Shown: positions 1 to 64,000 of the stretch, piece by piece
How positions within the stretch are numbered: the stretch's first letter is position 1
Layout: each line of letters opens with the position of its first letter
Assembly: GCA_946186495.1 (NCBI GenBank)
Contig: CAMHNQ010000005.1
Location: 1-64,000 of the forward strand
Source: an uncultured Bacteroidales bacterium
GTDB taxonomy: Bacteria; Bacteroidota; Bacteroidia; Bacteroidales; WCHB1-69
Direction of reading: 5' to 3'
Length of the DNA stretch: 64,000 bases
The notes under the pieces: generated by a model
Databases searched by the model: none
The model's input: the letters and a program-made list of their open reading frames with translations, nothing else
What the model was told of the DNA's origin: nothing
Position numbers and translations under genes: made by a program

Positions 1-53
1 AAATTAAGCAAAAAGAATGGGGCAAACGGTCAACCTTATTCAGGCATTAACAC

Positions 54-112
54 AACAACCAACAACCAACAACCAACAACCAACAACCAATAACCAATAA
101 CCAATAACCATT
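54..112. repeat. heptamer microsatellite (CAACCAA)n grading into (ATAACCA)n
   Basis: Direct reading. Confidence 0.95.
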
Positions 113-147
113 ATTATTGTATTTTTGCCGCCGAAACCGAAACGGCA

Positions 148-726
148 ATGAAACTGACGAAAGACTATTTTCTTACAGACAACGTGGTCGGTCTGGCGCG
201 CGACCTGCTGGGCAAGTACCTGTTCACGAGGATAAGCGGGCAGCTCGCCGGTGGCATCATCTGCGAGACGGAAGCCTACAAGGGCACCACGGACCGCGCC
301 TCACACGCCTACGGGGGACGACGCACCCGCCGCAACGAGACGATGTACCACGAGGGTGGGGTCGCCTACGTCTATCTCTGCTACGGCATGCACCATCTGC
401 TCAACTTCGTCACCAACATTGACGGAATCCCTGACGCGGTGCTTATCCGCGGGATTATGCCCACACATGGAGAGGAGCTGATGCTGCAACGCTCCGGGAA
501 ACGGAAAATCACCCCCGACATCGGCATCGGGCCGGGCAAAGTCTCCAAACTGCTCGGTCTCACCGTCGCCGACAACGGCCTCTCGCTCTGCGGCGACAAG
601 CTGTGGGTCGAAGACCGGGGAGTGGTCGTTCCTGAGGACCACCTCGGAATCACCCCGCGCATCGGCGTGGGCTATGCCGGAGAGGACGCCCTGCTCCCCT
701 ATCGGTTTCTTGCGCGGTTGCCATAG
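148..726 (+). CDS. mpg: 3-methyladenine DNA glycosylase (Mpg/AAG family)
   Basis: 192-aa ORF with AAG-family motifs: LARDLLGK, ETEAY, YVYLCYGMHHLLNFV, GIGPGKVSKLLGL. Confidence 0.93.
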   Translation: MKLTKDYFLTDNVVGLARDLLGKYLFTRISGQLAGGIICETEAYKGTTDRASHAYGGRRTRRNETMYHEGGVAYVYLCYGMHHLLNFVTNIDGIPDAVLIRGIMPTHGEELMLQRSGKRKITPDIGIGPGKVSKLLGLTVADNGLSLCGDKLWVEDRGVVVPEDHLGITPRIGVGYAGEDALLPYRFLARLP

Positions 727-877
727 GTGGACAGGGTTTACGCATCAACTTCGCCAAACGCCCGAGTGGCGAGGCATGGACCCTGATTAGGTGGAGGAAA
801 CGCTGACACTCTATCCAAAAAAATTGTACTTTTGCGCCAAAATCAAAAACAAATTCATCATTAGCATCCATAGAGTC

Positions 878-1429
878 ATGTCAAAAGCATTTCGTATTCT
901 GACAATTGTCACCATCCTGTCAACAACTTTGTTAACTGTCAATGCACAAGCGCCTTACAAAAACGGATTCGGCATTTCCGCAGGCACCATGCAGGCCTTG
1001 TCGTTCAAGACCTTTGGCGGCGACCATTTCGCCTTCCAAATGGATTTGGGCACGGCATACGTCACCACCAGCGGCCGTTTCCAGAACGTGGACCTCAAGA
1101 GGGTTGCCCTCTGGACGGTGGAACTGAACCCGAACTTCATGTTCGAAGGGAACTTGGTCGGAGGACTTTACGGGCTGGCGGGCCTTGGCGGAAGCATCGG
1201 CTACTGCTGGAGCGACATCCAATACCAGGGGGTCTTCGGCCTCATGATGTCGCGCGACGACTTCGGCAAGTGCGGCGCCAACGCAATCGTCGGACTGGAG
1301 TACAAGTTCAAATCCCCACTGGCCCTGCAGATTGACTTCCGACCCGGCTATGGATGCCTCTTCGCAAAACACTTCGCCGCCCACTACTTCGACTGGAGCG
1401 CGAACCTCGGCGTGCACTACGCATTCTGA
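878..1429 (+). CDS. secreted/outer-membrane beta-barrel-like protein
   Basis: Start at MSKAFRILTIVTILSTTLLTVNAQA (signal peptide); glycine/aromatic-rich strands ending in ...NLGVHYAF. Confidence 0.65.
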   Translation: MSKAFRILTIVTILSTTLLTVNAQAPYKNGFGISAGTMQALSFKTFGGDHFAFQMDLGTAYVTTSGRFQNVDLKRVALWTVELNPNFMFEGNLVGGLYGLAGLGGSIGYCWSDIQYQGVFGLMMSRDDFGKCGANAIVGLEYKFKSPLALQIDFRPGYGCLFAKHFAAHYFDWSANLGVHYAF

Positions 1430-1548
1430 CACAAGGTGCTGCTGCAGTCCTGCCGTTTTGGGTTGCTTGAGATACAGGATGTGCAAAAGTTTAAAATTTT
1501 GAGGACAAGAAAAAAACGTTATTTTTGAGGGGTCAACAGCAACGGGTT

Positions 1549-1720
1549 ATGGAACCAGAAAGACTCTTCAAACAAAAGATATACAACCGTTTGCTCAAGT
1601 GGAAAAAGGAGAGTAACGGCAAAAGTGCTCTTCTTATAGAAGGTGCCCGCCGCATAGGCAAATCGACGATTGTCAAGAGCTTCAGGTTCGAGATGCAGCA
1701 GTACGGTTATCAAAAGCTGA
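1549..1720 (+). pseudogene. N-terminal fragment of an AAA (DUF4143-type) ATPase
   Basis: MEPERLFKQKIYNRLLKWKKESNGKSALLIEGARRIGKSTIV carries the Walker A of this family, then loses similarity and runs into the 3' end of the opposite-strand gene. Confidence 0.65.
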
Positions 1721-2456
1721 TTTCTCCATACTTTTTCCCGTTCTTCCGTTTCGACTTCTTCGACTTTTTCATCATTTTATCGGCTTTGTCCATGACACCA
1801 AACAATTCGTCGAGGTGAGCAAGGTGGAGCGACACGTCAAAATAGATGTCAAATGTCTCGTCGGGAGCCTCGTCTTCATAGACCGTCATTCGGTCGCAAT
1901 GCCCGATCAACGCCTGCGATTTGAGGTTAAGCCCGAAAATGCCATACAGGATACAATACTCGTCCGACACCTCCAGCACTTTGAAAGCGGTCTTTTCCGT
2001 CCGTCCGTCGCCTGAGGAGAGAATAACGTTCACAATCTGCCCTATCTGGGTGGAGTACAGGGCATTGCTCTCGCCAAGGCGATTGGCGCAGGTATAGGCT
2101 TTGAGCAGCAAATCCAGCGAGCAGGGTGATTTCTCCAGCTCCTTCTTGCTTTGTTCAAAGGCAGGCCGGTAGGATTCCGATTTCATCAGATCTCTCAACT
2201 CCTTAGAGGCGTCTTTATAGGAATAGTCGGGAGAGAAATAGCTGCCGTAATAGATTTTCGCCACCTCCACGTCCGTCAAAGTGGTGTCGCCCGAATTGAA
2301 GCGGTTGACCAACGCCTTGAAATCTTCGGTTTGGTTTTTGGCGAACTTCTCCATCGCTTTGTAGTCGATGGTCAGGAAGGATTTGCCATTCTGTTGGGCT
2401 GTCAGGCTGAGACCAGCGAATAACAGCAAAACCGCGATAAACATTGACTTTTTCAT
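1710..2456 (-). CDS. secreted DUF4919-like protein
   Basis: MKKSMFIAVLLLFAGLSLTAQQ signal peptide; family call from memory of the domain pattern (FxxIDYKxxE...). Confidence 0.6.
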   Translation of the reverse strand: MKKSMFIAVLLLFAGLSLTAQQNGKSFLTIDYKAMEKFAKNQTEDFKALVNRFNSGDTTLTDVEVAKIYYGSYFSPDYSYKDASKELRDLMKSESYRPAFEQSKKELEKSPCSLDLLLKAYTCANRLGESNALYSTQIGQIVNVILSSGDGRTEKTAFKVLEVSDEYCILYGIFGLNLKSQALIGHCDRMTVYEDEAPDETFDIYFDVSLHLAHLDELFGVMDKADKMMKKSKKSKRKNGKKYGEISF

Positions 2457-2513
2457 ATTGTGCATTTTTTGGTAAAATTTCCATTTTTAACTATCTCAAA
2501 AGGCGCGATACCA

Positions 2514-3425
2514 TTACGGCACTTCCGTCGCAAGAGACATGACATATCGAATATGGATGTCGTCACCGGCGATGGTCAGCATACCGGCGGAACCTTCGGC
2601 GGTGGAGAAGGGTAACGTCAGGCGGCTGTCGCCCGGACCGAGATTCCACCAACGATTTGGCTCGCCCCAAAAATCATAAAAGGTCCACCCTTGACCCAAT
2701 TCCTTGACACGGATCAAATCATTGCCGTTCCTTTGGGCAATGAACACCTCATTGTTGCAGCTGACGACATAGAGCAGTTGGTCGTGTGACACAAAAGCCC
2801 CGTGAAACAGGGTATCTGTGGGCATCGTGGAAGAATAGTGTCTTCCGATGCAACAACCATGGCATACAAATCCTCTAAAACAATACCAACCGCCATAATC
2901 GCTTTGGGGATCGCACCATTTGGATTTGTCATGGCGTAACATTAAATTTTCGTCACAAATATCCAAAATGGTGTTCTTCACCAAAGGATTTCCTGGACTT
3001 TGGTCGATACGAAAACTGTCCACCTGTTTGGGGTTGATAAAGTAATAGTGATCCCCATGGCGCAGTATTTGATGGAATTCCCCGGTGAAATAGTATTGCC
3101 GGTTCACATATTCATACTGCAACCACCCATTGTGAGCGTCAATGTACAAAGAAGGCTGTTTTGCCGTGAAGAGGATGTCTTCGCCATATTTGTCTTGGCT
3201 GACCGTGTAAAGGTCGTCCTCGTACAAGACAGAGGGATACGGCCGTGACCTTGTCCAATACCACTTGTCGTTGTACCCACTGTAGGTATAATCGGCCCAT
3301 TCGAATTGATGTCCTGCTGTGAAAAAGGTGTCAATCCGCACGATGAGGGCTGGTTGCGCCAATCCGACGTGTATCACGCCTTGCAAGAGGAGCAGGTAAA
3401 GGGTCATAACAGCGAATTTTTTCAT
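2514..3425 (-). CDS. secreted hypothetical protein
   Basis: 303-aa ORF with N-terminal signal peptide (MKKFAVMTLYLLLLQGVIHVGLAQP). Confidence 0.6.
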   Translation of the reverse strand: MKKFAVMTLYLLLLQGVIHVGLAQPALIVRIDTFFTAGHQFEWADYTYSGYNDKWYWTRSRPYPSVLYEDDLYTVSQDKYGEDILFTAKQPSLYIDAHNGWLQYEYVNRQYYFTGEFHQILRHGDHYYFINPKQVDSFRIDQSPGNPLVKNTILDICDENLMLRHDKSKWCDPQSDYGGWYCFRGFVCHGCCIGRHYSSTMPTDTLFHGAFVSHDQLLYVVSCNNEVFIAQRNGNDLIRVKELGQGWTFYDFWGEPNRWWNLGPGDSRLTLPFSTAEGSAGMLTIAGDDIHIRYVMSLATEVP

Positions 3426-3672
3426 ACCTTTTTTAGGGGACTTCTTTTATTACTCTCTTCACGTCGTTCCCGTCGACGATGCGAAGTCCGTTAACATCAT
3501 ACATAGACAACAACGCTGCAAAACTACAACTTTTTTATTTATATGACGCAAAAATGTCAAAAGGTTGCAGTGGGCAAGAATATTTTTCACCACAATCAAA
3601 AAAAAAGTATCTTTGCGCCTGATTTCGTGTGATTTCGTGCATTTTTATAATTAACCGAGCTTTGATTCCAAT

Positions 3673-5082
3673 ATGAAAAAAACATTAACCGTTCTCCTCT
3701 GCGCCGTTCTCTCCGCGCTGACCTCCTTTGCCCAGAGACCGATTCCGGCGCACTTCGACGAATGTGTGGAGCTGATGGCCACGGTCTGGCGACTTTCGGG
3801 CTCCGAAGAATACAATCGTTGCAGAGTTCCGCAATACGCGCACGAGGTCGATTCCGTTTTCGGGCCATACAAAGACCATCCTGTCGTGCAGCTGGCTCGC
3901 CAATACCAGAACGAATCGGGAATCAGCTATGATGCGGTGGCCTCTTACGGTTTGCATCTGACGTTGAATGCGAACGGTGCTATCGTATTAGACGACAGCT
4001 TCTTGGAAGGCAGCGACAACTCTTTCGACCGTTGGTCGGAGCAACAGAAAAAGGAGTTCCTGGAACCGCTGAACGATTTTTACCGCGCTTCCCATTTCCA
4101 CGATTGGTACTTGCAGCAGGATATTTTGTTCGACGAGGTGGAGGAGGCGTTCCAGGACATCAACCAACAAATTGATTACGATTGGTTCAACGGCTATTTC
4201 GGGGCGGAAAGCGGCAGCACCTTCCGCATCGTGCTCAGTCTGTTAGTGGGTCCGAACAACTACGGGTGCAGCGCCAAACTGAAAGACGGCACTAACGCAT
4301 TGAGCCCCGTCATCGGCTGCTGCCAAGTGGATGATAGTGGAAACATCTCCTACAATGCTAACACCGTACTGCCCGTTGTCATCCACGAGTTCTGCCACCA
4401 TTACTGCAACCCGCTGAACAGCCAGTTTTGGTCGTCGATGGAGACATCCGCCGACAAAGTGTTCAAGGAACGAGAAAAGCAGATGCGGCAATCCGCCTAC
4501 GGTTCGGCCCTGATTATGATGAACGAAACGTTTGTCCGCGCCTCCGTCATCCGCTATATGAGAGTCCACTATCCTCAGATTGAGGAATCCGCATTTGTCG
4601 GAGAGGAAGAACGGCAGGGTTTCATCCTCACCCAAACCTTGTGCGACGCCCTGAAAGAGTATGAGCAGCAGCGCGACAAGTACGCCACGATGTCCGACTT
4701 CATGCCCGTCTATGCCAAGATGGTGAACGACTTTGATTTGAGGCAGTACAACAAACGGCAGAAAGCACTGGCCAAGAAGAATGCCACTTACAAAGTGAAC
4801 CTCAAGGACGGCGCGAAGGATGTTCCCAGCGGTCCTTTCACACTCGTCATCACATTCTCCAAGCCGATGCTAAACAGTATCGCCCTGTATATGAGCCCTT
4901 CAGGGGCGGATTTTCCTCCTGTCAAGAGCTATGCCTGGCGCGACGACAAAACGTTGGAAGTGATTTTCTCCCTGGAGCCTTCGCACCAATACGGGTTCGT
5001 TGTCATGGGTACCAAGTTCCCCACCAAGGACGGGCACAGTGCCGGCAAAAATATGGAAATCACTTTCACGACGGGAAAATAG
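3673..5082 (+). CDS. secreted DUF4932-like protein with zinc-protease motif and C-terminal Ig-like (Big_5-like) domain
   Basis: Signal peptide; VVIHEFCHHYCNPL (HExxH-like HEFCHHY); C-terminal GPFTLVITFSKPM. Confidence 0.7.
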   Translation: MKKTLTVLLCAVLSALTSFAQRPIPAHFDECVELMATVWRLSGSEEYNRCRVPQYAHEVDSVFGPYKDHPVVQLARQYQNESGISYDAVASYGLHLTLNANGAIVLDDSFLEGSDNSFDRWSEQQKKEFLEPLNDFYRASHFHDWYLQQDILFDEVEEAFQDINQQIDYDWFNGYFGAESGSTFRIVLSLLVGPNNYGCSAKLKDGTNALSPVIGCCQVDDSGNISYNANTVLPVVIHEFCHHYCNPLNSQFWSSMETSADKVFKEREKQMRQSAYGSALIMMNETFVRASVIRYMRVHYPQIEESAFVGEEERQGFILTQTLCDALKEYEQQRDKYATMSDFMPVYAKMVNDFDLRQYNKRQKALAKKNATYKVNLKDGAKDVPSGPFTLVITFSKPMLNSIALYMSPSGADFPPVKSYAWRDDKTLEVIFSLEPSHQYGFVVMGTKFPTKDGHSAGKNMEITFTTGK

Positions 5083-5238
5083 GGGGCGCGTCTCTCAGAG
5101 ACGCTGTCACAGCCCCGCCGCCTCGTGCCCCACACGGCACGACAGAATCCCTGCCACCTGAAAGCAGGAACAGAAGCAAGGATGTTATTTTGATGATGAG
5201 GTTTTGCATCGCAACTAACACAGAATAAGAAGAATAAA

Positions 5239-5649
5239 CTATTCGTTTAGAAATTCTGTCGGAGACAAAACTGGTATGTTGGATAAAGCGTAATCTTTCT
5301 CGTTTCTAGTAACAATCATTTCCGCATTTGCCGCCAATGCTGAATAATATTGCATACCATCTTCCAAATCCGAAAAATCGGATTGCAAAACGCGATCAAT
5401 CACAGACGAATCAACGGTTGTAACCGTACAGAGGGATTTGGCGATAGTCAACTTGGTGATTATCTCTTTTCGACTGTATTTTAGACGATGCATCAGATAA
5501 ACAGCAGTGGAAAACGACAGCGAACAACACAGTAGATCCAACTCTTTACGGTCGGCCATGCTGAACAAAACCGAAGCTTGATGCACCCATGGTTGACGCT
5601 CAAGCAACAAATCCAGCAGGATGTTGGTGTCAATGAACACTCTTTTCAT
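5239..5649 (-). CDS. PIN-domain ribonuclease toxin (VapC-like)
   Basis: MKRVFIDTNILLDLLLERQPW...; conserved acidic residues, DLEDGMQYYSALAANAEMIVTRNEKDY. Confidence 0.88.
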   Translation of the reverse strand: MKRVFIDTNILLDLLLERQPWVHQASVLFSMADRKELDLLCCSLSFSTAVYLMHRLKYSRKEIITKLTIAKSLCTVTTVDSSVIDRVLQSDFSDLEDGMQYYSALAANAEMIVTRNEKDYALSNIPVLSPTEFLNE

Positions 5650-5873
5650 AAGTACTTCTCTTTAAGGTGTTCCATCTTTAGAGTATCAAGTTCCTCGTCT
5701 GACAGATTCACAGAATGACCTGTCAACATGCTGGATACTAAAGGGGAAACGCTATGGTCGCGCGTACTTTTCCCCGTCAGTGACTTGACAAATTCGGCCA
5801 CTTTCTCCAACATATTCAACGACATTGAACTTAAATCGTCGTTAATGCTTGCTCTTAAATCTATTGCTGTCAT
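5646..5873 (-). CDS. antitoxin partner of the PIN-domain toxin
   Basis: Small ORF directly upstream of and overlapping the PIN gene; 4-bp overlap typical of TA modules. Confidence 0.7.
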   Translation of the reverse strand: MTAIDLRASINDDLSSMSLNMLEKVAEFVKSLTGKSTRDHSVSPLVSSMLTGHSVNLSDEELDTLKMEHLKEKYL

Positions 5874-5979
5874 ACTGAACAAATGTTTACATGTTTACAG
5901 ATTGCAAAAATACATTTTTTTCAATATTGTTACGTTCCGTGGATTACTTATGAAAAAATGACATTCATGTCATTGGGGG

Positions 5980-6945
5980 TTATAGTTCCTCCCCCTGTCC
6001 TCTCCCCCGCCGCTGCCTCAGCCAATAGAGGGCGGCGACGAGGAGAAGCGACAAACCGACCAGAGCAAGGAGGTTTGACAGAGGAAAATGGAACATCTTA
6101 GCTTCTAAACTCACGACAAGAATCATGCATCCAACCTCTACCATTCGGATGATTAATCGCTCATCAGGGACAACCCGCACAAGATGGCGCCCCGTCAACA
6201 GCACAAACACTAATCCTGTAACACCTGCCACCATAATAGTAAGGTTGCCAAAAGGCAAATGCCCTAACTTGAGGAAAAGCCCGAAAAGATTCAATGCAAG
6301 AAAGGCGATACCCGTCCAATATGCGCCACTGCGATGGTAATCCGATGTCATGGCGACGGTGTTTCCGTTCAATCGCAAAGTCTGCGCCAAAAGTTCGTCA
6401 CTCATCTTGACAAGGCGGTCCATGTTGCATATTATCAAGATAATGGATAAGATCAGGATGAACGCCAAAGGTACGTATGAAATAGCTATTTCCCGACGAT
6501 AGTCAATCTCCCAGAGGAACCATATCAGCCACAAGCACAAGGCAAAGACCCCCGTCATCCATACTATAGAAAATCTTGTGCGTATGCGCTCCATTTTCCG
6601 AACGAATGATTGAATATCTGAATCTTCTGCATTGATCTTCAGCACTTTTCGGCAACTCAGCCATTCAAACAATCCGATTAAGGCGAAAAGCAATACGGAC
6701 ATGACCATGAAGAAGAAACGGAGATCAAAACGATACCAGCTCCAACAGACTGCGGCGGCTAACAATCCGTAGGTAAGCATAATCTCCATATTGCGACGCC
6801 TGAATCCTGTGATTTTTGTATGCAAAATCTCGTGAATCAGGTCATTGTTGACGATTTCCTGCTGGTTGAACTTCTCCTGAAGCGTCTTGTATTGCATTTG
6901 CAGCGACGACAGCTCCATTTCCTGGCTTTGGCTTTTCTCTTCCAT
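5980..6945 (-). CDS. membrane protein co-transcribed with an ECF sigma factor
   Basis: Start set at MEEKSQSQEMELSSLQ (6945), just downstream of the sigma gene; eight or so hydrophobic segments. Confidence 0.7.
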   Translation of the reverse strand: MEEKSQSQEMELSSLQMQYKTLQEKFNQQEIVNNDLIHEILHTKITGFRRRNMEIMLTYGLLAAAVCWSWYRFDLRFFFMVMSVLLFALIGLFEWLSCRKVLKINAEDSDIQSFVRKMERIRTRFSIVWMTGVFALCLWLIWFLWEIDYRREIAISYVPLAFILILSIILIICNMDRLVKMSDELLAQTLRLNGNTVAMTSDYHRSGAYWTGIAFLALNLFGLFLKLGHLPFGNLTIMVAGVTGLVFVLLTGRHLVRVVPDERLIIRMVEVGCMILVVSLEAKMFHFPLSNLLALVGLSLLLVAALYWLRQRRGRGQGEEL

Positions 6946-6956
6946 AATGATAAGGA

Positions 6957-7487
6957 CTATTGGGTGATAGATTTCGCTTTTTGCAGCAATTTTTCTTTGA
7001 TACGGTGCAGTTTTATCCCAACGTTTGCCACTGAAATGCCCATAATGGCCGCAATTTCGTCGTAACCGATGCCCTCCAACCACAGCAGCACGAGTCCGCG
7101 GTCCATGACATCTAACTGGTTGATGAGCACATAGAGCTGACGGACCTGCTCGAGCGAAGAGTCCTGCGGGTCGTAGGGGTCGATGTCGGTGCTGAGCGGG
7201 ACGGTCTGCGGACGGCGTTTCGCCCGTTTGTCGCTGTTGATGGCAGTGTTGAGCGCAATACGATAGACCCACGTGTTCACACTGCTGCGTTGCTCGAACT
7301 GGCCGAAGCCCAGCCACAACCGCACCAGAATCTCCTGAAAGAGGTCGTTGATTTCCTCGTTGTCGCGGGAGAACATGTAACAGACGGAGTAGATTGTCCG
7401 CTTGTACTGTTTCACCAGTTCCTCGAATTGCTTTTCTTTGGCACTTTTCATCTGACCGTTTGGGATTTTTATGACGTTAGACAACAT
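6957..7487 (-). CDS. ECF-type RNA polymerase sigma factor
   Basis: Region 2 (YSVCYMFSRDNEEINDLFQEILVRLWLGFGQF...WVYRIALNTA) and region 4 (GYDEIAAIMGISVANVGIKLHRIKEKL). Confidence 0.9.
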   Translation of the reverse strand: MLSNVIKIPNGQMKSAKEKQFEELVKQYKRTIYSVCYMFSRDNEEINDLFQEILVRLWLGFGQFEQRSSVNTWVYRIALNTAINSDKRAKRRPQTVPLSTDIDPYDPQDSSLEQVRQLYVLINQLDVMDRGLVLLWLEGIGYDEIAAIMGISVANVGIKLHRIKEKLLQKAKSITQ

Positions 7488-7562
7488 CGCCCGAAAATCC
7501 TTACAGGAGGTTGTGTGTTTTTTCGATTTCCGAGTCCTTATCCGGGGGAATCACTCTCAGGC

Positions 7563-8957
7563 CTATTTCAAATCGGCCATGCTTTCAATTTTGTCATACA
7601 AATTGGACACTGCAAAAAGTGGGAGTATCTGAACGTGACGCACAACATCGTTATCTTTCTTGTCGCAATGTTCAATAGCTGAAAAATTCTCAAGAGTACA
7701 GCGGACTGCATCGGTCAGGTGCTTCTGACGCATAAACTCGTACAGGCTCTTCATCTTACCGCTTACGCCTGCTTTGCATTCTACAGGCAGCACCCTCAGG
7801 TCACGGGCAATGATATAGTCCACCTCAGAGCGTGTTCCTTCGGCTGTGTTCTCCCAATAGTAAAGTTCGTGTTGAGAACGGGGATTGTCGTATTTCACCA
7901 GTTCCCAACCTAACATCATCTCAGTCAGACAACCTTTGTTCACCAAATCTTCAGCAGTGCCGGCAAGAATCAGTTCTGTGAGTTGACGTGCGCCTCCCAA
8001 ATCCATGTCGAGAATGCGCAGCAAAAGACCACTGTCGAGATAGATATATTTGCGAAATTTATCATTAACCTCGGCACCGAGCGGAAGGCCGTTGGAAGCG
8101 GTGTGGCTGACGCGTTTTATGATGCCCGCATCGCACAAAAGCGACAGTGCTTTCTTCACCTCTTCGGCACGATAGCCACCCTCCACCCGACTATAAGTAA
8201 ACTTGGTGCCAATCTGCATGACGACGCTCTGCAACGTATTACGCAGCAGCGTAGGGTCAACTTTCTTAGCATACTTGGGAAAATCGTCATAGTAGGTCAG
8301 CTGGATATCATCAAGCTCTGTTTGACATTGACGGTAATCGCGGGTTGTCACCCAGGCGGCCACACTGGCAGGCATTCCACCCACCATTAAGAAAATACGA
8401 TAGTGTTGCACAAGATCGTTGTACAGTGTAGTAAGCAAGGGCTTTTCGGGGGTTGCATTCTGCTTGGATTTCACCCAAGCGGTTTTACCCTCAGCCACAA
8501 GAAACTCGTCGAACGAGAATGGATAGACAAACAGCGAGCGTATCCGTCCCACCCCGAACGAAGGCAGGTCTTTAAGGGCAAATTCCAACAACGACCCGGC
8601 AGCAGCCACATGAAGATCGGGAAAGTCCTCCTTGAAAGCCCAAAGGCTCTTGATGGCATCGACTGAATTCTGGATTTCGTCGAGGAAAAGCAAGGTCTTT
8701 CCAGGCACAACAGGGGTGTTGTAGAGCATGCTCAGTGTGTTCGTCAACTCGTGTACTTCGTGGATTTTTTGAAAAACCTCCAACATGTCGGGACGTTTTT
8801 CAAAGTTCACCTCAATAAAATAATCAAACGTTTCGCCCAAATGCTTCACAGCCCATGATTTGCCCACTTGGCGAGCACCTCTAAGCAGTAGCGGCTTGAG
8901 ACGACTGCTGTTTTTCCATTCCAAAAGCAAGGTGTCAATTTGTCTTTCAATATACAT
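7563..8957 (-). CDS. AAA ATPase with C-terminal DUF4143
   Basis: LLLRGARQVGKSWAV Walker A, LLFLDEIQ Walker B, C-terminal EVDYIIARDLRVLPVECKAG nuclease-fold-like segment. Confidence 0.88.
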   Translation of the reverse strand: MYIERQIDTLLLEWKNSSRLKPLLLRGARQVGKSWAVKHLGETFDYFIEVNFEKRPDMLEVFQKIHEVHELTNTLSMLYNTPVVPGKTLLFLDEIQNSVDAIKSLWAFKEDFPDLHVAAAGSLLEFALKDLPSFGVGRIRSLFVYPFSFDEFLVAEGKTAWVKSKQNATPEKPLLTTLYNDLVQHYRIFLMVGGMPASVAAWVTTRDYRQCQTELDDIQLTYYDDFPKYAKKVDPTLLRNTLQSVVMQIGTKFTYSRVEGGYRAEEVKKALSLLCDAGIIKRVSHTASNGLPLGAEVNDKFRKYIYLDSGLLLRILDMDLGGARQLTELILAGTAEDLVNKGCLTEMMLGWELVKYDNPRSQHELYYWENTAEGTRSEVDYIIARDLRVLPVECKAGVSGKMKSLYEFMRQKHLTDAVRCTLENFSAIEHCDKKDNDVVRHVQILPLFAVSNLYDKIESMADLK

Positions 8958-9004
8958 TTCAAAATGTTTTATTACATCCTTTCAGGCCGCAAAGATACAA
9001 ATTC

Positions 9005-9090
9005 TGACAAAACCGAGAGGAATAAACATATTATTTTTGACAAAACCGAGAGGAATAAACGCGTTGTTTCTGACAAAACCGAGAGGAACT
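9005..9090. repeat. three direct repeats (tgacaaaaccgagaggaataaac) with exact 33-bp period upstream of the DUF4143 ATPase
   Basis: Copies start at 9005, 9038 and 9071; TATCTTTG box (minus strand, 8990-8997) lies between the repeats and the gene. Confidence 0.9.
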
Positions 9091-9113
9091 GTACCAGCTC
9101 CAAAAAAGTGGAT

Positions 9114-10061
9114 TCATTCCGCCCCCTTCGGCTTAAAATACACCATCTGATTCGGGAAATCAATCACCACTTCACCCATGCGTTGCAGTAACCCGAAACC
9201 GAAATAGCCGATAACATCCTTGGAGGGAGCCTTGCTGGCGTGACCGGACGCGTCCGTATTCGCCCACGTATGCACGGAATCCACCACAAAGTTCGGCATC
9301 ACCAGACGTTTCGCGTCAAAAACTTCATTGGTGCTACTGCCCGAAGCCCCTTGGGTTGTCCTTGAAATTTTGGCTATATCCAAACTTCCAATATCCAATT
9401 TCCGCACCACATCCGCGAAAAGGCAAAGATCCGTGCCCATCCCGGAGTCGAATAACAGTTTTCCGGAAATTTTCAGGCTGTCCGTCACAAAAAGCGTGGC
9501 AGGTGCCTCGAAATAATAGTCTTTGTCCCGATAAAACAGTTTCAGGGCGTGCCAGTTTTTCCGCACCGAATCGGGAACAGAAGGCAGAATATCGAACGAA
9601 CGCGTGCCAAAATCAAATGCCCATACATGCTTTTTAATAAACACAAGCCCTATTACCCCGTCAATGCTGTCATTAAACGTGCTTCGCAGGTTGGGAGCGG
9701 GAATAATCGGAAACTCTTCCCGCTTTTCTGCAATCGTGATGTTCCAATCCTGAAACGCCTTCACCACCTGCCGCCCTTCCGTGCCGATTCCCTCAAATGC
9801 CATTGTCTGTTTGCTTTCGTAACCGTAGTGGTTATCTACAAACGTGCTGTCCAACCACACGAAAGGGGCCGCACAATCATAAACCAGCCTGACGGGCAAG
9901 CTGTCGTTCAGGAATGCATCCACGTAGATGTGCGGAGTGAAGGTATGGAAACGGTAGGGGTATTTTTGAACAAAACGGCTGTCGGCATCACCGCCACTCG
10001 GTTGACCGGTGCACGACAGCAGACTTCCCAAAATCCCGATGAAAATGAGGTGTTTTTTCAT
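9114..10061 (-). CDS. secreted retropepsin-like aspartyl protease family protein
   Basis: Lipoprotein-like signal (LLSCTGQ); two Asp-containing segments (VRLVYDCAAPFVWLD; GKLLFDSGMGTDLCLF). Confidence 0.65.
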   Translation of the reverse strand: MKKHLIFIGILGSLLSCTGQPSGGDADSRFVQKYPYRFHTFTPHIYVDAFLNDSLPVRLVYDCAAPFVWLDSTFVDNHYGYESKQTMAFEGIGTEGRQVVKAFQDWNITIAEKREEFPIIPAPNLRSTFNDSIDGVIGLVFIKKHVWAFDFGTRSFDILPSVPDSVRKNWHALKLFYRDKDYYFEAPATLFVTDSLKISGKLLFDSGMGTDLCLFADVVRKLDIGSLDIAKISRTTQGASGSSTNEVFDAKRLVMPNFVVDSVHTWANTDASGHASKAPSKDVIGYFGFGLLQRMGEVVIDFPNQMVYFKPKGAE

Positions 10062-10972
10062 TGCTTCGTCTTTTTTTTGTAATGTTCGTTTGGTGTGTAG
10101 TAGATTTTGTCGTTACGATAGTCGATTATCCAATTATAGAGGGATATGATGTCCAATCCAATTGAACCATCACAACCCCAACGTTTATAGGGGTCATCTG
10201 GTTGTCCGGTTTGCGAATTTGTCCAATGGGTTTGGTTCCGATTACGAATACTATTGCAAAAAGTTATTAGCATTTGCGCAATATCAGTAGGATTTGGCTT
10301 ATTATCATTTATGGTGATAATTTCTTTTAAATCATTGTCGAGATTAGAGGTGGGGGTACCAAAGTCAACAATCAAATTGTATTTTTTATCACCTTCAGAT
10401 GTTGGAAAATTTACGGTAATGACACGATGTCCTTTCTTATTAACCATGTAATCCTTTTGAATATAACCAGGGATGCTGTCAGGCACTTTGTTCGTTATAT
10501 ACATCTCTTTTTCGTCAAAATTTATACAAACAACCTTCTCGTTGAATAATGGTTTCCCAATATATCCGTACCAGTCACTGTCGTTGTGCGAAATCACCTG
10601 AGACGTATCCAGCATGAAATTTTGATTTCCGATGGTGTATTGTAGTGTATGAATACTTAAAACAGTAGAGTATCCATCCTTAAATGAAGTGCGCAACGTT
10701 CCTGTAGTGTCGTATAATTCTGATATAAACCTCTTTCCTATGCAATTGTGTTTCCATTCAGGATCCAGAATAAACAATTTGGTTTTGCCATTAACGGTAC
10801 AAGGGATGTAAACGGATGTAAACTTAATAGTCATAGGTATATTTGCGAGGGTATCCACAGGTTCAACAATTTGAATCTCATCAATCTCTTCAGCATGCGT
10901 TTGAGAGTTGCAACAACCCATAAAAGAAAATGTTGCCGCGAGCAAAAGAATGGTCAAGATGGTTTTTCTCAT
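10058..10972 (-). CDS. secreted aspartyl-protease-like lipoprotein
   Basis: MRKTILTILLLAATFSFMGCC lipobox; NGKTKLFILDPEW...; IVDFGTPTSNL. Confidence 0.55.
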   Translation of the reverse strand: MRKTILTILLLAATFSFMGCCNSQTHAEEIDEIQIVEPVDTLANIPMTIKFTSVYIPCTVNGKTKLFILDPEWKHNCIGKRFISELYDTTGTLRTSFKDGYSTVLSIHTLQYTIGNQNFMLDTSQVISHNDSDWYGYIGKPLFNEKVVCINFDEKEMYITNKVPDSIPGYIQKDYMVNKKGHRVITVNFPTSEGDKKYNLIVDFGTPTSNLDNDLKEIITINDNKPNPTDIAQMLITFCNSIRNRNQTHWTNSQTGQPDDPYKRWGCDGSIGLDIISLYNWIIDYRNDKIYYTPNEHYKKKTKQ

Positions 10973-11052
10973 AACGGTTAAACTGTTGGTGAACAATATT
11001 ATAAAGACCAACGTGTTTCGCGGGAAAGATATTGCGTGAGAGGAAAAAAACA

Positions 11053-11442
11053 CCTCAGAAATTCGTCCCCACCAAATCGACCAGCAACCGCGACCCGTCA
11101 ATGTTGGTGTTGTCCATTTTCACAAAACCATAGGTGTCGTTGTAATAGGCTGTGAGGTAGGTCTTTCCGATGCGACTTTTGGCCACGGCCTCCACCTTCA
11201 CGCACGAAAGCGTGCCCATGGGCGTGACGACCTCGCAATCCGTGTCGGTGATCTTGTATTTGTACTTGTTGACGATGCCGCCCGTCCAAGTTTTCCAGCG
11301 CTCGTCACCCCACTGGCTGCCGATAGAGAGCGACCATTTCCAAGTATTTCCCGCCGCTTCGCGAATACTCCGTGTTTTGGGCCTGCGCGGATGTGACGAG
11401 GAAAAGCGTACATCCGAGAAGTAACAAGATGATGTTTTTCAT
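11053..11442 (-). pseudogene. internally deleted, frameshifted copy of the 13035-13913 gene
   Basis: 11056-11345 matches 13037-13326 essentially base for base, then jumps to ccgcttcgcgaatactccgtgttttgggcctgcgcgg (= 13828-13861) and a different signal peptide (MKNIILLLLGCTLFLVTSAQAQNTEYSRSG). Confidence 0.88.
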
Positions 11443-11484
11443 TCTTAATTCTACAGTTTTAATTCTAAATTCATAATTCAGCAT

Positions 11485-11537
11485 TCATAATTGCTTCTTC
11501 CGCACCGCAATCACCCTGAACCCGACCAGCGGGGAGG
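11485..11537 (-). repeat. orphan 3' end of SUMF1 gene (SSPLVGFRVIAVRKKQL*)
   Basis: Direct reading; no gene body upstream. Confidence 0.85.
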
Positions 11538-11565
11538 AGTGTATCTATACAAGCGGAAAAGGTAT

Positions 11566-12879
11566 CTATATCAGGTTTTCTTCCAACAGAAACGGAATAA
11601 CGCCCATATACATGATGCCGTTTTCATCTGTCCAAGGCTTCGCGTTTCCGTCCACAATGACAATCTTGCGGAAGAAGTCGCCCGAATTTTTCAACGAGAA
11701 GGTTTCCTGACTACGTTTCTCCCCAGTGTCCACGTTCAATGCCGATTGGATATAGACTTTTTCGCGACCCGTATTGACAACGAAATCGATCTCGTATTGC
11801 GACTGTTGCCTCTTGCCGTCCTTCACGCGGGTCAGCTCCACCACGCCCACATCCACACTGAAGCCTCTGCGGATGAGCTCGATGAAAATCATGTTCTCCA
11901 TCAGGTGCGATTTTTCCTGTTGCCGAAAGTTCAGCTTGGCATTGCGCAAACCAGCGTCCATCGAATAGTATTTCAGTGTGTTCTCGAAATAGCGTTTTCC
12001 TTTCACATCAAACCGCTTCGCACTCACGAAAAGGTATGCTTCCTCCAAATAGTCCAGATAGTTTTTGATGGTATTGTCCGAAGTGTTGCGTTTCATCAGC
12101 GTGCCTGCCGCATTGGCCAGATTGTGCGGGTTGGTCAGCGAGCCCACGGCCGATGACAGCGCATTAATCAGTGCGTCCAGAACCTCGTCATCCTTCAGTT
12201 TGTAGCGCTCCACGATGTCCTTGATATAAACCCTCTTGTGGAGTCCTTTCAGGTATTTTCGCTTCTCCGTTTCGTCCTTTTCCAGCACCGCCAACGGCAT
12301 CCCGCCGTAGGTCAGGTATTCCTCCAGCGCATCCGCCTTTTCCATCCCCGAAACAGGGTAAAATTCCTTGAACGACAATGGATAGACTTTAACTTCCGAC
12401 CCACGGTCGCGGAAGTTGGTTACGATGTCCTTAGAGAGCATCTTGCTGTTCGAGCCAGTGACATAGATGTCGAGATTTTTGCGTGCCATCAGGTCGTTCA
12501 GGATATCGTAGAAAGTGGTGTAGAGCATATCACGATCTTCTTCGGGAACCAACCGTTCGTCCACATCCTCGTTTTTCACTTTATACGACAGCTGAATCTC
12601 ATCGATGAAGACGTAGTAACGCTTTTCGACATCCTTCGTCTTTCGGAGCACATAATCGTATAGTTCGTTGGGATTCCTGTACTTTACATGTGCCTTCTTG
12701 TCTAATGCCAGCTCCACGAAACACTCTTGCGTCACCCCTTCGTTCAACAGGTGATCCTTGTAAAGCGTGAAGAGCAGGAACGATTTTCCACAACGGCGTA
12801 TGCCCGTAATGATTTTCACTTTCCCGTTCCATCTTTTGCTAAACAACTCACTGATATACTGATCTCTTTGTATAATCAT
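11566..12879 (-). CDS. AAA ATPase with DUF4143
   Basis: MIIQRDQYISELFSKRWNGKVKIITGIRRCGKSFLL (Walker A), YYVFIDEIQ (Walker B), EIDFVVN near the C-terminus. Confidence 0.88.
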   Translation of the reverse strand: MIIQRDQYISELFSKRWNGKVKIITGIRRCGKSFLLFTLYKDHLLNEGVTQECFVELALDKKAHVKYRNPNELYDYVLRKTKDVEKRYYVFIDEIQLSYKVKNEDVDERLVPEEDRDMLYTTFYDILNDLMARKNLDIYVTGSNSKMLSKDIVTNFRDRGSEVKVYPLSFKEFYPVSGMEKADALEEYLTYGGMPLAVLEKDETEKRKYLKGLHKRVYIKDIVERYKLKDDEVLDALINALSSAVGSLTNPHNLANAAGTLMKRNTSDNTIKNYLDYLEEAYLFVSAKRFDVKGKRYFENTLKYYSMDAGLRNAKLNFRQQEKSHLMENMIFIELIRRGFSVDVGVVELTRVKDGKRQQSQYEIDFVVNTGREKVYIQSALNVDTGEKRSQETFSLKNSGDFFRKIVIVDGNAKPWTDENGIMYMGVIPFLLEENLI

Positions 12880-12903
12880 CGTCTATCTTTTCAATACGTT
12901 CTA

Positions 12904-12940
12904 CTGCAAAAATAGTCGTATTGTTCGACCATTTTTGCAG
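12904..12940. repeat. 15-bp inverted repeat in the leader of the DUF4143 ATPase
   Basis: ctgcaaaaatagtcg / tattgtt / cgaccatttttgcag, one mismatch in the stem; TATCTTTG (minus) at 12943-12950. Confidence 0.9.
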
Positions 12941-12980
12941 TGCAAAGATACAATTTTTTTGAACCCGACAGATATCCTGT

Positions 12981-13017
12981 TCACTTCTTCCTCACCGCAA
13001 TCACCCGGAAGCCGACC
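12981..13017 (-). repeat. orphan 3' end of SUMF1 gene (VGFRVIAVRKK*)
   Basis: Direct reading, immediately downstream of the 13035 gene stop. Confidence 0.85.
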
Positions 13018-13034
13018 TTCTCCATGTCTTACAT

Positions 13035-13913
13035 CTAAAAATTCGTCCCCACCAAATCGACCAGCAACCGCGACCCGTCAATGTTGGTGTTGTCCATTTT
13101 CACAAAACCATAGGTGTCGTTGTAATAGGCTGTGAGGTAGGTCTTTCCGATGCGACTTTTGGCCACGGCCTCCACCTTCACGCACGAAAGCGTGCCCATG
13201 GGCGTGACGACCTCGCAATCCGTGTCGGTGATCTTGTATTTGTACTTGTTGACGATGCCGCCCGTCCAAGTTTTCCAGCGCTCGTCACCCCACTGGCTGC
13301 CGATAGAGAGCGACCATTTCCAAGCATTTCCCTTTTTGATGGGATATTGGATATACGGGAAGGGATTGAGCTCGACGATTCGAAACAGGCGGCTTCTCAT
13401 GGGATGCATCCACAAATTCCGTTCGTTCTCCACAATGCCCGAATACGAGGTTTCCCTTGACCTCTGGTCGGCAAAAAGGAAGCATAATGCCTCCACAGTT
13501 TGGTCATAATCTTTGCTGAAAATCTTATGGTGGCATGCGACCTCCAAGACATAACGGTTGCTGCAAGAATCGGGGTCATCAAAGGTATCCGAGAAAGAAA
13601 AATCTGACACTTCGTAAGTACACTCGGTTGTGTCGCCCGTCTCTGTAAGACAAAACCCTTGTTTTGTAATCTTTTTGTGCCTCATATAGCGTTCTTTGCC
13701 CTGCGGGTCGAAATAGTGGAACTCGAAGGTGAACTCCCTGTCGGCCTGGTAGATTTTGTTGTCCTCCGTATAGCGGCAGGGATTCGAAGTGTCGCTCCGC
13801 ACCTCAAACCAAACGCCATTTTTGCCGCTTCGCGAATACTCCGTGTTTTGGGCCTGCGCGGTGAAGAGGGTGAGCGCTGTCAGCGCAATGAGCGCGGTTA
13901 TGATTCTTTTCAT
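13035..13913 (-). CDS. secreted hypothetical protein
   Basis: Signal peptide MKRIITALIALTALTLFTAQAQ; intact counterpart of the 11053-11442 pseudogene. Confidence 0.75.
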   Translation of the reverse strand: MKRIITALIALTALTLFTAQAQNTEYSRSGKNGVWFEVRSDTSNPCRYTEDNKIYQADREFTFEFHYFDPQGKERYMRHKKITKQGFCLTETGDTTECTYEVSDFSFSDTFDDPDSCSNRYVLEVACHHKIFSKDYDQTVEALCFLFADQRSRETSYSGIVENERNLWMHPMRSRLFRIVELNPFPYIQYPIKKGNAWKWSLSIGSQWGDERWKTWTGGIVNKYKYKITDTDCEVVTPMGTLSCVKVEAVAKSRIGKTYLTAYYNDTYGFVKMDNTNIDGSRLLVDLVGTNF

Positions 13914-13954
13914 CGTAGTTGATTTTTTGTTAGGTTACTTATTTACATTAGCCT

Positions 13955-14173
13955 CTATTTTCGCAATAATCCAACGATACAATTCCTCCGGCTCTGTGGC
14001 TTTGTAGCAGTCGGAGAAGTCAACTTGTCGAAATTGTAGGACATCTCTTTCCAAACCAGCGAAAGCTCGTACGCTTTCTGCTCCAGTGTGAGCATGTTGG
14101 GAATCTCTTGTCCCTTAACAAACCCTAATGGGAGCTGGAACAGGAGGGCTAATTTGACGACGGCGTTGTTCAT
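13955..14173 (-). pseudogene. N-terminal fragment resembling an S41-family peptidase, fused out of frame to another C-terminal fragment
   Basis: LTLEQKAYELSLVWKEMSYNF resembles the N-terminal helix of Bacteroidetes S41 peptidases; then a +1-frame piece VDFSDCYKATEPEELYRWIIAKIEANVNK*. Confidence 0.45.
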
Positions 14174-14277
14174 TGTTCGGTGATTTTGGGTTCATCTTTT
14201 TTAACGGCGGCAAAGATACAATTATCGTTTTAATTACACAACTAAAATTTTAATTTTATAGTTGTTTTTTTCAGCAT

Positions 14278-14321
14278 TCATAATTGCTTCTTCCTCACCG
14301 CCATCACCCGGAAGCCGACCG
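14278..14321 (-). repeat. orphan 3' end of SUMF1 gene (PVGFRVMAVRKKQL*)
   Basis: Direct reading; shares the ...aagaagcaattatgaatgctgaa extension with the 11485 copy. Confidence 0.85.
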
Positions 14322-14362
14322 GATGGTGAGCAGAATGATAATCAGAGGCAGTATTTTAACAA

Positions 14363-15169
14363 CTAAACAATCACATCCGCCATCAAGTCTTTGCGGCCGA
14401 TCAGGCTGAAAACGACAATGTTATTGTCCTCGTTCAGGATACGCAATGTCCGAAGCATCTCGTTCAAGGTAGAGCCGCTGGTGGTCACATCGTCAATGAT
14501 GAGCACGTTCTGGTCTCGAATGGAAGCGCAAAGCCGTTCATCTTCTTCGTTGGCAAATTTCAGGAAATGCATGATATAGGGACGCAACCGACTCTTTTTC
14601 ACATCTTTAGCAATAGTAAAATAGTCTTTTTGATGGATAAGGTCAATCATACTGTTGACCGATGCCATTGCTTCCTCCTTTTGCTTTTCAGTGTAACGGG
14701 GACGCCCATTTTCCAGCACATCATCCAGATACTGTTTTTCGTATCCGTCCATATCAAAAGAAATATTCTGAGGCAGAGCCTTCACAAGTTGCATTTTGTG
14801 AAGTGTGGGTTGTGCGAAACGATAAATGTACCGCAACATATACTGGTTCACCTTGCTGGAGGATTCAGGCATAATCACCATCTGATAATCATACAGATTG
14901 ATCTTCCGGCTCAAATCATCGATAGCTTTCTTGATGAATTGCGTCAGATTCGGGTCCTTTTGAAGATCCTTGGAGAATTTCACATATTGGATGAACGCAC
15001 TTCGGACATTGCTGTCCACCTGTTCGGAGAACTCATAACCATAGTAGAAGCATTTACCGAACGCTTCCACCTGATAGCCCCCTCCTGACAGTTGCACGAT
15101 GTCATTCTCATTGTCATGTTCAAAATCGAACACAAACTGCTGTGTCTTTTCATCAAAAGTGATACCCAT
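14363..15169 (-). CDS. phosphoribosyltransferase-type domain protein
   Basis: PRPP-binding loop NVLIIDDVTTSGSTLNEML near the C-terminus; start at MGITFDEKTQQFVFDF. Confidence 0.75.
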   Translation of the reverse strand: MGITFDEKTQQFVFDFEHDNENDIVQLSGGGYQVEAFGKCFYYGYEFSEQVDSNVRSAFIQYVKFSKDLQKDPNLTQFIKKAIDDLSRKINLYDYQMVIMPESSSKVNQYMLRYIYRFAQPTLHKMQLVKALPQNISFDMDGYEKQYLDDVLENGRPRYTEKQKEEAMASVNSMIDLIHQKDYFTIAKDVKKSRLRPYIMHFLKFANEEDERLCASIRDQNVLIIDDVTTSGSTLNEMLRTLRILNEDNNIVVFSLIGRKDLMADVIV

Positions 15170-15215
15170 AACTATTTGTCTAACATTAGAATTTCCAGCC
15201 GCAAAAATACATTTT

Positions 15216-15285
15216 TTACGATTTCCGCACCGCAATCACCCGGAAGCCGACCAACGGGGACGGGCCGTCGTAAGGTTTCTCCAGT
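15216..15285 (-). repeat. orphan 3' end of SUMF1 gene (LEKPYDGPSPLVGFRVIAVRKS*)
   Basis: Direct reading; longest orphan tail, matching SEKPYNGPSPLIGFRVIAVRKK of the 19325 gene. Confidence 0.88.
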
Positions 15286-15299
15286 CCCAAGGTTATTTT

Positions 15300-15437
15300 A
15301 TTCCGTAGGTAACAGTTTCAACACCTCATCTTTAAGAACCGGAAGATGTTTACGTATAATCACCCATACGGTAGCCGAATCCACCGAGTCGTACCCGTGA
15401 ATCAGCAAATTGCGTGTATTCACAATTTTCCGCATCG
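15300..15437 (-). pseudogene. C-terminal remnant of a HEPN-domain (HepT/DUF86-like) toxin
   Basis: MRKIVNTRNLLIHGYDSVDSATVWVIIRKHLPVLKDEVLKLLPTE* retains RNLLIH (RX4H) but lacks the first helices; follows an MNT gene. Confidence 0.7.
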
Positions 15438-15449
15438 GAAAGTAACTTG

Positions 15450-15766
15450 TTAATTTGCTTCTCCATAGATTAAATACTTTGTTTCATTCAGTTCGTTAAT
15501 AAAATAAGGATTCTTAAGGGAATATTCGGTCAACAAGTCCACATCACGGTGGATTTCGTCCTCTAACGCAATCTGCAAATCCAACAGAAGTTCGCCCCTC
15601 TCCAACGGATCCATTGACGGGTCGTAGTTCACCAGAAAGTCCACGTCACTGGAGGGGTTGAACCTGTCTGTAAGGACGGAACCAAACAGGTAAGCATTCT
15701 TCACCTTATGCAGGGCAAGAATATTCACCACATTGGCAAGATGGGGCAAAAATTGCGCATTGATTT
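15450..15766 (-). CDS. minimal nucleotidyltransferase (MntA-like antitoxin)
   Basis: AYLFGSVLTDRFNPSSDVDFLVNYDPSMD: GS-x9-DxD nucleotidyltransferase motif; start at MEINAQFLPHLANVV. Confidence 0.88.
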
Positions 15767-15825
15767 CCATTCCTATTTTTTTTTGCAAAGATACATTTTT
15801 TTCGCATTCTACATTTATTTTCATC

Positions 15826-15874
15826 TCACCTCTTCCGCACCGCAATCACCCGGAAGCCGACCAGCGGGGAGGGA
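15826..15874 (-). repeat. orphan 3' end of SUMF1 gene (PSPLVGFRVIAVRKR*)
   Basis: Direct reading; fused in frame to a fragment of the 20352 gene (15875-15922). Confidence 0.85.
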
Positions 15875-15980
15875 GCGTTCAGCTGCTCCATATTCTCCAC
15901 CTGCCAAAGCATATTCTCCATACGGTTGAGGTTTTGATGTCGCTGAATTATATGTCCAAAAAGTAAAGTTGACCGGCGCA

Positions 15981-16283
15981 TCATTGCCTGGCTTCCGATT
16001 TATCCTCATTGTACCCTTCAGAATCCTCCGCCACGCAACAGGAAGCTGATTCAGGGACAACATACCCGACAGCATGTTCGAACTGGAACTGCAAATCCGG
16101 AAACGTCCGTCCGTCAGCTTCTTCGAGTTCCTTCATTTCCGAAACAGCCGCATAAAAATCATCTATGGCCTCCTTTTCCGTCTCACCATACCCGGCAAGC
16201 CCGAAACCATAGTCGTCAGAGGGCATATAGGCGGAATAGAGTCCGTCCGTGCTTACTTCTATTATCACTTTTTCGGTTTTCAT
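15981..16283 (-). CDS. hicB: HicB-like antitoxin, apparently with an altered/truncated C-terminus
   Basis: MKTEKVIIEVSTDGLYSAYMPSDDYGFGLAGYGETEKEAIDDFYAAVSEMKEL; located downstream of hicA. Confidence 0.75.
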   Translation of the reverse strand: MKTEKVIIEVSTDGLYSAYMPSDDYGFGLAGYGETEKEAIDDFYAAVSEMKELEEADGRTFPDLQFQFEHAVGYVVPESASCCVAEDSEGYNEDKSEARQ

Positions 16284-16293
16284 ATTCTTTGTA

Positions 16294-16491
16294 TTACAAT
16301 GCAACACCTGATTTTTTCGCAATATCTTTTAGTGTTCCTGAAGCCACTTCTTTTGCAGTATGGCGTGGTATCGGAAAACGCCTTTGTGTGATTGGGCTAT
16401 ACCATATATCGTGATTGGCACCATGTCTGACCAGGATGCACCCCGAATCAAGCAGCTTCTTCCGTAATTCAGTTGTCTTCATGCTTTTCAT
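16294..16491 (-). CDS. hicA: HicA-like mRNA interferase toxin
   Basis: KTTELRKKLLDSGCILVRHGANHDIWYSPITQRRFPIPRHTAKEVASGTLKDIAKKSGV. Confidence 0.9.
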   Translation of the reverse strand: MKSMKTTELRKKLLDSGCILVRHGANHDIWYSPITQRRFPIPRHTAKEVASGTLKDIAKKSGVAL

Positions 16492-16557
16492 ATTTATTTT
16501 CACGGTGCAAAAATACAAAAAAACAAAGCCAAAAATCAATAATCTATAAATTTCTTT

Positions 16558-17400
16558 TTATTTCTTCCTTACCGCAATCACCCTGAACCCGATCAGCGGG
16601 GAGGGACCGTCGTAGCGCTTCTCGCTGTCGATGCGGATGTCGTAGCCGGGGTCGAGGTAGCTGCCGCCGAACGCGACGCCGCGCTCATATACCATCTCCG
16701 CTACGTTGCCACACATGTTGTATAGACCGAAATCATTAGGATAGTGTCCCTTTGCCATGTAAGTATAACCTCTATTGATGAAGGGATTATCATCCGTCAC
16801 GACCACAAATTGCCCGTCCCGCATGGTGATATTTGGGTCACCAATTTGATAATACGTATAGTAGGGATAGCCATTTTTATCTCTGAAGTAAGGTGACCCC
16901 ATCGAATATACCCGAAATGGATACCCGCTTCGGGCAGCATATTTCCACTGCTGTTCAGTAGGCAAGGTGTATTCCCACACTTCACCACCCATTTTCTCGG
17001 TCAACCATTGGCAAAAAAGTGTCGCACCGTCATAGCTGATGGACGACACGGGATACGGGCCAAACGCCGGATGATTGTAGTAATATGGGTAATCCAACAG
17101 CCCCAGCGAGGTGTCAATCTTCGCCTTCTCGTAGTCGGCCATACGTCCTTGCGCCTTCAGGTCGTCAAGGAAGAGGTTGTAAGACGCGTTGGTCACCTCT
17201 GTCTCCAACATGCGGAACGGCGCGAGGGTCACCCGCATCGTGTCCCCTTTGGCGTTACGAGTCAGGAAATGGGAGCCCGGGATTTCCACGAAAGTCCCCA
17301 CGAGCCGTTTCTCCAATTTTACGGTTTTCTTGTCGGGCTTCTGCGCCCAGGTCGCCGCCACTGTGGCGATTAAAAGGATGGTCAGGATTATTTTTTTCAT
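16558..17400 (-). CDS. secreted formylglycine-generating enzyme-like (SUMF1/FGE-sulfatase domain) protein
   Basis: LPTEQQWKYAARSG, YNMCGNVAEMVYERGVAFGGSY, SPLIGFRVIAVRKK; signal peptide. Confidence 0.85.
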   Translation of the reverse strand: MKKIILTILLIATVAATWAQKPDKKTVKLEKRLVGTFVEIPGSHFLTRNAKGDTMRVTLAPFRMLETEVTNASYNLFLDDLKAQGRMADYEKAKIDTSLGLLDYPYYYNHPAFGPYPVSSISYDGATLFCQWLTEKMGGEVWEYTLPTEQQWKYAARSGYPFRVYSMGSPYFRDKNGYPYYTYYQIGDPNITMRDGQFVVVTDDNPFINRGYTYMAKGHYPNDFGLYNMCGNVAEMVYERGVAFGGSYLDPGYDIRIDSEKRYDGPSPLIGFRVIAVRKK

Positions 17401-17481
17401 AATGGATAAGGTTTTGATGAAAGGTTTCTATATGTAATAACGTGATTTACGGGGAGATTCTTGGGTGGGAGGTGCGCAAAT

Positions 17482-17811
17482 TCAATGGTACAGCAAACTG
17501 TGTACGGCGTCACGAACGATCACAACGCGCTCGCCGTCAACACAGTCAACCACCTCGAACGCGAAGTGAAAATTTTCTATCACCAATTCACGCTAACCAT
17601 TGGCTCTCCATTCTTGGTGCAACCTTGCTTCGGAAAATCCTTGAGTCAAGCTGAGAATTTGCAAACCTTTGAACATTCGATTTGCTTTTTTCAACACCGT
17701 CTCTTCACTGAGAGACGGATGATTCCGCATGGCGGCCTTATAGAATTCGTTGATTTTAATTCTTACAGTGGGGCTGATTATGACTTTCATGGTTGGATTG
17801 ATAGTGTTCAT
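17482..17811 (-). pseudogene. RelE/ParE-like toxin interrupted by an in-frame TAG
   Basis: MKVIISPTVRIKINEFYKAAMRNHPSL...RLHQEWRANG*RELVIENFHFAFEVVDCVDGERVVIVRDAVHSLLYH*; reading frame continues after the TAG at 17593-17595. Confidence 0.75.
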
Positions 17812-17977
17812 GGATGATTTGCGTCAGTTCGGATTCCCACTCCTCGAGCGTGATGCATTCCGCCAGTTCGTCTTCGTCAACTGTGCGAAAAGCACCATGA
17901 GGAGAGGCAACATACTGAGCTTGAGGCTCGTTAACCTCCTGTTTCTTAATGTCTTCTGCAGAATAATCTTTTGCCAT
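17756..17977 (-). CDS. small antitoxin-like protein partnered with the interrupted toxin
   Basis: 73-aa acidic ORF directly upstream and overlapping the toxin reading frame. Confidence 0.6.
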   Translation of the reverse strand: MAKDYSAEDIKKQEVNEPQAQYVASPHGAFRTVDEDELAECITLEEWESELTQIIHEHYQSNHESHNQPHCKN

Positions 17978-18067
17978 TTTTCTATTTTATTTTCTGCCGC
18001 AAAGATATACAATTATTTGAATTGTTCAATACTATTTCTTGTAAAAGATTAATTCTTCCTCACCGCA

Positions 18068-18259
18068 CCCTCCCCGAAAACCACCCTCGACCGCTGCCTC
18101 TCCGACCTCAAACGGCAGGGGCTGATCGAATACCGCGGCAGCAAGAAGACAGGAGGGTACTGCGTGGTGGGCGATTCGATGGAAAGAACGGCTGCGGAGA
18201 CTGCGCAGGGGCAGGCTACGGATAGGGAGGAAGAGCCGGAGGTCAATGAAAGCTTGTAG
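18068..18259 (+). pseudogene. C-terminal winged-helix fragment of an AlbA/RecG-like ATP-binding protein
   Basis: PSPKTTLDRCLSDLKRQGLIEYRGSKKTGGYCVV resembles the C-terminal wHTH of this family; no N-terminal body. Confidence 0.5.
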
Positions 18260-18337
18260 CGTCGTCGTAGCAAGCTTGTTGCTTCAGTGATGAAAGCAAG
18301 GATACTCGATTTATCTTCGAATGATACTCAATTCATA

Positions 18338-18396
18338 TTCGATTGATATTCGAAAAAAATCGAATATCAATCGAAAAAGAATCGAATATCAATCGA
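18338..18396. repeat. perfect 16-bp inverted repeat with an extra tandem right arm
   Basis: ttcgattgatattcga-aaaaaa-tcgaatatcaatcgaa, then a further tcgaatatcaatcga. Confidence 0.9.
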
Positions 18397-18407
18397 ATAT
18401 CAGAGGT

Positions 18408-18470
18408 CGCATCTACGAGCCTACAACGACGCATCTACGAGCCTACAACGACGCATCTACGAGCCTACAA
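18408..18470. repeat. three tandem 22-bp repeats (cgcatctacgagcctacaacga)
   Basis: Copies start at 18408, 18430 and 18452. Confidence 0.92.
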
Positions 18471-19165
18471 TATTGGTTTCAGGTACAATTTGTTGTGCGG
18501 ATAGTCGAAAATGACGTTGAAATGGGATAAAAAATCTACGCCCATCAAACCGTCTTGGTCTTCAATATCAACTTTTGATATAGGCATACTGTAATCATTT
18601 AATTGATGAGAAGTTTTCAAGAGAAGATATGCCATGGAATTGTAATCCTGTTTGGAAGAATCCGTTGTTATCGTTTTTCTGAAGTTTTCTTCCCACGCCA
18701 GATAGGGGCATCCTAAATCGACAGTCAACACGGCACTTGTTTTTTTCCCTTTGATATTGACAAAACCATCAACTTTAGTGCGACGCAGTGCCCCAAAAAC
18801 AGTGTCTTTTGTAGAAGTGAACAAATCCAAAGCCTTGTACGATGATATTTTATTTGGGATTTCGGAATGGATAATCATTTGTCTATTCATAAAATCCAGT
18901 TCTACAATATTGCTTCCAAATAATTCAATACCTATAATCCCTTGACAATCCGCATCCCAATCAATATCGATGGTATAAATAGTATCTAACTTGTAGTATC
19001 TAACTTGACATCTGAAGAGTGAAGCGATAAAATGAGATTTGTAAGATAAGTCTTGGATTTGTTTCCCTGCTCGATACACTGAACATTTTCTCCAAGTTGG
19101 CAAAGAAAATCTGTGGCACCTGCAGTAGCAGTGATAATACGATGGTGATGAGCTTTTTCATGTTG
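18465..19165 (-). pseudogene. retropepsin-like secreted protease with signal peptide and body in different frames
   Basis: Body ORF 18465-19103 (DLGCPYLAW, MGVDFLSHFNVIFDY); in-frame signal peptide MKKLITIVLSLLLQVPQIFFA at ~19161 lies in another frame and the first Asp-containing region is absent. Confidence 0.6.
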
Positions 19166-19203
19166 TTATGGTTTTTAAAGTTTAAGTATGTATTAGGGAA
19201 TTA

Positions 19204-19269
19204 TACGTGCAGATCCGCGCGATACATGGAGATAAAATAATCTCCGCGTATCGCTCGTATCTGCACGTA
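19204..19269. repeat. 22-bp imperfect inverted repeat with nested stem
   Basis: tacgtgcagatccgcgcgatac ... gtatcgctcgtatctgcacgta, two mismatches; inner ggagat/atctcc. Confidence 0.88.
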
Positions 19270-19324
19270 TTATTTCATCATATTTCATCGCATCATCGCA
19301 TCATCGCATCATCGCATCATCGCC

Positions 19325-20191
19325 TCACTTCTTTCTCACCGCAATCACCCTGAAGCCGATCAGCGGGGACGGGCCGTTGTAGGGCTTCTCGCTGTCGATG
19401 CGGATGTCGTAACCGGGGTCGAGGTAGCTGCCGCCGTATGCGACGCCGCGCTCATAGGCCATCTCCGCCACGTTACCGCACATGTTGAACAAACCGAGAC
19501 CGTTAGGGTGATGCGAATAGATATGGGTTGGTAATCGATACTCTAATGCGCGTCTCTCTATCTCATATCTGCCAAAAGGTTTGTCTATGATTTCCAAACG
19601 TCCATCCCGCATAGTGATGCAAGCATCGTTCACCATCAAATAGGTGTACATAGGATTCCCGTTCCTGTCAGGGAAAATCTCATCATAGCCCATCGAGTAT
19701 TGGAAGCCTGACGCCTTTCCACTTCGGGCGGCATATTTCCATTGCTCTTTCGTAGGCAGGGTATATTCCCACTCGTCGCCCATTTTCTCCGTCAACCAGT
19801 TGCAAAACAGTATTGCCCCTTCATAGCTGACACATGCTACGGGATATAGCGAATATGCTGGATGGGTGAAGTAATGGGTTGGCAGCCCCGGCATTGCACG
19901 GGCAGTGTCAATTTTGGCCTTCTCGTAGTCAGCCATTCGTCCCTTTGCTTTCAGATCGTCCAAGAAGAGATTATACGATGCGTTGCTTACCTCCACATCC
20001 AACATTCGGAATGCCGCGAGGGTCACCCATGTCGTGTCCTTTCCTATAATGATCGAATAATGCCCCGCCGGCACCTCCACGAAAGATCCCACGAGTTGTT
20101 TCTCCAATTTCACGGTTTTCCTGTCGGGCTTCTGCGCCCAAGCCGCCACCACTGCAGCAACAAACAGAATGGTCAAGGTCACTTTTTTCAT
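19325..20191 (-). CDS. secreted SUMF1/FGE-like protein (paralogue of 16558-17400)
   Basis: LPTKEQWKYAARSG, FNMCGNVAEMAYERGVAYGGSY, GPSPLIGFRVIAVRKK. Confidence 0.85.
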   Translation of the reverse strand: MKKVTLTILFVAAVVAAWAQKPDRKTVKLEKQLVGSFVEVPAGHYSIIIGKDTTWVTLAAFRMLDVEVSNASYNLFLDDLKAKGRMADYEKAKIDTARAMPGLPTHYFTHPAYSLYPVACVSYEGAILFCNWLTEKMGDEWEYTLPTKEQWKYAARSGKASGFQYSMGYDEIFPDRNGNPMYTYLMVNDACITMRDGRLEIIDKPFGRYEIERRALEYRLPTHIYSHHPNGLGLFNMCGNVAEMAYERGVAYGGSYLDPGYDIRIDSEKPYNGPSPLIGFRVIAVRKK

Positions 20192-20351
20192 AATGGATAA
20201 GGTTTTGATGAAAGGTTTCTATAGATAAGAACGTGGTTTTTGACGGAAATCTTGGGTGGTTGTATGTTTTTTTTCATCGGGCGTATGCGTTTTTTTCATC
20301 GGGCGTATGCGATACGCCCCTACGCTGTCATGTGTATGGCATCCTACATCC

Positions 20352-21275
20352 TCAGTGTAAAAACCGAATATCCCAATCCAGTTCGTAAATTTTGAGTCCC
20401 GTCGTGTCCATCGGAGGCAGCAGCATGTGCTCGCGCCGCGCGTTCAGCTGTTCCATATTCTCCACCGGCCAAAGCATATTCTCCATAACACCTTCGTCAT
20501 TGTAAACTCCAATGAATTGTGTCCCATAAAGTTGCGGGAGGTTTCGGTTCATCAGATCGCGGTCAATCATATAAGCAAGATTGGCCGGGTTGGCGTTGTT
20601 ATCCGCCACAGCTTTCTTGAGCTGCTCGACATACTCGTGAAGGAATGCCGGGTCCGCATGCTGCGCAACCAACCACGCGCAAAGAGCGTAATCATAGCTC
20701 ACTTTCTCCCAAGTAGGGAATCCATATTCGGCAATCAGCTCCTTCAACCGGTTCAGATTCAGGGAGTCCGTATGATGAATGATTCTCCAGACCGAATCGC
20801 TTTCCTCGCGTGTCAATTCCCCGTGCAAAGCCTGGCGGCACTGCTGGTCGCTAATCCGCATTTCATACAACGCAAGCATATAGTCTGTATATTGCCGTTT
20901 TTCACCATTTATTTGGGAAAGGGAGTCCAGCTTTGGCCAAAAATCCAGCTGTTTGATCGCCTCCAGCTTGGATTGGCTGAAGAACCGGCTGTCCCAACAT
21001 TTCCATCTGACAATGCGGAACGCCAGCTCCTTGGTTTTCTCTTGCTCGTCGCAGGCCACGGCGGTTGACAAAAAGTTGTACAAATCAGTGAAATGTGGGA
21101 TTCCATTATAGATGGAGTCCATCCTGCAATACATCCCGTAAGCGATTTCGGGCGGGTAATCGTTATGGTTGATATCATCCCTAATCTGGCAGTATTCTGT
21201 CCACTCCGGCGTCTGCGCGAAGCTGCCGAGCGTGAACAAAGTGAGCAGAAAGATGGTCCAGGTCAGTTTTTTCAT
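20352..21275 (-). CDS. secreted protein, DUF6624-like
   Basis: Signal peptide; C-terminal LYGTQFIGVYNDEGVMENMLWPVENMEQLNARREHMLLPPM resembles the DUF6624 pattern. Confidence 0.55.
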   Translation of the reverse strand: MKKLTWTIFLLTLFTLGSFAQTPEWTEYCQIRDDINHNDYPPEIAYGMYCRMDSIYNGIPHFTDLYNFLSTAVACDEQEKTKELAFRIVRWKCWDSRFFSQSKLEAIKQLDFWPKLDSLSQINGEKRQYTDYMLALYEMRISDQQCRQALHGELTREESDSVWRIIHHTDSLNLNRLKELIAEYGFPTWEKVSYDYALCAWLVAQHADPAFLHEYVEQLKKAVADNNANPANLAYMIDRDLMNRNLPQLYGTQFIGVYNDEGVMENMLWPVENMEQLNARREHMLLPPMDTTGLKIYELDWDIRFLH

Positions 21276-21369
21276 ACTAATTTTGGGTTATATTGGGAGA
21301 AAAAGACGTAGTTAAACGGATAAAACAGGGTTTATATTGCGTAATCGGGTATTCATCATCGATCTTGTC

Positions 21370-22209
21370 TCACGGCTCAACCCCTTCGGCATCCATCGCC
21401 AAACGGAACCCAATACCATTGGAAATGTATTCCGGGCGGCACCCGACTCTTGTGTCCACTTCCAAAAACCGAAGTGTTGAGGATCCCCAAGAACCCCCTT
21501 TCAACAATTTAAACTCGCCAGTTTCGGGACCATTAGGTCGGTAGTATAATGAATCCGGAACATAATAATCGGGGGAGAACCAATCGCTGCACCATTCCGC
21601 CACGTTGCCACTCATATCATACAGACCATAGCCGTTGGGACGTTTACTGCCCACCAAGTGAGTGAAGCCCTGGTGAATATCCCATGCAACAGGCATTATC
21701 GTATCGCTGCCGCTGTATTTCAGTCTCGGTCGTTCGCCCCACGCGGCATACTGCCATTCCGCTTCGGTAGGAAGGCGGAAATGCCTGCCTGTGAGCTTGT
21801 TCAAAGAATCGATGAAGGCTTGCGCGTCATACCAGGAAACCTTTTCCACAGGAAGAAGTTCCGGAGTGTTTTGACAGGCAGAATGATTGGTGTTATCGTT
21901 CCAATAGGATGGATTTTGGTGCATCACAGCCGAATAGAGCTGCTGCGTCACCTCGAATCTGGCCATGTAATACGGGGCAAGGACAATGGTGTCGTAACCG
22001 TTGTATGCGCGCTTCCCCATCACAGGACAAATGCGAGAGTAGTCACAAACCGTATCTCCACAATAGTTTTTCCTGACAAACGTGTCAGGCGTTATCAAAA
22101 CCATGTCGATTTTGACCTTGTCGTTCACGGCAATGCTGATCTTTTTCGACTGAGCGGATACGCATAAGATCATCATGCATCCGAAAAACGAGAGTGTCAG
22201 TTTTTTCAT
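21370..22209 (-). CDS. secreted SUMF1/FGE-like protein (third, more divergent paralogue)
   Basis: LPTEAEWQYAAWGERP, YDMSGNVAEWCSDWFSPDYY, LKGGSW, GIGFRLAMD; start MKKLTLSFFGCMMILCVSAQ. Confidence 0.88.
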   Translation of the reverse strand: MKKLTLSFFGCMMILCVSAQSKKISIAVNDKVKIDMVLITPDTFVRKNYCGDTVCDYSRICPVMGKRAYNGYDTIVLAPYYMARFEVTQQLYSAVMHQNPSYWNDNTNHSACQNTPELLPVEKVSWYDAQAFIDSLNKLTGRHFRLPTEAEWQYAAWGERPRLKYSGSDTIMPVAWDIHQGFTHLVGSKRPNGYGLYDMSGNVAEWCSDWFSPDYYVPDSLYYRPNGPETGEFKLLKGGSWGSSTLRFLEVDTRVGCRPEYISNGIGFRLAMDAEGVEP

Positions 22210-22358
22210 AATGGTTATGGTTTTGATGAAAGGTTTTATAGATAAGAACGTGGTTTTTGACGGAAATCTTGGGTGGTTGTATGTTTTTTTCATCGGGCGT
22301 ATGTGCGATACGCCCTCTACAGTCCGATTCCCCACAATTATGCATTATGAATTATGAA

Positions 22359-25073
22359 TTATGAATTACGCACCGTGTCCACCGGCTCAAACCGCAACGA
22401 CAGCGCCGACTGCACCGTGACGACCAACACCGTGAGCGCCAACAGGATAACGTACGCGAGGAGGAAGATCCAGACGGCGATGGGGGCGTGGGCGACGAAC
22501 AGCTTCAGCCACTGGCGGAGCAGCAAGATACTGACGGGCACGGAGAGCAGGAAGGCGACGGTGCAGAGGAGGGCGTACTTGCCGTTGGCGCGGGCGAGCA
22601 GCTGTCCCGTGGAGGAGCCGAAGATCTGCCGCAAGCCCAGCTCGGGACGGCGGTAGGTCATCTCCAACAGCAACATCCCCGCCACGCCCGTCAGCGCGAG
22701 CAGCACCGCGATGCCGCAGAGGATGAACATCCCCTTCGAGAGGCCGGCCTCCTTGGCGTAGCATTCCTCCAAGCTTTGTTCCAATGTACTGATTTTCAAC
22801 TCGTCATCATCCCCGAAATCGTGAGCTGTTCTACGGATACCTTGCACTATGGCGGCCGTGTCAGCACCCTCGTTGTACTTCACGAAGAAGTGTCCTGTCA
22901 TCATCCCAAGCTCACCGGCAAGCTCCAGCGCCATCGGCTGGATGCTGTCGTAAAGCGGTCGGAAGTGGAAGTCGTACGCGAAGCCCACAATCTGCGTCTT
23001 CATCATGCCGTCGGAGAAGTTGTAATACCAGTTCAACTGCAGATGATACTGTTCCTGCGCTTTCCGGTTGAAAATCACATAACGCATTGTATCAGCCGCA
23101 TTGCACTTCTCGAACGGGGTTCCGTCGGCCATCTTGATGCCGAAAAAGTTCAGGAAATTCGGTGCCACGCTCATCACGTTGAAGATCGCATTCGTGGCGG
23201 AATCGCCCTCGGCCGTCCACATCGTGCGCCCGAATATGGAATAGCCCTGACGGAGAATGTTATGCGAAGCAAACGTCACGTCGTTTACGCCGGGTAGCTT
23301 TTTCAGCGCAGCAACAAATTCGTCTGTCTTTTGGAAGTTGATATCCGCGCTGTAATTCAGGATATTGTGCGTTTGGAAACCCATGTCATACGTCTTGAGG
23401 TAACGGTTTTGGACAGCGACATACAGCGTACAGGTCAGGATGACAGAGGCGAGGAAGAATTGCAACCCGATGAAGAGTGTGCGCAGACGGCGGCCCGTCT
23501 TAGAGTAACCATAGTTGCCCTTCAGCGCGACATCCGGGGAGACAACGGTGACCATGCGGGCGGGGTAGATGGAAACGACAACGCCGACAACAATGGACAA
23601 CAATAAGGTGGTCAGGATGATAGGAACATTGCCGGACAAGGTGACGGGGGCAGTCAGCATGGGGATTTCCGGCAGGCGGGTGCAGAGCAGGAAGACGAGG
23701 AAGGCGATGAGGAAGGCCACGAGCGCGAGCATGACATAGCCCTTCGCCATCGACCACCATATTCTGCCGTCCGACTCACCAAGCACCTTGCGGGTGTTCA
23801 CGCGGCGCATACGCAGGGGTGCCTCCGCGATGGCGAAGTTGGCGAAGTTGAGGAACGCGATGATGAGCACCGCCCAGGCGATGCCGGCCAGACAGTTGGT
23901 TACGAAACGGCTCACGGTTCCATGATCGGATTCTACATCCGTTTCGAAACGGATATCTTTGGCCGCCACTAAGCGTACCACCGGTGCACCGGTCCGTGCC
24001 TGCGCCTTCTGATACCACTCGTAATTATTAGTGATCCGTTCCGCCAATGTCTCCTCCGACGTGCCCGGTTTCAGCTTCACATAGAAACACCCCATCTGAT
24101 CCGGTTTTTCCATCTTGGCCTTCACAATCACCGGCACTTGGTCTGTCGAATCCATGGAAGCTCTGAGTCTCAGCATCTTCGTATGCCTATGCCCGGCTTT
24201 TGTTCTCATGTTTATGTTTGACCCGGCTGTGAGGGAGGTTCCCGCCTCTTTCTCGGTTTCGTCGTAAAGATGCAGCCTCGTAAACAGCGTGTCGGATTCC
24301 ATTCGAGTGCCGAAAACCCAATAATCGAACGGTTCCGACCATGGCCAATGCGCATTGAGGGAGTCCCTGTTGACACTGACAATCTCGTAATTCAGGCGAG
24401 GCGGATCGAAGAAAATCACGGGATTCCCGATAGAGTTGTTTTCGGGCAGGTCCTGATATACCGCCACCACCCGATACCGCAGAAGAGTGTCTTCTTCGGG
24501 CTCCAAAACTTTTTTGTCGCGATATTCCATCTCAAGATAGTCGCCAACGGCATTCCCTTTTGGGAAAAGTTTGTCGGCCAACGATTTCGGCAGAACGGCC
24601 TTGTGGTCCGTATCCAAATGGGCAAAGTCGCCCGCCACGCACTCAAATCCGAAAAACGCGAAGAAGTCCGTGTCGTAGATTCGGATGAAAGCGACATCGG
24701 AAATGTCTTTCGCCGGATTGTGCAGCATATAGAAATCGTAACCGTACAGGTTGTGGAACGAGGTTAACGCCTCCACCTCTTCCTGACTGTTGAGGAATGC
24801 GGCAAGATTACGTTGGGTAACGTAGTCGGAGAATCCTTGTCCGACATCGTTCTCCTCCACGCGGTACATCCGTTCGGAGTCCGCGAGGCAGCGGTTGTAG
24901 CGGCGGTCGTAGCGGACCTGCGTCTGGAGGATCATAAAGGCGGCCAGGGCAACGGCGAGGCCGAGGATGTTGAGGATTTTCGGGGTCCCGCCCCACACTG
25001 CGCTGCGCTTGTGTGGGGTTATTTGCGCTTCGCGCGTCTTGCCCCTCCGGGGCTGCTCAAGGAAAGTATTCAT
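22359..25073 (-). CDS. FtsX/MacB-type ABC transporter permease
   Basis: TPKILNILGLAVALAAFMIL N-terminus, FtsX-like C-terminal four-helix region, ~900 aa. The N-terminal 29 residues are encoded by a repeat (see findings). Confidence 0.88.
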   Translation of the reverse strand: MNTFLEQPRRGKTREAQITPHKRSAVWGGTPKILNILGLAVALAAFMILQTQVRYDRRYNRCLADSERMYRVEENDVGQGFSDYVTQRNLAAFLNSQEEVEALTSFHNLYGYDFYMLHNPAKDISDVAFIRIYDTDFFAFFGFECVAGDFAHLDTDHKAVLPKSLADKLFPKGNAVGDYLEMEYRDKKVLEPEEDTLLRYRVVAVYQDLPENNSIGNPVIFFDPPRLNYEIVSVNRDSLNAHWPWSEPFDYWVFGTRMESDTLFTRLHLYDETEKEAGTSLTAGSNINMRTKAGHRHTKMLRLRASMDSTDQVPVIVKAKMEKPDQMGCFYVKLKPGTSEETLAERITNNYEWYQKAQARTGAPVVRLVAAKDIRFETDVESDHGTVSRFVTNCLAGIAWAVLIIAFLNFANFAIAEAPLRMRRVNTRKVLGESDGRIWWSMAKGYVMLALVAFLIAFLVFLLCTRLPEIPMLTAPVTLSGNVPIILTTLLLSIVVGVVVSIYPARMVTVVSPDVALKGNYGYSKTGRRLRTLFIGLQFFLASVILTCTLYVAVQNRYLKTYDMGFQTHNILNYSADINFQKTDEFVAALKKLPGVNDVTFASHNILRQGYSIFGRTMWTAEGDSATNAIFNVMSVAPNFLNFFGIKMADGTPFEKCNAADTMRYVIFNRKAQEQYHLQLNWYYNFSDGMMKTQIVGFAYDFHFRPLYDSIQPMALELAGELGMMTGHFFVKYNEGADTAAIVQGIRRTAHDFGDDDELKISTLEQSLEECYAKEAGLSKGMFILCGIAVLLALTGVAGMLLLEMTYRRPELGLRQIFGSSTGQLLARANGKYALLCTVAFLLSVPVSILLLRQWLKLFVAHAPIAVWIFLLAYVILLALTVLVVTVQSALSLRFEPVDTVRNS
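24991..25065. repeat. GC-rich composite palindrome (copy 1)
   Basis: ccccacactgcgctgcgcttgtgtggggttatttgcgcttcgcgcgtcttgcccctccggggctgctcaagg. Confidence 0.9.
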
Positions 25074-25111
25074 AATATTGTTTTTTTTTTCGCAATAGTA
25101 TTATACATTTA

Positions 25112-27634
25112 TCATTGTATCTCCTCCAACGGATCGCTGCGGAGCACGTGAAGGGTCTGCCACGCGGTGATGGCCAGTGCGAGAAGGGTAATGGTGAGAA
25201 AGACGACGATGAAGACCCAGACGGGGATGCCGCTCTTGAAGGCGAAGTGCTGCTGCCATTTGTGGAAGAGCTCGACGGCCAACGGGGCGGCACAGACAAA
25301 GCAAAACACGCAAATAATGAGTTGGTTTCGGAGCATCTTCCAGAGCTGGTTTCCGATGGAGGCGCCATAGACGCGGCGCAAAGCCAGCTCGCGGCGACGA
25401 TACACGCAGTCCAACATCACCATGCCGAACAGCCCGGTGAGCGTGACGAACAAGGTGACCAGCCCGAACAACGCCATCAGTTTGGCGAAGTCGTCCTCTT
25501 TCTGGTATTCTTTGTCGATGACATCCTTCAGCGAGGTGAACGGGCTCAGATGTCCCCAACGGGCACAAACGGTGTTCATCTGGCTTATCAAAGACGTATC
25601 CAAATCTTGTTTATTAGCGTCTTTCAATTTGATATAAATATATGGACAATCCCATACAAGCTCGGAATTGCCTTTCGCGAGATAGATGCACGGGGCAATC
25701 TCGTCGATGAGCGGCATGTTGTGGAAATCTTGCACAACACCGATGACCCCCGCTTTCGTTCTGTTTGAGTCTGTATCCCACTGCTTCGTCAATTTCAGCG
25801 CTGCTTCATTGATGATTCTGCCCGTACGGGATTTTACACTATCTTCTTCAAAGTCCTTGCCTTCCACCATTTTGATGCCAAAAAACCGGAAGAAATTGGC
25901 TGAGACGGTGCGATCGTGGATTGTTATCCTTTCATCCCCGATTTGAAGTCCCAAAGTACCATACATATTTCCAAATCCGAGCACAGGAGTCTCCGCCCAA
26001 GTGACGTCTGCAATCGTCCCCAACTTTCTCCATTCACCCTTCAAGGAGTCCAAATTTTTACACTGAAAATCCTCTTTATACTTCAGATATCCGTCAGAAG
26101 TCGGCAGATTTGGTTTCTGAAGTTGAGCCACATAGATATTCTCCGTTTCAAAGCCCACATCGGCGGTTTTCATCCGATGGTTCTGCACAAAAACCAATGT
26201 CATGAAGAGGATGATGGCGAACGATGCGTAGAACTGCACCACAGAAGCCGGGGTGGTCTGCATGCGAAGCAGCACTTTGCGCCACTTGCCGTATTTCTGC
26301 GGGGTGGCGAGCTGACTCTTCAACGCCGAATCGATGTTGGTGGCGGCGGTAGTGTAGAAGACCGGATAGAGCGAGGCGACCACGGCCACCAAAAGGGTGA
26401 CGGCAGCGGAAAGCCATACCACCGGCATGTTGTCCGCCAGCTTCAGACTGATGGTCACGAACGGAATCGCCTTCGTGCGGGCGCACACCTCCACGATGAC
26501 CAACGCGAAGAGGAAAGCGATAACGGCGGAGAGGAGGAACCGCCCGAACATCTCCCACCTCAACTGCGCGTTGGAGCAACCCTCGATCTTGCGGATGTTC
26601 GTCTTGCGCAGGAACATCGGCACGGTGGCCACCGCGTAGTTGGTGAAGTTCAGGAAGGCGAGCAGCAACAGCACGATGCCGAATATGCTCAACGCTTTGG
26701 ACATCGTTGTAAACTGCTTGGCCTCAAAATTCCAGAAATTGTTGGGTGAATAATAATCATCGTGCAAAGAAGACAATCTTACATCGTCGATTTTATTCGG
26801 CGCATCTTTATACTTTAAATCATATTCCGCTTGACTTAAAGCCTCGTCGCCCGTGGTGTCAACATTGTCCAAAAAATTGTGATATGCCGTTTGATAGCAA
26901 TTCAACATCTTGTTTTTCAAGATATTAACCATGGTTGTATCCTTCACTTTCACATAGACGTCTCCAGCGAGTTTGCCAGGAGGATAATGTCGCACCACAT
27001 CATAGTCGTACAGGGAACTGTTCTGTGGCAGATCCTTGAAAACGGCAATAACGGTAAGCGTATCGAGCGAAGGACAGGGGACAGAATGGCAGGACTCTTT
27101 CTCAGAACTCAAAACAATCCGCTGCCCAACGGCACTTCCATGAGGAAACAGAATCTTTGCTAATCGACTGGAAATCACCGCATTTCTAAAGTCAGTAAAT
27201 TTCTCCAAACTTCCCTCTTTAATGTCTATGCCGAAGAAGGGGAAGTAGGACGGTATGGTCATCTGTATTTTCGAAATCGTGTCGAACGAGGTACCGTTTT
27301 CCGCTGCCACCCGTTTCCAGCCTCCACCGTAACCGCTCATGATGCAAGCCTCCGCCATCTCTTCGAAGGGCAGCACGGAAGGCTGTGTCTTGGCAGGATC
27401 ATCCAGAGAGACTCCCGTAAGCATCTTAAAGTCTGTATTGGTAGCCATCAAAGACAACTCTTGAGTTCCGTTACTGAATTCATGGAAGCTCATGAGCCAC
27501 ACCGAGTAGATGCGGTCCGCACCGGGGTACGACTTGTCGTACCGGAGGTCATAGTATCTTACCATCGCCACCACCATGAAGGCGGCGATGGCCACGGCGA
27601 GGCCGAGGATGTTGAGGATTTTCGGGGTTTTCAT
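25112..27634 (-). CDS. FtsX/MacB-type ABC transporter permease
   Basis: Start MKTPKILNILGLAVAIAAFMVV; homologous to the preceding permease. Confidence 0.9.
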   Translation of the reverse strand: MKTPKILNILGLAVAIAAFMVVAMVRYYDLRYDKSYPGADRIYSVWLMSFHEFSNGTQELSLMATNTDFKMLTGVSLDDPAKTQPSVLPFEEMAEACIMSGYGGGWKRVAAENGTSFDTISKIQMTIPSYFPFFGIDIKEGSLEKFTDFRNAVISSRLAKILFPHGSAVGQRIVLSSEKESCHSVPCPSLDTLTVIAVFKDLPQNSSLYDYDVVRHYPPGKLAGDVYVKVKDTTMVNILKNKMLNCYQTAYHNFLDNVDTTGDEALSQAEYDLKYKDAPNKIDDVRLSSLHDDYYSPNNFWNFEAKQFTTMSKALSIFGIVLLLLAFLNFTNYAVATVPMFLRKTNIRKIEGCSNAQLRWEMFGRFLLSAVIAFLFALVIVEVCARTKAIPFVTISLKLADNMPVVWLSAAVTLLVAVVASLYPVFYTTAATNIDSALKSQLATPQKYGKWRKVLLRMQTTPASVVQFYASFAIILFMTLVFVQNHRMKTADVGFETENIYVAQLQKPNLPTSDGYLKYKEDFQCKNLDSLKGEWRKLGTIADVTWAETPVLGFGNMYGTLGLQIGDERITIHDRTVSANFFRFFGIKMVEGKDFEEDSVKSRTGRIINEAALKLTKQWDTDSNRTKAGVIGVVQDFHNMPLIDEIAPCIYLAKGNSELVWDCPYIYIKLKDANKQDLDTSLISQMNTVCARWGHLSPFTSLKDVIDKEYQKEDDFAKLMALFGLVTLFVTLTGLFGMVMLDCVYRRRELALRRVYGASIGNQLWKMLRNQLIICVFCFVCAAPLAVELFHKWQQHFAFKSGIPVWVFIVVFLTITLLALAITAWQTLHVLRSDPLEEIQ

Positions 27635-27663
27635 ATCTATTTGGGTTTTGGGTTTCTTGTGTG

Positions 27664-27752
27664 TCCCAGGGCTCACTTCGTTCACCCTGGGTTGGCATAC
27701 TTCGGGCTTGCAGCCCTACCGAGCTCTTGCCCCTCCGGGGCTGCTCAAGGAT
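27664..27752. repeat. GC-rich composite palindrome (copy 2)
   Basis: cccagggctcacttcgttcaccctggg...cttgcccctccggggctgctcaagg. Confidence 0.88.
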
Positions 27753-27784
27753 GTAGTTTCAACATATGGGGCTCTTTCGTACCA

Positions 27785-28450
27785 TCATTCATCATTGACC
27801 GTCCCGTCGAGGAGATGGACGATGCGGTGGGCGAAGCCGGCATCGTGGGCGTTGTGGGTGACCATGACGATGGTGGTGCCGGCGGCGTTGAGGTCGCAGA
27901 GCAGGTGCATGACGTCGAGGCCGTTGTGGCTGTCGAGGTTGCCAGTGGGCTCGTCGCAGAGAATGAGCTTCGGGGTGGAAACGACCGCCCGGGCCACGGC
28001 GACGCGTTGCTGCTGCCCGCCCGAAAGTTGCTGCGGGTAGTGGCTCGCCCGGTGGATCATATTCATACGCTCCAAGGCCTCGTTGACCTTCGCCCGACGC
28101 TCCGACTTACCGAGACCAAGGTAGCGCAACGGCAGCTCCACGTTCTCGAAGACCGTCATGTCGTCGATGAGGTTGAAGCTCTGGAACACGAAGCCGATGA
28201 CGCCGCGCCGCAGCTTCAGACGGTCGCGCTCGCGCAGGCCGCTCACGTCGCGGCCGTCGAGGAAATAGCGGCCCGAGTCAGGCGTGTTGAGGAGGCCGAG
28301 GATGTTGAGCAAGGTCGTCTTGCCGCAACCGGAAGGGCCCATGATGGCTATGAACTCGCCCTTCCGGACCTCCAAATTCACTTGCTGTAACGCTTTCGTC
28401 TCCACCGTCTCGGTGCGAAAGCTTTTGCTGACGTTCTCTAATCGTATCAT
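27785..28450 (-). CDS. ABC transporter ATP-binding protein (MacB/LolD-like)
   Basis: GPSGCGKTTLLNILG Walker A, LSGGQQQRVAVARAV signature, LILCDEPTGNLD Walker B. Confidence 0.95.
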   Translation of the reverse strand: MIRLENVSKSFRTETVETKALQQVNLEVRKGEFIAIMGPSGCGKTTLLNILGLLNTPDSGRYFLDGRDVSGLRERDRLKLRRGVIGFVFQSFNLIDDMTVFENVELPLRYLGLGKSERRAKVNEALERMNMIHRASHYPQQLSGGQQQRVAVARAVVSTPKLILCDEPTGNLDSHNGLDVMHLLCDLNAAGTTIVMVTHNAHDAGFAHRIVHLLDGTVNDE

Positions 28451-28550
28451 TGTTTTGTTGTTTCGTTCTAATATCATCGTATCATCACATCATCGTATCA
28501 TCACATCATCGCATCATCGCATCATCGTTTCATCTCCCCCATCCGTACCC

Positions 28551-28590
28551 CTACCGAGCTCTTGCCCCTCCGGGGCTGCTCAAGGTAGGA
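28551..28590. repeat. GC-rich palindrome (copy 3)
   Basis: ccgagctcttgcccctccggggctgctcaagg. Confidence 0.88.
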
Positions 28591-28669
28591 GTTTAATTCC
28601 CAAAACCATGCCAAAACACAAAAACAACTGATTCTCAAGCAGCTACATATATAATCACATTCAAAAAGC

Positions 28670-28707
28670 GTCAATTTTTGGGACAACGGTGTGTGAAAAA
28701 TAGACAA
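28670..28707. promoter_or_regulatory. 38-bp direct-repeat motif A upstream of the transporter genes
   Basis: GTCAATTTTTGGGACAACGGTGTGTGAAAAATAGACAA; same length and layout as motif B. Confidence 0.7.
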
Positions 28708-28773
28708 TTTTATGCAACAGGACTGTAGGTATCAACACCTCTCTACTTTTTTAAATACATTGAAAATCTCAAC

Positions 28774-29994
28774 CTACCCGCCGAAGGTCATCACGAACGT
28801 GGTGTGCGGGCGCGACCGCAATGTGAGAGTGCCGCCTGAAAGCCGCATAATTTGCCGGGAGACGCTCAACCCGATGCCGGTCCCCTTCTCCTTGGTGGTG
28901 AAAAACGGGATGAAAATGCGCTCCTCGACTTCCGGCGAAATCGGGCTGCCGCTGTCGCCGACCTCCACGACCACATCTTCCCTTTCGTTGAGGAAAGCCC
29001 GCACCTCCACCCAGCCGTCGTTCCCCTGCCCTATCGCTTCGACAGCGTTTTTCAGCAGGTTGTTGAGCACCCGAGCGACAAGGTTCTCGTCGGCGTGCAA
29101 AAGCATGTCGCCAGGCTCCACCGACCAGCGGAAGTCGATGCGGGCGTTCTCCGGCACGGACTGCACCAGCTGCACGGTGCGCTCCACCAATTCCTGCACG
29201 TAAAACAGCGTCGGTGCGGGTGTCGGGATGTGCGTGAACTGCCGGTACGACTCCACAAACCCCTCGATGCCCTTGCCCGTGGAATGAATGACATCCAACC
29301 CCTTGTAAAGCTCGGAATCTTTTTCGTGTACTAACTCGCATAGACTTTCACTCAACGAGGTGATCGGGCTTATGGAGTTCATGATCTCGTGGGTGAGCAC
29401 GCGGGTGAGCGAAATCCATGAATCTATCTCTTTGTTGTCCAATTCGTTGTGTATGTCATTGACTACCATGATGCGGATGTTGCGGTTACGGATGTGGCTT
29501 TGTGAGATCCGGATCGAGAGCTGCCGGGTGCTGTCACCATCGTGGAGGGTGAGCGTTCGGACATCTCCTGCCGCCGACAGTAACAGCATGTCTGCCAGTC
29601 CGTTGCTAACACGATCAAGCTGGCGGATGTGGGTCAGCACGGGAAGCCCGAAGAGCGTTGCGGCCGCCTGGTTTGTCTGCGTCACGAATCCCTGCTCGTC
29701 ATACGCCACGATGCCGGTGCACACGTTTTCGAGTATCTGGGCGTAGTAGCGTTCTTTGTCAACGGTCTCCTGGCGGGTGCGGCTGAGCATGTCGCGGATG
29801 CGATTCAGCGATGCGGCCAGGACCCGGTCTCCGCGCCGTCGGTCCTGCTCGGGGAACGTGAAGCTGAAGTCGCCGCCCGCCACCGCCTCCGACAGGAACT
29901 TGATACGGTTGTTGATCCGCCGGTTCCGCCGAATGAGGAGCCATACAGTGACGGCCCACGCGATTGTTATTCCTATTATGATTATCGTCGTCAT
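28774..29994 (-). CDS. sensor histidine kinase (NtrY/NtrB-like)
   Basis: LTHEIMNSISPI H-box, NLLKNAVEAI N-box, GDSGSPIS, GTGIGLSVSRQI G2 box. Confidence 0.93.
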   Translation of the reverse strand: MTTIIIIGITIAWAVTVWLLIRRNRRINNRIKFLSEAVAGGDFSFTFPEQDRRRGDRVLAASLNRIRDMLSRTRQETVDKERYYAQILENVCTGIVAYDEQGFVTQTNQAAATLFGLPVLTHIRQLDRVSNGLADMLLLSAAGDVRTLTLHDGDSTRQLSIRISQSHIRNRNIRIMVVNDIHNELDNKEIDSWISLTRVLTHEIMNSISPITSLSESLCELVHEKDSELYKGLDVIHSTGKGIEGFVESYRQFTHIPTPAPTLFYVQELVERTVQLVQSVPENARIDFRWSVEPGDMLLHADENLVARVLNNLLKNAVEAIGQGNDGWVEVRAFLNEREDVVVEVGDSGSPISPEVEERIFIPFFTTKEKGTGIGLSVSRQIMRLSGGTLTLRSRPHTTFVMTFGG

Positions 29995-30029
29995 CTTATC
30001 ATCACATTATCCCCCACATTCGTATCCCT

Positions 30030-30160
30030 ACCGAGCCCTTGCCTCTCCGAGGCAGAGCGCACTGCGCTGCGGCTTGTGTGACAGACCCCACACTGCGCTG
30101 CGCTTGTGTGGGGTTATTTGCGCTTCGCGCGTCTTGCCCCTCCGGGGCTGCTTAAGGAAG
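30030..30160. repeat. GC-rich composite palindrome (copy 4, longest)
   Basis: ...gaccccacactgcgctgcgcttgtgtggggttatttgcgcttcgcgcgtcttgcccctccggggctgcttaagg. Confidence 0.9.
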
Positions 30161-30166
30161 ATATTT

Positions 30167-31498
30167 TCATATATTGTACTTTTTCATCTTGTTATAGAGA
30201 GTCTGGCGGGTGATGCCGAGGGTGGCGGCCACGGTGGTGAGGTTGCCCCCGCACTTGGCGATGCACTTGCGGATCATTTCGGCTTCCATCCCTTCCAATG
30301 TGGTGATTTCCGGCACGTTGTCTTTCGTCATCGGGGACCTAAGCTTGAAATCTTCGGCCTGTAGCTCAGAACCGTCGCAGACGATGACGGCATGTTCCAC
30401 GGCATGTTCCAACTCGCGGATGTTGCCGTACCACGGATACTCGACCAGCTTGCGGGCGGCCCCGGAGCTTAGCCTGAGGGTGGGTTTGCGGTACTTTTCC
30501 GCAAAGATGGTCAGAAAACGTTCCGCGAAGGGCACGATGTCTTCCCTGCGATCACGCAGGGGTGGAATCACCAGGTGGATGGTGTTGACGCGATAGTAGA
30601 GATCCTCACGGAACTCGCCGCTCACCACCTTCTCGTCGAGCTTCCGGTTGGTGGCGCAAATGAGCCGGAAATCAACGGGATGGACTTTGTTGCTGCCCAC
30701 CCGCGTGATCGTGCGCTGCTGGATGACCGTCAACAGCTTGGCTTGCTGCGGGAAAGCGAGGTTGCCGATCTCATCGAGGAAGAGAGTACCGCCGTCAGCC
30801 TCCTCGATTTTGCCGGCACGGTCGGTTTTCGCGTCTGTGAAAGCCCCCTTCACGTGCCCGAACAGCTCGCTCTCGAAGAGAGTTTCCGTGAGTGCGCCCA
30901 AATCCACCGTCACAAAGGGTTTGTCGTTGCGCGTGGAGAGGCGATGTATCTCTTTGGACAACAACGTCTTACCCGTACCATTCTCGCCGGTGACGAGGAT
31001 GGCGGCATCCGTGGGGGCGATTTTCTCCACCATCAGTCGCAGTTCCCGCATCGCCGGGCTGTCACTCCAGAACAGGGCGCTCTCGCGCTGCGGTTCCCGG
31101 TTCGCGCTGCCCTTTTCGGTTGCGCAGGCGCGGGTGAGGGCGGCGATGAGGCGGTCGTTGTCCCACGGCTTGACCACGAAGTCGGCGGCGCCCTCTTTCA
31201 TGCCCGCTACGGCCAACTCGATGTCGGCGTAGGCGGTGAAGAGCACCACGGGCAGCTTCGGATGGCGCCCCTTGATCTCGCGAAGCCAGAAAAGGCCCTC
31301 GTTGCCGGTGTTGAGGCCGGCGGAGAAGTTCATGTCGAGCAGCACGACGGCAGGTCGGCACTGTTCGATTTGCCGCAGCATGGTGACGGGCGACGGCAGC
31401 GCGACCACCTGCCGGAACACACGCTCCAGCAGCAGCTTCACCGCCGCCAGCACGTTCCGGTTGTCATCCACCACGATTATTGTTCCAAGTTTGCTCAT
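30167..31498 (-). CDS. sigma-54-dependent response regulator (NtrC/AtoC family)
   Basis: Receiver (IIVVDDNRNVLAAV, VVLLDMNFS), AAA+ (GENGTGKTLLSKEIH, ESELFGHVKGAFTDA = GAFTGA-like), Fis-type HTH C-terminus. Confidence 0.95.
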   Translation of the reverse strand: MSKLGTIIVVDDNRNVLAAVKLLLERVFRQVVALPSPVTMLRQIEQCRPAVVLLDMNFSAGLNTGNEGLFWLREIKGRHPKLPVVLFTAYADIELAVAGMKEGAADFVVKPWDNDRLIAALTRACATEKGSANREPQRESALFWSDSPAMRELRLMVEKIAPTDAAILVTGENGTGKTLLSKEIHRLSTRNDKPFVTVDLGALTETLFESELFGHVKGAFTDAKTDRAGKIEEADGGTLFLDEIGNLAFPQQAKLLTVIQQRTITRVGSNKVHPVDFRLICATNRKLDEKVVSGEFREDLYYRVNTIHLVIPPLRDRREDIVPFAERFLTIFAEKYRKPTLRLSSGAARKLVEYPWYGNIRELEHAVEHAVIVCDGSELQAEDFKLRSPMTKDNVPEITTLEGMEAEMIRKCIAKCGGNLTTVAATLGITRQTLYNKMKKYNI

Positions 31499-31823
31499 CT
31501 TTTTCCGTTTTGGTTCAACACTGCGCCGCACCTTGCCCCCTTCGCCGCAGCGGCAGTCCGGAATTCTCCGCTTGGCCGTACCCAGCTACACGAATTGGCA
31601 TGTGAACTGATGGCAAAATTACAAATTTTTCATTTGGGCCGGACGAGTACTGCGAATTTTCGCGGAAAAGCCAAAGTGGACTCACCGCTGTTTAACTCAC
31701 GTTAACACACGGGCTTCTCGCCACAACCGACAACCCGTCTGTTCAATATAATTTCGCAAAAACCGTGCCAAACCATTCACACACTTGTTCCTCAATATTT
31801 TAAAAACAGCATTTTTTTCACCT

Positions 31824-31861
31824 GTCAAATATTTGGACAAGACTGTATAAAAAATGGACAA
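31824..31861. promoter_or_regulatory. 38-bp direct-repeat motif B upstream of the response regulator
   Basis: GTCAAATATTTGGACAAGACTGTATAAAAAATGGACAA. Confidence 0.7.
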
Positions 31862-31978
31862 CCGCAAGGGACAATCACCCCGGCAGATATAAAAAAATAT
31901 CAACACAGAGCGGTTAATGTTGCAAAAAGTTTATTTTTGCAGACTTTATTCAAACAAATAAAAACGTCAACTATTTTT

Positions 31979-33559
31979 ATGAAAAAAACTCTTTTGCTAA
32001 TATTCAATGCTGTAGTGCTATTCGGTTTTGCAGCACCGACAGACACCATACCGCCGCTGCTGCCTCCGCGTCCGCCCAGAAACTATGAGTTCGCCCCACA
32101 CATCCGCATGAACCGAAACGAGGAGATGACCCTCACCAACCTGGTCGTCTTCGTACGTTTCGCCGACGACCCGGAATTCACCGAGTCGCTGACGAACATA
32201 AACCAGATGTTCAACGACACCACGCCCTACAACATCTCCGTCCACAACTACTACAAAGTGACCACTTACGGGAAAATCAACTACCACACGGTCTATACCA
32301 ACAATATCCAAGACACGGTCATCGTCTCCTATCAGGACCCGAAACCGCGTTCCTATTACCAACCCTACAGCGACACCAATCCGGATGGATACCCGCCGCA
32401 AACCATGAGCATCACTAATCCCCGGGAAACGGAACTGTTAGGCAGAGTGCTGCGGCATATCGACTCGCTGCATCTTGTGGACAGCAGCATCAATTTAGAC
32501 GGCAACAACGACGGGCTCATCGACAACATCAGCTTCATCCTGAAAGGAGATGTCGGCAATTGGAACGACCTCTTGTGGCCCCACATGAACTTCTTCGGCC
32601 CGGAAGCTTACCAGCTCCCCATAAACGGGAAGCGCCCGAGCTGCTACAACTTCGAGTTCGCCAACTCCGGCCCCTATTTCACCGCCAATGTGTTCGCCCA
32701 CGAGATGGGGCACTCCTTAGGCTTCCCCGACTTTTACCATTACTACAATTACAGCAGCATCGCGCCTGTCGGGCTTTGGGACCAGATGGCGCAGAACAAC
32801 CTGCAACAGATCTCTACCATTGTCAAATACAAGTTCTTGGGCATCGTTGACGAGCCCGTGGAAATCACGGAGGACGGGCACTATGTCCTGAACAGCAACA
32901 CCTCCTCCGACCAAAACAACTGCTATTTCATCCGCTCGGCACAAGACCCGGACCAGTGGTTCACCTTCGAGTACCGCAACTGCGACGACTTCATGGAGAA
33001 CACCCCGAGAAGCGGCCTGATCATCGGAAGATGGTACGACAACGTCAACCTCGACAACATGTACGAGGCCGGCAACGGCATATTCGACTTTTACGAAAAG
33101 CCGCACACTTATTGGGTTTTCCGTCCGAACAGCAACATCGACACTGTCAATGGGAACATTAACCTCGCAGCATTCGGAAACGGCAACCGGACCTCCTTCG
33201 GCCCCACCACCAACCCCCGCCCCTACCTCATCGACGGAACGCCGGAAAACAGCTTCGAGATCACCAACATCCACTACAACGGCGACCAGGCCTCCTTTGA
33301 CGTGCATTTCCTGAACGTTGGCGTGCATGCATACGAGAAGCAAAACAGCCACCTCTATCCTAATCCTGCAAACAACGAATTGAACATCTCCATCGACAAC
33401 GTAAGTCGCGTGGAGGTTTACGATTTGTTAGGAAAGATGATGCTCTCAGAAGCGCATCCAGGGTCGAATATCAATGTCTCCGCGCTTCAACAAGGGGTAT
33501 ATATCGTGAAAATCCACACGGACAACGACTGCTATACTGAAAAATTCATCAAAAGGTAA
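31979..33559 (+). CDS. secreted M6-like metalloprotease with T9SS C-terminal sorting domain
   Basis: FAHEMGHSLGFPDFYHY (HExxHxxGxxD), C-terminal LYPNPANNELNISI...VYDLLGKMM...GVYIVKI. Confidence 0.88.
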   Translation: MKKTLLLIFNAVVLFGFAAPTDTIPPLLPPRPPRNYEFAPHIRMNRNEEMTLTNLVVFVRFADDPEFTESLTNINQMFNDTTPYNISVHNYYKVTTYGKINYHTVYTNNIQDTVIVSYQDPKPRSYYQPYSDTNPDGYPPQTMSITNPRETELLGRVLRHIDSLHLVDSSINLDGNNDGLIDNISFILKGDVGNWNDLLWPHMNFFGPEAYQLPINGKRPSCYNFEFANSGPYFTANVFAHEMGHSLGFPDFYHYYNYSSIAPVGLWDQMAQNNLQQISTIVKYKFLGIVDEPVEITEDGHYVLNSNTSSDQNNCYFIRSAQDPDQWFTFEYRNCDDFMENTPRSGLIIGRWYDNVNLDNMYEAGNGIFDFYEKPHTYWVFRPNSNIDTVNGNINLAAFGNGNRTSFGPTTNPRPYLIDGTPENSFEITNIHYNGDQASFDVHFLNVGVHAYEKQNSHLYPNPANNELNISIDNVSRVEVYDLLGKMMLSEAHPGSNINVSALQQGVYIVKIHTDNDCYTEKFIKR

Positions 33560-33574
33560 CATAAATCAAAAAGT

Positions 33575-36484
33575 ATGAAACGAAACTTTATCGCAAGCCT
33601 GCTGCTGACGGCCTTCTGTCTCCTGGCCTTCAGCTCATTCGCGCAGAATTACCACAAGGAGACCTATCAGAACGACCCGATGAACGTCGTCCACTACACG
33701 CTGGACAACGGCCTGCAGGTCTTCATGTCCGTGAACAAGGACGTGCCGCGCATCCAGACCTACATCGCGGTGCGCGTGGGCAGCAAGAACGACCCCGCCG
33801 AATCCACGGGTCTCTCCCACTACCTGGAGCACCTGATGTTCAAGGGCACCACCCACTTCGGCACGCTCAACTGGCCGAAAGAGCAGGAGCAGCTCAAGAA
33901 GATCGAGGCCTTGTACGAGGTCTATAACCACACCACCGACCCTGCCAAGCGCAAGGCCATATACCACGAGATCGACTCCGTCTCCTACGAGGCTTCCAAG
34001 TACGCCATCCCGAACGAATACGACAAAATGATGTCGATGATCGGCGCACAGGGCACCAACGCCTTCACCTCCACCGACATGACCGTCTATCAGGAGGACA
34101 TCCCGAGCAACGAGCTCGAACGCTGGCTCAAAATCGAAGGCGAGCGCTTTGCAAACCCCGTTTTCCGCCTCTTCCACACCGAACTTGAGGCTGTTTATGA
34201 GGAAAAGAACATGAACATGGCCAACGACGGCCGCACTGTGTTTGAAAAGATGAACGAGGCACTTTTCCCGAACCACCCGTATGGCACGCAAACCACCATC
34301 GGCACCATCGAGCATCTCAAGAACCCTTCCCTCACCAACATCAACAGGCACTTCAACACCTACTATGTACCCAACAACTACTGCATCGCCATGTCGGGCG
34401 ACTTTGACCCCGAAGAAGCCATCAAACTGATTGACAAGTATTTCGGAAACATCAAACCCAAATACATCCCGGATTTCACATACGTGAAGGAGAAGCCTAT
34501 CCGACAGGTGAAAGTTGTTGACGTATACGGCCTTGAGGCCGAGAACGTGCGAATCGCTTTCCGCATCGACGCCGGCACCGGCTCCCGCGATGTGCTTTTG
34601 GCAGAAATGGTTGACGCTGTACTGATGAATGGCTCATGCGGTATCATCGACGAGAACATCAACCAAAAACAGCTCGCCCAGTATGCCGCTTCGGGTGTGG
34701 GCGACATGAACGACTACGCTTACTTCCAACTGGTTGGAATGCCTAAGCAAGGCCAAACCCTTGAGCAGCTCAAAGATCTTTTGTTGCAACAAATCGAAAT
34801 CCTGAAATCAGGCAACTGGGACGCAGACCTGCTCACCGCCGCCATCAACAACCGCAAGCTCAGCGACATGACATCGTTGGAAAGCAACAGCAACCGTGCC
34901 ATGAAGATGGCGATGGCCTACCTCGCGCACCAGAACTGGCAGGATGTCCTCAATGAAACTGAAAACATGAGCATGGTCACCAAGGAGGACGTTGTGGATT
35001 TTGCAAAAAGAATCTTCAAGGGCAACAACTACGTGGTTGTTTACAAACACCAAGGCGAACAACGCGATGTCCAAAAAGTTGACAAGCCCGAAATCACGCC
35101 CGTGGTCATGAACCGCGACGTGGAGAGTTCCTTCCTGACAGAGGTCAAGAACATGAAGGTGAGCCCCATTGAGCCCGTCTTCGTCGATTTCAACAAGGAC
35201 ATGCAGAAGGGAAATGCCAACGGCAACGAAATCCTCTATGTGAAAAACACCGACAACACCCGTTTCCAGATGGTGTATCGTTACAACTACGGTTCCTTCT
35301 ATGACAAGAAAGCCGGCATCACCAACTCTTTCCTCGACCAGTTGGAGAGCGAGAACCGCACCCTCAGCCAAATCAACCGCGAAATGTACGACCTCGCCTG
35401 CGAATACAGCATCGGCTTCGGCTCCAAATACGCCACCGTCCGCATCTCCGGCCTGAGCGAAAACATGGAGAAAGCCATGGCCATCGTGGAGGACATCCTC
35501 AACAACCCGAAAATCTCCGAAGAGTCCGTGCAAAACTCCATCAGCGATGTGCTCAAATCCCGTAACGACGCAAAATCTCGCCAAAACACCATTTTCCAAA
35601 ACATGCTGCGCTTTGTCTCCTATGGCCAAGACAACACCCGCAAATATTTCGTAAGCAACGAAGAGGTGCAGAAAATCAAGGCCCAGGATGTCATCAGCCA
35701 AATCAAGACGATGACCTCCCAGCCGCAGCGCATCCTCTACTACGGCGACCTCAGCCTCAACGACTTGCAAAAGGTCGTCACGGAGAAGCACAACGTGCAT
35801 CCGGCCAAGAAACCCGCAAAGATGGGATCCGACTACGACCGCCTCGCCACGAAGGAAAACAAGGTCTATTTCGCGCACTACGACGCCAAGCAGTCGCTGT
35901 GCCGGCAGCTGAGCACCTCCGTGCCCGCCAACTGGTCCATGAGTCCGCAAATCGAGATGTACAACGAGTATTTCGGCGGCAGCATGAACTCCATCGTCTT
36001 CCAGGAAATCCGTGAAAAACGCTCCTTAGCCTACTCCGCCGCCGCCTATTATGTGGAGCCAAGCGAGAAAGGCAAATACAACTACAACATGACCCACATC
36101 GGCACGCAGAACGACAAGCTGATCGACGCCATGGAGGCCTTCAACGACCTGTTGGACAACATGCCGGTTTCCGAGCTGAACTTCGACTTGGCCAAGACTT
36201 CCCTCATCTCCCAATACCGCACCAACCGCACCCGCAAGATGAGCATCATCAACTACTACCTCACCTGCGAGGAGATGGGCCTGAAAGCCCCGATGGACAG
36301 AACAAACTTCAACGCCATCCAGAAAATGACCCTGAACGACGTGGTGAACTTCAACAAGAGCTACATCAAGGGCCAGAAACGCGTGGTGGTCGTCCTCGGC
36401 AACAAGGACGAAGTGGACCTGAAGGGTCTGGAGAAATACGGCAAGGTCACGACGTTGTCCTTGGAGGAGATCTTCGGATACTGA
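33575..36484 (+). CDS. M16-family zinc peptidase
   Basis: LSHYLEHLMFKGT (HxxEH), second M16 domain with NEYFGGSMNSIVFQEIREKRSLAYS. Confidence 0.95.
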   Translation: MKRNFIASLLLTAFCLLAFSSFAQNYHKETYQNDPMNVVHYTLDNGLQVFMSVNKDVPRIQTYIAVRVGSKNDPAESTGLSHYLEHLMFKGTTHFGTLNWPKEQEQLKKIEALYEVYNHTTDPAKRKAIYHEIDSVSYEASKYAIPNEYDKMMSMIGAQGTNAFTSTDMTVYQEDIPSNELERWLKIEGERFANPVFRLFHTELEAVYEEKNMNMANDGRTVFEKMNEALFPNHPYGTQTTIGTIEHLKNPSLTNINRHFNTYYVPNNYCIAMSGDFDPEEAIKLIDKYFGNIKPKYIPDFTYVKEKPIRQVKVVDVYGLEAENVRIAFRIDAGTGSRDVLLAEMVDAVLMNGSCGIIDENINQKQLAQYAASGVGDMNDYAYFQLVGMPKQGQTLEQLKDLLLQQIEILKSGNWDADLLTAAINNRKLSDMTSLESNSNRAMKMAMAYLAHQNWQDVLNETENMSMVTKEDVVDFAKRIFKGNNYVVVYKHQGEQRDVQKVDKPEITPVVMNRDVESSFLTEVKNMKVSPIEPVFVDFNKDMQKGNANGNEILYVKNTDNTRFQMVYRYNYGSFYDKKAGITNSFLDQLESENRTLSQINREMYDLACEYSIGFGSKYATVRISGLSENMEKAMAIVEDILNNPKISEESVQNSISDVLKSRNDAKSRQNTIFQNMLRFVSYGQDNTRKYFVSNEEVQKIKAQDVISQIKTMTSQPQRILYYGDLSLNDLQKVVTEKHNVHPAKKPAKMGSDYDRLATKENKVYFAHYDAKQSLCRQLSTSVPANWSMSPQIEMYNEYFGGSMNSIVFQEIREKRSLAYSAAAYYVEPSEKGKYNYNMTHIGTQNDKLIDAMEAFNDLLDNMPVSELNFDLAKTSLISQYRTNRTRKMSIINYYLTCEEMGLKAPMDRTNFNAIQKMTLNDVVNFNKSYIKGQKRVVVVLGNKDEVDLKGLEKYGKVTTLSLEEIFGY

Positions 36485-36523
36485 GACATTTCTGACTTAC
36501 AGTGAGTACCAATCGAGAAGAGG

Positions 36524-36558
36524 GTGTGTCAAAAGTCGCTTTTTGGCACACCCTCTTT
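36524..36558. terminator. hairpin gagggtgtgtcaaaa/ttttggcacaccctc
   Basis: 15-bp arms with one G-T pair followed by T-run; directly downstream of the M16 gene. Confidence 0.85.
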
Positions 36559-36695
36559 TTTTGGACTGCGCCTTTTCCTCGAAGCCTGCCATGAGCCCTC
36601 CTTTTCGCCCTGACACGCCAGCGCATTTCGGGCCAAAACGAACCACCCGCTCATACCGCAATTTTTGTACTTTTGCCTCGCGATAATCTGAGCCT

Positions 36696-37268
36696 ATGTC
36701 CCCGAACGAACCCGATATTCTGCAGCTCCGCCAAATGGTGGAGGAATCCGTCTCAAGGAAGATGAAGACCCCGGCCGACTTCCAGTTCCTCACCGGCATC
36801 ATCCAGGAGCGCTGCAAGAAGACCCTCGGCCTGACCAACCTCAAGCGCATCTGGGATTACATCGACGGCTACGACACCACCCGCTACTCCACTCTCTCCA
36901 TCTTGGCCCGCTGTGTGGGCTTCCGCGACTGGGACGACTTCTGCGCCAACCACAACCGCACCGGCGAATCCTCGAACCCCGCGCTCAGCTTCGCCCTACT
37001 CCCGAAAGACATTCCCGCTTGCGAGAGAGTGCTCATCGCCTGATCGCCCGACCGGCGCGTGATCATCAAGCACCTTAGAGCGGGTCGTTTCGAAGTGCTG
37101 AAAAGCGAAAACTCCAAGCTGAAGCCCGGCGACAGGTTCCACTGCTCCTGCCTTGTCAGCGGCGAGCCCCTCTACCTCGACGAATTCGTGCGCGACGGCA
37201 AAGCCCCCACCCTCTTCGTGGCGGGCAACAAGGGCGGGCTCACGGAAGTGCGGCGGGAAGGGAAGTGA
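36696..37268 (+). pseudogene. conserved DNA-binding-like protein split by an in-frame TGA
   Basis: ORFs 36696-37043 and 37059-37268 are in the same frame: ...ERVLIA*SPDRRVIIKHLRAGRFEVLKSENSKLKPGDRF... Confidence 0.78.
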
Positions 37269-37376
37269 CGCGTCTGCGCGACCTCGCCACCGTCGCACAC
37301 ACAGGTCAGGAATCCGCCATCCATTTCTTCCCCTATCTCAAAAAAACGTATCTTTGCCGCGTCAAAATCGTCCGCT

Positions 37377-38975
37377 ATGAACAACGCCCGCAAATACCCC
37401 GTCGGCATCCAGACCTTCGAGAGGCTGAGAAAAGAGAACTACCTCTATATCGACAAAACAGATTTGGTTTGGAAGATGACCAAGGAGAGTCCTTTCGTCT
37501 TTCTCAGCCGGCCGCGCCGGTTCGGCAAATCGCTGCTGACAACCACGCTGGATTCGTATTTCAAAGGGCAAAAAGAACTCTTCGAGGGGTTGAAAATCAT
37601 GGACTTGGAGACAGAATGGGAATCGTATCCTGTCATTCATGTCGATTTGAGCACAGTCAAGAACAAACCCTCACCAGATGAGTTGGAACGATCGTTGTCG
37701 CTGATGCTTGAACCCATAGGGGAAATGTTTGGCACGAATGAACGCGAGAAAACCCCCGGCGAGAAACTCCAGGGACTTATCCGTCGCGCCTATAAGCAGA
37801 CGGGCAAGCAGGTGGCCGTCATCATCGACGAGTACGACGCACCGCTGTTGGACAAACTGCACATTCCGCAAGTGCTGGAGGGTTTCCGCAACGTGATGCA
37901 GGAGTTCTTCATCCAGCTCAAGGCCAACGAGGCCATGATCCGCTTCTGCTTCATCACCGGCATCACCAAGTTCTCGCAACTCAGCATCTTCTCCACCATC
38001 AACAACCTCACCAACATCTCGCTGGATGCCAAGTACGCCGCCATTTGCGGTATCACAGAGGAGGAACTCGCCACTGATATGGTCCCCGACATCGCCATGC
38101 TGGCCGAGAAGTACGAATGCACCCCCGAGGAGATGCACGACAAACTGAAAAAACAGTACGACGGTTACCGATTTTCGGAAGAATCGCCTGACCTGTACAA
38201 TCCGTTCAGCCTGCTCAAGAGCTTCAACCAACGTAAAATCGCCAACTACTGGTTCGAGAGCGGCACGCCCACCTTCCTCATCCGCCAGATGCAGCATTTC
38301 CGCACCGACATCACCACGCTGGAGCGCATCGAAGCCTCGGCGACCGCCTTCGACCGCCCCCCGGAGGCCATGAACACCGCCCTGCCGCTGCTCTACCAAA
38401 CCGGATACCTCACCATCAAGGAGTACGACCGGGAGTCCAACTCCTATATCCTGTCCATCCCGAACAACGAGGTCCGCACGGGATTCATCGACGGGCTGAT
38501 CCCCACCTACATCGGGCTGGACGGAAGCTACGTGCAGGATGGCTTCGCCCTGAAGTTCTGGCGCGCCCTGAGAAAGCGCGACATCGACCTCGCCATGAAG
38601 GAGATGAAGGCCTACTTCGCCGGACTGCCCTACGTGGAGGGCTTCCAAAAGAAGTTGGAGCAGGTGAAGAACTACGAGGGGTTCTACGAATGGTCGCTGT
38701 ACCTGATCTTCTCGATGCTCAACGTCTATGTGCGCACCCAAGTCAAGTGCGCGGGCGGCCGCACCGACGTTGTGGTGGAGATGCCCGACACCACCTACGT
38801 CCTCGAACTCAAGGCGAACGGCACGGCGCAGGAGGCCTTGGACCAGATCAACAGCAAGAACTATGCCCTGCCCTACGAGACCGAAGGCCGCCAGGTCGTG
38901 AAGGTCGGCGTGGCGTTCGAGCGGGAGACGATGACGGTGGGGGATTACAAAGTGGAATTAGGAATTAGGAATTAG
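37377..38975 (+). CDS. AAA-ATPase-like / PD-(D/E)XK nuclease superfamily protein
   Basis: YPVGIQTFERLRKENYLYIDKTDLVWKM, FLSRPRRFGKSLLTTTL, C-terminal GGRTDVVVEMPDTTYVLELK. Confidence 0.92.
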   Translation: MNNARKYPVGIQTFERLRKENYLYIDKTDLVWKMTKESPFVFLSRPRRFGKSLLTTTLDSYFKGQKELFEGLKIMDLETEWESYPVIHVDLSTVKNKPSPDELERSLSLMLEPIGEMFGTNEREKTPGEKLQGLIRRAYKQTGKQVAVIIDEYDAPLLDKLHIPQVLEGFRNVMQEFFIQLKANEAMIRFCFITGITKFSQLSIFSTINNLTNISLDAKYAAICGITEEELATDMVPDIAMLAEKYECTPEEMHDKLKKQYDGYRFSEESPDLYNPFSLLKSFNQRKIANYWFESGTPTFLIRQMQHFRTDITTLERIEASATAFDRPPEAMNTALPLLYQTGYLTIKEYDRESNSYILSIPNNEVRTGFIDGLIPTYIGLDGSYVQDGFALKFWRALRKRDIDLAMKEMKAYFAGLPYVEGFQKKLEQVKNYEGFYEWSLYLIFSMLNVYVRTQVKCAGGRTDVVVEMPDTTYVLELKANGTAQEALDQINSKNYALPYETEGRQVVKVGVAFERETMTVGDYKVELGIRN

Positions 38976-39655
38976 GAATTAGGAATTGGGGCTTTCCGTC
39001 GTATAAAACTTGAGTATCCACAACGCTTTCACCGTACAATTTCCTCAGATAGTCCAGGCCCTTGAAAAACGCAGTATGGCAATTGCTTGCCGATTTAATC
39101 TCAAAAGCCGACAGATTGCTGTAAGAACTCTCGGCTATCATATCCACTTCGCTTTGTGACTTGTCACGATAGAAATAAAGATGGGGCGACTTGCCACGGT
39201 GGTAAAATTGTTTCATCATCTCAGAAACCACATAGTTTTCGAAAATCTGCCCCCTGAGCGGATGCGTTGACAGTTTCGCCTCGTTCATTATGCCAAGAAG
39301 ATGGCACAAAAGCCCTGTGTCATAGAAGTAACGCTTGGGAGTCTTCACGATTCGTTTCCCGATATTTCGGAAACATGGAGGCAACGTGAATGTAATGTAT
39401 GAGGTTTCAAGAATACTATTCCAATGCTGGATGGTCTTCATATCCACCCCGATTTCGTTGGACATGTCTGAAGGGACGAACATGCAGCCACCTCTGCCGG
39501 CTGAAAGTCGGATGAACTGCGTGAACGACGATAAGTTTTTCACATTGATTAGCTGGCGCAAATCCCTTTCGATATAGGTGGAATAATACGCCGAACAAAT
39601 GTCGGCTGGCGGAAGGCTGTGCGCCCACACAGCTGGGAATCCGCCCCGCAAGATT
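38965..39655 (-). pseudogene. C-terminal fragment of a DUF4143 ATPase
   Basis: LRGGFPAV...YYSTYIERDLRQLINVKNLSSFTQFIRLSAGR...SEVDMIAESSYSNLSAFEIKSA; no Walker motifs; upstream end abuts a palindrome. Confidence 0.8.
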
Positions 39656-39656
39656 G

Positions 39657-39695
39657 AGGGTGTGTCAAAAGTCTCGTTTTGGCACACCCTCTTCT
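39657..39695. repeat. palindrome gagggtgtgtcaaaagtctcgttttggcacaccctctt
   Basis: Second copy of the 36524 hairpin, at the truncation point of the DUF4143 fragment. Confidence 0.85.
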
Positions 39696-39895
39696 TGCAT
39701 AACTTGGACGGGAGGACATCGCCTTCGTCAACGCACTGTTGCGCCACCGTGCAGGAGAAAACGAACTTCCACGGGTTCAGCACCTCAACCCCATTTCATA
39801 CAACATCACACCCATTTCATACAACGGGAGCCTCAACGGTTCACGACCGGCAAGGGACAATGCTATCTTTGCCGCGTATTTCAAAAACCAAGGCA

Positions 39896-40909
39896 ATGAG
39901 AAAAACCATCCTGATGTGCGCCGCCGTGTTTTTGTGCCTGACCGGCTGCCGCCACAAAAACCCGTACAACAAGCTGTATAGCGGGGAGAACTCCGTCTAT
40001 TACTGGCAAACCTGGTACAGCACCAATAATTACGAGAAACGGTTCCTCGATGACCACAACATCCAAACGATGTACATCCGATTCTTCGACGTGGAGCCCA
40101 ACTACGGGTGGAACGACCACGACAAATGCCGACCCGTGGCCACCATCACGCTCTCCGACGACGAGACGCTTCGCCAATTCAACGTCGTGCCGGTGGTCTT
40201 CATCACCCCGGAGGCCATCGTGGAATACGAGTCCTTCACCGACCACCTGGCGCACCGCATCCACGCGATGTGCGTCAAAAACAGCCTCGAAATCAAGGAA
40301 GTGCAGTTCGACTGCGACTGGACCACCAGCACCCGCAAGGCCTACTTCCAGTTTCTCGTCGAGGTGCGGGAGGCACTGGAGAAATACTTCGGGAAGGACA
40401 TCGCCGTCTCCTCCACCATCAGATTGCACCAGCTCGCGCAAACTCCTCCTGCTGTCGATTACGGCGTGCTGATGTGCTACAACACCGGCGACTTCAAGGA
40501 TTTCAACACCCGGAACGCCATTCTCGACCCCAAGGACGTGCAGCCTTACGTGAAGTACCTGAATAACTATGCGCTTCCGCTGAAACTCGCCCTGCCCGCC
40601 TACAGCTGGACCGTGGAGTTCGATGCCAAAAAGTCGTTTCTGCGACTGAACCGGTTCCAAAACGATTACGACAATTACGACTCCACCATGCTGAAAAAGC
40701 TGGACAACGGGATGTACGAGATTCTCGGGGAGGTTCCCGACAACGCCCTGAAGTATATCCGACACGAGGAGGTGTCCGCCAAGACCATCCTGGAGGCGAA
40801 GGATCTGGTGGAACAACACTACGGCAAGATGCCCATCGTGCTCTATCATTTGGATTCCGTGCAACTTTCAAAATACAACGACGATGAACTCAAGGCTTTT
40901 TTTGATTAG
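39896..40909 (+). CDS. lipoprotein with TIM-barrel-like (DUF3142-like) domain
   Basis: MRKTILMCAAVFLCLTGC lipobox; KEVQFDCDWTTSTRKAYFQFL, VDYGVLMCYNTGDF, LKLALPAYSW. Confidence 0.65.
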   Translation: MRKTILMCAAVFLCLTGCRHKNPYNKLYSGENSVYYWQTWYSTNNYEKRFLDDHNIQTMYIRFFDVEPNYGWNDHDKCRPVATITLSDDETLRQFNVVPVVFITPEAIVEYESFTDHLAHRIHAMCVKNSLEIKEVQFDCDWTTSTRKAYFQFLVEVREALEKYFGKDIAVSSTIRLHQLAQTPPAVDYGVLMCYNTGDFKDFNTRNAILDPKDVQPYVKYLNNYALPLKLALPAYSWTVEFDAKKSFLRLNRFQNDYDNYDSTMLKKLDNGMYEILGEVPDNALKYIRHEEVSAKTILEAKDLVEQHYGKMPIVLYHLDSVQLSKYNDDELKAFFD

Positions 40910-43352
40910 CGGCATCCTGCTTGTCGGCAGTCTGACCGCCGCTGCCTGCGGCGAGCCCTCCCCTATCGAACCGCAATGGCACTGGTTTTTCTACACCGGA
41001 CACAACTACCCCGCCATGGAGTGGCAGCAAAAGCTTAACCTGGCGTTCCGCGAAGAGAACATCGCCTTCTGGCACAACCGCGTGAAAGAGTCGGTGACGC
41101 GCAAAGAGGTGGAGAAGGCGTTATATGACGTATATCTACTTAACGATCAAACCACTAACAAGTTCTTCCGTTATCTCTACGACCACCACGACACCGAAGC
41201 CGTCCGCTACTGGACCTTGCTGAAAACCACCGACACAGCCTACATCCATCAGGCGGTGTGGGAGCAGTCGGTCTGGTATTACAGCGAAAAGACCGGCGAG
41301 CGGTATTGGTATGACGAAGACGACCTGCCGCCATACGACCTGAGCATCTCGCAGGTGAAGGCGATGAACGAGGGTGCCATCCGCAGCTGCTCCGACCCTG
41401 ACCTCCGCAACCGTTTCCTGCTGCAGGTCATCCGTAAGTGCTTCTATGCAAATGATTATCAAGGATGTATAATTCTTTGGGAACGTTACGGGAAACAAGT
41501 GCCGGAAAGCGTGTTACGGAGACAATGCCTGAACTACTACGGCGGTGCGCTGCGGCGGGTGGACCGCGATGCGGAGGCGGCCATCGTCTATGCCAGCATC
41601 GGATTCTACGACCCGAGGCTCCACTACGATGTGGAGGTCTTGCGGAAAATCTATGAGAAAGAGCCTGATAGCAAGGCATTTGAGTTTATGGTACAGGAGT
41701 TCGTCAACACCTACTTCGACCAATGCAGTCACGAGAGTTACGAGCCTCCCTACAGCTATAGCAACCCGCACTTCTGCCAGATTCCCGACAGACGGAAGTC
41801 GGAGGCCTTCAACGCGCTGGCGGACGAGATCCTGCGTGAAAGGAAGAACCGCAACCCAGCCCTGTGGGTCTCCGCCAAGGCCGCCCTCGCCTACATCAAC
41901 GGGGAAACCGACACCGCCCTGCGGCTCATCACTGAGGCGAACAGGTTGCGGGGAAGCGACGCCGTGAAGGACAACATCCGCATGATGCGACTCGTGTTCA
42001 ACAGCACCCGCAACGACATCGACGCCGACTACGAGGCTCGTCTTCTCCCCGATCTGAAATGGTTAGTGAGCACCATCAACAAGGAGGGCGTGCCACGTTG
42101 GTGGGAGTATGACATGGGCACTGCCATTCCGGAAGACACCAACTTCACAGCCCTCCACCACATCAAGATACTGCGCCGCACCATCCTGTTAGGCGTCATC
42201 CCGCATTTCGAGCGGCGCGGGATGGCGTTCAAAAGCTTGGCCTATCTGAACCTGTACGAGGAAATCATGATGGACAACGACGACAGGAAAGAGCGGGAAT
42301 TCGCCCGGAAGGGACTGCTTCGCGAGGGCCTCAACCAAGATGGATGCACCGTCTATTTCCACCCGCCGTTCTACCGGGAGGTGGTGCTTTTCGAAAGCGA
42401 CTTCGATTACCTGCACGAGCACGACTACGGCACTCTTCTCGCAACGAGGAACTTCCAAGTGGCCGACTCCATCTCCTGGCGGAAGAGTTTCGACTACGGC
42501 ACTATGTTCTTCAGCTATATGGACACCACCAGCATCGCCAATGTACGGCAATACTTGCGGTTCATGCGGTCGGGCGGCAGGACGGCGGCAGAGAAATTCG
42601 TCCTGCAGCACAGCTACCGCGACCCCAGCTTCTACAACGAGCTGATTGCGACCAAACACATGCGGCTGGAACAGTATGACTCCGCATTGGTCTATCTGCG
42701 CAAGATGTCCCCCGACTTCCCGAAGAAGCAGAACATCGCCGACTATATCGGGACGAAGCACCGCAACCCGTTCGCCGAAGGCTGGATCACGCGGAAGCTG
42801 AACAAGGCGAACTTCGGGCTGCCCTTCAACCCGGCGGCAGAATACGACCGGAACGCCGGCAAAAAGGCTTTCTGCCAGCTGATGCTGCGGTTGCGGAAAA
42901 TGGCCGAGACAGACTCTTCAGCGGAAATGCGGGCCAAGGCCGCCTACGCCTATGCCGTGGGACTCTTCCGCAGCACCATCGGTAACGCCTGGGCCCTGTG
43001 CTACTACGAGAACGGATGGAACTACAGCTACCATAACTTCGGGGAAGAATCGGATGACGACCAGTCCATCGAAGCGGATGTGCACCGGCGGGTGGACAAG
43101 TGGTTAGACAAGGCTTTACAGTATGACAGGGATGACCTCTTCACCACCAAGTGCAAGGTGCTGCACAGCCGGGAGCGGAAGGCGCTGGAGCATGAGGTTA
43201 AAAATACCGTCACGTGGGGATCGTACACGTACACTTCCACCGAGAAAGAGTTCATCCCCGAAGTGCGCGAGCTGCTCTGCGACCGCGCCAGCGATTACGA
43301 CTACAGCCCGCTTTGCACGGCGGAATGGCGGAAAAGCGTGTGGTATTATTGA
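40884..43352 (+). CDS. large hypothetical lipoprotein, translationally overlapping the upstream gene
   Basis: MNSRLFLISGILLVGSLTAAACG lipobox; 822 aa, 26-bp overlap with the preceding CDS. Confidence 0.75.
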   Translation: MNSRLFLISGILLVGSLTAAACGEPSPIEPQWHWFFYTGHNYPAMEWQQKLNLAFREENIAFWHNRVKESVTRKEVEKALYDVYLLNDQTTNKFFRYLYDHHDTEAVRYWTLLKTTDTAYIHQAVWEQSVWYYSEKTGERYWYDEDDLPPYDLSISQVKAMNEGAIRSCSDPDLRNRFLLQVIRKCFYANDYQGCIILWERYGKQVPESVLRRQCLNYYGGALRRVDRDAEAAIVYASIGFYDPRLHYDVEVLRKIYEKEPDSKAFEFMVQEFVNTYFDQCSHESYEPPYSYSNPHFCQIPDRRKSEAFNALADEILRERKNRNPALWVSAKAALAYINGETDTALRLITEANRLRGSDAVKDNIRMMRLVFNSTRNDIDADYEARLLPDLKWLVSTINKEGVPRWWEYDMGTAIPEDTNFTALHHIKILRRTILLGVIPHFERRGMAFKSLAYLNLYEEIMMDNDDRKEREFARKGLLREGLNQDGCTVYFHPPFYREVVLFESDFDYLHEHDYGTLLATRNFQVADSISWRKSFDYGTMFFSYMDTTSIANVRQYLRFMRSGGRTAAEKFVLQHSYRDPSFYNELIATKHMRLEQYDSALVYLRKMSPDFPKKQNIADYIGTKHRNPFAEGWITRKLNKANFGLPFNPAAEYDRNAGKKAFCQLMLRLRKMAETDSSAEMRAKAAYAYAVGLFRSTIGNAWALCYYENGWNYSYHNFGEESDDDQSIEADVHRRVDKWLDKALQYDRDDLFTTKCKVLHSRERKALEHEVKNTVTWGSYTYTSTEKEFIPEVRELLCDRASDYDYSPLCTAEWRKSVWYY

Positions 43353-43419
43353 CGGTTAAGGGTTATGGTTTATGGTTTATGGTTAAAAAAATGTATCTTT
43401 GCGCCGAAAAATTGGAACG

Positions 43420-43791
43420 ATGTCCGACTTTCTGACCATATCCAACGCCAATGAGCTGGTCCGCATCCCGGCGGAGGGCCTGGCCTATATCGAGAGCGAG
43501 GGCAACTACTCGGACATCTTCACCTGCGACGGGGGAAAGCGCACCGTCACCGTGCAGTTAGGCATCCTCGAAGAGATGATCCACCAGCAGTTCCAAAGGC
43601 CCGACGAGTTTGCACGCATCGGCAAGAGCCTGATTGTCAACCTGAAACTCATCCACTACATCAACCCCGCAAAGAAACAGCTCATCCTGTCGGACTGCCG
43701 CACTTTCAAATTCAGTCTGGAGGCCTCTAAAGAAGCCTTGAAAAAACTGAAGGAGTATTTCGAAAAAGAACATAACGATGAAACATTTTGA
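43420..43791 (+). CDS. LytTR DNA-binding domain protein
   Basis: IPAEGLAYIESEGNYSDIFT...FARIGKSLIVNLKLIHYINPAKKQLILSD. Confidence 0.88.
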   Translation: MSDFLTISNANELVRIPAEGLAYIESEGNYSDIFTCDGGKRTVTVQLGILEEMIHQQFQRPDEFARIGKSLIVNLKLIHYINPAKKQLILSDCRTFKFSLEASKEALKKLKEYFEKEHNDETF

Positions 43792-44653
43792 CGATATAGA
43801 CGACGATGAAATCCGAATCATCGGGAACGAGAAACAGACAGTGCCGGCACCGCGCAAGCCATTCTGGCAACGATGGTGGGTGTGGGCGGTCTGCGCAGCT
43901 GTCTGGCTGTTCCTTGCCCTCGTCATCATTTTTGTGACGAAAGGCGGCAGCCGGCCCAAACGCCCTGCCGCTGGACAGGCTCTTGAATCCGAAACTGTTG
44001 CCGTCCCCCCGACGGTCTCGAAGACCGGAAGCGCCGTCGTGCTCGTCCGCGACACGACCGTCAACGATGTGCCGCTGCGTCTCCGCACGCCCGTGAACGC
44101 CCTGCCCGAACTCATTGTCGGCATCCCCGACAGCACCGACGGAAGCCTACTCCTCACTTTCCAGGCCGCCGACATCCGCGCCGACAACCACGGGATTGTG
44201 GGGGCTTTCGTATGCAAGGGGGAGTTGCTGTCGCGCGGCGTCGCCAAAAAGGGGTTTTGCGCCATACTGGACGACAACATCCAACTCGGCATGGCGGAAA
44301 GCACCCCGTTGTTCGAGGAAGCCATCAACAAGGAGGGTTACTTCTTCCGCCAGTACCCGTTGGTGGAAAACGGCCAGATGGTGGAGAACAAGCCCAAGGG
44401 GAAAGCCCTCCGGCATGCCCTCTGCGAACTGGAAGGCCGGATCACGGTGATCAGCAGCCTTGACAAAGAGTCGTTCCACGACTTCGCGCAGGCATTGGAG
44501 GATCTCGGCGTGGAGAACGCCCTCGCACTCACCGGTGGTGACGCTTATGGATTCCTTCGCGATGACAACAGCGGTCTCCAGTCCTGGGGTAACGTTCGCG
44601 TATGGGGAAATGCCCCTAACGTGAACTTCATTGCATGGCGAAGGGCGAAGTAG
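43778..44653 (+). CDS. phosphodiester-glycosidase-like membrane-anchored protein
   Basis: Single TM segment; NKEGYFFRQYPLVENGQ...ENALALTGGDAYGF resembles the NAGPA fold pattern. Confidence 0.5.
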   Translation: MKHFDDIDDDEIRIIGNEKQTVPAPRKPFWQRWWVWAVCAAVWLFLALVIIFVTKGGSRPKRPAAGQALESETVAVPPTVSKTGSAVVLVRDTTVNDVPLRLRTPVNALPELIVGIPDSTDGSLLLTFQAADIRADNHGIVGAFVCKGELLSRGVAKKGFCAILDDNIQLGMAESTPLFEEAINKEGYFFRQYPLVENGQMVENKPKGKALRHALCELEGRITVISSLDKESFHDFAQALEDLGVENALALTGGDAYGFLRDDNSGLQSWGNVRVWGNAPNVNFIAWRRAK

Positions 44654-44697
44654 GGATGCGCATGGCATTTCCGACGGAAACGCAAAATTGCACAACC

Positions 44698-45837
44698 CTA
44701 TCTCATGTACTCACGCATATCCAGACTCATGATCGGATCGAAAGCGCTCTCATTGGAAGTCTCAGTCCTGAGGAAGACGGTCGCCGCCACCCCGGAGGTT
44801 CTGTCGGGCACGACACGCACATCGATGACATCGTGGAAATCGGCACGGAATTTCGCCTCGTCAAAGGCCATTTCCTCACAACCAGCAGGCAGGTCAAGCA
44901 CCGTGAAAGCATACGTAAGCGTCTCTTTTTCCTTCCACATCTCCTCTTTAGAGACATGCGTCCCGCGCAGATAGGAGAGCATCGGGTGACAGCCGCTGAT
45001 GAACACTTGCAACTCATTCAGGCAGAAGCCAGTGAAACGCAACGGATTAATCTCTATCGGCACCGCCTTTTTGCCATCATAACGGAACTCTATGTGCATG
45101 GGGAAGTTACGGAGATGCAACGTGCGGTTGAGGTTCGTCAGAAACTGGGTGAACGACTCCTCATAACGGTCGAACAGCGTCCGGCTCGTCATATACAGGC
45201 GGTCGGAGGTGTCTGACTCGTCGATGAACTTGTGGTGGAAGATGTTCAGAATCACCGGAGTCTCATTTTCGTCGTAGTAGGTGTCGACGGCAAATTCTTC
45301 GCCATGGATATACTCCTCGATGAGGAAACGGCTACGGCCGACCACAAACTCAGGGAAATCGGCCTTGGCGTTGGCAAAGTCGCGCAACAACGCCTCCACT
45401 GCGCGATGATAATCCTCCGGAGTGCGCACCACAAAGACGCCTTTGCTCAAAAAGCCGACGGAGGGCTTGATGACACAAGGGAACACGAGAGCATTTGTGT
45501 CAAGATTTTCCAGCTCTTTGATTCCCACCTCTTTGAAGAAAAAATCAGGATAGATGTCCCGGCAAATGCCCCTGAATGCGGACTTGTCTTTCACCAAAGA
45601 GATACTGTCCAAAAAGGGTTTGTCCGTGATATGTTCGTAAATCCATCCGAGAGCATTCTCGGAGACGGTATATAGTTTCCCAACCTCATTGTACATATCA
45701 CTGAATGCTTCATCATCCAAGATATTACCGGACGGGACGCGCAATGCGGACATCTCATTACGCAGCACTGGCAGGTTGTTTTTCATTATCGTTTCAACCA
45801 TCATGTCAGATGCAAAGGGTCTTTCCAATATAACCAT
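44698..45837 (-). CDS. ATP-grasp domain protein
   Basis: FPCVIKPSVGFLSKGVFVV, FLIEEYIHGEEFAVDTYYDE, HIEFRYDGKKAVPIEINPLRF. Confidence 0.85.
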   Translation of the reverse strand: MVILERPFASDMMVETIMKNNLPVLRNEMSALRVPSGNILDDEAFSDMYNEVGKLYTVSENALGWIYEHITDKPFLDSISLVKDKSAFRGICRDIYPDFFFKEVGIKELENLDTNALVFPCVIKPSVGFLSKGVFVVRTPEDYHRAVEALLRDFANAKADFPEFVVGRSRFLIEEYIHGEEFAVDTYYDENETPVILNIFHHKFIDESDTSDRLYMTSRTLFDRYEESFTQFLTNLNRTLHLRNFPMHIEFRYDGKKAVPIEINPLRFTGFCLNELQVFISGCHPMLSYLRGTHVSKEEMWKEKETLTYAFTVLDLPAGCEEMAFDEAKFRADFHDVIDVRVVPDRTSGVAATVFLRTETSNESAFDPIMSLDMREYMR

Positions 45838-45924
45838 AATTCCAAATAATCGTTTATTAAAAATTCCACACAAAAAAAGCGATGTCTTCAGAACACCGCT
45901 TTTTCAACATATTAACTACCATTA

Positions 45925-46416
45925 TTACTCAGCGGCAGGAGCTTCAACTTCTGCTGCCTGGGTCCCTTCTGCGACGTTTTCAGCGGGAGCAGCGGTTTTT
46001 TTGCTGCTACGGCGCGTGCGGGTAGATTTCTTCTTGGTTTTCTCCACCGTGTAGGTTTCATTGAAATCCACAAACTCGATGATGCACATTTCGGCGTTGT
46101 CACCCTTGCGGAATCCGGTCTTCAGGATGCGGGTATAACCGCCGGGACGGTCCATGATTCTGGGGGAGATTTCACGGAACAGCTCAGTCACAGCATACTT
46201 GTTCTGCAATTCAGAGAAAACCATACGACGTGAGTGGGTCGTGTCTTCCTTTGAGCGGGTCACGATGGGTTCCACGTATGTTCTCAACGCCTTTGCCTTA
46301 GCCAAAGTAGTGCTGATTCTCTTATGCATAATCAGAGAGGTTGCCATATTGGACATCATGGCCTTTCTGTGTGCATCTTTTCTTCCTAAATGGTTAATTT
46401 TCTTAGCGTGTCTCAT
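45925..46416 (-). CDS. rplQ: 50S ribosomal protein L17
   Basis: [29 protein letters not shown]. Confidence 0.97.
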
Positions 46417-46420
46417 TGTT

Positions 46421-47416
46421 CTATTCGTTATCTATATTATACTTTTCTACATTCATACCAAATTCCAGACCTTTGTTGTGCACCAGCTCCTCGAGTTCGG
46501 CAAGTGACTTTTTGCCGAAGTTACGGAACTTGAGCAGGTCAGCCTTATGGAACGCCACCAAGTCTCCCAATGTCTCAAGTTCTGCGGACTTCAGGCAGTT
46601 GAGGGCTCTGACGGAGAGATCCATGTCTATCAGCTTGGCTTGCAGAATCTGACGGATGTTTTTCTCATTATCCTCGGAGACCTCAGGGCTTTCGCTCTGT
46701 TCGGTGGCATCGAGGGATATGTTCTCGTCAGAGAGCAGTGCAAAGTGCTGGATAAGGATCTTGGCAGCCTCTTGGATGGCATCTTTAGGATGGATGGATC
46801 CGTCCGTCTCGATTTCCAGAATCAGCTTCTCAAAGTCGGTTTTCTGTTCCACACGATAGGGTTCGATAGTGTATTTCACGTTTCGAATCGGCGTATGGGT
46901 GGAGTCAACGGCAATCACGTCAATGCCATCATGCATCTGGCGGTTGTCTTCCACAGGAACATAGCCGCGGCCTTTGTCGATGGTGATTTCCATATTCAGG
47001 CGGACGGTGGGCTCCATGCGGCAAATCAACAGGTCGGGATTCTGCACTTGGAAGTAGTTGAGGTAGCGGTTCATGTCGCCTGCGGTGAACGTGTCCTGGC
47101 CGCTGATGACGATGGAGACCTTCTCGGAGGAGTAACCTTCTACTTTGTTCTTGAGACGAACCTGTTTGAGGTTCAGCACAATATCCAGCACATCCTCCAT
47201 CACTCCGGGAATTGAGGAGAATTCCTGGGAGACTCCCTCGATTTTCACGGACGTGATGGCATAGCCTTCCAATGAAGAGAGCAACACGCGGCGCAGTGCA
47301 TTGCCTACGGTGACACCGAAGCCCTGTTGCAGCGGACGAAATTCAAATATGCCATGAAATTCGTCGGCCTCATTCATGATGACCTTATCGGGTTTTTGAA
47401 ATGTTAATATTGCCAT
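46421..47416 (-). CDS. rpoA: RNA polymerase alpha subunit
   Basis: [21 protein letters not shown]-terminal [20 protein letters not shown]. Confidence 0.98.
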
Positions 47417-47538
47417 TTTTGTCTGTTTTTTGTGATTTGTGAACTGTGATGTGTGATTTGTGAACTGTGAACTGTGAACTGAAATTCTTTAGGGAACGGT
47501 TCTCAAATCACGTATCACCAACCACTAATCACTGATTA

Positions 47539-48144
47539 CTACTTAGAATACAACTCAACGATGGCCTGTTCGTTGATGGTCTCGGGAATCTCCTCTCTCT
47601 GGGGATATTGCATGAACTTGCCGACTTTGAGGTTGCCGTCCCACTCCAGCCAGGCATAGTTCATTGCCTTGCCGCTGAGGGAGTTCTCAATAACCTCGAG
47701 GGATTTGGAGCGTTCGCGGACTTCCACGATGTCGCCGGGCCTCAGCAGCATTGAGGGGATGTTGCAGATGATGCCGTTGACCGTGATGTGGCGGTGGGTG
47801 ACAAGCTGACGGGCGGCGTTGCGTGTCCGGGCGATGCCGAGGCGGTACACCACATTGTCGAGGCGTGACTCGATGAGTTGCATCAGGTTCTGGCCGGTGA
47901 TGCCCTTCATGCGGGATGCCTGGTGGAACAGTTTACGGAACTGACGTTCCAGGATACCGTAGGTGTATTTGGCTTTCTGTTTCTCCTGCAGCTGCATGCC
48001 GTACTCAGAGAGTTTCGTGCGTCTGCGAGACTGACCATGCTGACCCGGGGCATAGTTCTTTCTCTCGAAATATTTGTCGGGACCGTAGATGGGTTCCTTG
48101 AATTTTCTTGCGATTTTCGTTTTGGGTCCTGTATATCTTGCCAT
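47539..48144 (-). CDS. rpsD: 30S ribosomal protein S4
   Basis: [15 protein letters not shown]...[31 protein letters not shown]. Confidence 0.98.
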
Positions 48145-48174
48145 AATCTATGTTTTTTCGATGATGAATAATAA

Positions 48175-48564
48175 TTATACTCTTCTGTGTTTCGGAGGAC
48201 GACAGCCGTTGTGAGGCAGCGGGGTGACATCCGTGATCTCCTCAACGATTATACCCGTGGTGTTGATGGAGCGGATTGCAGACTCGCGGCCTTGTCCCGG
48301 ACCTTTAACGTAAACCTTCACTCTGCGCAAACCCAAGTCGTAGGCCACTTTCGCGCAGTCTTGAGCCACCATCTGGGCTGCATAGGGCGTGTTTTTCTTG
48401 GAACCTCTGTATCCCATCTTGCCGGCGGATGACCAGGAGATGACCTGGCCGTCGTTGTTGGTGAGGGAAACGATCACGTTGTTGAAAGAAGCATAGATAA
48501 ACGCCTTACCTGAAGCCTCGATTCTAACGACTCTCTTCTTCGTTGTTTTTGTATTTTTTGCCAT
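48175..48564 (-). CDS. rpsK: 30S ribosomal protein S11
   Basis: [40 protein letters not shown]. Confidence 0.98.
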
Positions 48565-48593
48565 ACTGATATTATTCTATCCGTGATTAATAA

Positions 48594-48968
48594 CTACTTG
48601 GTCGCTTTCTTCTTGTTGGCGACAGTTTTCTTACGGCCCTTACGCGTACGGGCGTTGTTCTTGGTGCTCTGGCCGCGGACCGGCAAACCCAAACGGTGAC
48701 GAATGCCTCTGTAGCAACCGATATCCATCAATCGTTTGATGTTCATCTGCTCCTCGGATCTGAGCGGACCTTCCACTTTCAACTCATTCACTAATCCACG
48801 AATCATTGCCAACTCATCGTCGTTCCATTCATTTACCTTTTTATCCCAGCTGATGCCGGCTTTGCTCAGAATCTTCTGCGCAGTGCTTCTGCCGATTCCG
48901 TAAATATAGGTCAAGCCGATTTCACCGTGTTTGTTCTTAGGTAAATCAATACCTGCAATTCTTGCCAT
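48594..48968 (-). CDS. rpsM: 30S ribosomal protein S13
   Basis: [34 protein letters not shown]. Confidence 0.98.
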
Positions 48969-49014
48969 ATTACTTTAATGTTTTTTTATGATGATTAATT
49001 ATTTGAACTCTTTA

Positions 49015-49131
49015 TTAACCCTGACGCTGTTTGAATTTCGGGTTCTTCTTGTTTATCACATACACCACACCATGACGTCTTACCACGATGCAATCTTCTG
49101 ATCTTTTCTTTACAGATGCTCTTACTTTCAT
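49015..49131 (-). CDS. rpmJ: 50S ribosomal protein L36
   Basis: Translated by hand: [38 protein letters not shown] (below the ORF-track length cutoff). Confidence 0.95.
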
Positions 49132-49228
49132 TTTATTGTTCTTTTTATTATTAATATTCTACTTTTTACTTTAACGGGATTCTTCAACTCCCGACCTGTG
49201 GGGAACTTTGTCGTGACAAACGTGGGTT

Positions 49229-49450
49229 CTACACTTTGTGGCGGTAGGTTATCCTCCCTTTGGTCAAGTCATACGGAGACATTGCCACCTGCACCCTGTC
49301 GCCAGGGATTATCTTGATGTAATGCATCCGCATTTTGCCGGAAAGATGGGCCATGATCACGTGGCCGCTTTCCAAACGGACCCGATATTGGCCGTTGCCC
49401 AGGGCTTCTATCACCTCGCCGTCGATGTCAACTGCTGCTTGTTTTGCCAT
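49229..49450 (-). CDS. infA: translation initiation factor IF-1
   Basis: [55 protein letters not shown]. Confidence 0.97.
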
Positions 49451-49462
49451 ATCTCTTATTTT

Positions 49463-50266
49463 TTAATACAATTCTTCAGTTCCAATCACTTCAGCCAACA
49501 GTTTGTATGACGAGATGACTTCCGTGCCGTGATCGGTGATGATCAGCTGGTGCTCGAAGTGAGCCGACTTCTTGTGGTCGCGCGTGCGGATTGTCCATCC
49601 GTCATTCTCCATCAAGATCTTATGGCTGCCCAGGTTGATCATGGGCTCGATGCAGATGCACATGCCCGGCTCGATCTTCATGCCCTGGCCCTTTATCCCG
49701 TAGTTGGGGATGTCGGGGCGCTCATGCATGTCCTTGCCAATGCCATGCCCGCAGAGTTCCCTGACCACGCCATAGCCGAACTGTTTGACATATTGTTCAA
49801 CGGTGTAGCCAATATCCCCGATCGTGTTGCCTGCCTTGGCCACCTCAATGGCTTTGAGGAGGGACTCCTTGGTGCGTTTGCACAGCAGGTGGTCCTCGCG
49901 GGAGACCTCACCGACCTCGAAAGTGTAGCAGAAGTCCCCGTGATAGCCGTCGAGCAGGGCGCCGCAGTCAACCGAGATGATATCCCCGTCGCGGAGGTAG
50001 GTGTTCGGGTACGGTATCCCGTGCACCACCACGTCGTTCACGGACAGGCAGAGCGAAGCCGGATAGCCTTCATAGCCTTTGAAGGAGGGTACCGCATGAT
50101 GGTCGCGGATACACTGTTCGCCGACCTGGTCGAGATAGGTGAGCGGCACACCAGGCTTGATGCACTTGGCCACTTCGGCCAGGGTCACCGCCACCACGTT
50201 CGCGCTTGCCTTGAGTTTCTCGAACTCGGCTTCCGACTTGTATTTCACTCTTCTGAACATCGTCAT
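49463..50266 (-). CDS. map: type I methionine aminopeptidase
   Basis: DGDIISVDCGALLDGYHGDFCYTF...GHGIGKDMHERPDIPNYG. Confidence 0.96.
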   Translation of the reverse strand: MTMFRRVKYKSEAEFEKLKASANVVAVTLAEVAKCIKPGVPLTYLDQVGEQCIRDHHAVPSFKGYEGYPASLCLSVNDVVVHGIPYPNTYLRDGDIISVDCGALLDGYHGDFCYTFEVGEVSREDHLLCKRTKESLLKAIEVAKAGNTIGDIGYTVEQYVKQFGYGVVRELCGHGIGKDMHERPDIPNYGIKGQGMKIEPGMCICIEPMINLGSHKILMENDGWTIRTRDHKKSAHFEHQLIITDHGTEVISSYKLLAEVIGTEELY

Positions 50267-50290
50267 ATTCTCTGATCCTTCCGGTTTGGA

Positions 50291-51658
50291 TTAGATACGG
50301 TTACCATAGATGCCGCCGCCGGTACGTCCCTTGATGCGGCCGGACTTGGTGAGGCCGTCATAGTGGCGCATAAGCAGATGGCTTTCGATTTGCTGCAGCG
50401 TGTCGAGCACCACGCCCACGATAATGAGCAGGGAGGTGCCGCCGAAGAACTGGGCGAACTGCTGGTTGACACCGAACAGGCGCACGACGGCGGGCAGGAT
50501 GGCCACGATGCCGAGGAATATGGAGCCGGGCAGGGTGATGCGGGACATGATCTTGTCGATGTATTCCGCTGTCTGCTTGCCGGGTTTCACGCCGGGTATG
50601 AATCCGTTGTTTTTCTTCAGATCCTCAGCGATTTGCTGCGGGTTGATGGTGATAGCCGTGTAGAAATAGGTGAAGGCTATAATCAGGAGGAAGAACACGA
50701 TATTGTAGCCCAATCTGTTATAGTCGATGAAGCTGTTCCAGAAGCCCGTGGTGGTCTCTTGCGAGATGTTCACGAAGGTCAACGGGATGAACATCAGGGC
50801 CTGTGCGAAGATGATCGGCATGACGCCGGCGGCGTTGACTTTCAGGGGCAGGTAGTTGCGGACACCGCCGTACTGTTTGTTGCCCACGACGCGTTTGGCG
50901 TATTGGACGGGAATGCGGCGGGTGCCTTGGACGAGCAGGATGCAGAAGCCGATGATGAGCATGAGCAGGATGAGCTCGATGATGAAGATGATGGGGCCGC
51001 CGTTCATTTCGGTGATACGGGCGGTGAACTCAGCCTTGAGTGCGAAAGGCAGGCGGGCGATGATACCGATCATGATGATGATGGAGATGCCGTTGCCGAT
51101 GCCGTTGTCGGTGATGCGTTCGCCGAGCCACATGATGAACAGGGTGGCGGAGATCAGCAGGATGAAGGCGCAGATGCCGAATGCGGAGAAGCCGAGGATG
51201 CGGGTTTCAAGCATCGAGGGGGCGACGGCGCCGGGGAACTGGCCGGTGAGCTGCGCGATGTAGGCGGGGGCCTGCACGGCGAGGACTGCGACGGTCAGGT
51301 AGCGGGTGATCTGGTTGATCTTGGTGCGTCCGCTCTCGCCTTCCTTGGCGAGGCGCTGGAAATAGGGCACCGCGAGGGTGAGCAGCTGCACCACGATGGA
51401 GGCCGTGATGTAGGGCATGATACCCAACGCGAAGATGGAGGCGTTGGAGAACGCGCCGCCGGAGAAGAGGTCGAGCATGCCGAGCAGGCCCTTTTGGGCG
51501 GCGCTGCTGAATGCGGAGAGGGCTCCGGGGTTGATGCCGGGGAGCACCACGTGCGCACCCAGACGGTATATCAGGATGATGAAGAGGGTGTAGAGGATGC
51601 GTTTCCTCAGGTCCTCAATCCTGAATATGTTCTTGATGGTTTCTATAAATCTTTTCAT
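50291..51658 (-). CDS. secY: preprotein translocase subunit SecY
   Basis: MKRFIETIKNIFRIEDLRKRILYTLFIILIYRLGAHVVLPG. Confidence 0.97.
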   Translation of the reverse strand: MKRFIETIKNIFRIEDLRKRILYTLFIILIYRLGAHVVLPGINPGALSAFSSAAQKGLLGMLDLFSGGAFSNASIFALGIMPYITASIVVQLLTLAVPYFQRLAKEGESGRTKINQITRYLTVAVLAVQAPAYIAQLTGQFPGAVAPSMLETRILGFSAFGICAFILLISATLFIMWLGERITDNGIGNGISIIIMIGIIARLPFALKAEFTARITEMNGGPIIFIIELILLMLIIGFCILLVQGTRRIPVQYAKRVVGNKQYGGVRNYLPLKVNAAGVMPIIFAQALMFIPLTFVNISQETTTGFWNSFIDYNRLGYNIVFFLLIIAFTYFYTAITINPQQIAEDLKKNNGFIPGVKPGKQTAEYIDKIMSRITLPGSIFLGIVAILPAVVRLFGVNQQFAQFFGGTSLLIIVGVVLDTLQQIESHLLMRHYDGLTKSGRIKGRTGGGIYGNRI

Positions 51659-51678
51659 TGGAGGTTCTTTTTGGTGAA

Positions 51679-52143
51679 TTACTCTGCCGCAGGAGCGTTC
51701 ACAAGCTCTGCGGTCCCGCCGCACTGTTCGATGACAGACTTCGCTTTGGCGGAGAACTTGTCGGCCACCACGTGCAACTTGGCGGTGAGCTCACCCTTGG
51801 CCAGCACGGCGATGAGGTCGTTTTTCTTGGCAAGGCCGTTGTCCACCAGCACCGCGCGGTCGATGCGGTCGAGGTTGTGCTTCTCGGCCAGCTGCTGCAG
51901 CGTGCTCACGTTTATGGCGTTGTATTCCACGCGGTTGATGTTCTTGAATCCTCTCTTGGGCAATATTCTGTAGATAGGCATTTGACCGCCTTCAAAACCG
52001 ATTTTGCGGCTGTAGCCGGAGCGGGACTGCGCGCCCTTGTGGCCGCGTGTGGATGTGCCGCCCTTGCCGGAACCCTGTCCTCTGCCTATTCTGCGTTCTC
52101 TGTGTGTTGATCCTTTTGCCGGTTTTAAATTGTGTAAATCCAT
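51679..52143 (-). CDS. rplO: 50S ribosomal protein L15
   Basis: MDLHNLKPAKGSTHRERRIGRGQGSGKGGTSTRGHKGAQSRSG. Confidence 0.97.
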   Translation of the reverse strand: MDLHNLKPAKGSTHRERRIGRGQGSGKGGTSTRGHKGAQSRSGYSRKIGFEGGQMPIYRILPKRGFKNINRVEYNAINVSTLQQLAEKHNLDRIDRAVLVDNGLAKKNDLIAVLAKGELTAKLHVVADKFSAKAKSVIEQCGGTAELVNAPAAE

Positions 52144-52169
52144 CTCTTTGATATTCAATTGGTTATTAA

Positions 52170-52349
52170 TTATAATTCTTCTACGCTGACTAAGTGCTTG
52201 ACGGCGTCCACGATGCCCAGGATCTGGGGGGTCGCCTCATGTTCTACCGTTTGGTGCATTTTGCGCAAGCCCAATGCTTCCAAAGATCTTTTCTGACGTG
52301 CGGGTCTGTCAACCGCGCTTCTAACTTGTGTGATTTTAATCTTTTTCAT
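52170..52349 (-). CDS. rpmD: 50S ribosomal protein L30
   Basis: Translated by hand: MKKIKITQVRSAVDRPARQKRSLEALGLRKMHQTVEHEATPQILGIVDAVKHLVSVEEL*. Confidence 0.94.
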   Translation of the reverse strand: MKKIKITQVRSAVDRPARQKRSLEALGLRKMHQTVEHEATPQILGIVDAVKHLVSVEEL

Positions 52350-52556
52350 CCCTTCTAAAATTTATTTACATTTATTAATATCCAAAAAAAAATAGCCCAT
52401 TTTTGAAAGAAAAATGCAACTATCTTCATAAAACGCAACCATAAAAACCTTTCGCCTCTGCCCTATCCTATGTTCATACAGTCCGTGAAATCAAATAGTT
52501 ACGCGATTCTCAACCCTGCTTCCCACTCGCATTTGCATTCCACTTCAAAAAGCTTG

Positions 52557-52564
52557 CAAAAATA
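52557..52564 (-). promoter_or_regulatory. Bacteroidetes-type -7 box (TATTTTTG) upstream of rpmD
   Basis: Minus-strand gtgTATTTTTGcaag, ~200 bp before the rpmD start. Confidence 0.5.
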
Positions 52565-52777
52565 CACTTTTTTCCTTATCCACAATACGGTGGTGATATT
52601 TTTTTTGAAAAAAAATGACATAATCGCCTTAACATTTTGACTGACTGCTATTTGCAGGTACCCTCCCCCGCTTCTGCAATCCAAACCGCGACCGACACTC
52701 CATAGGCCGCACCAATCAAGAAAGGGACACCCTCAGGCATCCCTTTCCCTTATTTATAAAAACGTGTGTGATTCAAC

Positions 52778-53866
52778 TTAACGGATGGAGATTCGGTCGA
52801 TAACAATCTTCCTGTCCTTGGCAGCCTGGAGGCCATAGACCGTCTCGCGGGTCGCGTTGGTGGAGAAGGTGTGGTTGACCTGTCCTTCCGGGACCTTGTG
52901 GATGGTGAGGCCCGGCTTGTAGCCGCTGATGTAGGGGGCGAGATAGCCGCCATGGGCGCGGGACATGTAGTTGAGGACGCTCTCGATACGGCGGGAGGAG
53001 AGGTGCTTGTTATAGTCGCTGTTGCTGAGCGGGCTGGCGAAGCCGCTGATGGTGAACTCCACGGCCTGCCCGTCCTTGAGGGCCTCCACGATGAAGTTCG
53101 TGAGCTTCACGAGGCGTTCGTATCCGGTCTGGATGGAGTCGTTGAAGAACGTCTCGACAGCGTTTTGGGCGTTGGACTTCTGCGTGCCGGCGAGGCCTTT
53201 CCCCGCGTTGGTCACATAGTTGCTCTTGGCAGCCATGTAGGCGTTATAAAGCTCCATGTATTCCGTGCTGGTGAAATCCTGGCGCGTGCGCGGGTCGGGA
53301 CGGTCGTTCTCGAAATAGAGGGTGATAGGCTTGAGGATGTCCTTCTTGGCGGCCTCCATCTCGGCTTTCTTCTTGTCGGCGGCAACTTCGTCCTCGTAGT
53401 TGAACACAACGGGGATTTGGACGAGCATGTCGCGGGCCTCACAGCTCTGCGTGCAGGGAATCATGTTGGGGAATGATTTCACCACGCGCACAGCTTCATC
53501 GTCGAATTCTTGGTAACCAGAACTTTGGATAACTTCAACGTCGGTCAGGGTGCTGTCTTTAAGAACCTTGGCCTGGACGGTAGTGGTTCCCGAGATCTTC
53601 TGGTTCTTGAGATTGACGGGGTACTTCTTTGTCTTGTTGATGTAACGGCACATGGCCTTGTTGCCGCCCTTGAATGTGGGCAGGGACATGGCGGCCGTCG
53701 GCACAGTGTAATTGCCGTTGGAGTCGGGGATGACGATTGCGACCCCTGACTTCTGATGGCGCTGCCCATAGACGTTGCCTTGGTCACATTGCGCATAACT
53801 CATTGTGAAACAGGCCACTAAAACAACAACGGCCACTAATTTCAGAGAGGAAAAGTTGCTTTTCAT
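52778..53866 (-). CDS. outer-membrane protein with TonB C-terminal-like and OmpA-like domains
   Basis: GTTTVQAKVLKDSTLTDVEVIQSSGYQEFDDEAVRVVKSFPNM; C-terminal SNSDYNKHLSSRRIESVLNYM. Confidence 0.85.
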   Translation of the reverse strand: MKSNFSSLKLVAVVVLVACFTMSYAQCDQGNVYGQRHQKSGVAIVIPDSNGNYTVPTAAMSLPTFKGGNKAMCRYINKTKKYPVNLKNQKISGTTTVQAKVLKDSTLTDVEVIQSSGYQEFDDEAVRVVKSFPNMIPCTQSCEARDMLVQIPVVFNYEDEVAADKKKAEMEAAKKDILKPITLYFENDRPDPRTRQDFTSTEYMELYNAYMAAKSNYVTNAGKGLAGTQKSNAQNAVETFFNDSIQTGYERLVKLTNFIVEALKDGQAVEFTISGFASPLSNSDYNKHLSSRRIESVLNYMSRAHGGYLAPYISGYKPGLTIHKVPEGQVNHTFSTNATRETVYGLQAAKDRKIVIDRISIR

Positions 53867-54067
53867 ACTTATATTATTTTACATTATATTCCAAGCCGCA
53901 AAAATACATTTTTTATTGAAACACGCAAAAATATTTTCGATATTTTTTACGGGAATTTGCGGCATCGGTTACACCCCTATAATGTTGGCTGTTCTTCAGG
54001 CAGCGCACAGTGTTTTGTTTCTCGGACCCCACACTGCGCTTCGCTTGTCTGCAGGCTCCCAAGCAAG

Positions 54068-54110
54068 CCTTCACCCTGCCTTCACCCTGCTTTCACCCTG
54101 CCTTCACCCT
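54068..54110. repeat. four tandem 11-bp repeats (cttcaccctgc)
   Basis: Direct reading. Confidence 0.92.
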
Positions 54111-54223
54111 TACTCAAGAGTATACCTATAGTAAGCCTATAAGCAATCTATAGGCAGTGGCGGACGCGCTTATCGCGTCCGTACGTAGCAGCGGTTTTGT
54201 GCCTTGCGACTGAACATGCAGTG

Positions 54224-55666
54224 TCATTTCAAACTGCGAATGCCATTGACAGAGACAAGTCCTGTGGCAAAGGCGAGTGCTACCGCGAAAAAGGCGGAGA
54301 TAAGCAACTGCCATAGCACGTGCACCTGCAGGATGTTCGGGGAGAGGCACACTGACGGCACCAACACGGCTACGAAAAGCGCGCACCGAAGCCACGGCAG
54401 CGACCTCAGCGGGATGCCGACAATGCGCAATGCAAACACGAACTGCAAGACTGACACGACGAACTGCGTGCAGAAACTGGCCACAGCCGAACCGCAAGCC
54501 TGCATACGTGGAATCAGCAACAGGTTGACGGTCACGTTGATGACAATGCCGATGGCGGCGATAACGTTCAGCTGTCTCATGCTGCCGTTGGCCGTCAGCA
54601 AGGTGCCGAAAAGATAGTTCATAGAGATGGGTATCAGTCCGAAGATGATAAGGCGGAACACGGCAGTGCTTTCCACAACATGCTTCGTATAAAGCAGTTG
54701 CATTACCGGTTTGGCATACACGAACAAGATTGAAACTGCAGAGACCGAGAACAGGAAAAGAAGCGAGAAACTGGTGCGAACGATAGGGACGACATCTTCC
54801 CTCTGTTTCAGCATTTTGGCGAACAGAGGCAGCAGGATGACCGAGAAGAGGTAGGCAATCATCGCGAGTACATCCAAGAGGCGGAAAGCGGAGGCATATA
54901 TCCCCGACTGTGCCGCCCCCACCTCCGTCGGGAGCATCCGCTCCAGCATCACCGAATCCATGCGGTAGTAGCACGCCATCAGCAGGGTGATGAGCGCGTA
55001 GGGGAAACTACGCTTCAGTATGGCGACGAAAAAGGCCCTGTTCCATCCCAGCCGCTTTAGTTTCGCTTTCCTGAGCACAACGGCCATCGCGATGGCGATG
55101 GTGATGGCATACGCCGCCGTCTGGCTCCAAACGAACCATTCCACCCGGAAAGGTTCGTCCGTGACGCGCCCCCAAAGGAGAAGGCCGCAGAAGAGGATCA
55201 TCAGCAGCTTGTCGGTCACGGAAATCACACTGTCGGTCTTGAACATCTGCAAAGCCGAGATGTTCGAGCGCACATAGAGAAGAAAGACGCTCAGGAACTG
55301 GTTCAGCCCTATCCAGAAAAGCAGCCGGAGCTGATACCCCCGGTAGCCCACAACCAGCGCAACCAAATACACCACGATGAAATAGGCCACCCCAAGAAGG
55401 AGCTTCAAGGTGATGTAGTTCGAGAGGTGCTTGTCGAGGAGATGGGTGTTCCGCGCGATGTTGCGGTTGTTGTAGTTGGCCGTACCCATATCCAGCACCA
55501 TGTAGAACAGCATGGTGAAGTTGAAAAGCGAGAAGTAGAGCCCATAACTTTCCGCACCCACGGCATTCTGCACCCCCACCTCCACGCCAAGCGTCCAAAA
55601 CGGCTTCACGAGGAGGTTCAAAAAGACGAGCAGACAGAGGTTGAAAACGAAGTCCTTCTGTTTCAT
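54224..55666 (-). CDS. polysaccharide biosynthesis flippase (Wzx/MATE-like)
   Basis: 480 aa, about 12 hydrophobic segments; N-terminal layout of oligosaccharide flippases. Confidence 0.85.
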   Translation of the reverse strand: MKQKDFVFNLCLLVFLNLLVKPFWTLGVEVGVQNAVGAESYGLYFSLFNFTMLFYMVLDMGTANYNNRNIARNTHLLDKHLSNYITLKLLLGVAYFIVVYLVALVVGYRGYQLRLLFWIGLNQFLSVFLLYVRSNISALQMFKTDSVISVTDKLLMILFCGLLLWGRVTDEPFRVEWFVWSQTAAYAITIAIAMAVVLRKAKLKRLGWNRAFFVAILKRSFPYALITLLMACYYRMDSVMLERMLPTEVGAAQSGIYASAFRLLDVLAMIAYLFSVILLPLFAKMLKQREDVVPIVRTSFSLLFLFSVSAVSILFVYAKPVMQLLYTKHVVESTAVFRLIIFGLIPISMNYLFGTLLTANGSMRQLNVIAAIGIVINVTVNLLLIPRMQACGSAVASFCTQFVVSVLQFVFALRIVGIPLRSLPWLRCALFVAVLVPSVCLSPNILQVHVLWQLLISAFFAVALAFATGLVSVNGIRSLK

Positions 55667-55722
55667 TCTTATAAAGGTTATAGGTTATTGGTTATTGGTT
55701 ATTGAGGTTTTCCGTTAATCAC

Positions 55723-55774
55723 TAACCATTAACCATTAACCATTAACCATTAACCATTAACCATTAACCATTAA
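55723..55774. repeat. heptamer microsatellite (AACCATT)n
   Basis: Direct reading, about 7 copies. Confidence 0.95.
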
Positions 55775-55778
55775 ACAT

Positions 55779-58616
55779 TTAGAACACGATATTCACAATC
55801 TTCTTCGGCACGATGATGACCTTTTTCGGGGTCTTGCCGTCGAGCCACTTTTGCGCATCGGGGTTGGCGAGGACGAGGGGTTCTATCTCCTTTGGGGTGT
55901 AGGAGGCCGGGAAGGACATTTTCAGGCGCATCTTGCCGTTGAACGAGACAGGGTAAAGGTATTCGTCTTCCACCATATACTGTTCATCATAAACAGGATA
56001 TGCAGCCTTCAACACAGACTCTTCGTGGCCGAGCAGCGACCAGAGTTCCTCGGTGATGTGCGGCGCGTAGGCCGACATCAAGACACAAAGCGGCTCCAAG
56101 ACGGCACGCTTGCGGCACTTGGCGTCCGTGAGTTCGTTGGTGCAGATCATGAACGCGCTGATCGCCGTATTGAAGGAGAAGCGCTCGTTGTCCTCCTCGA
56201 TTTTCTTGATGGTCTTGTGCAGGGTTTTCCATTCGGCCTTTGTCGGTTCTTCTCCGGAAACCGCGAAGTTGCCCTCTCCATCAAAATAGAGTTTCCAGAA
56301 CTTGCGGATGAAGCGGGACACGCCCTCGATGCCGTTAGTATCCCACGGTTTGGCCATCTCCACCGGACCAAGGAACATCTCGTACATGCGCAAGGTGTCA
56401 GCACCGTATTTCTCCACCAGGTCATCGGGGTTCTGCACATTGTATTTCGACTTCGACATCTTCTCGACCTCCCAGCCACAGATGTATTGTCCGTCTTCGA
56501 GGATGAACTCGGCGTCCTTGAAGTCGGGCATCCAGTTTTTGAAGGCCTCGATGTCGAGGATGTCGTTGTGCACAATATTGACGTCCACGTGGATAGGCGT
56601 GGTTTCGTATTCCTTGCGGAGGTTGAGCGACACGAACTTGTTGGTGCTGACGGCACGATAGACGAAATTGGACCGTCCCTGTATCATGCCCTGGTTGATG
56701 AGTTTCCGGAAGGGTTCGTCCTTGCAGCTGACGCCGATATCGAAGAGGAACTTGTTCCAGAAGCGGGCATAGATAAGGTGGCCGGTTCCGTGTTCCGCCC
56801 CGCCGACGTAGAGATCGACGTTCTGCCAATATTCGTCGGCCTCTTTGGAGACGAGGGCTTTGTCGTTCTTCGGGTCCATGTAGCGCAGATAGTAGGCACT
56901 GGAGCCTGCAAAGCCGGGCATGGTGCTGTACTCGCGCTGACAGCCGTGGTACGTCCAGTCCTTGGCGCGTGCCAACGGGGGCTCACCCGTTTCGGTGGGC
57001 AGAAACTGGTCGACTTCGGGGAGCAGCACAGGGAGTTCGTTTTCCGGGACAGGATAAGGCATCCCATCCTCATAATATATGGGAAACGGTTCGCCCCAGT
57101 AGCGCTGACGGCTGAAGATGGCGTCGCGCAGGCGGAAATTGACCGTGCCGTAGCCGACACCCATCTCCTTAATCCTTTCAATCACTGCTTTGCCGGCATC
57201 CTTGACAGCCATCCCGTCAATGAATCCGGAATTGACGCACACACCCGTCTTGCTGTCGAGGCTCTCCTCCCAGGTGTCCGGGTTGCTGACTTCGTCGACA
57301 GACGGTGCGACCACCTGCCGGATGGGCAGGTCGAAATGACGGGCGAAGGCAAAGTCGCGGCTGTCGTGGGCGGGCACGGCCATGATGGCGCCGGTGCCGT
57401 AGTCGCTCAGCACATAGTCGCTGACCCAGATGGGGATGCGTTCCTCGGTGATGGGGTTGATGGCGAACGCGCCCGTGAAGACGCCGCTCACCTTCTTGAC
57501 CTCCGCCTGCCGTTCACGTTCGGAGCGGTTCTTGGCCCAAGAGACATAGGCCTCCACGGCCTCCTTCTGCTCCGGAGTGGTAATAGAGGGAATCATCTCG
57601 TGTTCCGGACAGAGCACCATGAACGTGACGCCGAAAATGGTGTCGGGGCGAGTGGTGAAAATCTCGAAGGCGCGCTCACACTCAACCCCTTCGATATGGC
57701 TTCCCATGTAGATTTTCTTCCAATCGAGCTGTCCTTCCTTGGCCAACGGGAACCAGACTGCGGCACCTTCGCTGCGCCCGATCCAGTTGCGCTGGATTTC
57801 CTTAAGGGAGTCGGTCCAATCGACGGTGTCGAGGCCATTGAGCAGACGTTCGGCGTAAGCGGAGACGCGCAGGACCCACTGCCGCATCAGCTTGCGTTCC
57901 ACCGGAAAGCCGCCGCGAACGGAGAGGCCGTTCACCACTTCATCGTTGGCGAGCACCGTGCCGAGTTTCGGGCACCAGTTCACCCATGTGTCGGCGAGGT
58001 AGGCCAGACGGTAGTTCATCAGGATCTCCTGACGCTTTTTCTCGGAAGCATTGTTCCATTCCTCCGCCGTGAACTCCATCGGCTTGGTCTGTGCCACATC
58101 CAAGCCTTCCGTGCCGTGGGCGGCAAAAGCCTCCATCAGCTCGGAAACCGGGCGGGCCTGTTTCGCCTGGTTGCAGTAATAGCTGTTGAAGAGCTGGATA
58201 AACGTCCACTGCGTCCACTTGTAGTAGTCCGGGTCGCAGGTCTTGAACGAACGGTCCCAGTCGAACGAGAACCCGATTTTGTCGAGCTGTTCGCGATAGC
58301 GGTTCACATTTTTCTCAGTAGTGATGGCGGGGTGCTGCCCTGTCTGGATGGCATACTGCTCCGCCGGCAGCCCGAAAGCGTCATATCCCATCGGGTGCAG
58401 CACGTTGAAGCCTTTCTGCCTCTTATAGCGGGCATAGATGTCGGAGGCGATATAGCCTAACGGATGCCCCACGTGCAGACCTGCACCCGATGGATAGGGA
58501 AACATGTCCAACACGTAGAACTTCGGTTTGGCGTTATCTATTTCAGTTTTATACAGGCCCGTCTCTTTCCACAAGGCCTGCCATTTCTTTTCGATTTCTC
58601 TGAAGTTGTATTCCAT
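55779..58616 (-). CDS. leuS: leucyl-tRNA synthetase
   Basis: [17 protein letters not shown] (HIGH region), [11 protein letters not shown] (KMSKS). Confidence 0.98.
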
Positions 58617-58670
58617 GTTCTTGAATGGTTAGGGGTTATTGGTTAGGGGTTATAGAAGCCAGGTGGTTCG

Positions 58671-58700
58671 TAGAGGCGCAAAATTTTGCGTCTCTACGAT
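58671..58700. terminator. 30-bp palindrome cgtagaggcgcaaaattttgcgtctctacg
   Basis: 15-bp arms with one mismatch, between the giant adhesin stop and the leuS start. Confidence 0.88.
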
Positions 58701-58714
58701 TACCTGTTGCCTAT

Positions 58715-61700
58715 TTATTTATTCTTCACTATAATCTTGCGGGAGTCCACTCTCCTACCCTTTTCATCGTAGAACTGGACGGTGTAGTGGCCGTTGGCGA
58801 AGCGGGAGCAGTCAACCTCCACATGGGTGTCCTCACTTTCCGTTTGCCAGACCAGCCTGCCGACCTCATTATACAGCATCACTTTTCTGACACCCGCAGC
58901 ATTCTCCCAGTTGATGAACAGCGACTGGTGAACAGGATTTGGATAAAGCGTGACCATCGCCTGTTCGGAGTGTTCCTCGATCCCGACGTTGCAATAAAGG
59001 TTGAGGGATATTTCCGTGAAACCGCAGTTGTTGATGCCTCGTGCCGTCAACACGCCGCTGCCGTTGACAGGGGCGTCGAGGATGACATTGTTGGTATTGC
59101 CATTCATCAGCGTCCAATGGGTGTTGGACACGCGCCACTCGAAGTTGTTGACAAATTCGGGGTTGTTGACGGAGAAGAAGGCATTTCCGTACTGTGTGAT
59201 GTTCGGATTGCCGTTGATGGTGTCCAATCGCGGCATCGGGTTGACTGTCAGCAGGAGATTGATGACACTGTCGCAGCCGGCCACGGTCTGCAGTTCGCGG
59301 GTGAAGGTGTAGATGCCGGCCGTATCCATCACGGGGATGTCGAACCCGTACTGGCTGAAGCTTTGATGCTCGCAGATGTCGCCCTCCACGACATAATTGT
59401 AGGTGGGCAAGGTCAGGACAGTGTGCTCCCTGACGGTCGTGCATCCGTTGGCGGCGGTGGCGGTGAGGGTATAGGTGGTGTTCTCGGGTGTCACCATGAC
59501 GGTTTGGGTAGTGTCGCCGGTACTCCACAGGAAGTGCGGGGCATCGGAGGCGGCCACCAGCATCGTAGAGTCACCTTGGCAGAGGGAGGTGGCGCCCACG
59601 ATGGTAAGCATCGGGGCAGGCAACTGGTTCACCACCACGCTGGCCGCTTGCGTGCAGCCGTAGCCGTTGGTGGCTGTGACGGAATAGACACCACCAGCGG
59701 AGATGGTGATGTGTGTCTCTTCGCTGCCCGTGCTCCACAGGTAGTCGTTGTCGCCGGAGACAGAAAGCTCGGCCGTTGTGTTCTCGCAAATCTCGCCCAA
59801 CCCGTTGAGGGTGAAGACCGGCACGGGGTTATCGACCACCGTCACTGAGGCGGCTGCCTGGCAACCGTTGGCCGAGGTGGCAGTCACCGTGTAGGCACCA
59901 TATGCAGACACCGTTATGCTGGAATCGGAAGCTCCTGTACTCCACAAGTAGGTGTCGGCATTGGAGGCGGTAAGGAGGGTGGACTGACCATGGCAGATGG
60001 CCAGGTTTCCAGAGATATGGACATCCGGCAAGGCTTCCACATTGACCATCTTGGTGAAGGTGGCACTACAGCCGTTGGAGTCGTAGCCGACGACTGTATA
60101 GGTGGTGCTGCCGTCAGGCATGGCAGTGATGGCGTCTCCTGTCTCACCGGTTTGCCAGAGGTAGGTGCTGGCGCCTGAGGCGGTCAGCACGGCAGGGCTG
60201 CCGGCACAAACGAGGCCGGGGCCTGCAATAGCGACTGTCGGGTTCTCCCGCACCACCACCGCGACGGAGTCGGTGCGGGTACAGTTCATGGAATTCGTGG
60301 CGGTGACAGCGTAGTATCCCGGACTGCTGACGGTGATGGCATTGCCCGTCACGCCCGTGCTCCAGACGTAACTGTTGCCGCCGCTCACGGTAAGGGTGGT
60401 GCTTTGGCCGTCACAGATGGCGGTGCTTCCGCTGAAGACAACCGACGGAAGCACGTTGACGGTAACAGTCGCCGTTGTGACGGACGAACATCCGAAAGCA
60501 TTGTAAGCCGTCACCGTATAGTTTGCGCTGAGATTCGGATAAACTGCTATGGACTGTGAAGTGCTGCCCGTACTCCATTGGTAAGAGGCACCGCCCGTGG
60601 CTGTCAGCACGGTGGACTGTCCCATGCAAATGGTACGACCACCGAGGATCTGCACATCGGGAAGGGCTTCCACGTTCACGACCTTATAGACCGTATTCGT
60701 GCAGCCGTTGGAATCGGTGCCCACGACGCTATAGGTGGTGGTGGTCTCCGGGGAGACCGCAATCTGCACGGCCGTCTCGCCGGTGTTCCACAGATAGCTC
60801 CCTGCACCCGTGGCCGTCAACGTGGCCACTGTGCCGGCACAAATATGGTTGTCGCTGAGGATCTGCACCTGCGGCTTCGGGTTGAACCTCACATAGACGG
60901 AATCTTTCTTGGCACAGCCCTGTGAGTTGGTGGCGGTCACGAAGTAATAGCCCGTGCTGCCGACGACGATGTTGTTGGTTTGCGACCCTGTGGACCAACT
61001 GTAGGTGCTGGCGCCGAAGGCCGTCACCGTGGTAACCGACCCGGCGCAGACATTGAGGTTGCCGCTGAAAGTCACTTCCGGGAGAGCATTTACCGACACC
61101 GTGACCGCTTGGCTCGACATGCAGCCGTAGGCGTTGGAGGCCGTCACCGAATAGGACTGGGTAGAGGTGGGCGAAACGGTAAGGTTGCCGCCCGTGGCTC
61201 CCGTGTTCCAGTAGTAGGCGATGCCGCCCGTGGCCGTCAGCGTAGTACTGCTGCCCTTGCAGACAGTCAAGGAGCCGGAAATCTGCGGCGACGGCAGCTC
61301 ATGCACCACCAGTCCCCGGGAGGCTGTGGCCGTACAGCCATATTCGTTTGTGGCCGTCACCGTGTACTGGCCCGCTTCACTGACAGTGGTGGTCACGTTA
61401 TGATCCCCATTGCTCCAGCTATATTGAAGCTGTCCTTCTCCAGTGGCCGTGAACGTGGTGTTCTGTCCCAGACAGATGGAATTGTTGCCGATGATGTTCA
61501 CTTGAGGCGGGTTATAAACCGTGACGATGGCATGATACACCCTCGAACATTGGTTGGCGTTCGTGATGGTCACGGTGTAGTCCCCAGCCTCGCTGACGGT
61601 AATACGGCTCTGGTGGCTGCCCGTGGACCACGTGTAGGTGCAACCCACCGGGGCGTCAGTGGACAGTTGAACTTGCCCGCCGGCACAGAGAGATTCGGTC

Positions 61701-64000
61701 TCCGTCACCGTGGCAACCGGTCGTGGGTTGACTGTCAGGGTTTTGGTGGCGACAGCGGTGCAACCATTTGCCCCTGTGGCGGTTACGGTATAGGAGGCTG
61801 CGGTCGTTATAGCGATGGAGGGGGTATATTGGCCAGTACTCCACTGGTAAGCCACACCTCCTGTGGCCTCCATCGTGGCCGTGTCACCCTGGCAGACCGA
61901 TGACGGTCCGGTGACATACAGCATGGGGAGTGACTTCACCGTCACCTGGGTGGAGGCTGTATTGACGCATCCGTTTTCGTCAGTCACCAGCACCGTGTAG
62001 GTGGTGTTGATGGCCGGAGTCACCGAAATGGAGGCCGTATTCTGCCCTGAACTCCAGTTATAGGTGCCGGCGGATGAGATGGCGGTCAGGGTGACGTTCT
62101 CCCCTCTACAGACTTCCAAGTTGCCAAGCACATTGACCGTCGGAATCGGGTTCACCAACACGGTGGCCGATGTAGTGGCCGTACAGCCGTAGGAGTTGGT
62201 GGCCGTCACCGAATAGGTTCCGGTCGCGTTTACCGTAATCATAGGCTGCGTACTGCCATTGTCCCATACATAACTGCTACCGCCGGAAGCGCGCAACGTG
62301 GTGGTCTGGTTCTGGCAGATGGTCAGCGTGCCGCTGATGGTGGGCGCGGTGATGGAATATTCGTTGACATTCGCGGAGAGCGTATTTGTGCAGCCGTTCA
62401 CATTCGTCACCGTGAGGGTGTACTGGCCGGGAGTCGTGATGTTGATGCTGGCCGACGTGCTTCCGTCGAACCAACGGTAAGTGTTGCCCGCATCACCCGT
62501 GGCCGTCAGCGTGGTGCTCTCCCCATGGCAGAAGCTCCGGTTGCCCGTGATGCTGGCCGTCACCGGCGATTGGGTAACCGTCACACTCTTCGAGGCCGAG
62601 CATCCGTGCTGATCCCTGCCGGTAACCGTGTAACTACCAACATAAGAAGCGGTTATAGACTGAGACAATTCGCCGGAATTCCATTCGTAGGAGGTCGCCC
62701 CTGAAGCCGTCAGCGTGGTGCTGCCGCCTTGGCAGATGGTCGTGCGGCCATTGATCCTCATGACCGGCAGCGGATGCACCGTCACCGTCACCGATGCCGT
62801 GTTCTGGCATCCGTTCATGTCACTGGCCGTCACCGTGTAGATGCCGCCCGCCGACACCGTGATGCGGTCGGCGAACCAGTTGTTGCTCCAACGGTAGCCA
62901 ATGCCGCCCGATACGACAATCGTCGTGCTCTCGCCTTCGCATATGCTGGTACTGCCCGCAAGGGTCAACTCCGGCAGCGGATTCACGGTCACCGTGGTGC
63001 TCTTCGTCTGCGAACAACCGTAAACATTCGTGACCGTCACATAGTAGGTGGTGCTTTCCGACGGGGCTATGCGCAGGGAATCCGACGTGCTGCCGTCCCC
63101 CCAAACGTAGGAGGCGCCCCCCATTGCCCTCAGCAACAAACTGTTGCCCTCGCAGACATTGTTACTGCCCGAAATCCAAGCATTGGGCAGCGGCGCGTCA
63201 ATGACCTGAACCGTGTCTACGGCCGTACATCCGTTGGCACCGGAAACCGTCACCGAGTAGGCGCCAGGAAGAGTCACCGTGACAGACGACTGCGTGCCGC
63301 CGTTACTCCACGAATAGGAACTGCCCGTGGACTGAGCCGTCAAAGTCACCGCACTGCCCGCACACATGTAAGCCGTGTCGGCAATCAACAGCGTTGGAGA
63401 ATCCTTCACCTCCAAGCGGACATAGAAGACAGAATCGCAAAGACCGGAGACCGCACGGGTGATGTAACGGTAAGTGCCGGCCTGCGTCAACAGGCTGTCG
63501 AACACCGTCAGAGGCAGGTCGTTGGAACATGCCTCCCTGAGAATGGTGTCATTGTTGACAACGGCCGGATTGATAGTCAGCAAGATGGAGACCACACTGT
63601 CGCAGCCCGACACCGTTTGGAGAACTTGCTCGTGATAGCCCGGAGTCGTGTAGGAAACCCCGTTGAAAACGTAAGGCAGGTCGTATTCGTCCGCCAGCAC
63701 AGGAATGACCTCATCCCGATAGGTGGGCAGGTGGTTTACGGTCAAGGTGACGATACTGTCATACCCGCTGAAGTGGTAGGTGAAACGGTGCTCACCCGCC
63801 GTGGTGAGCGTGTCGCCGAGGAATTCCACAGGTTCGTTGGCGCAGACCGTCGTGTCCATGTTCACGAGATAAATCGGCAGCACCGTGAGGTTCAAGGTGT
63901 AAAACGTATCGCACTGCGTCGTGGAAGAGGGGTCAACGGGCACACGCACCGTATAGACACCGCTTTCGCTATAACTGTTTCCGTGATATGCATACGGAAT
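58715..64000 (-). CDS. giant repetitive T9SS-secreted adhesin (SprB-like Ig-type modules), 5' end outside the window
   Basis: About 19 modules of the form ...xICxGxSTTLTAxGxxxYxWSTGxxxxSIxVxxxGxYTVTATNxxGC..., C-terminal LYPNPVHQSLFINW...VMLYNEVGRLVW sorting domain; frame stays open to 64000. Confidence 0.9.
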   Translation of the reverse strand: MPYAYHGNSYSESGVYTVRVPVDPSSTTQCDTFYTLNLTVLPIYLVNMDTTVCANEPVEFLGDTLTTAGEHRFTYHFSGYDSIVTLTVNHLPTYRDEVIPVLADEYDLPYVFNGVSYTTPGYHEQVLQTVSGCDSVVSILLTINPAVVNNDTILREACSNDLPLTVFDSLLTQAGTYRYITRAVSGLCDSVFYVRLEVKDSPTLLIADTAYMCAGSAVTLTAQSTGSSYSWSNGGTQSSVTVTLPGAYSVTVSGANGCTAVDTVQVIDAPLPNAWISGSNNVCEGNSLLLRAMGGASYVWGDGSTSDSLRIAPSESTTYYVTVTNVYGCSQTKSTTVTVNPLPELTLAGSTSICEGESTTIVVSGGIGYRWSNNWFADRITVSAGGIYTVTASDMNGCQNTASVTVTVHPLPVMRINGRTTICQGGSTTLTASGATSYEWNSGELSQSITASYVGSYTVTGRDQHGCSASKSVTVTQSPVTASITGNRSFCHGESTTLTATGDAGNTYRWFDGSTSASINITTPGQYTLTVTNVNGCTNTLSANVNEYSITAPTISGTLTICQNQTTTLRASGGSSYVWDNGSTQPMITVNATGTYSVTATNSYGCTATTSATVLVNPIPTVNVLGNLEVCRGENVTLTAISSAGTYNWSSGQNTASISVTPAINTTYTVLVTDENGCVNTASTQVTVKSLPMLYVTGPSSVCQGDTATMEATGGVAYQWSTGQYTPSIAITTAASYTVTATGANGCTAVATKTLTVNPRPVATVTETESLCAGGQVQLSTDAPVGCTYTWSTGSHQSRITVSEAGDYTVTITNANQCSRVYHAIVTVYNPPQVNIIGNNSICLGQNTTFTATGEGQLQYSWSNGDHNVTTTVSEAGQYTVTATNEYGCTATASRGLVVHELPSPQISGSLTVCKGSSTTLTATGGIAYYWNTGATGGNLTVSPTSTQSYSVTASNAYGCMSSQAVTVSVNALPEVTFSGNLNVCAGSVTTVTAFGASTYSWSTGSQTNNIVVGSTGYYFVTATNSQGCAKKDSVYVRFNPKPQVQILSDNHICAGTVATLTATGAGSYLWNTGETAVQIAVSPETTTTYSVVGTDSNGCTNTVYKVVNVEALPDVQILGGRTICMGQSTVLTATGGASYQWSTGSTSQSIAVYPNLSANYTVTAYNAFGCSSVTTATVTVNVLPSVVFSGSTAICDGQSTTLTVSGGNSYVWSTGVTGNAITVSSPGYYAVTATNSMNCTRTDSVAVVVRENPTVAIAGPGLVCAGSPAVLTASGASTYLWQTGETGDAITAMPDGSTTYTVVGYDSNGCSATFTKMVNVEALPDVHISGNLAICHGQSTLLTASNADTYLWSTGASDSSITVSAYGAYTVTATSANGCQAAASVTVVDNPVPVFTLNGLGEICENTTAELSVSGDNDYLWSTGSEETHITISAGGVYSVTATNGYGCTQAASVVVNQLPAPMLTIVGATSLCQGDSTMLVAASDAPHFLWSTGDTTQTVMVTPENTTYTLTATAANGCTTVREHTVLTLPTYNYVVEGDICEHQSFSQYGFDIPVMDTAGIYTFTRELQTVAGCDSVINLLLTVNPMPRLDTINGNPNITQYGNAFFSVNNPEFVNNFEWRVSNTHWTLMNGNTNNVILDAPVNGSGVLTARGINNCGFTEISLNLYCNVGIEEHSEQAMVTLYPNPVHQSLFINWENAAGVRKVMLYNEVGRLVWQTESEDTHVEVDCSRFANGHYTVQFYDEKGRRVDSRKIIVKNK

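Follow-up and report, generated by a model that had tools for sequence, protein, structure and literature searches.

Repeated binding sites beside the gene of their own binder are familiar from Orc1/Cdc6 initiators on origin repeats and from plasmid iterons, and MalT-type STAND activators act on phased MalT boxes upstream of promoters. In an E. coli defence island, the RptR operator consists of three direct repeats, is bound cooperatively and overlaps a core promoter box; its repeats are 9 bp long, with one conserved palindrome, TAGCTA (PMC12255303). PDC-S01, a single-gene phage-defence candidate with putative antiphage activity, ranks fourth by frequency among prokaryotic defence systems in one report, which describes experimental validation as pending for most PDCs (PMC12988326), and is called very common in the rumen in another (PMC13356809). 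The passages on this family mention no cis element, and in the open-licence literature we found no published description of the arrays reported here or of a PDC-S01 mechanism.

The array described here lies in a window of 64,000 nucleotides (the whole stretch of DNA analysed) from an uncultured Bacteroidales bacterium. PADLOC classes the window protein as PDC-S01, and likewise the proteins from other phyla whose genes have arrays. Like the RptR operator, the array is formed by three direct repeats in the promoter of a defence-candidate gene; unlike it, this type of array has a period of 32–33 bp, a non-palindromic unit in the window, a gene-specific word and the ATPase itself as the likely binder, and TAGCTA is absent from the window array. 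As in the MalT/STAND systems, the direct repeats in front of the promoter would be the target of an ATP-dependent P-loop protein, but the domain set is different (Pfam gives AAA_14 and DUF4143 only, with no NACHT/NB-ARC and superstructure-forming repeats) and the arrays of paralogs often overlap the -7 box or sit downstream of it. With Orc1/Cdc6 and the iterons the locus shares AAA+ fold matches (2qby, 2v1u) and iterated sites next to the gene of the putative binder; it differs in that these matches reach a TM of only about 0.3, the protein has a C-terminal nuclease-type domain and nothing at the locus points to an origin.

The repeat array at the promoter of the ATPase gene

Three identical 18-bp units with a period of exactly 33 bp, spanning 9005–9088, lie within the 156 bp that separate the ATPase gene from a retropepsin-like gene at 9114–10061 (Table 1). 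Read along the gene (minus) strand, units 3, 2 and 1 are followed by 7 bp, the -7 box and the start codon at 8957, and TGACAAAACCGAGAGGAA starts at 9005, 9038 and 9071. The original prediction of three repeats 33 bp apart, placed upstream of the ATPase -7 box, agrees with this arrangement. The 23-mer ending in TAAAC that it had quoted is complete at 9005 and 9038, whereas the third copy shares only the identical 18 bp and continues with CTGTA. Nor is the unit a generic dispersed repeat unrelated to the gene family, the finding that would have spoken against the prediction: at up to two mismatches, the three array copies have no further match in the 3.3-Mb genome.

Table 1. Coordinates of the ATPase gene, its promoter box and the repeat units in the window
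Feature	Position	Strand	Basis
ATPase, AAA_14 + DUF4143, 464 aa, PADLOC PDC-S01	7563..8957	-	Pfam, PADLOC, alignment; Walker motifs, E..D-x(n)-ExK motif of PD-(D/E)XK type
-7 promoter box of the ATPase gene, TATCTTTGC	8989..8997	-	sequence
Unit 1, promoter-proximal, TTCCTCTCGGTTTTGTCA, putative operator	9005..9022	-	sequence; phase to the -7 box kept in orthologs
Unit 2, putative operator	9038..9055	-	sequence
Unit 3, distal, putative operator	9071..9088	-	sequence; without the GTTTA that precedes units 1 and 2 (gene strand)
Spacer between units 1 and 2, 15 bp, period 33	9023..9037	.	spacer part poorly kept in ortholog arrays

Chance does not produce such an array in shuffled sequence. Matches to the 23-mer at up to three mismatches were absent from 100 dinucleotide shuffles of the window, and the score at lag 31–34 is 16/16, compared with a mean of 9.2 and a maximum of 13 in 1000 shuffles. 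The nearest unit spans the stretch expected for a -33 element, and the window promoter has no TTTG at the usual spacing. The TA..TTTG motif of the -7 box is present in 124 of the 131 family upstream regions. A coding, leader-peptide or UTR element was ruled out here, since the array precedes the -7 box; in arrays of orthologs, for example that of L039, the reading frame open in the window is interrupted by stops. As to a structured RNA, no Rfam match to E 0.1 was obtained across 7400–9400.

Arrays and private words in the PDC-S01 family

The array-bearing subfamily comprises long AAA_14-DUF4143 proteins (about 430–475 aa), which score best with the PADLOC sub-profiles PDLC04786/04788/04792. 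A collection of 84,980 species genomes yielded 32 related loci; orthologs with an intact upstream region, down to 55% identity, have 2–6 units at 32–33 bp, some of them degenerate, and the lone relative at 34% identity has no 32–33-bp repeat. Among 106 non-redundant family upstream regions, mainly from one genus and placed by automatically picked gene starts, so that a few may be misplaced, 87 (82%) have a direct repeat at lag 30–36, with the peak at exactly 33; when the window clade is left out, 65 of 82 regions still do. The corresponding values for control genes, drawn from one related genome and the window, are 10% of 241 genes and 6% of the 85 genes with a TA..TTTG box. In a class-wide set fetched afterwards, with one gene per genome across the class, arrays of 32/33 bp precede 19 of 20 genes of the long subfamily (18 of 19 without L248, a gene of the window's own genome), and the diverged DUF4143 members serving as an internal negative control have an array in one case out of nine.

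Outside Bacteroidota, named records place such arrays in Chlamydiota, Fusobacteriota, Actinomycetota, Bacillota and Pseudomonadota: Criblamydia (32 bp), Fusobacterium animalis (32), Glaesserella (33), Acinetobacter towneri (32), Collinsella (33, three copies) and, weakly, Ruminococcus albus (32). Nine of the 11 named records tested, a set that includes three further Bacteroidota, exceed their shuffles, and the seven named-record proteins scored by PADLOC are all PDC-S01. Thus, a 32/33-bp array at its own promoter accompanies the long PDC-S01 subfamily almost as a rule.

The arrays have a fixed orientation, contain six units at most and extend as far as 160 bp upstream. Between neighbouring units within ortholog arrays, identity is 0.93 in the 18-nt core, where the search pattern fixes some positions but the free ones are also high, and 0.52 in the remaining 12 nt (the spacer part). 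Measured from the -7 box and taken modulo 33, the word's position is constant in the window clade (mean -25.9, R 0.98) and less so in the other paralogs (R 0.59), the Rayleigh p-values overstating independence because the sequences are related; orthologs in which the unit nearest the promoter has decayed still keep this phase. Of the 62 paralog arrays, 43 have units overlapping the -7 region (-30..+8 of the -7 box) and 22 have a unit downstream of the start of the box.

The conserved period, the phase to the promoter, the better conservation of core than spacer and the paralog copies on or downstream of the -7 box all support the operator array that had been predicted, and a survey of other family members showed that this protein subfamily has 32/33-bp arrays in different genera, classes and phyla. 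Beyond that prediction, the family proved to be PDC-S01 and each paralog to have its own word. The window genome holds 23 DUF4143 genes, many of them with a different repeated promoter word. Among orthologs the word drifts by lineage (TTCCTCTCGGTTTTGTC, TTCGTCTGTATTTTATC, TTCCTCTGACTTTTTTC, TTCCTCTTTATTTTTTG). The word match amounts to 13.8/16 at a protein identity of at least 80% and falls to 8.55 at 25–35%, shuffled words giving 8.27. Close orthologs retain the word, paralogs have unrelated ones, and word and protein diverge jointly. When the words of three further paralogs were searched in their own genome, two were found at their own promoter only; for the third, there was an extra gene-less pair of units 2.8 kb away. 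A comparison of the orthologs with changed words (L022, L039-041, L047) and the CGG group gave no single column switching in all of them. In L029, L030 and L046, an inverted half-word copy (ACCGAGAGG or CCGAGAGG) lies at the ribosome-binding site, within the last 20 bp before the start codon.

The ATPase gene is a patchy cargo of a variable site: the syntenic relatives G014, G004, G011, G035 and G030 have other genes between flanking genes shared with the window. In G039 (L240, G039:C47:900-3200, compared with window 8967/7505) the ATPase ORF is absent between matching flanks, and what remains of the locus, a single unit, the -7 box and a portion of the 5' UTR, runs straight into the sigma-factor flank, forming a natural promoter fusion from which only the ORF and its immediate flanks are missing. 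Orphan arrays also occur: at L004, L008, L009 and L010 in relative genomes, units and promoter-like DNA persist where the ATPase gene has disappeared or only a C-terminal remnant of it is left, and the window genome itself has an array without the ATPase gene (L222 3477-3527; C25:9476-9526). Since arrays persist where the ATPase is lost or reduced, the array moves together with the gene and can survive its loss. A relative was found on only one viral contig, with its own array of about 33 bp (L221). A scan of IMG/VR for phage-borne decoys of the unit returned one match, apparently in coding DNA, which was taken as chance.

The array as a putative private operator

The window ATPase matches Pfam AAA_14 (PF13173, E 8e-22) and DUF4143 (PF13635, E 5e-24), and in PADLOC PDC-S01 (PDLC04786, E 4.3e-126). 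In 36 diverse members, the N-terminal AAA_14 P-loop domain is found without exception, and E378, D380, E393 and K395 are invariant or nearly so; Glu378/Asp380...Glu393-x-Lys395 represents the PD-(D/E)XK pattern, which the literature likewise assigns to PDC-S01. The AlphaFold model has a mean pLDDT of 74 and is poor at residues 281–330 (pLDDT 28–46), a likely winged-helix region modelled too uncertainly to define a DNA-binding surface. The fold matches of the model are weak (TM about 0.3) and include the AAA+ DNA-dependent ATPases Orc1/Cdc6, in complexes with origin DNA (2qby, 2v1u), and RuvB, as well as the MalT entry 8bob and STAND proteins. A PDB sequence search with the single protein returned nothing useful, and a profile search gave only midasin and 2fna.

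We consider it probable that the array is the private operator of the ATPase gene, to which the gene's own product binds cooperatively, repressing the promoter. The identity of the binder, the cooperativity and the preference for repression over activation are what we infer here from the sequence relationships. Several AAA_14-DUF4143 protomers would occupy neighbouring, directly repeated words of about 18 bp on the same helix face and, with a period of 32–33 bp equal to three turns, could assemble cooperatively over the -33/-7 region. Their own promoter would thereby be shut off and the protein level kept low, until phage infection, a change of nucleotide state or titration stripped the protomers off. 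Side-by-side binding on one helix face requires a three-turn period with variable spacer and copy number, which is the pattern seen. The one-to-one pairing of word and protein points to the ATPase as the binder of its own array, and the units that overlap or follow the -7 box in paralogs argue for repression.

This last point weighs against a rather unlikely variant of the same scheme, in which the ATPase binds the array but acts as a MalT- or STAND-like ATP-dependent activator, recruiting RNA polymerase in a positive-feedback switch. Direct repeats phased to the promoter up to 160 bp upstream would suit such an activator, as would a window promoter devoid of a canonical -33 element at the usual spacing and the presence of MalT and STAND proteins, besides Orc1/Cdc6 and RuvB, among the fold matches. 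These matches are weak, however, and units in the positions occupied in paralogs (22/62 downstream, 43/62 overlapping) block polymerase. A further step, in which every long-subfamily PDC-S01 ATPase-nuclease is kept assembled on its private array as a poised sensor, so that the array would be a storage site as well as an operator, is a speculation to which we give a small chance. Release triggered by an invader through titration, decoys or nucleotide state would then both derepress the gene and free an active nuclease oligomer, and the fast divergence of words would stop about 20 coexisting copies from silencing one another.

That the repeats are bound not by the ATPase but by a separate regulator, encoded by the host or the island, is improbable. 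It has a precedent in RptR, a small regulator that represses a defence island via three direct repeats (PMC12255303), and it is the presumed binding of the ATPase, read from sequence, that it would replace. However, with many of the 23 paralogs having a word confined to their own locus where this was tested, as many dedicated regulators would be needed; the neighbouring genes differ between loci, so that no conserved regulator gene accompanies the ATPase, and the word and the ATPase diverge together. The patchy occurrence of the gene, the relative that retains a single unit and promoter without the ATPase ORF, the gene-less arrays and the PD-(D/E)XK-type motif could also suggest that the array serves as a mobility site (for homing, integration or excision) or as the nuclease's self-address, and not chiefly as an operator. 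We regard this as very improbable: the units flank the gene on a single side, with constant orientation and in phase with the promoter, no second array was seen beyond the 3' end of the ATPase gene, and the G039 junction omits just the ORF and its immediate flanks. Functionless tandem duplication by slippage near the promoter is hardly credible. Copy number does vary, and the arrays of L023 and L027 are homogeneous over the whole 33 bp, but the core is far better kept than the spacer, unrelated words share the period across phyla, the arrays are phased to the promoter and the control genes lack the repeat.

PDC-S01 is described as being among the most abundant families of defence candidates in prokaryotes, and a private operator array would provide the first handle on its mechanism. 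The operator reading predicts that these ATPase-nucleases bind DNA sequence-specifically and that the binding word of each can be read from its own upstream DNA. The array would also be a ready reporter for what releases the PDC-S01 ATPases, and the many distinct word/protein pairs per genome would make a natural data set in which to read a protein-DNA recognition code, and possibly a source of mutually orthogonal repressors.

Other DUF4143 genes and further features of the window

The second AAA_14-DUF4143 ATPase of the window (11566-12879, minus strand), for which PDLC04787 is the best sub-profile, lacks a 33-bp array; a near-perfect inverted repeat, CTGCAAAAATgGTCG / CGACtATTTTTGCAG (12940-12926 / 12918-12904), lies a short way downstream of the -7 box of this gene. 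In the genus set, with the score used, inverted repeats replacing the 33-bp arrays were not enriched in array-less members. Among 26 short DUF4143 genes (about 385 aa) of other groups, counted without matched controls, nine are preceded by palindromes and four by 22-bp repeats. The sites precede the start codon at L180, L184, L185, L188, L197 and L199, and also at L189, L193 and L206, and consist of a long palindrome with arms of 13–20 bp or of 22-bp (two-turn) direct repeats. DUF4143 genes may thus generally have self-operators, with geometries other than that of the 33-bp array.

At 37377-39783, a 532-aa ORF with a P-loop-like N-terminus and no PADLOC match adjoins a truncated, apparently decayed DUF4143 remnant (272 aa, minus strand). 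At 5239-5882 (minus strand), the gene of a PIN-domain protein and a small ORF upstream of it overlap, and the two likely form a toxin-antitoxin pair of the VapBC type.
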